From Arctopsyche grandis (Eukaryota > Arthropoda > Insecta > Trichoptera > Hydropsychidae), in assembly GCF_051622035.1 (NCBI RefSeq), contig NC_135360.1, forward strand, positions 9,042,001-9,106,000: a DNA stretch of 64,000 nucleotides, in the 5' to 3' direction. A program made the translations under genes and the position numbers. Positions 1 through 64,000 of the stretch are shown one piece after another. The first letter of the stretch is position 1. Each line of letters opens with the position of its first letter. The notes beneath the pieces are model-generated. The model saw only the letters and a program-made list of their open reading frames with translations. It made no database searches and was not told the origin of the DNA.

Positions 1-976
1 TTTGACATATCTGATGTTTATATGTATGAATGCTTTAGAATTCAATAATGCGTTAATATTTGCATGAATAATTATTACGATGAAGGGTAATGAGTACCGT
101 ATTACTAAAACTCTAAGAATGTGTTCAAAACAAATATGTGACTTTCCAACTCAATTTACTAATCGAGTGAAGTTTTAACCTCTCTAACTTACCTAGTACC
201 AACTTTTAGTTGAACTGTCGTATTATATTTTAACCTGTCGGAATGTAATTCGTCATATCAATCAACTTAGTTGGTTAGACGGAATGTATTCCAACTAGAC
301 AAAATATACTACTATAAATATACTACTAAAATATACTAATAATAATTTTTTTTTTTAAATCGACCGTTAAATAAGGACGCTGGACTCTTTTCGTGGGTGT
401 AAAAAAGAGGCGATTTTATAGATGTTTGGCGGCTCCTAGCTCCTATAAAAAATAATTAATCAAAAAAATAAAACGATAGATGCACCCCAATGGTGGATAT
501 CCATAGCATATTAAAAAATAATTTCTCTGGTGCCATAATTGAGGAAGGGAGAAGTATAGTAAGTTTGTATGGACAAGGCGCTGGTGTCCAGCCCTCTTAA
601 AGTTTCATAGTTTTTTGACATACATATGTACATATGTACATGGTTTTAGCATTGCTAAAAGCAAATGTTGCTGTTGACACACAAACACGGGTTTTGCAAA
701 ATCAAAGATGTTGAAGAGGATGCATTATGGAAGTTATGCATTATGCAAAATATAAAAAAAACATCATAATTTCAACAATTAAGAATATTTGTTAATTATT
801 TACAAATATTTGGACTAGCAATATAAGGATAGAACTTTTTTTTAGTACGGAATAAAGCAGGGGGGTCGTAGAAAATAAACACCGACCTGGTTCTTTTTTA
901 TTTAGCACTACACCACTGCTAGTATATGTCTATGTAAAATAAAATATTTCAACTGGAAGATATACACTGTATTTGG
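1..976. other. non-coding AT-rich DNA
   Basis: I see no gene, tRNA or clear repeat boundary here. The stretch is AT-rich with scattered acatatgtacata runs. It could be intergenic DNA or an intron of a longer upstream form of OXR1; the window does not decide. Confidence 0.5.
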
Positions 977-1348
977 ATCCGCTCTTATATCGCCTGACAA
1001 ATTGAACGACAGATTAACGGACGGCTGCTTTAAATGCAATTCTCGTCTTCTCGAAAGATAGATTGCACATCAGATGACGGGTAACCTTTCGATGTGCACA
1101 GATGCAATTATTAAAATGGTAATTATTAAAATTGAGTTGGATCTTTCGGGCGATTTTAATAAGGGAAGATTCGATAAGTTCCGAATCTTGCCTTATTAAA
1201 CTCGCCAGAAAGATCCAATTCAATTTTAATAATTGCATCTGTGCACATCGAAAGGTTACTCGTCATCTGATGTGCAATCTATCATTCGAGAAAACGAGAA
1301 TTACGTTTAAAGCTGCCGTTCTGTTAATCTGGCGATTTTAGAGCGGAT
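977..1348. repeat. hairpin MITE, about 370 bp
   Basis: The two halves are imperfect inverted copies of each other. The left end reads ATCCGCTCTTATATCGCC and the right end reads GGCGATTTTAGAGCGGAT. Internal blocks such as GTGCACAGATGCAATTATTA also recur inverted across a centre near 1170. The length and near full-length inverted symmetry fit a non-autonomous foldback or MITE-type DNA transposon. No transposase is present and no target duplication was obvious. Confidence 0.75.
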
Positions 1349-1384
1349 GCACCAAACCCACTGTACTTATACTGTAACGTATAC

Positions 1385-1879
1385 ATGTGTTCATATGTAG
1401 ATCAAAACCCACCTTTTGATAAGACTTTGTTATTGTGCGACTTTTGTGAAAGTTGTCGCAATCTCTGTGGGTCAACACCGTATCAAGGTGGACTCACATA
1501 TATGGCCGTTTTTGTCTCCGATTGCACAATCTGCCCATCTACGGGGGGGTGTCCGTTTGGCAAACGGTCACAGCTTCTCGTTCGACTTATTATTCGGGTT
1601 TCCCGGTCCGAAAAGTTAAAAATACAATGCCAGCAACCGGTGTTGTCGTATTGGCCAGTAGTCGCGGCCAGTTGGCCACGGATTGTGGTTACGCGAACAC
1701 CTGTACAGTGCGATAACTGTACACCGGTACTGCCTGCAGTAGAAAATGCGAAACATCACAGTTTACTTATCGCCAAAACGTACACATTGCCATATGGCCT
1801 ACTCGCCATTTCCTTATCGATTCATATTCATCAGTTGAAATTGGCGCATATGCATTGTACTGTACTTGCGTCAGTTTGA
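1385..1879 (+). CDS. hypothetical 164-aa ORF, Cys-rich start
   Basis: This is an uninterrupted ATG-to-stop frame of 164 codons in a locally GC-richer stretch, which is long for chance in this AT-rich window. The first 70 residues carry several Cys pairs (CDFCESC, CTIC). I recognise no domain, and there is no signal peptide or membrane helix. It may be part of an unidentified repeat or of an upstream promoter or 5' region. There is little support for it being a protein. Confidence 0.15.
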   Translation: MCSYVDQNPPFDKTLLLCDFCESCRNLCGSTPYQGGLTYMAVFVSDCTICPSTGGCPFGKRSQLLVRLIIRVSRSEKLKIQCQQPVLSYWPVVAASWPRIVVTRTPVQCDNCTPVLPAVENAKHHSLLIAKTYTLPYGLLAISLSIHIHQLKLAHMHCTVLASV

Positions 1880-3168
1880 TAATACAACATACATATGTAC
1901 ATAGCATCGGTGTTGGGATTTTCTTTTGGAAATGTGTGATTAAAGTTCATCTGTAGTGTTGTGTTTGAAAAATGTTGTATTTCGTATTGGTCGATTATTA
2001 TATTTAAATTTATTCCACACCTATTCTGATACGGGTATGATCCGATTGGATCTAGTTTTCTATATACTCGTATACTGCTTCGATCTAGTAGTTTTGTATA
2101 CGAAAATTTTCATGGTTAATGTTTGTCGGCATATGTGGGCATTGCCAAGGTCCGGCTTGAGATAAAATTCAATTTATATGAAATGATTCATTGCTTGTTT
2201 TGTTTTTGATGTTTCAATATAGTGATTATGTTTAATTTAAAAATATATACATATCCAACCTATTAATGTCACAGTAGTTGGTCGGCCTATAGTAAGGTGA
2301 TTAGTGATATATATTTATATTGCTATCAATGTATTAGTTAGTAATGAACAGGAGCACTAACAGTATAAAAAAAATATTCAATAATCTCACAAGGTTCTTA
2401 TTTTTTATTTTACTTGAAAATATAAATGGCCTACATACACACTTGGTTTTTAAATGTTAAATATTATGTTAGTGAGAAATCATATATTTGTACATATATT
2501 TGTGATCATGCAAAAATTTGAACTCGAGATTTTGACTGATTCGAACTCAGCTTCGATCACTGATCACGTTTTCGTGATCTAGTTTTTATTTTTCTTCTGA
2601 TTTTGACAAATTGTTTTATTGAGTCAAACTCAACAACTCAACACTAGCTTAAATTGGAAAACTTGATTAAACTTTCAAATGGTAACTAAAGGACCGCTGG
2701 TCATCGGTGCAGTAGTAAAAAAAGGGCGCTATTGTTAATTTCTTATAAAGCCATGTTTTTTTGCTCACTTGCTTTGAACACTAATGGTTAAGCTTAAACC
2801 TAGTGATAACACTTTAAAAGTCGATTAAAAAATACTTATTTGTAATTTTTGGTTCGATATGAAAAAAGGTCAGTGATTTAATTCCGAGAATCTTAATTGT
2901 TATAATTGTTTACATTTTTTTTTTTCAAAAGTCTTCACCAAACAGAGCCTATTGAGCTTGTCATACTACGTTACAAATATTTTTATAAATTAAAGAGTTT
3001 AAACAGTGTTTGTAATTTAAACAAAATGGGCACGCGAGTTAAAACGGCTTGGGAGCCGCTGCTATGAGCTAGCAGTCAATAAGAAGATATCGATCTGTAT
3101 AAATGAGACAGAGACAATACTTATTACAATACTTAAGACAATACAAATCAACTGTGTACCTATGTATA
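1880..3168. other. non-coding stretch
   Basis: I see no supportable gene or well-bounded element. It contains AT-rich simple sequence and short dyads only. Confidence 0.5.
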
Positions 3169-3447
3169 TGTTACAGTCCAAGTGTTCACTCCGGTTCGTT
3201 CATGAACCTACTAGTATGTTCATACACTGATAACTTTTGTTTTAAGTGCTAACAGTCAAAATTTATCTTCAAATAGACTCACCAGGTGTCGCACTAAACT
3301 TTTAGCTGTCAAAACTTTTGAGTTATCAAAATGCCAAGTATTTATCTGTCAGAACATCCTATAGAAACCGCATTACAACGTTACTTTAATTCCCGTTTCC
3401 GCTAATATTTAAAATATTGCAACCCAGGGTAAGCATACATGGGTCTG

Positions 3448-3692
3448 CTTTAGAGCAGAGCATCGTAACCTTTGGATATTCGCGGCACACATTGTTTACG
3501 ACTAGTAGAGTTTGTCAGCTACGTACATACATATGTAATTCATCGGCAGTCGCTAGTTATTCCGTATATGCGTAGGGACAAAACACTAACTGACATCGGT
3601 TTTCTCCCTCACACGCGATCTCACTCGCACGCATTAGGCCGAAGTGCTGTTCGCGGTGCACAGGTTACGATACTCTGCTTTAGAGTATAGTG
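3448..3692. repeat. MITE family B copy nested in family A
   Basis: The inverted ends are built on TTAGAGCAGAGCATCGTAACC and GGTTACGATACTCTGC. The internal sequence, including TTTGGATATTCGCGGCACAC and CATCGGCAGTCG, is shared with 13734-13945, which is the second copy in the window. Confidence 0.7.
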
Positions 3693-3888
3693 GATCGTTT
3701 GCTAGCAGGTTTAAAATCTGAGATCAATTTTAATTACGCCTAATTATTCGATCACAAGTAATTATGTCACATAAATAGATACTTGTTATCGAACTGCCTA
3801 ACTAGTAACATCATAAATAATTACTTGCTAGCAATCGATCTCATCTTTTAAATCTATCCAACAAACGATCGACTATACCCTAGAGCGG
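3688..3888. repeat. palindromic element nested at the edge of MITE B
   Basis: TATAGTGGATCGTTTG at the left is matched inverted by CAAACGATCGACTATA at the right. Further inverted blocks (TTTAAAATCTGAGATC against GATCTCATCTTTTAAA) lie inside. It interrupts the right end of MITE B, so it inserted after B. Confidence 0.6.
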
Positions 3889-4069
3889 ACCGCGTTTAAT
3901 TAAGTTACACTATAACTGGCCAGATTGGTTCGTGTATGAACAAACTAGTCTACGAACGAAATGTACACTTGGGCTGTAACATTTACATGTATGAAAAAAG
4001 TAATGGTGATTTAATTAAGTTAGGTTTTCAATTTATTCTTATTTTTTTTCTTGAAAACAACTGAGGATG

Positions 4070-4123
4070 AGTAAATGGCGCCCCAGGCGACCGCCTGAAC
4101 GACCTGCCCCTTGGGCCGGCCCT
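4070..4123. repeat. GC-rich transposon end fragment
   Basis: The stretch ends in GGGCCGGCCCTG, a terminal type common in hAT-like MITEs, and is much GC-richer than its surroundings. I could not identify the partner end. Confidence 0.3.
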
Positions 4124-4366
4124 GAGTATATGTATGCCAACTACTACTATAGACTGTCCAATTACTATAATGTCACCCCTTAACTATGTATTTTTTTTTA
4201 TTTTGCATTTAAATTGAAATGCGGTTGTCGTTTTTTTTTATTTTGAAGTTTAAAGTTCAATGACAATGCCATGTTTATAATTACGCTAATTTGCAATGTA
4301 AAAAAGGATAATTGTGCGTTATTGCGCAAAACTGGTTAGTGTCCGGATGCACGTGTATGCTTAACG

Positions 4367-4498
4367 TCAATCGTCTGTGTCGTTTTTCAACCGGTTTTGA
4401 TAGAAAGAGTTATCGTATGGATTGTTTTGAGAAGCGTTGATCAGACGTGGCTGATGCGGCGACCTCTCTCTGATGAGGAAATTCTTCGAATCTGGCAT
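4367..4498 (-). CDS. hypothetical 43-aa ORF upstream of OXR1 short promoter
   Basis: This minus-strand ATG frame encodes a polar, charged peptide with balanced codons. It is preceded by a (CGT)n/(ACG)n run that reads as Arg repeats in frame. It lies about 300 bp upstream of the OXR1 first exon in divergent orientation. There is no homology I recognise. It may be chance or an exon of a divergent gene. Confidence 0.15.
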   Translation of the reverse strand: MPDSKNFLIRERSPHQPRLINASQNNPYDNSFYQNRLKNDTDD

Positions 4499-4800
4499 TT
4501 TTTCCTGAAGTCGTCGTCGTCGTCGTAATGTTGTGTATGAATAATCAATGAGCAATACCAGAGATTGTTCGCCTACAAACGATATTCACTATTGTTTTTG
4601 CTGCAGGCAGAAATTGATTTTACTACTACGAAATATTCGCAGTTGCAAAAGTTGACTCTGGAGAAATGTGGTGTGCTCGTTCAGTTATAACAGACTTTAT
4701 TCAACGATCGTTGTTTTAAAATGTGTGGACGTTTTAAAAAGGTGTCTGTTCGAAATACATAGTTGAATTTTTAATATAAGTGATCAGTGAAAACGTATCC

Positions 4801-7800
4801 ATGTCGTTAATATACTCGAGGACACAGCCTGAGGTTTGTATTTGTATTAAAATTTTATTTAAAATATCACTCTTGTAAAAAAAACTTATCGAATTTAATC
4901 AACGGGCTCCGATATTGTATTCATTGAATATATTTAGCAATTTTTTTTTTTTTAATATTTAGCAATTCTGAAAATGATGATTTGACGTTAAATAACCTCT
5001 ATTTTGTATTTAAATTTTAAATATTCATACTTATAAAGAGTCACTTTTTAAGGCAAAAATATTAAAGTGTGCAAATAAATGATTATAAAGTGTGGCTTAA
5101 AATAAATTCCTTCTTTTTATTCTAAGTAACAAAAAATAAATAAATATAAACACGAGTTAATGTCAACGTCACATGTACAGACTGTCCAAGTTTTATTTTA
5201 TTTTTTTTAATTTACGGCACTCAAGATAAGACTCCACTATTAAAATGCTAAATTTAATGTTATTTCAGTTGCAAAGACTGGCTTTAAATAGCTTCTTTGT
5301 CGTATGCGTGAGAATTTATATTTTAGGTATTTATAATATACATTATAATACATATAAAAATTTTACATCTCTGTCAATAATATTCATAACATCCTACTCT
5401 CATTTCACATACACAACAAACAGTGTTGAATCATTATCCAAGAAAAATTGTTTTAATTTTTTTATTTTTATATAAGACATGCACTCTTAAACGGCTTGAA
5501 TATTGTTAGTGATGGTTGGCATGATGAAAATTTGTCACGGTACAAAGACGACATAGATTTTTCGTATTTATTATTAAAAATTGCACTTGTTAGATTTATG
5601 AATCATTGTAGAATGGTAATGTATCTTAATGTTTAATCTATGTGAGCTTTTTAGAGATGTTCCCAGCACCTTATCTAGGATACATTTATAATACGGCGTA
5701 GTACTATGCCGTATTTTGTAAATAACAAATCAAATACAGTAGTTTATGTTTTTATGTTGTTGAAAGCGATTCTAGATTCGGTACTGTGTTTGTGTGTGTA
5801 TTGCATTTAATTATTATTTGTGTTTTTTAATACTTGTTTTTGAACGGTAGGTGCTGTCGATGAGCGATGAGCTGCGGCGGGCTCTATATTCCTCTGGAGC
5901 ATCCGTCGATATGGAATTTAGCCCACCGGATCTCATCGGTACAACAGAAATTCTCACACTGGAACATAGGTATGTATTATCGAATTGAATTTTGATCAAT
6001 TTGTCGCAATTGTTATATTGTTAAATTTCAATCATTCCAGAGAAAAATTATGTGCACATTTACCGGCGAGAGCTCAAGGCTATATGTGGTCGTTGGTCTT
6101 CTCTAGTATCCAGCATGGATTCTCTCTCAATTCCATGTACAGGAAGATGCAACGTGTGGACAGTCCCGTCTTGCTCATCGTGCAAGACACAGATAATCAT
6201 GTCAGTATTATATTGATTTCGGAATCAAACGATTATAAATGCTGGATTTTTTTTATAAATATTTATTTTTAGGTATTTGGTGCTCTCACTTCTTGCGCAC
6301 TTCACCCGTCTGAACACTTTTACGGAACTGGAGAGTCGTTCCTATTTTCTTTCTGTGCAAATAAGCCGGATTCCCCGGCCGCACACCGTCGAAGCATTTC
6401 TACATCGGCTCCGACAGCAACTCCACCACCTTCGGCCACTATTCCCTTGGACGCTTCCCAAACCACTATCGTCGATGAGAGTGAAAAGCCCCCAGAAGAA
6501 CCGCAACGAGTGTTCCGAGTCTGGCAATGGACCGGAGACAATCTCTACTTTATCAGGGGCAGCAATGATAATATTTCTATTGGTGCCGGAGAGTATGTAT
6601 TTTTTAATACTTAATTTTATTCTGTTAAAATAATTGATTTCCTTAAATCAGTATTTGCCAAACTATGTATGTTACTCAGTGGATTTGAAAGGATATGTGA
6701 GTCAAAGCGATCGCTCTGTGAGCTATGTTATCCAATAGGCAGAAAAAAATGCTTCTGTTTACAAATTTTAATGATATTGATTATTTTTCATATCTTCATG
6801 ACAGTAACAAACTAACGAACTTGATAGTGTTGTGTTGCAAAACTATCAAAAAATAAAATGCTTGAAAAGCTTACAAAAGAATTTTAATCAGGGCTGTAGA
6901 GTTGTGTCATAATTTACCGACTCCGATTCCAACTTGAACGAATACACATACACAAACAAATCAATTTAATAAAAACACTGAGAATAAAAATAAAGTATGA
7001 GACAGAGGAAGCATCGGTTTTGGTCAGAACACATCAAAATATGCGTAATTCAACGATTTTATTTATAATATAATTTAAATTCATGATTTTTACAAAGAAA
7101 TGATTAAATTTCAATTTATTAGTCGATACTGTAAAAATATTAATCAAAGGAAATATTAAAAAGGAGTGGGAGTCGGTTGATTTTTTATGATTTTGACTCT
7201 GACTCTGCTTGAAATGCTCCGACTCCACAGGCCTAATTTTTTTTAACAGTAGTTTCTTGCATCAAATCTTTTAGATGGATAAAATATCCTTTCCTAACCA
7301 ACGTTCCAATATTGTCAAATAATCTCTCAAATGCAGAAGAAATACAGTTGATCGAGCTGACTGTGGATAGTTATTTGAATAGAAAATTTGAGCAATTATA
7401 CAAAATCCGTTCCCTTTGATAAAAAGTTACCGTTTGCGGATTTTTGTACATATTACATATTTCTACTTATCGTTTGCCTGAATCGAGGCCAGATTTGAAA
7501 ATATATTCGTATATTATTATATCATACATATCTGATGAATTGCTAATAGGATGAAGTTTTATCATATCTACCCTTTTTGAGTGATTCGATAAAATTTATA
7601 TTAGAGCCTTGGGTATCCAATTTGAGGTATATTCATACTGGCACAGCAGAGACCGGGAACTGCACGTAAACAGCAGTACGAAAAGTATTCTGTGGTACAT
7701 TCATATGTTCCGTAACATAAACGTAACAGCAGTAGCCGACAAAATCTATTCATATTATACAGAAGTACATGTCACCACAACGTATGAAGCAAAACTGGTT

Positions 7801-8640
7801 TTCTTTGGCCACTGTGGAAATACATATTCACGCACCACGTGAAGTCATAGCGAGTGCACGTGTACTAACAAAAGTGCGCATGGGCATATGAATATTTTCG
7901 GAAACGTCATATTGCTGCAATATTGACTCAACGATACGACTCGAGCAATATTATGCCCTATCGTCATGCTCTGTGGTGTATATGTAAGCCGATTTTGCCT
8001 TGCACTCGGCCAAAACTTGTCTGAACGTGCGCTACTGTATAGTATGAATAGAAATAGGCTTTTCCGTGTAGTGCTATTGCCTTCAGTGCTGAATAGTATG
8101 AATAGATTTCTGATGGTGAACTTTTGCTTTTCATCGATTCTGAATATTCGTTTTGTCATACATATCTTTCAGGTATATTTTAACCTCTTGTTTTTTTTAT
8201 TTTCAAGTAATTTTTTAACAGTTACGCAGTACTCTCCCCTCTTTCCTCCTAAATCCTTATTATTTTGATCAAAATCAGGGGTATATCAATAAGATTCTTA
8301 ATTCAAAAGGGATTTCGACTTATTGTAGATTTAGGAAACACTTAATGTAATTCAAAGAACACACGTCAGAGCAACATAAATATTCATGAAAGGTCAGCAG
8401 GATATAGCTGACTCATTCCCGGAAAAAAAATTTGACTTAAAAATATGATATTATAAAAACAATACAGCCAAATATTAATATAATAATGTTTATTTTATTT
8501 TCAGTGGTAAATTTGGACTGTGGTTAGACGGAGACTTGTACCAAGGAAGGACCCAATCTTGTACAACTTATGGAAATGAACCCCTGTCAACTCAAGAGGA
8601 CTTCATAGTCAAGACTTTGGAGTGTTGGGCATTTATATAA
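4801..8640 (+). CDS. OXR1: OXR1 / mustard short isoform (TLDc protein)
   Basis: Five exons join in phase: 4801-4833, 5851-5969, 6041-6200, 6273-6592 and 8505-8640 (768 nt, 255 aa). The product is almost entirely a TLDc domain. Hallmarks include HLPARAQGYMWSLVFSS, FGAL, HFYGTGESFLFSF, FRVWQWTGDNLYFI, IGAGDGKFGLWLD and a C-terminal EDFIVKTLECWAFI. TLDc proteins of the OXR1 family protect against oxidative damage and bind the V-ATPase. A Pro/Thr/Ser-rich insert of about 40 residues sits inside the domain in exon 4. The start is chosen because an in-frame TAA (4777) precedes ATG 4801, so this exon looks like the start of a short TLDc-only isoform. Longer isoforms with LysM and GRAM domains, known in the family, would begin upstream and are not seen. 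Homology is strong; the first exon is inferred from phase alone. Confidence 0.9.
7600..8280. repeat. repeat-like block in last OXR1 intron
   Basis: Inside the 1.9 kb last intron the base composition rises, and short inverted pieces recur (ATTCATACTGGC-like and GAATAGTATGAATAG motifs). It looks like an old inserted element, but I could not fix its ends. Confidence 0.3.
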
Positions 8641-10591
8641 GTGAAAAAAGGTTGCTCGCAAAAGAGAACATTCGTTTGACCAACCCACACCTACGTAGCC
8701 ATGTGAGGAGACTAGCGTTATATGTGCTTAGAACAAAAAATAAATGCTATGATATAAATGTGTATGTAACAGAACATGTAGGCAAAAAAAAAAATGAAAA
8801 TATTTTGAAAATTAACGACGCATCTATCTAGTTAGACATGTTTATTAGAAATTTCTCGCTGGTAGTAGGTGCTGAATGACTTCTTAGAAGATTAGAGCCA
8901 ATCGGTGTGTTTTTGATTGGATCCATTTCCGATTAAATTATACGTGTCGTGTGAGATTAGGGCATTTGGAATCTGGTATATATGTATACTATTATTGTTT
9001 TTAGAGAGTTGTTACCCATCCGGGCCACGTAATTGTGCATGATTGATTTTACTAGTTGGGCAGCGTGACGAGTGTGTCAATAATCAAATTTCACATGGAG
9101 GCAAAAATTTCAACGTACCATAAATGAAAAATTTGAAACTATATTTATACGAGCCTGAAAAAAGTGTGTTTTATACGTTTTCATATTGCCAGATTGTATA
9201 TCCGAATGAATCACCTTCCTTGCTGATGATGGAAGTCGACTACGCCTCTAGTCCGAATCGTTTTCTACTAGTCTTGGACTCTACCCGTTCGACGGTAGAA
9301 CGAAAATTGAAACGTGTTATAGAATCATCTCAAATTGAGAGACAAACATTCGACCACAAATCGTGGGATGACATTTTACAACAACAAAAAAAAAGCTATT
9401 CCGAATTATTCCTCCCGCTTCTTGTGGGACTAATTTTTCACGTCTGATTACAAAATAAGAATCCGATGAAATTAAAACACTACATAATGGGAAGATCGGC
9501 AAGATACCACTTCTCAAACATACGACGTTTTCTCAAACATACGACAGAATTATAATGAATCTACTCATTCTTAAACGGATATGTCTGTGGATTTTATGTC
9601 GTTGACATTTTTATAACAAAAAATATATATACATGTATATAAATATCAGCTTTTTTTATTACATATATATATATAAAGAATTTGACCAAATCATTTCAAA
9701 CACGTTCTTCAACGTACGTTATTAGAAACATTTTAAGAAATTATTAAACGCATAATTTTTTTTTAACCTACATACATAGGTGTGCCCTAAATATTATATA
9801 ATATAATCTTTAGTGGTATTTATATCATTATAAATTTAAAACATACATCGATCATATCTTATGTGATGTGAAATATTTAAATTCTACACCACAAGAACAA
9901 TTGAGTTTGTTAAAAAAAAAAAAACAAAATCTCAGTATGAATAAAAAAAAATGATATGCATTTGTTTTTAAAAGTTTGGTCACATTTTATATAATAAAAA
10001 TATTGTTAGATTTACAACACCCGCACACGAACGACAATAAACGATATATGCATTTTATCATTACATCATCGCGGTGGCGTAATTAACGCCCCCGTGTTTT
10101 AAAATCCCTATATCGTTGCGTTTTTCACTATTTTATATGAACGTACACCAAGTTCGCGGTGTGCGTGCTTTGAAAACGCATTCGATTAATCGTTCACGCA
10201 TTTTTTTAGGTTACGCCACCGCTTTGTTGCTTATGAAGTTGTTACGTTGACGATTCCGATCTCTGCATCTGACAATACGTCTTAAATTATTCACACGTGT
10301 ATATTCAGAAGTGTGTTTAAAATGAATTGAAGAAAAAAAAAAGCAAATTTTTGTATGTGCTCGTTTGTACGGATGATGGTGTGGAATTTTTCAGATTCAA
10401 AAGTGTGATCGATTCAACTTCCTAAATCGTATTCGCATATAAAGTATCGCTTTATCTGCCGTTGGATGGAAATAAATGAACATAACATCAAAATTTAAAT
10501 AGCGTGTTTTAATTTATGCACAATACGTCGTTTGTTTCTTTGTTGTTCTATCTGTGTCTATATAATCGTATATGATTTGTGTTGAAATAAA
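8641..10591 (+). other. probable OXR1 3' UTR
   Basis: No further coding exon follows the OXR1 stop. AATAAA at 10586-10591, followed by T- and GT-rich sequence, is a plausible poly(A) signal and would give a UTR of about 1.9 kb. An earlier AATAAA near 8739 is an alternative. The stretch includes a 107-codon ATG frame (9124-9447) that I do not recognise and treat as chance, and a small MITE (10071-10222). Confidence 0.4.
10071..10222. repeat. short MITE with 12-bp inverted ends
   Basis: GCGGTGGCGTAA on the left is exactly matched by TTACGCCACCGC on the right, about 150 bp apart. There is no coding capacity. If the distal poly(A) site is used, it lies within the OXR1 3' UTR. Confidence 0.6.
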
Positions 10592-11086
10592 GTATTTTTA
10601 ATTAATTTTTAAGTCTATGTGATATTATTCTCTTTTATTGTCCTTTATGTCCGGTCTGCCGACTTCTTAACGTGAACCTCACATTGTAGTGCTTCTGATT
10701 GGATGCATATTTGTGATGATTTATTGTGATTATGAGTTTTATGGAGGTTTCGTACGAGGTATTCGGAACTGTTGCCCCGTCAATTCGCATTATTTATAAA
10801 AACTTGCCTAAATTTATAATAACAAAACAATTATTGTCAATATTTTAAGCTGTTAAACGTAAGCCTAGTGTCATAGTACAATATTATTATATTAACAAAC
10901 TTGATGTTGGTTTTTGTCAATATATGTACATTCTGCTTTATTGTGTTAACACTCGTTACAATGTTCCGGTCTACGTTCGATTCTAAAAGATGCCCCAATA
11001 ATGTTGATATTTTACTTTTATAGGTCATGTGTTTAAAATACATATAAAATAATCATAATATTACAAAGTATATATGTATATATATG

Positions 11087-11178
<92 letters not shown>

Positions 11179-13733
11179 CTTTACTGTGTCATATTATGCG
11201 CATATATTTTTTTTTGTTAATTTAATTTATTGTTTATTTTATAAGTAATTATTAAATTTAAGATTATAATACATGCATACATATATACGGTACACGATTA
11301 GCAAATCATCTGAATTGTAAAATAAAATACATATGACATCACTGTGGTCATTGATTATGTGTAGCGTGTCTGATTTAGTAAATTTAAAGATAAATAAAAG
11401 ATTAAATGTTTAATTAAAAATTGGAGTTTTGAGAACTAGTAAGCTACCGAAGTTAGTATTCGTTGATGATATAAATTATATTATAATATATATATACATA
11501 CATGTTTAAACTGCATGAACTTGTGTCTATCATAAACTCAAATATAGGGTGTTTCAGTGATTAAAAGCTGTTGGACCAAAGAAAAAAATTATTTTAATAC
11601 TAAAAAAAATATGTTTTTTTTTTTTTAATTAACATTTGCCATATCTCCCATTAACGTTTACCCTTACTGTGTTCAATTTTTCAATTCCTTGCTATCAAAA
11701 CACTGTTTTCCAATCTTTTACGTTGTCGTTTTATCCATTTATTATTGTATATTCAAGTAATTTTAAACTTAAAAAAATTATATTACAAGTTGATTGCTTG
11801 TCTATGTGAATCAGCTGTGTAAAAATATTATTTGTATAAATGTACATATGTATCCATTGAAATTGGCCTCTAAAATCGATTTATTTTTAAATGATTTAGC
11901 CGAAAATCCATATATGAACATAAATATTTAAAAAAAGAAACAAGTTATTATAAAAAAATATTTATTTTTTTATAATTCCATCTTCGGTCAGGTTACGTTG
12001 AATCGTACATATACATATGGTTAATTCAGCTTTTGAAAATATATTAAAATTTTCATTTGCTCATTGATTATTGGACGTAACCATGCCGTAGGTTGACTCA
12101 TTCATTGATGATAAATTGTTATATTTTTAAAATAGTCATTTACGAGCTGGGCACACTTGCATTTGTATATACATATGTGTTATTAAGAATATGCGGACTA
12201 CAAAAGTATCGTACATATTAGAAGAAAAAAAAATACAGCTATATTATATATGTGGTAGGCCTATTTGTGTATTTATAAAGAAAATTAACTGGAATATACC
12301 ATAAATAAAAAAAAAAATACATCTTTTTATGTAAGATATCAAGCTGTGTGATATATCGTATTAAATATATATATATATGTATATTAGTAGGCATCTTTTG
12401 AGTAGTGTGGCACTGTTTTGATATTTCTCCATGGACGTACACGAACACACTAGCGGAAACATACACTTGGATTTGTTGACGAGACGAAGCGGAAGACATC
12501 CGGGTTGTTGAAAAGCGATGCTTTCTAAAATATTATACAATTATTTGGTGTTTTCCTTCTCACTGCTTGTATCGTACGAAGATGTGCTCTCCTGTAGAGC
12601 GTATTATTCAGTTGTCTTATATAAAAGTAACGCATCAAAGCATCCCTGAATACTATTAAGCTCACATTTGGCCATTTTCTATGACTGCTGCATTTGGTGC
12701 GACCACAATTTGAAGATTGACACATGTATCATGTATGGTTTCCTTTCAGACATCCCTCGATACAAAATTTTTAATATTTTTACATTCATTCAATATGTAC
12801 GTATGTAATAGAAGGACCAATGAAAGTTGCTTGATCTCAACGGAATTAAAAATGTTGTGCTATTGACATTGTTTTCTAAATATCTACACTTATTATATAA
12901 ACACATATCTACACGTCTCTATTGTAATCTTGTATAAATCTCGTATACTATCTATCATTGTATGTTAATAATTCGATTCACCATTGTCATTGTCGTTGTG
13001 TTATGATTTCAAAACGAATTAAAGGGTAATGTTCTAACTGTGCAACATTGATTGTCCATAGAGAATGATCAAACAATCTATGTTATTATTAATATATTAA
13101 AGATTATTATTATTAGCCAACCACAGTACGCTTCATATAGAGAGACTCATTATTGTTAATAAAAGTATATTGAAAAAAAAATGAAATTAATTAGTCGTTA
13201 AAATGTTTATTGTATTGATTAATATTGCAATTTAAGAAGATATATATGTATATTTGAAAATGAAAACAAATGAGTTAAAAAAAATCATTTTAAATTCAAA
13301 AAAATATACATATTTGTTAAAATGATCTACAGCGTGTGCCAAAGAACTCGTGGCGCCCCCTCGTTTTTGTTGACTTTTGAACTTTTTTGAGTATGTTGTT
13401 GAATTAATTGTACATTTTTTGTATAGATCCATTGAATATACACACATATTGAAAAAGAAAAACTAAAAAATATTGAAATACACCAGCAGCATGACGTCTG
13501 TAACATAATAATGAAATACATTTATCTCACAATAGAAGGGAAGATTCAGTATATGAAATATTTACAAGCAATGTAATACAATTTATATTGTATTTGTTTC
13601 TTATACACTTTAGATCCTGCCCATTAGAATCATCATTCAATATATTTCCTAATTATAACCACCAGACGACATGCCACTGAGTGTTAGGGCGAAATCACAC
13701 AGAGAGGCACGCGGCACGTGTTTTTTTTAGATA
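10592..13733. other. intergenic, no gene seen
   Basis: AT-rich intergenic DNA between OXR1 and the 3' end of the NRF-6-like gene. Apart from a TA microsatellite (11068-11171), nothing is supportable. Confidence 0.5.
11068..11171. repeat. (TA)n microsatellite
   Basis: About 100 bp of almost pure TA dinucleotide repeat. Confidence 0.95.
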
Positions 13734-13945
13734 CTCTAGCACAGAGCATCGTAACCTTTGGATATTCGCGGCACACATTGTTTACAAATCACTACGTACA
13801 TACATATGTACTTCATCGGCAGTCGTTAGTTATTCCGTATATGCGTATTTCCGTATATTTTCTGCGCACTCCGTATATTGCCGAAGTGCTGTTCGGAGAA
13901 CACATATTACCGCGGTGCACAGGTTACAATGCTCTGCTCTAGCAT
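13734..13945. repeat. MITE family B, second copy
   Basis: This shares CAGAGCATCGTAACCTTTGG, the cgcggcacacattgtttac block and CATCGGCAGTCG with 3448-3692, and has inverted ends (CTAGCACAGAGCAT / ATGCTCTGCTCTAG). Here it stands alone, which shows that B is an independent mobile unit. Confidence 0.75.
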
Positions 13946-16542
13946 ATAAAAGAAACCTAAGCATGCCTCGCAGTCCCAAAAATAACCCCCTGGAGTGTTT
14001 TCGGTGATATTTTGTCTTTGTATTGATATGGGCTAATCCCATATTTGAAGAAATGTAGGAGAAACTTGTCGAAATAATAAGATTGTACTAATTAACAATG
14101 AATTGGGAACGGCCTTTCTTGACTGGAAGCCATGTAGACATGCCGTGCTGCTCATTTGAATGTGTTTTCGCCCTTAATCAACGTTTTGAGGCACATAACA
14201 CGCCCGCTGCTGCGACATAATTTTAAAGAGCACACAGAAAAGCTTTCTGCATACATACTCACATGCAAGTGTGTGTGAATGCTGTAGCCATACAACTAAT
14301 TGTGTATATTCGTATACTAAAATATATATATTATAAATGTTTGTTTTAAAAATATCTACATATAGCGATGTGGTGTTGCCGGTGAACTCGATGTTTATTA
14401 ATAAATGTTGTTGACGCATTTGCAATTTGTACTAGTTATTTGTATTAAAAAAAAAAAAGAAACGCATGCTAATATTTAGATATTGTCAATTTTTAAATGT
14501 GATAGCGGGGCGCCGGTCGTTGTATACTACTACCGATGAAGTTTCGCATCTTTGTCCGCGAACGGCGCCACTGTCCACCACCATTGTAACTAATTCTGCA
14601 GACAAATATAATATATATGTATTGCCGATTTCTGCAGAAGGATCATATCTCCCTTTGTAATTCTCATTTCCATAATAAAAGCATAAACATTTTTGCAAAA
14701 ATGTATTAAAGCAAAAACAAAAGCATACACATTTTTTTATTTATTTTTATTATTTCTTTGAAATGTAATTGGAAATCAAACATTTGATATACAATAGCCG
14801 AGTTTGCCCAGTGTTGCTCAGACGGGCGAATTATATATATATATAAAAAGTTGATCTTTTTCAGAAAACTATGTAGTATACACATACGGTCTGCATAAGT
14901 TAAGGTGACTTATGCATGTCTCGTTCATATTCGAAGAAAAATTCAAGTAATCTCTATTCGTACTATATTAATATGGTATTGTCTTAATTTGTCTGCAGAA
15001 TTGCTTGCTAGTTGAATAAAAATAAAATACATATATATTATGTGCACTTGCGATGATGTTTTGATTATTGGATTACGTTGAGTTGTTTAGTCATTGTTTA
15101 ATACATCACGAGAATATATTTGAAAATTTTCGTCGTCTTTTATTGTATAATCATTATTTGACAGCTGTATGTTGAGCAAAAAGTAAAAATAATGTGTAAT
15201 TTTGTTGAGTAAATAAATTAATAAATATGTATGTAATGTAACGATGAGTTAAATGTTGCTCGCACTCATGTCAATTAGTAGTCAGACTGTTAGATGAAGA
15301 CGAAAAAATAAAAAAAAATATGAGCATCTCGTTTTTCTTTTTTTTTTTTTGTAGCTAAACTAAGTCGATGAGGGGAAAGAGTGCGGTGTCAAAATCTTCG
15401 AATGGCATATTTCGTGATATTTAAACAACTGTCAACACATTTATAACAATGTTCAAATGATGGACAATTTTACTGCATCGAAGCCGACTCTTGAACCCAT
15501 CGTAATATGTATATAGACTATTATTGCTAAGTGAAGAAATATTATAAAACATATATATTATATATACATGATATATATTGCAAATAAATAAAGGAATGAT
15601 TAAAAATATATGGCTTTTATTATATACTAGTAGTTCCACCTGCCTTTGCTCGGTATTCTTAACATTCATTTGTTTCCTTATGTATTAAATTTATTTGAAT
15701 AATTACTACCCCCATCTATGTATAAAACTAAACACTACAAAGACGTCACCCAGATTTAAAATTTGCAAACTTCAAACGCGTCTTAAACGATATTTTATGT
15801 CTATCGTAATGGCGGAGGATCCATTTACTTATATTGATGACCAAAATGAGCAACATGACAAAGAATGAAAACGATCGGATAAGAGGCAAATTTTTTCCTG
15901 AATTGTAAGTGAAAGTAAGTGAAACGTAAAGGAGGTTTGTAAAAAAATGCATATTTAACGATAGCCAATCAGAAATAAATTACACACACACATACACAAC
16001 TGGCTTTGTTTTATATATGTATAGGATGAGATGAAATATTTACATTACTTAAATGTATCTTTTAAAACATTATGTACCGGCTTTCAATCCTTGTAATTTA
16101 GATTTCCATCTTAACATACACGATGAAATCAAATGAAGTAAATTAATCTTAAATTTAAATATTGATGGTTAGGATTTTAGCACACTTAAAACTACATACT
16201 TAATACTAATTTCAAATGAGGAACATATTGTACTTGTGAACAGAAAATTAATAATGATTTGAGCAAACACTCATCGTTATACATAGATCCGTCACCTATA
16301 TCGTATCTAGAAAAATGGAAACATTACCCTTTTTCAACAACTGCAAGATTTTAGCATACGAAATCCAAAATATTTTGATTAAAAGATTTAAAATTATTAG
16401 CAGCAATGATAAAATTATCCAATGGGTGTCGCTAATTCTCCAGAAATTAACGTCTATACTAAAAAAAATTGAATCGACTATCGTATGCCTAAATTAATTA
16501 TAATTATCTTACTTAAGACTAAAAATACTATCTAAAAACCAA
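13946..16542. other. intergenic, no gene seen
   Basis: AT-rich DNA. A GC-richer patch at about 14505-14640 with small dyads (CTGCAG, GGCGCC) is unexplained. A degenerate fragment of the 'ttcgctcggtattt' repeat family starts at 15625. The segment next to 16542 should include the 3' UTR of the NRF-6-like gene. Confidence 0.45.
15625..15665. repeat. 'ttcgctcggtattt' repeat fragment
   Basis: ACTAGTAGTTCCACC followed by a TTTGCTCGGTATTC-like core recurs as better copies at 30667 and 59397. This is a dispersed element end; its class is unknown. Confidence 0.4.
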
Positions 16543-38458
<21,916 letters not shown>

Positions 38459-38680
38459 GTTGCAGCAAAACTTTCAGACACAACTTTCCCGAAACATTCG
38501 CTCAATTCGAAATCAATTGACACGCTCGATTAACCGTGTGCGTTTGTCGTGTGTTGAAATTAATTTGGCAACCGCACGCACCTTTATTGTCGATCGTCCG
38601 CAACTATATGGTCATGTTGTTGTTAAGCATTGTCTTCTTATAAACTGATGGTGGCTAAGAGGAGGTGGCAAGTCCAGAGG
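38459..38680 (-). promoter_or_regulatory. probable 5' UTR/promoter of NRF-6-like gene
   Basis: This segment lies directly upstream of the signal-peptide ATG (38458, minus strand). It is less AT-rich than its surroundings and has several CG dinucleotides, with no TATA box I can place with confidence. It is assigned by position only. Confidence 0.35.
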
Positions 38681-39837
38681 GTGGACCCTGTAACGAAGTC
38701 TAAAATGTCCAAATATTGCGAGTGCATCTTGCACTAACAATGGAAAGCGGACTGCATCAATACATCGTGATCTGCATCGTTCGTGAGTAATTGATTCGAA
38801 TTAAATTGTCACGTCGCTATGTCCTCGGATTCAAGTCGTCTTGTCAATTCAACTCCATTTCAGACGATGGTGATGGAATTTTTAATATATTAATTAATTC
38901 AAAAAGTTCAATATTTTCTAATACCAAAACGATAAGCGCTTCATTAGCAAAGGAGACAAAAAAATCAATTTGACCAATCTTTGCCTGCCCCCCCCAAGAA
39001 AAAGCTGAAATGACGTCCCTGATTGTTTTCTACCGAAAGTAAAAGCAGCTTTTATGCCGCATTCTTTTATGATGCATTCTATTTACCTAGGACAAGGGTT
39101 AAAATGAAATATACAATGTAATTTATGAATCTATTTTGCTTTAGCCATTTTTCTTGTACCTAAATTTGTTTATTCCCAATTTTGAAAATTCAATTTATTT
39201 TTTACCCTTGATTTTTAGCGTGATGAAAAGAAATAAATTTTGTTATATGGGGGGGGGGGGGGATTTTTTTAACCCTGGATGGGCCCCCTTTGACTTCTGG
39301 CAAGCACTAATTTCAGTCCCAGTCCGCCACTGGGTATTGGTATATACATATACATGTGCTAAGCCCGCTTTAAAGGTCACGAAATTTGACCCTTAAAGAC
39401 CTTAAGGCCACCACCCCCCTCCAACGAATACAGTCCAAGAGACCCTTTCGTCGGAGAACGAGACGGTTGTTCATGAATATCGCACCAGAACAACCGCACA
39501 TCACTGTTCTAATAAAAAAACCACACTGTACATAACCAAGTACAAAATTAACAACAACGCATGAACACATAAAGCGCGCATGCGTTAGATACCCACGCAA
39601 ATGTTGAAACTTACATTTCGAGCCTAATAAAAAAAAGTTAACCGATCCTTGGGCTGTTAAAGCAGGTATTAGTTCTTTGTGTATATCGTAAGAAATTTGT
39701 TTTGTTGAAATACCCAAACCTTAGGTCCTAAAGTGCAATATCCTATAAATTTTTACACACGTGAAATAGTTAAAAAGTTATTTAATTTTACTGAGGGCCC
39801 ATATTTTCTAACAGATACTGGGGCCCACATATATATA
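38681..39837. other. transposon debris, no gene seen
   Basis: It contains a hAT-like terminus CAGTCCGCCACTG ending at 39332, a terminal-like GACGTCCCTG near 39012, a G-run (39251-39262) and an unrecognised minus-strand frame at 39370-39717. I cannot assign whole elements. Confidence 0.4.
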
Positions 39838-40760
39838 TTGACGGCTTTGTCTATGCTGTCAATTGAAAAAAAAATGATGATGAACAGTGAAAAATTTAAC
39901 GAAAAGGTGATTGAAGGTCAAGGAAAAAAGACATTATATGTATTTTATTGCATTATAAAATTGATTCTTCTGTCTTTTTTCCTTAACCTTCAATCACCTT
40001 TTCGTTAAATTTTTCACTGTTCATCATCATTTTTTTTCAATTGACAGCATAGACAAAGCCGTCAATCTTTCCTGAACCATTGTGTTTCTTATATATGTAA
40101 GTCTTTATTCTATTTATTGATGAAAAACACCGTTCTGGCTCAGAGGTACGGCTTTGTCTATGCTGTCAATTGAAAAAAAATGATGATGAACAGTGAAAAA
40201 TTTAACGAAAAGGTGATTGAAGGTCAAGGAAAAAAGACATTATATGTATTTTATTGCATTATAAAATTGATTCTTCTGTCTTTTTTCCTTAACCTTCAAT
40301 CACCTTTTCGTTAAATTTTTCACTGTTCATCATCATTTTTTTTCAATTGACAGCATAGACAAAGCCGTCAATCTTTCCTGAACCATTGTGTTTCTTATAT
40401 ATGTAAGTCTTTATTCTATTTATTGATGAAAAACACCGTTCTGGCTCAGAGGTACGGCTTTGTCTATGCTGTCAATTGAAAAAAAATGATGATGAACAGT
40501 GAAAAATTTAACGAAAAGGTGATTGAAGGTCAAGGAAAAAAGACATTATATGTATTTTATTGCATTATAAAATTGATTCTTCTGTCTTTTTTCCTTAACC
40601 TTCAATCACCTTTTCGTTAAATTTTTCACTGTTCATCATCATTTTTTTTCAATTGACAGCATAGACAAAGCCGTCAATCTTTCCTGAACCATTGTGTTTC
40701 TTATATATGTAAGTCTTTATTCTATTTATTGATGAAAAACACCGTTCTGGCTCAGAGGTA
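39838..40760. repeat. three tandem 306-bp units, each a long hairpin
   Basis: The units restart at 39841, 40148 and 40454 (ACGGCTTTGTCTATGCTGTC). Each contains arms of about 93 bp, one mismatch apart, from GACGGCTTTGTCTATGCTG to GGAAAAAAGACA and back, around a loop of about 38 nt. A spacer of about 90 bp ends CCGTTCTGGCTCAGAGGT. Spacer and arm, read on the minus strand, are the transposase end of the hAT family seen at 28330-28400 and 30130-30290 (PERCFSSINRIKT). The three units look identical except for one base in an A-run. Confidence 0.92.
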
Positions 40761-41853
40761 GTTGAAGTTGTAAGCAGAATTTGAATAAGTTTTGTTATTT
40801 CCACACGAACTTTGCATAAATTGATTAAAAAATATGTTTTAAAAATATTAATAAATCATTAATACCTACTATGCATTTCTATCCTTGAGTAAAAAACTTC
40901 TAATTCAGTTTGAAATTTTTCTTTATCTAACATTGGATATGATTCAACGGTTAGTAGTAGATCTTCCATTGGCATTTTCTTTCAGTACTTTTCAAAATTT
41001 TCTTTATTAAATAATTTCACAGCTTTTAATTGATTAGAAAAAGTATATCTTTCTTTTATATCCTTAATAATAACATCACACATATTTTTGGCTTCTATAA
41101 TATGTGCGATAATATATGCATATAATATATGCATCACATACTTTTGGAATCTCATATTTGTATAATGACATTAGTAAAACTTTTTAAGTTTTCTTTAATT
41201 GAAAATGCATCGATATTACTATGTTAGATTGCATTTGGTTATAAATAATTTCTACATGCGGTATTAACTTGTGAAAAAGTTCTGACTAAAATAAAAAATT
41301 GTATTCAGTAAATTGGTAGAATCTGTTATTGTTTTATCAGTATTTTCGGAAGAATATTTAAGTTCTTGAAAACATTGTCTCAGCTTCTCTTAATTTTGAT
41401 ACCATCTTAAATACTTAAAGTGACGTGTAGAAACGTAGAAAGTGTAAGAGGTGTAGAAGGAAAAACAAAAGGTGCAGAAGAAATGACGAAAAGTGAGGAG
41501 CGTGTCGAGCGCGCGGCGCGGCGCGCACACGAACGCAACAAGAAATGTATATAGTGCTGTTGGGAGTGCAGTACCGACCAAGCTTCTAGCTGCCCCCGCG
41601 CCCCTCCTTCGCCCACTCGGCATATTCCATCGAAAACCGTACTGCACAAAATCATAAACGATGACTCACTTTCTGATATTAGTACAGCGATGTATGATCA
41701 TTATTGGATGTATCGGTGTGCAGGCGAGCTTAATAATAAATAATATTGATATTTTTATATAATATACATACATTTATGTATATAATAATATTAAATTTTT
41801 CTCAATTTCCTTGGGGGTGCTGCAGTACCACAGTGCGTATGGACGAGCCGCCA

Positions 41854-41856
<3 letters not shown>
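40761..41856 (-). pseudogene. hAT transposon 5' half, inverted and degenerate
   Basis: Read on the minus strand it starts at the terminus CAGTGGCGGCTCGTCC (41856) and passes a GC-rich block at 41480-41650 that is shared with 27935-28110. It then enters coding sequence equivalent to MPKEDLLLTIESY (here MPMEDLLLTVESY near 40970) with stops and frame breaks. It is continuous with the hairpin array at 40760, which replaces the normal 3' end. Confidence 0.8.

Positions 41857-41906
<50 letters not shown>
41857..41906. repeat. (TA)n microsatellite
   Basis: Pure TA repeat directly abutting the hAT terminus, possibly its AT-rich target. Confidence 0.9.
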
Positions 41907-41909
<3 letters not shown>

Positions 41910-42450
41910 GAATGTTTGTCTGTCTGTCTGTCTGTCTGCCTGTTTGTCTGTCTCGAATAGGTTTCTAAACTACTGAACCGGTTACGATGGAACTTTCAGG
42001 ATTTTTTGTATGCTTGTCCGGGAAGATTACTTTGAAAAAAAAACGGGATAAAACCTCTCAGTAATAATATTCGTAATTATGATTTTATCGACGCGAAAGT
42101 ATGAAGCGCCAGTTGGTAGTTAAGGAAAATTTTACCTTGGTAACCAACATGCGCGCACGCATGCCAACGTACAAATACATTACGTACCACTCATACCAAC
42201 TTGACATTACGTACCACTCATAACAATCCTACATATGTATATAAATCAATGTTTGTCTGTCTGTCACGTATGCCATCCTATACTATAATTTAATTTCGTT
42301 TTTAAGTATTAATTTGAAACTGAGACATTCACTTATCGAAACGCATCGAGAAACGGGAACGGGAACGGGAATTGCATGCGTTCATGTACGATGGAACGAT
42401 GGAACTTTCAAGATTTATTGAATGCATGTACGGGAAGCTTATTGTAAAGA
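41907..42450. repeat. two copies of a TGTC-microsatellite-linked repeat
   Basis: A (TGTC)n run leads into a block with ACGATGGAACTTTCA and a GGGAAG-type segment at 41910-42030. The same order recurs at about 42247-42445. This tetranucleotide-plus-block arrangement is typical of microsatellite-associated dispersed repeats in insects. It lies where the kelch-repeat exons of the pseudogene should be. Confidence 0.6.
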
Positions 42451-42511
42451 TAAATATAGGATTAAACGTTATTATTATCATTACATCGAACACTAGTACT
42501 ATAAAACTTAC

Positions 42512-43622
42512 GCTATGAATCGATGATCCGACTAGTGCTATTTTTTCGATTTTCCAACGCCGATCAGTATTTAATATATTCTTGCGCTGATCAGTATTTA
42601 AAATTGATGCAACCGTGTCATTAATCATTTTTTTGTATTCCGGTGTTGAATAAAAGTTTGACATAACGTCGGTGAGGTTAATTTGAAAATAGTGCTACAA
42701 GTTATTAAAAAGTTTCATAAAATATGCACATTTATAATATTTAATTTAACATACCTCCATCGTTAACGCTGTTAACTTAACGTATCGCAACAACTTCTAA
42801 ATTTTCGTAGTTCCTCGTCATCCACCACCCACAATTTAATTTATTTCAATACGTGCATTTCAGAAGACACGTTTAAATAATCCGATTTGATGATTTCGAT
42901 CAATTGAGGGATTGGTAGCTGAAGAAAATCTTTGGTTATGTGCAACTGAAATAACAAGAACTGAGTAATATAAAGTTAATTCTTCACAGAACATCTTTTA
43001 TAATCAAAACTCACTTTCTCAAAATGGTTTAGGATCAAATCCATTGCTGTTGCTATCGCCGTTGGATCATTCGAAAGCGTCAAAACAATAAACAAAAAAA
43101 AAGCAGTTTTTTTTGTTTATTGTTTTATAATGTATAGTTGTTAAATGCAACTTGGTGGCTAGCCCCTTAAATTTATGGTACTTTTTCATGTCGATGTCTG
43201 AAATCAAATTTAAAAAATAAAATAGTACAAAAAATGTGTGATATGTTACTTGAATTATCTGGATGAATTTAATAGCTCTTACCTATAATTCCAGTGTAAC
43301 AAAATTTCAAAATGGCATCAATAACTTCGTTGTCGAAACCCGCAAATATGCCGTTCACATATTCGACACTTTCTTTGACGAATATTTCACTGCATGCTGA
43401 AAGCACAACCTTATGGGCGAAGATTCTGCAATTATTGTGGAGAATGATTGTTTAATAATTGTCGTTTACAACTAATTTAAAATTTTTACAAATGAAAATA
43501 TGATACTTCCGGTTCCCAACAGTATATTTAACATCAGTGTTTTTTTGAAGTTTAGCAGCAGAATATAATTTTTCTAATCGAATTTTCGCAAATTCTGAAT
43601 TCGCCTCAATATGGTAACTCAT
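42512..43622 (-). pseudogene. kelch-like (BTB-BACK) pseudogene, tandem copy
   Basis: Counterparts of exons 1-5 of the intact gene are at 43622-43507, 43425-43283, 43197-43015, 42945-42755 and 42682-42512. Exons 1-2 are open and keep a good BTB (AHKVVLSACSEIF). Exon 3 carries a 10-bp net insertion (183 against 173 nt) that forms a palindrome and shifts the frame to a TGA. Exon 4 has an in-frame TAA after EMHVLK and is 7 nt shorter. The acceptor before exon 5 is AA instead of AG. All five kelch exons are missing, replaced by dispersed repeats. The upstream region, including a TATA-like box and a 5' UTR donor, is duplicated too. Confidence 0.92.
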
Positions 43623-43719
43623 TTTAAAAAGTTAGTATTTCTCCTTATAAGTAAAAAAGTATAAATTACACGCACATATGTACTAATATAATATATGTAT
43701 ATAGGTGGTGGGACTTACC

Positions 43720-43770
43720 GGTGTCCTTAGTGGTGAATGATGATCGAGTAAGCATCATTTGGTGTATAAA
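43720..43770 (-). promoter_or_regulatory. duplicated promoter of kelch pseudogene
   Basis: TTATACACC (43769-43761) and a 5' UTR donor GTAAGTCC (43717-43710) align with TTATATACC and GTAAGTCC of the intact copy. The control region was therefore duplicated with the gene. Confidence 0.45.
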
Positions 43771-45312
43771 TGAATTCATATGTTTTGAGATTATGCTCAT
43801 GAGATAAGAGTTCCGTAAATTATTGTATTGTTATCAGGACTGAGGTTTTAAGGCTAAATTATTATTATTATAAGTCTAGGTCTGAGATTTTAAGATTAAA
43901 TCATCGATATAAAGTTCTGAAGTGGTTGTGGATTATTTATATACATACATCCTTTTATTAAAATAACCGCAATGTAGTTAGATTACATGTTTTTCAGTGG
44001 TCATTTGATCTCGAATTTTCTGTAAATGAAGCGATCAATATACCAATAAATTGATTATTCGGTGACTTTTATGGGATATGGAGACGTGTTGTAAAACCAG
44101 AGCTAGTTCATATCCTTTTCATTTAATTTCATTTGTCTGATTTATAATAGAACTGCTATATGGAGGAGGATGAATGAAATTTGACCGGTGGGAAGGAATT
44201 AATGTGAAACCTAGCAATGTATTTAATCCTGTACGAACACACAGATTCAAACACTAGCATATTTGAACATTCTTGACATTTTACAAAAATATATATTCAC
44301 CGCAACATCCGCGATATTTTTTGGATCACATTTTATCCATAATACATATAATAATATATGTATCTATTACCTCCATGTGTATCTTATTTACTATGAATAT
44401 GTGGCGTTAAAACCACAAACAAACATGTTTACGTATGTTATTTTCTTTATATACATATGTATACATAAGTGTTATCACCTTGCTTTTATTTAGATGCATA
44501 AAAAATAGCGTAATTTATTTTATTAAATATAAAATTTTCTGAAATTAGTTTTTGTAAATCAATAAAGAAATGCAACTGCTTCGGTTAGGCTTTTGTCAGA
44601 CATATGTACATATGTAGAGTTGTAAGTCGAGAATATTCTCGGAGAACGAGAATATTCTGAGAATATTCTGGCATTGCTCGATTGGGTGAGTTTAAAAAGT
44701 ACACTTTTATTTATAAAAAATTGTAATATACGTTAGAAATTTTAACGTAGATCGAAGATTACGGTATTCTAACTTAGAATACCTTTATATGCATCGCATA
44801 CCAATTTTTTTGGTTCTAAATATTGAAAGCTGCAGATTTGAATAGTGTAAAAATACAAAAAAAAAAGAAACGTTTTTATTTTTACAAGGCTTTTATTATA
44901 TAGTAAAGTGAAAATATAAACAATTCCACTAAATGTGAATGCTTAAAACAATTCTGAAACAGTGTGACTAGAAAAAATCTAAGAAAGTATGTGTGAATAT
45001 ATTATTTATTTTCTGAGTAGAATTTTTACTATAATTATGTGTGCTAAGGTTTATATTTTACAAATTAAGATCGTTCTTCATTTTCAAAGAATCCATTTTT
45101 CACTCAATGTAAAATTTTCGGCTCATCTAAATGAGGAACTTGATTTGGATGGGTATATTACAAATTTAAATGAAAAAGATATTGTTTAAAATAATAATAA
45201 TTTTATTTGTGTTTCGATTTGTAGAAATTTACATAACAATCACTTAAAAATATTTCATTCATATTTTATATGTGTACATGTGTACCTACATATATGTATG
45301 CACATATGGAAA
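43771..45312. other. spacer between kelch copies; duplicated segment
   Basis: 44263-44612 matches 49350-49770 (CTCCATGTGTATCTTATTTA, TTAAAACCACAAA and a TAGGCTTTT-type end), so it belongs to the segmental duplication. 44628-44672 holds three AGAATATTCT palindromes. I see no gene. Confidence 0.55.
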
Positions 45313-47678
45313 TTAAATGTCAGACTTATATGGAATGACATGTGCCATTAAGGGCGATCCAAATCTTGTTTTGCCAAGACTCGTTTTGGGTTCCCAATTT
45401 CTATTTGTATCATCGTATTCAAAAACATCGGCTGTTTTCACATCTCTACTTTTTCCACCTAAAAATTAAATTAAAGTTTACAGATTAGCTTATATTCGCT
45501 GCTTGCATAATTTAGTTGTTTGTAAAGCTCACCTATGCAAAGCAATTTGTTTCGAAATGCACAAAGACTGAGTCCATATAGAGGCTTCGCTAGTTTGATA
45601 AAATTTGTCCAGGTTTTTGCTCTTGGATTGTAGTACTCAACACTGTCAATATTTTCCATTTCCGAGTTGCTACCACCAGCGACATATATATATCCATTGA
45701 ATATAACGCTCTAGAAATAATGGAACCAAATTTTTATATTTGGTCATCATTAATGATAGCCCATTGATAAGTTTTAAAAGATGTTCACCGAATGACCTTC
45801 TCTTCTCTGATTCATTGGAGTGCAAAAGGACCAAGAATTGTTATTTGTTGAGTATATTTGTAGTTTATTTGTGATTCTTTCATTATTATTGTCGTTTGTT
45901 CGCCCGCCCATCACATAAATAGTGTCGCCAATAACAACAGAAGAGTGTCCAGCAACTGCCAGGTTCATTGGAGCAACATTCATATCCCATTTTTCTTCCA
46001 ACTTTTCTTGCATCTCCTTCTTACTATTCCACCTGTTCGAAAGCAATTGGACGATAAATTAAATTTCAGAACTTCTATATACAATAGTTTTATTCTTGCA
46101 CTTCATGAACACCTTTCAACTGATGACAGAATGACATTTCTTTCAGTATATCCTCCCATGACGTATACATAACTGGATGATTTGTCAGAGATTGTCACTG
46201 CTGAAGATCTCCAGCGTTTTTTGTGTATTTGTTTCAATTTCCGTGTTTTACCATCGATCAAATTAATGCAGACAACCTAAAAATAATAAGTTTCGTTTTA
46301 TTGAAACCCAATTAAAAATATATAGTCGACAACTTCAATGAAATGTTACCTTTGCAGAACTTGATCCGCCAATGATCAATAATAAATCGTCGACCACAGT
46401 TGATGCGTACTCTGATCTGAATACATCAAAATGCTTGCTTGTGTTCCATTTATTTGTTTTACAGTCGTATATTTCAAATACATCTCGATTCTAAAAATAA
46501 ACATACGATTAAATCATTATCATAAAATCAAACAATATTGGTACAAAGCTTACAGCATGTTCCGATGTTCCGACAAGTGCAATTTTTTCAATTTTCCAAC
46601 GCCGATCAGTATTTAATATTTTCTTTGACAAAATCGATTCGACCGTCTCATTAATAATTTTTTTGTATTCCTGGCTTGAGTAATAGTTTGATAGAACGTC
46701 AGTGAAGTTAATCTGTAAATAATGCTACTTGTTATCAAAAAGTTTCATAAAATGTGCACATATTATAAATTTATACTATTTCATCTTCACATATCTACCT
46801 CCATCGTTAGCGCTGGTAACTTAACGTATCCTAGCAGATTTTGTAATTGGGCTTTTCGTTGTTGATCGTCTTCCTCCACCCACATTTTTATAGATTTCAA
46901 TACGTGCATTTCTGAAGAAACATTTAAATAATCCGATTTGATGATTTCGATCAAATATGTGATTGGCAGCCGAAGGAAATCTTTGGTCAGGTACAACTGT
47001 AACAAAATGAACTGCATAAAAGATATGTATTTAATTGTCTTTTATAAAAGAACATCTTTCATAATCAAAACTCACTTTCTCAAAGTGGAGTAGGATCAAG
47101 TCAATCGCTGTTTCTATCGACTTTGGATCATTCGAAAGCGTCAAAACTTCTAAGCAGTTTTTTTCGTCTATTGTTTCGTAATATACAGTTGTTATCTGCA
47201 ACTGGGTAGCGAGTATCTTAAATTTCTCGTACAGATCCTTGTCGGTGTCTGAAATCGTATTTAAAAAATAAAGTATAACAAAAAATATATGCTATGATAG
47301 TTGAATTATCTGGATGCATTTAATAGCTCTTACCTATAATCCCAGTGTAACAAAATTTAAAAATGGCATCAATGACTACGTCGTCGAAATCCTTAAATAT
47401 GTTGTTCACGTATTCCACACTTTGTTTTATGAATATTTCACTGCATATTGATAGCACAACCATATGGGCATAGATGCTGCAATTATATTGTAGAACGATT
47501 GTATAATAATTGTCGTTTTCAACTAATTAAAATTTATTTTTAGTGATAAAAAAATATGATACCTCCGGTTGCGAACAGTATATTTAACATCAGTGTAATT
47601 TTGATGATTAGCGGCAATATATAATTTTTCGAATCTACTTTTCGCAAACTCTGAATTCGCCTCAATACGGTATCTCAT
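45313..47678 (-). CDS. kelch-like protein (BTB-BACK-Kelch)
   Basis: Ten exons join in phase (1662 nt, 553 aa): 47678-47563, 47476-47334, 47248-47076, 46996-46799, 46712-46554, 46490-46350, 46276-46113, 46032-45789, 45710-45533 and 45458-45313. Exons 1-3 encode a BTB domain (NYTDVKYTV, AHMVVLSICSEIF, ILKFCYTG-like end). Exons 3-5 encode BACK (FLRLPITYLIEIIKSDYLNV, IKMWVEED). Exons 6-10 encode kelch blades marked by LLLIIGGS, YVYVMGGY, TIYVMGGR, YIYVAGGS and LLCIGGK; a sixth blade is not clear. Such proteins usually recruit substrates to Cullin-3 ubiquitin ligase. A 5' UTR intron (47698-47788) and TATA-like box precede it. Tandem pseudogene lies downstream. The orthology group is not resolved. 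Confidence 0.92.
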
Positions 47679-47788
47679 TTTTAAAAAGTTGGTAATTCTG
47701 CTTATAAGTAAAAAAGTTGCTTATAAGTAAATTACACGCACATATGTACTAATATAATATATGTGTGTATGTAGTTAGTAGGACTTAC

Positions 47789-47850
47789 ACATCGGTTGAG
47801 ATCCTAACGGTGAATGTGGATTGAGTGAAAAGCCTTTGGTATATAAGAGA
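47789..47850 (-). promoter_or_regulatory. putative promoter and 5' UTR exon of kelch-like gene
   Basis: TTATATACC (47846-47838) lies about 50 bp before a donor GTAAGTCC at 47788. A matching acceptor (ataagcag at 47698-47705) precedes the ATG by about 20 nt. The same layout in the pseudogene copy supports it. Confidence 0.45.
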
Positions 47851-48455
47851 TTTCATATCTTTTAAGATAAAGCCCACAAGATAAGAGTTCAGGATTTTTT
47901 TTAAATATAAATAAATAAATTCTAGGATTGGGATTTTAAGATTAATTTTTTGGACAATTTTTATTTACATTTCTTTTCAGCAGGCGATAGGAGTAAAACG
48001 ACGGAGCGGTTTGGATTAGTGGCTGCCAACCTTTTAGACGTCACGGACCACTAAATTCATAATTTTAATCCCACGAACCACTGATATGTTTTTTTTTTAG
48101 TTATAGCATTTATGTTTTATTATATTTAATATAATAAAAAACAAATCCTTATTACTAGTAGCACTTTTAAAGATTGTTTATTTATAACGAAACTATTATT
48201 TTAAGTTGGATTATTACATAATAATCAAAGCTTATTTAAGTTATACACATTATTTTAATGTGATTTCTCAATTGTTTGAAATATGTTTACTGATATTTAG
48301 TGCTATTGACGTTACTTCAATAAGGAGAGCCGTTTTTATTCCAAACCAATATTGGTATCGAGTTTTACATACTTGCTGTGACAGATGAAAGTGTCTTTTA
48401 GCACAAATACATTTATTTTTTTTGAAAAATGAATCAAAACATACAAGCTTAAACT

Positions 48456-48650
48456 GGTTTGGTGATTATTTCGCAAAAAGCGATCTTGTGGACGTCACTA
48501 AAATCTCGATCACCGAACATCTGGCACCCAAAAACTCCATCAATCGAATGTCACACACGCGAAATTATACTGACGAGAACTCGAGTGCCAAAAATTTCAT
48601 ATTCGCGATTTTTGTGGCAACGATTGTCGTGCAATAGTCCGTTTACCATT
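48456..48650. repeat. MITE family E, copy 2
   Basis: It starts GGTTTGGTGATTATTTCGC and ends AATAGTCCGTTTACC. It contains the CATCTGGCACCCAAAAACTC and GGCAACGATTGTCGTG blocks shared with 55354-55570. Confidence 0.8.
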
Positions 48651-48874
48651 TAAACTACCCCGACGTGCGTCTTTTTATTATTTCCCCTCTCCATTACAAT
48701 TCGGGAATTTAGTGCAAAATAAAAGGGAAAATTATCATTTAGAATATCAGAATTTCTTAGAATTCTTTTATTATAAGTCAAATGCACGACTTCGAAGCCA
48801 ATATTTGCCACGTTATTGCCGATATACTGAACATAAATAAACAATCCTCTTACAAACACAATCAGTGTTTTCAT
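48650..48874 (-). CDS. hypothetical 74-aa ORF, hydrophobic start
   Basis: An ATG frame starting MKTLIVFVRGLFIYV, which could be a signal peptide, followed by NIGFEVVHLTYNKRILRNSD. It runs into the MITE at 48650. It also contains good donor-like (GTAAGAG) and acceptor-like (TTATGTTCAG) strings only 27 bp apart, too close for an intron. It may be the relic of a small secreted-protein gene or chance. Confidence 0.2.
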   Translation of the reverse strand: MKTLIVFVRGLFIYVQYIGNNVANIGFEVVHLTYNKRILRNSDILNDNFPFYFALNSRIVMERGNNKKTHVGVV

Positions 48875-49349
48875 AGACCGTGATCCGGTCAACACACCTT
48901 CCCACATTCTACACTTCCTCTAGTGCCAAAACCATGTCGAAAGATTGAACAGCTGTCAACTATCGATAAAACAACTGTCAACTATCGAATCATGGCACGT
49001 AATGGGCGTATATATCTCCACGATGGCCAAAAAGACGGATACGGTACGTTGACGGATGTTGCTGTAAAGGTATGAACAGAAAATGCCGACTACAGCTGTA
49101 AGCCCTACGTGGCGGAAACGTGACGTATGACATGAACAGACCTATACGGCCGGATACCTGCTGAAGTCGGTTCGCACCGATTAGGTATGAACAGACCTTT
49201 ATTCGAACCAACCGCGGCCCCATATGCCCGATATCGATTTTTAAACACAAATGGCATAACATTATCTTCCAATATAGCCAATATCATGACCTTTACCAAG
49301 GTTTTTATGTGCTTTATTTCATTTTAAAGTTCTATACCTCTAAAAAACA

Positions 49350-49770
49350 TTCTTTACTTACTTGACATTTGACAAAAACATCTTTGAGATCTGTTGGAAC
49401 ACATTTTATATACATGCATACAATATGTATTTATTATTCTCCATGTGTATCTTATTTATTGTGAAAATGTGGCTTTAAAACCACAAAAAAAATGTTTTCA
49501 TACATATGTAGATGTTATTGTCTTATAAACCGCAAAAAATATTTTTATGAGCTGTATAATTTTGTTATCAACCTCTGATTTATCATCACCAATTTTATTT
49601 ACAATATATGCTTCCAGTTACGTATAGGCACTACGGAATCATTGTTCCGTCCCGCAAAAAATGTTTGACCACATAAAGCCCGTTATTATTTCATATTCAA
49701 TTTCTGAAATAAGTTTTTTAATCAATAAAGGAATGTGACAGCTTCAGCTAGGCTTTTCTCACAGACAGGT
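49350..49770. repeat. segmental duplication partner of 44263-44612
   Basis: CTCCATGTGTATCTTATTTA and the TTAAAACCACAAA and TCAATAAAG blocks are in the same order as upstream of the pseudogene. A piece resembling the 3' region of the LINE at 21334-21895 (GGCACTACGGAATCAT, TCCGTCCC) occurs here (49578-49662) but not in the partner copy. Confidence 0.65.
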
Positions 49771-50050
49771 TAAAAATTGAAAAAGGGGTAGAGCAATAAG
49801 ATATGTACTATCTCTCCTAAGTTATTCAATGCGGAATACATAGGGTTGAAAGCCGTTTTTAAATAAAAAAAAATGCTACATTGCCTGAAGAAAAAAACAT
49901 TTTGATTATTGTGTTTTGCCAGTGATGACGTATGAAAATGAAACTTGGACATTGATATTGAAATGATACAAAGTCTAATGTACTCAAAGGAGTATGAAAC
50001 ACTATATGCTTGGCATAACACGGAGAGATTATGACAAGGGTGGTTGATAT

Positions 50051-50253
50051 GGTTCGGTGATTACTGGTCACAAATTACTCGTCACAAAGTCACTAAAATC
50101 TCTATAACGGAACATCTGGCAGCCGAAAAGTCCATCATACTAACGATAACTATCATACTAACAAAAACTCGAGTACCAAATATTCCGCATTTGCGGTTTT
50201 CATAGCAAAAATTGTCTTTGTGACCATCGCAATGTGACTAATAATCCAATTAC
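50051..50253. repeat. MITE family E, copy 3, upstream of INTS4
   Basis: It starts GGTTCGGTGATTACTGGTCA and ends TAATAATCCAATTACC. It is closest to 55993-56175 (GGAACATCTGGCAGCCGAAA shared). It ends 183 bp before the INTS4 start codon. Confidence 0.8.
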
Positions 50254-50435
50254 CGTAAATAATGATGATGATTTGATAATTGGTTCAACTGCACATGGCC
50301 ACATTATTATCTGCGCATGGCCACATTATTGCATTTGACGTTTGATATGACGTTTGTTGGCGTCTACGAGGCATATTAGATTTCAAGGGTGTTTGCGGGG
50401 GCGAAGGCTCAGGGGGAGCAGGTGCCACATTAAAA

Positions 50436-53400
50436 ATGGCGGCACTCCTCAAAAAGCGTGCTCTGGCAGAATATGGACACATCCAGGTACAACATTTAAA
50501 ATCTTGTATCTAACCATAACCTCAATGTACCGCGCTTATTTACAATACCTATGTATAATTTAGGAACCGCCGACGAAGAAGTTGAATCTTGTAAAGAAAC
50601 CGCTCATCGGGAGTTCGGCGGCCGTTTTCATAGGCATGTTGGACAAATGCAAAACGAGCAATGACGCACTTCAATTACTATTGAGAATTTCAGATTGCCT
50701 GCAGTTCCAAGAGTCAGATGTCGAGGAAGCCATAAAGAAGTTAGCCGAACACTTCCTGTCGGAGGAAGGGTCAGCCGTGCGCATGAAAATACTGTGGATG
50801 TTCTGCGACATCGGACTAGAATGCCCCGGTGCAGATGTAAACCACCTGGTCGATGAAACTATCACTCTGCTTAAAAATGAAGAATCTCACAAAGTTATCG
50901 CTCAAGGTATTACGACGATGCTGAAACTCGGCGCCAAGATAAACAATGATGATTTTCACCTAAGATTGATAGCCGTTGCTAAAGAATATTTGAAAGACAC
51001 AAGCCATCGCGTCAAATGTCAATGCCTACTATTGATCAGCGAACTATTTCCGGAATCATTGGAAAAGTGTATCGAAGCAGAGACTATCATGAAATTGATC
51101 GCTGATTATACATATTCTCAGGTTTATTTATGAATAGATTTACCGCTATAATTTAAATTTAAATGATGTAGTTTTTGTATAATTTGTTCATTATATTTAG
51201 GATGCTCGTGTTCGCTGTCAAGCTTTTGAAGCAATGTTGGTAATGGATAAAAGAGGATTATCGCTCGATCCTAAACTGTATGATCAAGTATGTCCCGCGC
51301 TTTCTGATGATTACGAAATTGTTAGACAAGTAGCGTTGAAGTTAGTGCATTTATTCGGAAATAAATATCCTGAAAAGTGAGTTACTTTAATTACTTATAT
51401 TTTGAGTATTGTCGTATCTTCTTTAACCCATACATAGATAGACAGCTGCTGTATTTTGTACTGTATTGCAATTTATATATGTATTAATAGTAATATTTAT
51501 GAAAAAATGTATTTGTGAAAAGAATCTGGAATAATCAATCACGCTTGATAAAGATTGTTTATATAGAATTCTATTATAGAGGAGGGTGGCGGTTTTTATT
51601 TGATTTTGCAATAATAATAATAATAATGATTTATTCTTTTTAGTATGATAACTCTACCTGATGGTGAGACTACACTCCGACTTGTCGATGATGCTTTTGT
51701 TCGAATCTGTGGCGCCGTGAATGATCTATCCATGGTAACAAGGGCTTTGGCTTGTTCGCTCCTCGGAGGAGTGCAAAAAGTCAGTCAAAAGTTCTTACAA
51801 CAGACTCTGGACAAAAAATTGATGAGCAACATGCGAGTACGTATTTAATGCACATTTTTACACGCGATATAGAAATAAATTTAATAATATTAATTTTTTT
51901 TGTAGCGTAAGTTGACCGCTCATGAACGAGGTGCTCAATTGCTTGCATCCGGCGAGTGGGCTGATGGTCGTCGTTGGGGTGCCGACAATCCTCGTGAGCA
52001 TTTACATGATGCTCATATTGCTCCGCTCTCGCTTATGGCAGGTGGTGCTGCGGGAGCTTTCGTACACGGATTGGAAGATGAATTCCTCGGTAATGTTGTA
52101 TCCATCGTGTTAATTGTAATACATTATGTAATTGATTTAATTTAATTTAATATTACAGAAGTGCGCTCAGCCGCCGTCGAATCCGTCTGCCAGTTGGCTC
52201 TGAACAATCCGACCTTCGCTATAACTTCTCTTGACTTTCTAGTCGACATGTTCAACGATGAAATTGAAGATGTGCGATTGAAAGCTATCGATAGTCTTAC
52301 AAAAATTTCGAGTCACATCATCTTGAGAGAGGATCAATTAGAAACCATTCTTGGAGCGTTGGAGGTGAAGTATTGAAGTTTCCGTAATCAGTTTCTTGTA
52401 TATTTGTAACTGTTATTAAATTTGAAGTGCGTTTTAGGATTTCTCTATAGATGTTCGAGAAGGTTTGCATAGGATGCTGGCCTCGAGTACATTAGCGTCG
52501 AAAGTTTGCCTTGAAATGTGCGTTGATAAAATACTTGACAACCTTAAGAAGTATCCGCAGGTGTTTATTTATTCTATGCTGAATAGAATTTCTTTGATTG
52601 ATTTGTTTTTATACGATTAACGTTTCATTATTGCAGGATAAAAGATCGACGTATAGATGTTTGCAAAAAATTGGTGCCTCTCATCCGGAACTGACTTTAC
52701 CACTTGTACCACAATTATTAAACATACATCCGTTCTTTGATATGCCTCAACCAGATGTTGAAGACCCATCTTGTAATATTTGTATATTATTTTAAACAAC
52801 TGACTGCACTTAGTAGACTATTTATAACCAACGAATTTTCAGATATTTGTATTTTGATTCTTGTATTGAACGCTGCTCAGCATTGTAGTGCTATGTTGCA
52901 ATTATTTGAAGAACATACAACAAAACATTACTCATATTTGAGAGATACCATGCCTCATTTAGTACCTCAATTACGTATTGGTAAATTTTGATTAGTTTTG
53001 CTCGGATTATTTTAATTTGTATCATATTTAATTGAAATATATGTCCTTGTAGGTGATTCTTTAATGTCGGATGCTGCAGCTCTTTCCAACGACAACAACA
53101 ATACGGTAAAAGTACCTCCAGAAGAAATTGCTTCCAACACACGCAATCTTCTCGATACGATAATGTCAAATGTGGACAATGCCGGAACTTCAACTCGAGT
53201 CCGAACTACAATTTTATCTGCTGCTCAAAACCAATTGAACCGGTGAATAATACAGTTTATTTATATCATTAAATTAAATTTGTTATTGTATATATTTGAT
53301 GTACGTTTTGATTTCAGCCTTGCCCAAATAGATCCGGCAATAAGCGGTGGCGCTAATTTTACAGCTTTGTATCTCGGCTGCGAGTTGCTTTTATGCTCCG

Positions 53401-54601
53401 TCTTATCTAATAGAGTTTGGAATAATCCTGCAGCCTTAGCTTCTCCACAGGGTTTGATTATCAAAAATAATATATCGACATTGATGACTAATTGTTTGAA
53501 GTAATTTAATTTTACATTATTATTAAGCATTTTTCAACACTTTTTCTATAATTTAATTTGCTTATTGATGTGACACATTTTCAAGATTACAGCATTTGTT
53601 CGTTGGATGTACAAATGAAGACATTTCAGCTGTGAAGCAGCTAAGCTTGCGTGCTTTGGTTCTACAACTTGTTTATATAGTGCGAGGTAGCAACCAATCT
53701 GCTTTAGCACCTTGCCATGCGCTATTACTTGAGATTGAAGAGTTAGATCGGTTCCTTATAGAATTTGGTAAAGATTTTGTCTTTAAATACATATGTACAT
53801 ATGTATTTGTATATTTTCCATATATTGGTTCCTAAATTTCTTTTTAATATTGTAATAATCGTTTGTAGGTTCGGAACTTGATCAATTTACCATTGGAGTT
53901 TTCCAACAGTTGGCCACTCTAGCGGAACCGAAACCAGGACCCGTGGCTCGTTGCTTGTTGCCGTTGTTGAAAAGTGTGCCTCCGTCACAAACTCCTAGAC
54001 CAAATCCAAATGTAATTAGTTCATCCCATTTTTTTTTTATTATAATCTTGAAGTATTCATACTGATTAATTGTACCATTGTTTTTTTTTAGATAAGGATG
54101 TGTACAGCTTGTATTATAGAACCGACAGGTGATACGGAGACTGCAGTGAAATTTACAGCGGGTCTTATAGCAGCTGTTCCTTTAGAAGCCGAGGTGTTGC
54201 ATATTCGAGACCCTTCAACGTTGCGCGTCAGAGTTAAATATCCCGATCAGCTTGTACAAATAAGTGTTCCAAGATCAGGTCATTTAAGAAAACTTGATAT
54301 GGTTGAGAAAGGTAATATTTTATTATATGCATTTATTTCCTCATAACATTTAGAATTGCGAATTGACTCTAAAGATTTTATTTTTGTTTTAGAGGGGGCT
54401 GAAAATGGTTCAAATTTAAGATTAATTACTAAAGTGTTGGTTTCACATCAAGTGTGGACAGATACAAGTCCGATTGAAATATCCTTGTGTTTGGCTGTGC
54501 CGAAACAGATCGGAATGGGCAAGAAAGAAGTAGCCCTTATCGATCTTTGTAAACCTGTTAAGGTTAATATGGCACCTAATGCCATTAAAAGAGGAATATA
54601 A
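50436..54601 (+). CDS. INTS4: Integrator complex subunit 4
   Basis: Fifteen exons join in phase to 2892 nt (963 aa): 50436-50486, 50564-51121, 51201-51376, 51644-51836, 51906-52089, 52159-52364, 52438-52560, 52637-52772, 52843-52980, 53053-53242, 53318-53500, 53586-53767, 53869-54011, 54092-54311 and 54393-54601. INTS4 is a HEAT-repeat scaffold of the Integrator core that holds the INTS9-INTS11 endonuclease module for snRNA and promoter-proximal RNA cleavage in the nucleus. Characteristic segments: MAALLKKR start, [61 protein letters not shown]-type block (here [19 protein letters not shown]), [20 protein letters not shown] and a C-terminal beta-rich part ending [16 protein letters not shown]. 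The length matches the usual 960 or so residues. ATTAAA near 54654 may serve polyadenylation. Confidence 0.97.
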
Positions 54602-55092
54602 TTTGTGCTTTAATATTAGTTGTATGAAAAAAATTGTATTTTCGATGAAATCAAATTAAAAAACAAATTTAATTTTTGTTTTATTTTTTGAGCACTGTTT
54701 TTCTGACATATTAGTATGCCTCAAATTATTTTAATTCTTGGCCATGTTTAACACGTTCAACGCGGCGTGTACCACCGGTGGCCACGCGGATAGTGCTATA
54801 GCAGACTATAATTTTACGGTTCCACTTCATTGAGCACCCCAACACTAAAATTCCTATAAAATTCTAAAGATTTAGGGACAACTCATTATATAGTGATTTA
54901 ATGCCGTCAAGCGTAATTGGGTGCCGATACGCGTGACAGTGCCGCCACATGGGCAAATGTATGAAATCATGCGCCGGGCTGAATGTGTTATAAAGGAATT
55001 TAATTGTTTTATGTCCATTGTGTTGAAGATTCGTTTTAATTTTCTTGTATTTTACTTGTTCGAGTTGTATCTACTTATTTATAATTGGTCCC

Positions 55093-55262
55093 TCAATACT
55101 GAGGATCGTGACTTCCATAAGCTCGGGTGTGGTTAGCAACTTTTCTCAAATCTTCTTTGGAAACGGTATTTCGAAGTGCTTCGACGACAGAATTGCCAAG
55201 AGTCGACCTGATCTGATTAGTCCACCATATAGGAGATCTTCCCTTTCTTCTTCCCCTCTATG
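55093..55262 (-). mobile_element. 3' end of an RTE-type LINE ORF
   Basis: One open minus-strand frame reads GRSPIWWTNQIRSTLG, then VVEALRNTVSKEDLRKVANH and a terminal SHDPQY followed by a stop. This is the typical C-terminus of insect RTE-like reverse transcriptases. No RT core is retained. Confidence 0.6.
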
Positions 55263-55353
55263 GCCCCAACCACAAAAAGCTTTTCCGGGCTATTGTCGTC
55301 TCCTCGCCACGTATCCAAAAAACTGGAGAATTCGTCGCAAAAATATTTTTGAG

Positions 55354-55570
55354 GGTTCGGTGATTATTCCGCAAAAAGCGATCTCGCGCACGTCACTAAA
55401 AACTTTATCACGGAACACCTGGCACCCAAAAACTCCATCACGTGAAATAACGATACCTTGACCTCGACCTCATAACGAGACCTCGAGTGCCAGATATTAC
55501 GTATTCGCGATTTTTGTGGCAACGATTGTCGTGCACGCGATCGCAATTTGCGCAATAATCCGTTTACCAT
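55354..55570. repeat. MITE family E, copy 4
   Basis: It runs from GGTTCGGTGATTATTCCGC to GCAATAATCCGTTTACC, with the GGCAACGATTGTCGTG block. It is most like 48456-48650. Confidence 0.8.
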
Positions 55571-55609
55571 TTTTGAGAGAAGATCTTTAATGTGTAACTC
55601 CTTCAGAAT

Positions 55610-55965
55610 TTATTGAAACATTGGTTCGGGGCACACGTATTCTGTCCGAAAGAGAGTTTTATACAGCGAACTAAAAAGGGACCTTCTGAATACGGCAATA
55701 CGGCTCTTTTCTCTTTACCTCCATTGACCGACCAAATAGGCCAGTTGGTAGTGTCAGAGTAGCAGGTAAACTGACGCTGGTGACCACGAAATCGTGGTAG
55801 GGAGGCGACTGCCCTAAGCTTCATTACGAATCAGTTCTGTTCACTTCATATTGTTCGTGTATGATGAATGCGACACAATAGTGAGCAGTATAAATAAAAC
55901 ATTTCTTGAATCTCAACTATCAATCAATTGAATTGAATCACCAAAAATATACATATAAGGAGAAA
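55610..55965. repeat. repeat family F, copy 1
   Basis: It shares ordered blocks with 61640-61890: GACCTTCTGAATACGG against GACCTTCTGTATACGG, a 'ggcgaccac' block, 'gcgactgccc', 'attacgaa' and a final GGAGAAATGTGTGTG. The class is unknown. Confidence 0.6.
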
Positions 55966-55992
55966 TGTGTGTGAGCACTGCCCCAGTTGCCC

Positions 55993-56175
55993 GGTTCGGT
56001 GATTATTGGTCACAAGGCACTCCTCCAAGTCACTAAAATCTCTAATAACGGAACATCTGGCAGCCGAAAAGTCCATCATACTAATGAGAACTTGAGTGCC
56101 AAATATTGCGTATTCGCGATTTTCAAGGCAAAAATTGTCTTTGTGACCACCGCAATGTGACTAATAGTCCAATTA
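55993..56175. repeat. MITE family E, copy 5, upstream of SDF2, with TSD
   Basis: It is bounded by the direct repeat CCCAGTTGCCC (55982-55992 and 56176-56186), a perfect target duplication of about 9-11 bp. It ends about 106 bp before the SDF2 start codon. Confidence 0.85.
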
Positions 56176-56281
56176 CCCAGTTGCCCACACACATTTGAGC
56201 CACCACGCCGACCGTTTGATATTTTTCAATGCTCGATTTATATTGCGCTACGGCCGCTCGCGAATTGATAGCAATTTAACA

Positions 56282-56910
56282 ATGGCGGGCGTTGCATTGA
56301 CGTCTGTCATGTCGACCCTTAGTTCGATCCTTGCCGTAATTTTAATCATCAGCATCGATCACATACACGGTATTTAGAGCATTTATTACCATATATATTA
56401 TAATTTTCAATGTTTATCGTATTCTATACGGGTTTTCATTCAAAAACATATGGCACTTTTACCACTCACGTGTCGCTATTCCATTGGCTGTCAATACGAA
56501 ATTACGTGGCCCTCGAATACTTTCCGCATTTGATAAGAATATCAATTGGCACTTTTGAAACAATTGAACCATTATGAATTTAATTAATTAAAAAAAAATA
56601 TATATATTTTTTGTATGTTCCATATGGAATATACTCTTTCGTACTACATATGAAATAATCCATCACCTATAATATATTCTTTTAAACATAATTTCAGCAT
56701 ATAAGACCGAATTTGTAACATGTGGATCAATCCTCAAGCTGCTCAACACAGATCTCAATCTAAGATTGCATTCACACGATGTTAAGTACGGAACTGGCTC
56801 GGGACAACAATCAGTGACAGCCATTGATCTCCAAGAAGATAACAACAGTCATTGGCAAATTAAAGCTGAAACTGGAAAACAGTGCAAAAGAGGGTAAACA
56901 TCATCAACGT

Positions 56911-56942
<32 letters not shown>

Positions 56943-57471
56943 GTAATACATTGCACATATGTGTTCATATATATATATATATTTTTATTTTTTATTTTTA
57001 GCGATCCGATTAAGTGTGGTACTACAATTCGTATATTCCATATAGCCACTCTCAAAAACCTACATTCGCATCATTTCTCATCTCCATTGTCTAGCAATCA
57101 GGAGATTTCTTGCTATGGAGATTCTCAAGGTGAGGGAGATACTGGAGATCATTGGACGGTCGTTTGTAACAATGATTTCTGGAGACGGGACACTCCCGTT
57201 AAATTCAAACACATAGATACGGATGCGTGAGTGAATTTTTTTCATTATTATTACATATTTTATTTTAGAATTTGTGTTGATTTTTTAAATAAATTTTAGA
57301 TATTTAGCTGGTTCGGGACGTACTTTTGGACGTCCTATCAACGGTCAAGGTGAAGTCGTCGGTGTAAATTCATTATACAGTGCATATACAGATTGGCAAG
57401 CTGCTGAAGGACTATTTATACATCCGGACGATTTAGGGGCAAATAATGCTATTCTGCATACGGAATTATAA
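56282..57471 (+). CDS. SDF2: stromal cell-derived factor 2 (ER MIR-domain protein)
   Basis: Four exons join in phase (681 nt, 226 aa): 56282-56369, 56698-56893, 57002-57226 and 57300-57471. Residues 1-30 are a signal peptide (hydrophobic LAVILIISI core). Then come three MIR repeats, starting at FVTCGSILKLLNTDLNLRLH, with SHWQIKAETGKQCKRG, DHWTVVCNNDFWRRDTPVKF and YLAGSGRTFGRPINGQGEVV. The C-terminus is HTEL, a KDEL-type ER retrieval signal. SDF2 works in the ER lumen with Hsp40 and BiP-type chaperones in quality control of secretory proteins. The length fits the family. ATG 56282 is chosen because it gives the signal peptide. AATAAA near 57725 is a possible poly(A) signal. Confidence 0.95.
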
Positions 57472-58416
57472 TAATAATTAAATTAATTTTTAAAACAATA
57501 TGAACGTATGGTAATTTGCAAATTTTCCTATTTAATGTACGAAGAAGACTCAATATAAATATTGTGAATTAATTTATTGTTTACTCAGTTGTCTGTAATG
57601 AGTTATAAATTTTTTATATTCCATTTTACAATATTGCAGTGGTGAGCTAGTAAGTCAAGATTTTAAGGAATTTCTCATACATATGTATATAAGGGTAAAC
57701 CTTTTTTCAACTTTACCAAACGATGAATAAAAGACGAATAGTTGCTGACAAACAAAAAGGGTGTTGATTTCATAAAAAAAATATTTTTTTTACTGTCAAT
57801 TAAGATAATATGTTATGTATGAAAGAAAATGAAACTAAAATGACTTACTAGCTTATTGCCGATCTGTTGCAATAGTAGACTGACGGTATTGTTTGATACT
57901 TGTCGCACGCCAATGAAAGACTTCGCTCAAAGGTATCCTTTCTTCAAAAAAAAAATCGCAATCTTACTTAAATGTAGTAATTTAATTTAGGTATTTATTG
58001 GACGATAGCTAACCATTGCGATTTTCACGTCTGACGAGTGATAAATAAGGTGTTTTCTATACGTTTTCATAGAGCTGTGTTTTAGTTTAATATTATGTAT
58101 TGTGTTATGTGTGCAATTTTTACTGTATTTGTATTTATTATGGATTTTGGAATACAAAGATAATTGAGTCAAAAAAAAAAAAAACTAGGCAATTCACACA
58201 ACCACAGTATCCTTATAGAATGTGATTTGTATATAAAATATATCAATATGATAAAAAAAGTAGTCGTATTTTTTTAACCTTTTATTATTTTAAAAATATA
58301 CATGTCATTATCATATGTTATCAGTGATTGTCGTTTTTGTCATCGTTGAATCACCGAAACGTTAAAGCTCTTGAATTATCTTATTATTTTATCACGGTAA
58401 CTAATTTGAAATTATA
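57472..58416. other. convergent intergenic region
   Basis: The 3' sides of SDF2 (+) and the JHBP gene (-) face each other here. It should contain both 3' UTRs. There is no other gene or clear repeat. Confidence 0.5.
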
Positions 58417-60350
58417 TTAAGGGAATGGTAAGAGTTCGTCGAGTGGAAAACTTCCTGAAATCCTGTTGGCGATTTTCTTGAACAAGTTAGAACAGGTCCT
58501 TTCAATGAACGGCTTGGAAGCTCTCAAGAATTCTCCCTTGTTTTGGTTCAACACTTCGTTAGCTATGCTATCTGCAAATTAATAATTACGGATAGAGTAC
58601 GGTTGTTCATATTATATTTTTTATTATTGAAGTATTGTTTATATTCACAAAGTTTTACCTAATTGTTGATCACCATTGAACAAATTGGTTATGTGGAGTG
58701 AATAATCTTGCACTTCTATATCGGTAGTTACACTGCTGAACTTCAAATATTCTTTTCCATTTTTTTCTTCCAATTTTCCTTGTAAGAGGATTTCCGCAAA
58801 GCATTTAGCTAAAATTTTATAATATTGCAACTTAAATATATTTTATATTTTTAGTTTGTATCCTATATACGTATGTATGTATGTATATACAACAAAGACT
58901 ATTGTGTGTGTGTGTAAATTGTTTCTGATTGGCTGTCGTTATCGAAAAACTAGTGTTGTGCCCGTTGATTTGAACACTTGGCTTCGGAAAGGAATTGATA
59001 CACGAATTAAAATCTCTCTCTCTCTCTCTCTCTCTTGTCTCTCTTCGATGGTTCGCTTTTAGACGATACTTTTGTTAACAATGACCATTCTATGCATTCT
59101 ACTTCTATGGTTATAATCGCGCGCGCGTATTCGAAATGATGAATGAATGTGTGTACGCTCCGCGCAGTGCATCTGACGCTGACGCTACCCGTTCTAACTC
59201 ACTCAATATCAGGAGCACGTATAAGACGCTCCACACCCCCCACTTCCCCTCGTCTCCTCGATATAATCGGTCGACACGCCACATCTCTATGCATATCATA
59301 TACTCCTGGTATTCTAAAATTTGTTTTTTTGAAATTTCCATACTTGTCCACGCATCCGTCACAAACATACATCGCGTCCGTTTTTGTATATATTATATAC
59401 TAGTGTTTTTACCCGGCTTCGCTCGGTATTTGTATTGTAAACCGCTTAAACATGGCCAATCTAATAGTAAACATTATATTAAATTTATTTGAATAGTTTT
59501 ATTTTATTTAAATTTATTTGAATATTCATTTTTTCGATGACGTCACGGATTTACTAACCAACAATACTTACATACTTACAAAGTCTCTTTCGAAATTATA
59601 TATTAGATATTATACTGAGCAAAGTCAGGTGGAACCATCATAAAGTATATAATATATTTTGAAATTTTACTCACTTGCATTAGTTTCAATATGGCCTTTG
59701 CCATGGACTGGTATGGCTAGCAAACGTGCATCCAGATCATATTTGCCGTCAAATTCCAACCGCGGGAAATATACCCTGCCTTTGATTTGCAACGAGTCTA
59801 GGTCGACGCTGTAATATTAAATACAATAATTAATTCGAATAATTAAATTTCGTTTGGTATAATTTTTAGAATCGATGATTACTGTAAACTTTTCAGTTTG
59901 AAGTTGCTAGCGCCGGTCACTTTGACATCTCTTCCGACGGCTTTGAATCTAATCACGTTCCCTTGATCTACGACTAACTAAAAGGTTAAAATTATCATGA
60001 GTGTTGTTTCAAAATGGTGGTTCAAATCTGTATATACATATGTAGGTGTGATTAAAATACCTCCGGTATGACGAACGGTTCAATCGACGGAACTTTCAAC
60101 TCGGGTATACCTTCGGTGAGTTTCGGTCTTAGAAGCTCTATTGAGTTTTTAACACAATCGCTTATTGTGTCGGGATCTCTCTTACACACTTTGATATAAT
60201 CAGCTGTAACAAAAAGTTATAATTCATTATTTTTATGCTGCAAAACGATTTCTTCAACAAACCTGGGACAATGCTAATCATTTGCCATATATGTAAATAG
60301 ACTACAATCAAATAAGTATGTGCTAGATACCAAATAAATAAAACGTCCAC
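58417..60350 (-). CDS. takeout-like / JHBP-domain protein, start unresolved
   Basis: Coding exons in phase are 60203-60061, 59977-59883, 59808-59675, 58808-58659 and 58571-58417 (677 nt, about 225 aa), with a further upstream piece ending at 60263. JHBP family marks: DYIKVCKRDPDTISDCVKNS, LRPKLTEGIPELKVPSIEPF, FKAVGRDVKVTGASNFKLKS, RVYFPRLEFDGKYDLDARLL, IPVHGKGHIETN and a C-terminal FPLDELLPFP. These are secreted carriers of juvenile hormone or other lipophilic ligands, with two Cys near the N-terminus as seen here. The upstream piece (60350-60263) is hydrophobic (YLIVVYLHIWQMISIVPA), as a signal peptide should be. It has no in-frame ATG except one five residues before the splice, so the true first exon probably lies further right. 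The donor of exon 59977-59883 is taken as CA|gtaatc to keep phase. Confidence 0.87.
59013..59040. repeat. (CT)n microsatellite
   Basis: A short pure CT run in the third from last intron of the JHBP gene. Confidence 0.9.
59397..59650. repeat. 'ttcgctcggtattt' dispersed repeat
   Basis: The left end TAGTGTTTTTACCCGGC and TTCGCTCGGTATTTGTA match 30667. The right end GAGCAAAGTCAGGTGGAACC is the inverse of the GTTCCACCTG...TTTGCTC end seen at 15632. The element sits in a JHBP intron. Confidence 0.55.
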
Positions 60351-61011
60351 GTTCCAGTGAAATTATACTTTCACCAGTAGAAGTATACTTTCGCCAACTC
60401 AGTTGCTGAAAGTATATCACACAAATCAGGACACAAATCCCACGCAAAGGAGTGAAAATTTTAGACAAAGTTGATCCGAGTGTCGGTGTATGAGTTTTGA
60501 TTTGCACTTGACTTTGATATTGAAGTAAGATGTGTAATTGATTTTTATTAAAAATTTTATGTAATATTCAGGAACAAGACACAAATCAGAACATTGAAAA
60601 CATGCCGTCAACTTGGATGCCAGTTCATAATAGCACAAGGTGATAATTTTTTCCAAATTCAAAACCAGGACATTATTTCCAAAAATATATTTCTAAGTAC
60701 TTCAATTATTTAAAACGAAGATTAAAGAATCATGGAAGCACATTTATGAAGAATTGAATTCATTTTCTTGAATGCTCTTATAAAATTCTACACAAGACTG
60801 GTTAAAATTATACTAAGTGATTGGCAAACATTTTAAGGTTTTCAACATTTAGTTCCGTTTCATCACTGGACTATATATTGTTCATCAAAGTAAAAAAATC
60901 CTTCGGTCAGCACATTTGCTTAATTTGCCAATATTTTTGTAGGAGACATCATTTTCGCCGAAGAATTTGTATATTTATCCATCTATTAGATAAAAATAAT
61001 TCTATTACATA
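60351..61011. other. upstream of JHBP gene, no gene seen
   Basis: It should contain the missing first exon or promoter of the JHBP gene, but I could not identify a start with confidence. It holds a small dyad around 60363-60418 (two 'tatactttc' blocks and an inverted 'gaaagtata'). Confidence 0.4.
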
Positions 61012-61104
61012 AAAAAGTGTACTGGTTTTATCTCACGACTTACCAGGACTGATACTCAAAAAACCAGTACTGTCCTGGTAAAATCAGTATGAATGGTCAC
61101 CTTA
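61012..61104. repeat. MITE family G copy 2 (inverted)
   Basis: This is the reverse complement of 21208-21320 from GTGTACTGGTTTTATC to GAATGGTCACCTT, with the shared 'gatactcaaaaaaccagtac' block. Confidence 0.7.
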
Positions 61105-61326
61105 TAATAGCACCAATTGAAAGAAATTACTGGGGACTGTCCAATTTATGAAAAATAGGGCATCACATTTAGGAATCAACCGGTCCTGATATGAAGCTGT
61201 ATTTGGACAAACTGCAAAATTTGTAAATAGAAGTAATTGTAAAGTATTCGGAATATGAACTCTCTAAAATGTCAGGGAGAGTATACTTTCACTGTAAGTG
61301 TGTAATCACAAACATATATGTATATG

Positions 61327-62289
61327 CAGGGGCAGGTCGTGACTTTAAAAACAGGTGGGGTAAAAGGAGGCTAGAAACCCCCCCTTCATATTTTTTTTCC
61401 AAAAAAAAATTGCACTTAATATATTTTTTAGTAAAATTTAATGCAAGGAAAAAAACTTTTTTTCAACAAATTATCGACTTAATTTATATGTTCTGAAAAA
61501 TCAAAAATATGATTAATTAAAAAAATTTAATGACAAATTGTCATATTGTGATTGACAATTTAAGCATAGTATGTATATACATATTTAAAATATGTTGAAA
61601 TGTCGAAAAATATTGACGATGTCGTTTATTTTTCAAATCGTATAGACCCCTTTCGAAGCCAACTAAAAGCGACCTTCTGTATACGGTAATATGGACTTTT
61701 TTGTCTACGCCCAACGCACAGTACCAATCCTGGCGACCACGGGACCACGGCAGATGAGCGACTGCCCCGAACTGAATTACGAACCGGTTACAAACTAACC
61801 CCGTGGTGAGCGGGATAAACAAACACTTGAGACACCAACAATATACAAAAACTATTCTCTTGTTTGGTTAGGAGAAATGTGTGTGGGGCAGTCAGAGAAA
61901 TGTAATATTAATAGAAGTGGCTTTAGGTGTTCTTCTGTTGTCAAGTGAAATTCTGTCCACGGACAGATCTAAATAATTTTAGCATCAGTCGTATTTGACG
62001 CTTGGTGCTCGACTTATGTCCGATAAAAACTTCTCTGTTTGTTTATATTACTCGCAAGATGGGCATGCATCGCTAAAAATTGCACAATACATTCAAAAAC
62101 ACACAATAAACAACATGGGATACATTTTTATAAGTAAATTGATCCGATTGTATTCCGTGCGATGTAGCGTATTTATAGAGACGTATCGCGTAAAATTAAC
62201 AACAATTATTTATTCGTAAGGGCCCCTCTATTCTTATTACATCTCTCTGGGGGCAGTGCTCGGTTTCCCTTAAAGACGAGCCACCACTG
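61327..62289. mobile_element. non-autonomous hAT element with nested repeat
   Basis: The left end CAGGGGCAGGTCGTGACTTT and right end TTAAAGACGAGCCACCACTG are inverted relatives. The flanking 8-mers TGTATATG (61319-61326) and TGTTTATG (62290-62297) differ at one base. The interior contains repeat family F copy 2 (61640-61890) and no transposase. Confidence 0.75.
61640..61890. repeat. repeat family F, copy 2
   Basis: The ordered blocks are shared with 55610-55965. It is nested in the hAT element 61327-62289. Confidence 0.6.
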
Positions 62290-62297
62290 TGTTTATG

Positions 62298-63414
62298 TAT
62301 GCATAGAATATAATTCAAACCATAATAACAAGTTGCTGATTTTTATAAGTCACTGAATGTATCTGCAAGTTGTAATGTGCATTACATTAAAGAGTTTCTG
62401 CGTATATCTTCAATAGCTATCTGAGATCATGACAGTTTATATCCCAAACGAACCACTTTCAATCTTGTTGTATGTATATTGATAGACTAATATGCATTTA
62501 TTGAGTATGGAATTATCCAATAAATAATCTATAATATTAGCATTGAACAATTTACATGTATATATAATCTATTATAATTTAATAAGAATATGTAATAATC
62601 ATATATTAGATATATACATAATATAAACATGGCAGGCATTTGCATTTTGATTGTAGGGGAAATTTAAATTGCTTTATCATTCAAAATATAGTGCGTCACC
62701 GCAGTTCTGTAACACGTAAATGATCTTTAATCATGAAGATGATTTGCACACTCCTTTGATTTGATGGATTGAACATACATACATACATACATATAACTAG
62801 AAAAAAAACCAACAATTTAATAAACTCTTTGAAAAATTTTAATTAGCCGTTATTGTGATTATTTATTAGTGTCTTGTCATTGTAATTGTGAAAATGATGT
62901 CATTTTTAATATCAGATGAGAACAAAGTTCGCATGAGATGTACAATTATTACCTGGTTTATTGGTTAGTATTAACTCCTAATTGAATGTTAACGTACATA
63001 CGTACATATGTATGTATGTATGATCCCATTACTTGCATACAAAACAGACTTATGGAATTATATTTTAAACTTCTTCAATTGTAAGGAACTGTTGTCGCGA
63101 TTGTAAATTAGCATATGTACCTGATGTTAATTTTAATTCAATCGATTCCATGAAATACATACATTGCAGCAATACACTTTACATTTGTTCGGCATTATAA
63201 TATATAATACAATAACCATTGTTTGCATTGTGGATTTATTTGTATTATATTGTAATAGACGATTCATATCATGTAAATGTTATACACACGACACCGGGAA
63301 ATCATTAATTCAATCAAATTGACCATTTAAAGCTCTCACTTCAAGAACAACTCTAGTGTTCGTATATTAAATATTACGTACATAGAACATTAATGGATTT
63401 TCTTCAATTATGCA
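62298..63414. other. non-coding, no gene seen
   Basis: AT-rich DNA with CATA and TACATATGTA simple runs. No gene or bounded repeat is visible. Confidence 0.5.
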
Positions 63415-63870
63415 TATTTATTTATTTATTTTTATTTTCTACATATATACCAGGAAGGCCTTACAGGTAAACTCCAATGCGCCTTCCTGGCCAATTACAA
63501 ATTAAAATTACAATGCAGCATTTTTATTACAAGTCGTTGAATTACGAGACACTTAAAAACTCGCAAATTAACGAGACATCTATGAATTGTACATACATTT
63601 TATTGTACATTAATCAAATAGTGGTGACATAGTAGGTAGGAAGGATTTTTTTTATCCAATTTTTAAACGGGAACCTTTTCAACAATGAAATCAGAGAAAA
63701 TTGGCAAATTCTGATAGGAAACGATCGACCTGGTGTCACAAATATCCAAGTCTGACCAGCAGCACTATATATGTACTAAGAAAAATACTTTTCAATCTAG
63801 GTTAGCTCATGGGATCGAACCCGGCGCCTCTCGACGCTAAGCAGAAGCTTAACGAGCTATGCTGCAGGCT
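63415..63870 (-). mobile_element. tRNA-derived SINE, near full length
   Basis: On the minus strand the head (63869-63800) has a box A-like CATAGCTCGTTAAGCTTC and a perfect box B-like GGGTTCGATCCC, like a degenerate tRNA. A unique body of about 360 bp follows. The 3' part contains a dyad (CCAGGAAGGC...GCCTTCCTGG) and ends in an (AAATA)n tail near 63418-63436. No matching target duplication could be fixed. Confidence 0.8.
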
Positions 63871-64000
63871 AAATACGTACATATTTTCAATATATTTGTT
63901 AGTACAACTGCGACTAATATGTACAAAACATAATACATAAATAACTAGTTGATTTTGATTTTATTCAGGGTTAGCCAGCCTAGAGTATGGCGGATGAAAA
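63871..64000. other. window edge, nothing seen
   Basis: A short AT-rich stretch with no feature. Confidence 0.5.

What the first reader, a model, noticed from the sequence alone, without database searches (positions are those of the whole stretch)
39838..40760. Three identical tandem copies of a long-hairpin unit made from a hAT transposase end
Each 306-bp unit holds inverted arms of about 93 bp (one mismatch) around a loop of about 38 nt. The units repeat three times with essentially no divergence. One arm plus the spacer is the normal 3' end of the local hAT transposase. The other arm is a fold-back copy of the same stretch. The array ends where the element's own 3' terminus should be. Near identity implies very recent amplification of a snap-back structure, which could also make dsRNA.
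Basis: partly seen in the sequence, partly recalled or inferred. Interest (0 to 1): 0.8.

Follow-up and report, generated by a model that had tools for sequence, protein, structure and literature searches.

The report
Triplicated fold-back end of a transposon
One copy of a common, partly deleted hAT-type jumping gene lost its left end, carries an inverted copy of its own neighbouring sequence in its place, and that hairpin block is repeated three times almost without change: most likely a repair scar, whose wider interest is that such blocks are the raw material for gene-silencing hairpin RNAs.

Summary
Window 39837-40759 holds three head-to-tail units (307, 306 and 306 bp; units 2 and 3 identical, unit 1 with one extra A in an A-run), each with ~93-97-bp inverted arms around a 37-bp loop. 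They sit at the left end of a non-autonomous hAT-type element. In 39 other fetched copies the usual element is ~1.3-1.5 kb with CAGTGGCGGCTCG ends and 8-bp target duplications. The window copy lacks its first 110 bp, left TIR included, and carries the reverse complement of an internal stretch instead. The fold-back junction has 3-bp microhomology (ACA) and has no other match within 3 mismatches in the 475.7-Mb assembly. The left neighbour is a truncated copy of a second hAT-type family.

Best explanation: end loss at a DNA break, fold-back (snap-back) priming and repair synthesis, joining to flanking DNA through an AT tract, then a younger tandem triplication. Fold-back repair of this kind is described in yeast. 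I have no evidence for transcription or selection; a nascent hairpin-RNA locus is possible but untested. Reads could not be examined, so an assembly error is unlikely but not excluded. New member of a known kind; modest interest.

The parts
39841..40147 (+). Array unit 1 (307 bp; one A more in an A-run than units 2 and 3)
40148..40453 (+). Array unit 2 (306 bp)
40454..40759 (+). Array unit 3 (306 bp, identical to unit 2), running straight into the element body
39837..39933 (-). Left (fold-back) arm of unit 1: reverse complement of element positions 151-246 (L009 element numbering)
   Evidence: 97.9% over 97 columns, minus strand; pairs I7 and I10
39934..39970 (+). Loop of unit 1 (37 nt), ordinary element sequence
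39971..40066 (+). Right arm of unit 1, in normal element orientation; carries the single G->A that makes the one arm mismatch
39931..39933 (+). Fold-back junction microhomology ACA (shared by the inverted source and the native sequence)
40543..41856 (+). Body of the non-autonomous hAT-type element from its position 111 on (97% identical to L009 element positions 111-1414); its first part overlaps unit 3
41844..41856 (+). Intact right terminal inverted repeat CGAGCCGCCACTG
41857..41864 (+). TATATATA after the right end (would be the 8-bp target duplication; lies inside a (TA)25 run)
40856..41110 (-). Coding remnant, 85 codons with one internal stop and two stops at its end; no Pfam match; transposase-like by recall only
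39830..39837 (+). TATATATA at the left junction: filler or remnant of the target duplication, undecidable here
39592..39830 (+). Left neighbour: 239-bp fragment of a second, very abundant hAT-type family (B), cut off 40 bp before its own right end

Best explanation
A ~1.4-kb non-autonomous hAT-type element was broken at or near its left end. The break end lost about 110 bp, left TIR included. Its 3'-ending strand (the minus strand here) folded back, its terminal TGT pairing with an ACA 37 nt inward on the same strand, and was extended by ~93 nt along itself. The new end was joined through a short AT tract to neighbouring DNA, a truncated copy of another hAT-type family. Later the 306-bp block (left arm, loop, right arm, tail) was duplicated in tandem through a 1-bp junction (GAGGTA/CGGC) and reached three copies, by slippage or unequal exchange. 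Shown in the assembly: the structure, the lost end, the junctions, the order fold-back then duplication, and no second site with this junction. Inferred: the break, the fold-back priming and its polarity, the mode of duplication. The array most likely does nothing.
For: Alignment with the 12 copies first fetched shows where the normal sequence stops: native ...AAAATTAA|ACATTATATG... (some copies AAAATGAA), window ...GGAAAAAAG|ACATTATATG.... Junction sources and the ACA microhomology. Fold-back 27-mer with up to 3 mismatches: 3 hits in the assembly, all in this array; backwards control 0. Of 39 other copies 35 have a left TIR by my pattern, 28 have both ends, and 27 of those 28 have 8-bp TSDs with at most one mismatch (23 exact). 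In 0 of 39 loci does a comparison with the element show an inverted copy of its left part (its exceptions are told in Tried and rejected). Duplication younger than the copy's own divergence: 11 sites in 1297 at which the window departs from both L009 and the majority base of nine copies, 8 of them unseen in any of the nine, against no substitution among the units; at 11/1297 one expects 5.1 in 604 duplicated bp, P0 0.006; at 8/1297, by arithmetic, 3.7 and 0.024. Precedent: yeast break repair by fold-back with a 41-nt loop and 0-5 bp (median 2) microhomology at the captured end (PMC11724301, abstract and section 15 read).
Against: A 3-bp or longer match at a random junction between this element and its reverse complement arises 7.5% of the time, so the microhomology is weak evidence; replication-fork template switching predicts the same product. 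The yeast fold-backs rested on a 10-bp imperfect match, and most were ~5-34 bp, though local ones from 10 to over 150 bp are reported. For animal TIR elements PMC8277862 found break-induced gap filling inside elements more compatible with its data than excision (passages), so a transposase cut as the trigger is not favoured. The origin of the AT tract at the left junction is ambiguous. Near-identity of units could reflect gene conversion rather than youth. No reads were available.
Confidence: 0.72

Rival explanations
1. Replication-based template switching (fork stalling, MMBIR or ODIRA-like) in an AT-rich, repeat-rich stretch made the inverted segment and the tandem copies, without a free double-strand end.
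For: Short microhomologies at two junctions (3 bp and 1 bp); a (TA)25 run and fragments of other elements nearby; in animal Pack-TIRs microhomology of 1-36 bp, median 2, was present at one breakpoint or more of 190 cases (67.6%) (PMC8277862, passages read).
Against: Loss of the terminal part of the element and a short loop fit an end-primed fold-back more simply; this is a judgement, not a test.
Confidence: 0.17
2. A nascent hairpin-RNA locus: the array is transcribed and its ~95-bp duplexes are diced into siRNAs that silence the element family, and the tandem copies were selected.
For: Very stable hairpin; 372 matches (174+198) to the family's left end as possible targets; tandem hpRNA arrays exist in Drosophila, hp-CG4068 with 20, 9, 14 and 10 copies in four species (PMC10317233, passages); Mu killer, an inverted partial transposon copy, silences MuDR (PMC3440606, start of abstract in a listing).
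Against: No transcript or small-RNA data held; no Rfam match in 39300-41900; the arms lie outside the coding remnant; a single three-copy array that drift can explain.
Confidence: 0.05
3. Assembly artefact: one fold-back unit, or none, expanded by the assembler or created by a chimeric (fold-back) read.
For: Fold-back chimeras are a known library artefact (recalled); reads could not be checked.
Against: The array is only ~920 bp in a contig of 34.75 Mb; unit 1 has its own A-run length and 4 extra nt of arm; a chimeric read would not by itself remove the left TIR and join a fragment of another family.
Confidence: 0.06

Closest known systems
Fold-back templated insertions / inverted duplications at double-strand breaks (yeast; PMC11724301 abstract and section 15, PMC10622511 abstract)
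   Same: Inverted copy of sequence beside a lost end, short loop (37 nt here, 41 nt in yeast), microhomology at the fold-back and little at the other join
   Different: Only a 3-bp fold-back match here against an imperfect 10 bp; inverted copy of ~93-97 bp; followed by tandem triplication; inside a transposon copy
Tandem hairpin-RNA loci of Drosophila (hp-CG4068 cluster, hp-tHMG cluster; PMC10317233, passages)
   Same: Tandem array of near-identical long hairpins
   Different: No evidence here of transcription, siRNAs or a gene target; three copies only
Mu killer (maize; PMC3440606, start of abstract in a listing)
   Same: Inverted copy of a part of a DNA transposon that could give hairpin RNA against its family
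   Different: [quoted passage not shown] this is short, subterminal and untested
Foldback/Galileo-type elements with long internally repetitive TIRs (PMC3573991, start of abstract in a listing only)
   Same: Tandem repeats and snap-back sequence near a transposon end
   Different: Those are family-wide TIR structures; here one end of one copy, with that end's TIR lost

Membership tests
Non-autonomous hAT-superfamily element (window copy) | 8-bp target-site duplication (definition recalled) | tested here: inconclusive
   27 of 28 relatives with both ends have it with at most 1 mismatch; the window copy has TATATATA on both sides, but in (TA)n sequence and next to a truncated element
Non-autonomous hAT-superfamily element (window copy) | Short terminal inverted repeats at both ends | tested here: not met
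   Right TIR intact, left TIR absent in the window copy; both found in 28 of 39 relatives. The copy is a broken member by sequence identity (97% over 1.3 kb to L009)
Non-autonomous hAT-superfamily element (window copy) | Recognisable hAT transposase domain in the family | tested here: not met
   No Pfam match in the window copy, L009 or a 91-aa relative fragment; not required of a non-autonomous element, and no full-length relative was examined
Hairpin-RNA (hpRNA) locus | Long inverted repeat able to form a hairpin transcript | tested here: met
   as predicted folding of the sequence only
Hairpin-RNA (hpRNA) locus | Transcription and Dicer-2-dependent siRNAs | not testable with these tools
   no RNA data held
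Foldback-type transposon | Long repetitive inverted repeats at the ends of many mobile copies | tested here: not met
   fold-back junction found only in this array; not seen in 39 of 39 other copies
Fold-back repair product | Inverted copy adjoining a deleted end with microhomology at the switch | tested here: met
   (3-bp ACA; 7.5% by chance)

The most novel reading that the evidence does not exclude
This is a tandem hairpin-RNA locus caught at birth: a fold-back repair accident on one transposon copy, already amplified to three units, that makes siRNAs against a family with hundreds of copies. It would show that trap loci against DNA transposons can arise in one repair step rather than by insertion of a second copy.
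Probability: 0.05. Interest if true: 0.65.

Novelty: new member of a known kind. Interest (0 to 1): 0.27.

Why it matters
It is a clean case of fold-back rearrangement inside a transposon end, with junctions, order of steps and relative ages readable from sequence, and so a test case for how tandem hairpin arrays begin. As it stands it is a single-locus scar without shown function.

Tried and rejected
Considered that the array is a mobile variant end (a new hAT terminus): rejected, since the fold-back junction has no second site in the assembly. Considered that the exact TATATATA before the array proves a transposase cut at the left end: dropped after the left neighbour turned out to be a truncated family-B element. 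Considered sequence likeness between the outer arm (ATTGACGGCT) and the TIR (AGTGGCGGCT): noted by eye, not tested, too short to use. The sigma-70 promoter scan has no bearing on a eukaryote. Searches for a formal transposase match gave nothing (one search gave two chance-level PDB hits, E 0.22 and 0.47; one search was run on 33001-36000, which is not the element). Of the literature searches I saw listings; four papers were opened (PMC11724301 abstract and section 15; PMC10317233 and PMC8277862 passages; PMC10622511 abstract). I make no claim that such an array is absent from print.

Rows, limits and results against my reading: the genome DNA search scored 40 of 394 candidates, so the 39 relatives are the best-matching part of a family whose left-end 29-mer has 372 matches. 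The age comparison used 9 of the 12 copies first fetched (L010, L015 and L020, without both ends, were left out), and sites beside an alignment gap in the right arm are not among the 11 counted. L036 has both ends but its two 8-mers agree only when shifted by one base; it was counted as a miss. Four of 39 copies have no left TIR by my pattern: L020, L038 and L044 start at element positions 73, 60 and 21; L046 was not looked at further. In one search L024 showed a 41-bp hit on the other strand (element positions 1315-1355) about 750 bp from its copy, L041 a second, 68% copy, and L038 the end of another copy at the locus edge; I do not count these as fold-backs. The inverted-repeat scan found arms of 25 bp or more near 6 of the 39 loci (L012, L018, L019, L035, L044, L047; up to 187 bp in L047); by their coordinates those of L018, L019 and L047 lie outside the element sequence, the others I did not resolve one by one, but one search shows no element stretch in both orientations in them. 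A search for other family-B copies ending in CACATATATATA did not complete, so the origin of the AT tract stays open.

Full report
Observation. The array is real in the assembly. TRF finds one 306-bp-period array at 39841-40760 with 3.0 copies and 99% matches. Exact comparison gives units of 307, 306 and 306 bp; units 2 and 3 are identical and unit 1 differs by one A in an A-run. Each unit contains inverted arms around a 37-bp loop, with one mismatch. As single-stranded RNA one unit (39838-40143) folds at -164.2 kcal/mol, against a shuffle mean of -51.1 (sd 4.8, 100 shuffles, none as good).

Setting. The window lies in a 34.75-Mb contig of a 475.7-Mb genome of 189 contigs, by size a eukaryote; I did not identify the species. 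The first genome search (40 of 394 candidates scored) returned the three units whole and 39 other places that match loop + right arm + tail, and the left arm only as the complement of that right arm. I fetched all 39. They are copies of one element with ends CAGTGGCGGCTCG.../...CGAGCCGCCACTG. By pattern, 35 of 39 have a left TIR, 31 a right TIR, 28 both; of these 28, 23 are 1.28-1.48 kb, four 0.83-0.87 kb and one 1.77 kb; 23 have exact 8-bp TSDs, 4 have one mismatch and 1 (L036) does not match in register. That is the hAT pattern (superfamily definition from recall). The left-end 29-mer with up to 3 mismatches occurs 174+198 times in the genome, backwards control 0, so the family has hundreds of copies.

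What is different in the window copy. Its right end is intact at 41856 and followed by TATATATA. Its body from 40543 to 41856 is 97% identical to the L009 element (24 differences in 1301 aligned bases, 1.84%). At the left, the normal first 110 bp are absent. In their place lies the reverse complement of element positions 151-246. The native sequence reads ...AAAATTAA ACATTATATG...; the inverted source reads ...AAAAAAGACAGAAG...; the product reads ...AAAAAAGACATTATATG: a 3-bp microhomology, ACA. A random junction between the element and its complement shares 3 bp or more 7.5% of the time, so this alone is weak. The 27-mer across this junction has no other match within 3 mismatches in the genome; the backwards control is also zero. 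None of the 39 other loci shows the element's left part in both orientations (details and exceptions in Tried and rejected).

Order of events. The left arm starts at 39837, four bases before the repeated unit starts at 39841, and the tandem junction (GAGGTA/CGGC) is the same at both joins. So the fold-back came first and the tandem duplication cut into it. The right arm's G->A and two other substitutions (40562, 40712) are present in all three units, so they are older than the amplification or were spread by conversion. The left arm keeps the base seen in L009. The window departs from both L009 and the majority of nine copies at 11 sites in 1297, 8 of which are seen in none of the nine, while the units differ by no substitution. 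At the higher rate 5.1 changes are expected in 604 duplicated bases and none would be seen with probability 0.006; at the lower rate, by arithmetic, 3.7 and 0.024. The amplification is therefore probably younger than most of this copy's divergence, or the units have been homogenised.

The left neighbour. Window 39592-39830 is 97-98% identical to a second very abundant element (2312 first-look candidates, 40 scored), whose right end in the seven copies looked at continues ...CACATGCCATCGGGCATGTTCGCTTGTATGGCCAGTCCGCCACTG. The window fragment stops at CACAT, 40 bp short. Between it and the array is only an AT tract. Further left, 38955-39349 matches another part of such elements in inverted orientation at about 90%, with an end motif at 39332. 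The TATATATA that precedes the array equals the right-hand 8-mer, but because of this neighbour and the (TA)n context it cannot be taken as proof of a preserved insertion site.

Coding content. On the minus strand at 40856-41110 there is an 85-codon stretch with one internal stop and two stops at its end; it reads to me like part of a hAT transposase (recall). Its 42-residue stop-free part has 150 scored matches (of 303 candidates) in the genome. No Pfam family matches in this copy, in L009, or in a 91-residue open stretch of a relative, and the PDB gives two chance-level hits. No full-length relative was examined. The array lies outside this remnant, about 100 bp beyond its last stop.

Mechanism. 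The anatomy fits fold-back-primed repair: a broken or resected left end, a 3'-ending minus strand whose terminal TGT pairs with ACA 37 nt inward, extension by ~93 nt along itself, and joining of the new end to what lay beyond. In yeast, breaks give local fold-back insertions through a hairpin with a 41-nt loop, completed by end joining with 0-5 bp (median 2) microhomology (PMC11724301, abstract and section 15 read). Fold-back priming with polymerase delta fill-in is also described in PMC10622511 (abstract read). The differences are the short 3-bp primer match here (10 bp imperfect in yeast) and an inverted copy longer than most of theirs. Replication template switching remains the main rival. 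That a transposase cut started it is possible but not shown; PMC8277862 (passages) favours breaks within elements over excision for related gap-filling events, and three other copies here start inside the left end without a fold-back (L020, L038, L044).

Function. A tandem array of long hairpins resembles hpRNA clusters such as hp-CG4068 (20 tandem copies in D. melanogaster, 9 in D. simulans; PMC10317233, passages read), and an inverted transposon copy can silence its family in maize (Mu killer; PMC3440606, start of abstract in a listing). I had no RNA data, so nothing here shows transcription, small RNAs or selection. I put this at about 5%.

Verdict. It is a clear instance of a known kind of rearrangement.

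Noticed in passing
window 39592-39830 and 38955-39349: Two pieces of a second, very abundant hAT-type family (right end ...GGCCAGTCCGCCACTG), one forward and cut short, one inverted with an end motif at 39332; the region left of the array is a patchwork of transposon pieces.
   Followed up: partly
window 27722-28399, 30091-30419, 32320-32779: Further pieces of the same element family as the array host (77-94% identical to the L009 element), on the minus strand.
   Followed up: no
window 38111-38458, minus strand: 115-aa open frame with a signal-peptide-like start and several cysteines (reading by eye); possibly a small secreted protein gene ~1.4 kb from the array.
   Followed up: no
window 41913-41953 and 42240-42265: TGTC-repeat tracts right of the element's (TA)25 run and again ~300 bp on; they may be parts of another repeat family.
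   Followed up: no
window 26909-27232: A long AT dinucleotide tract, 163 copies at 97% matches.
   Followed up: no
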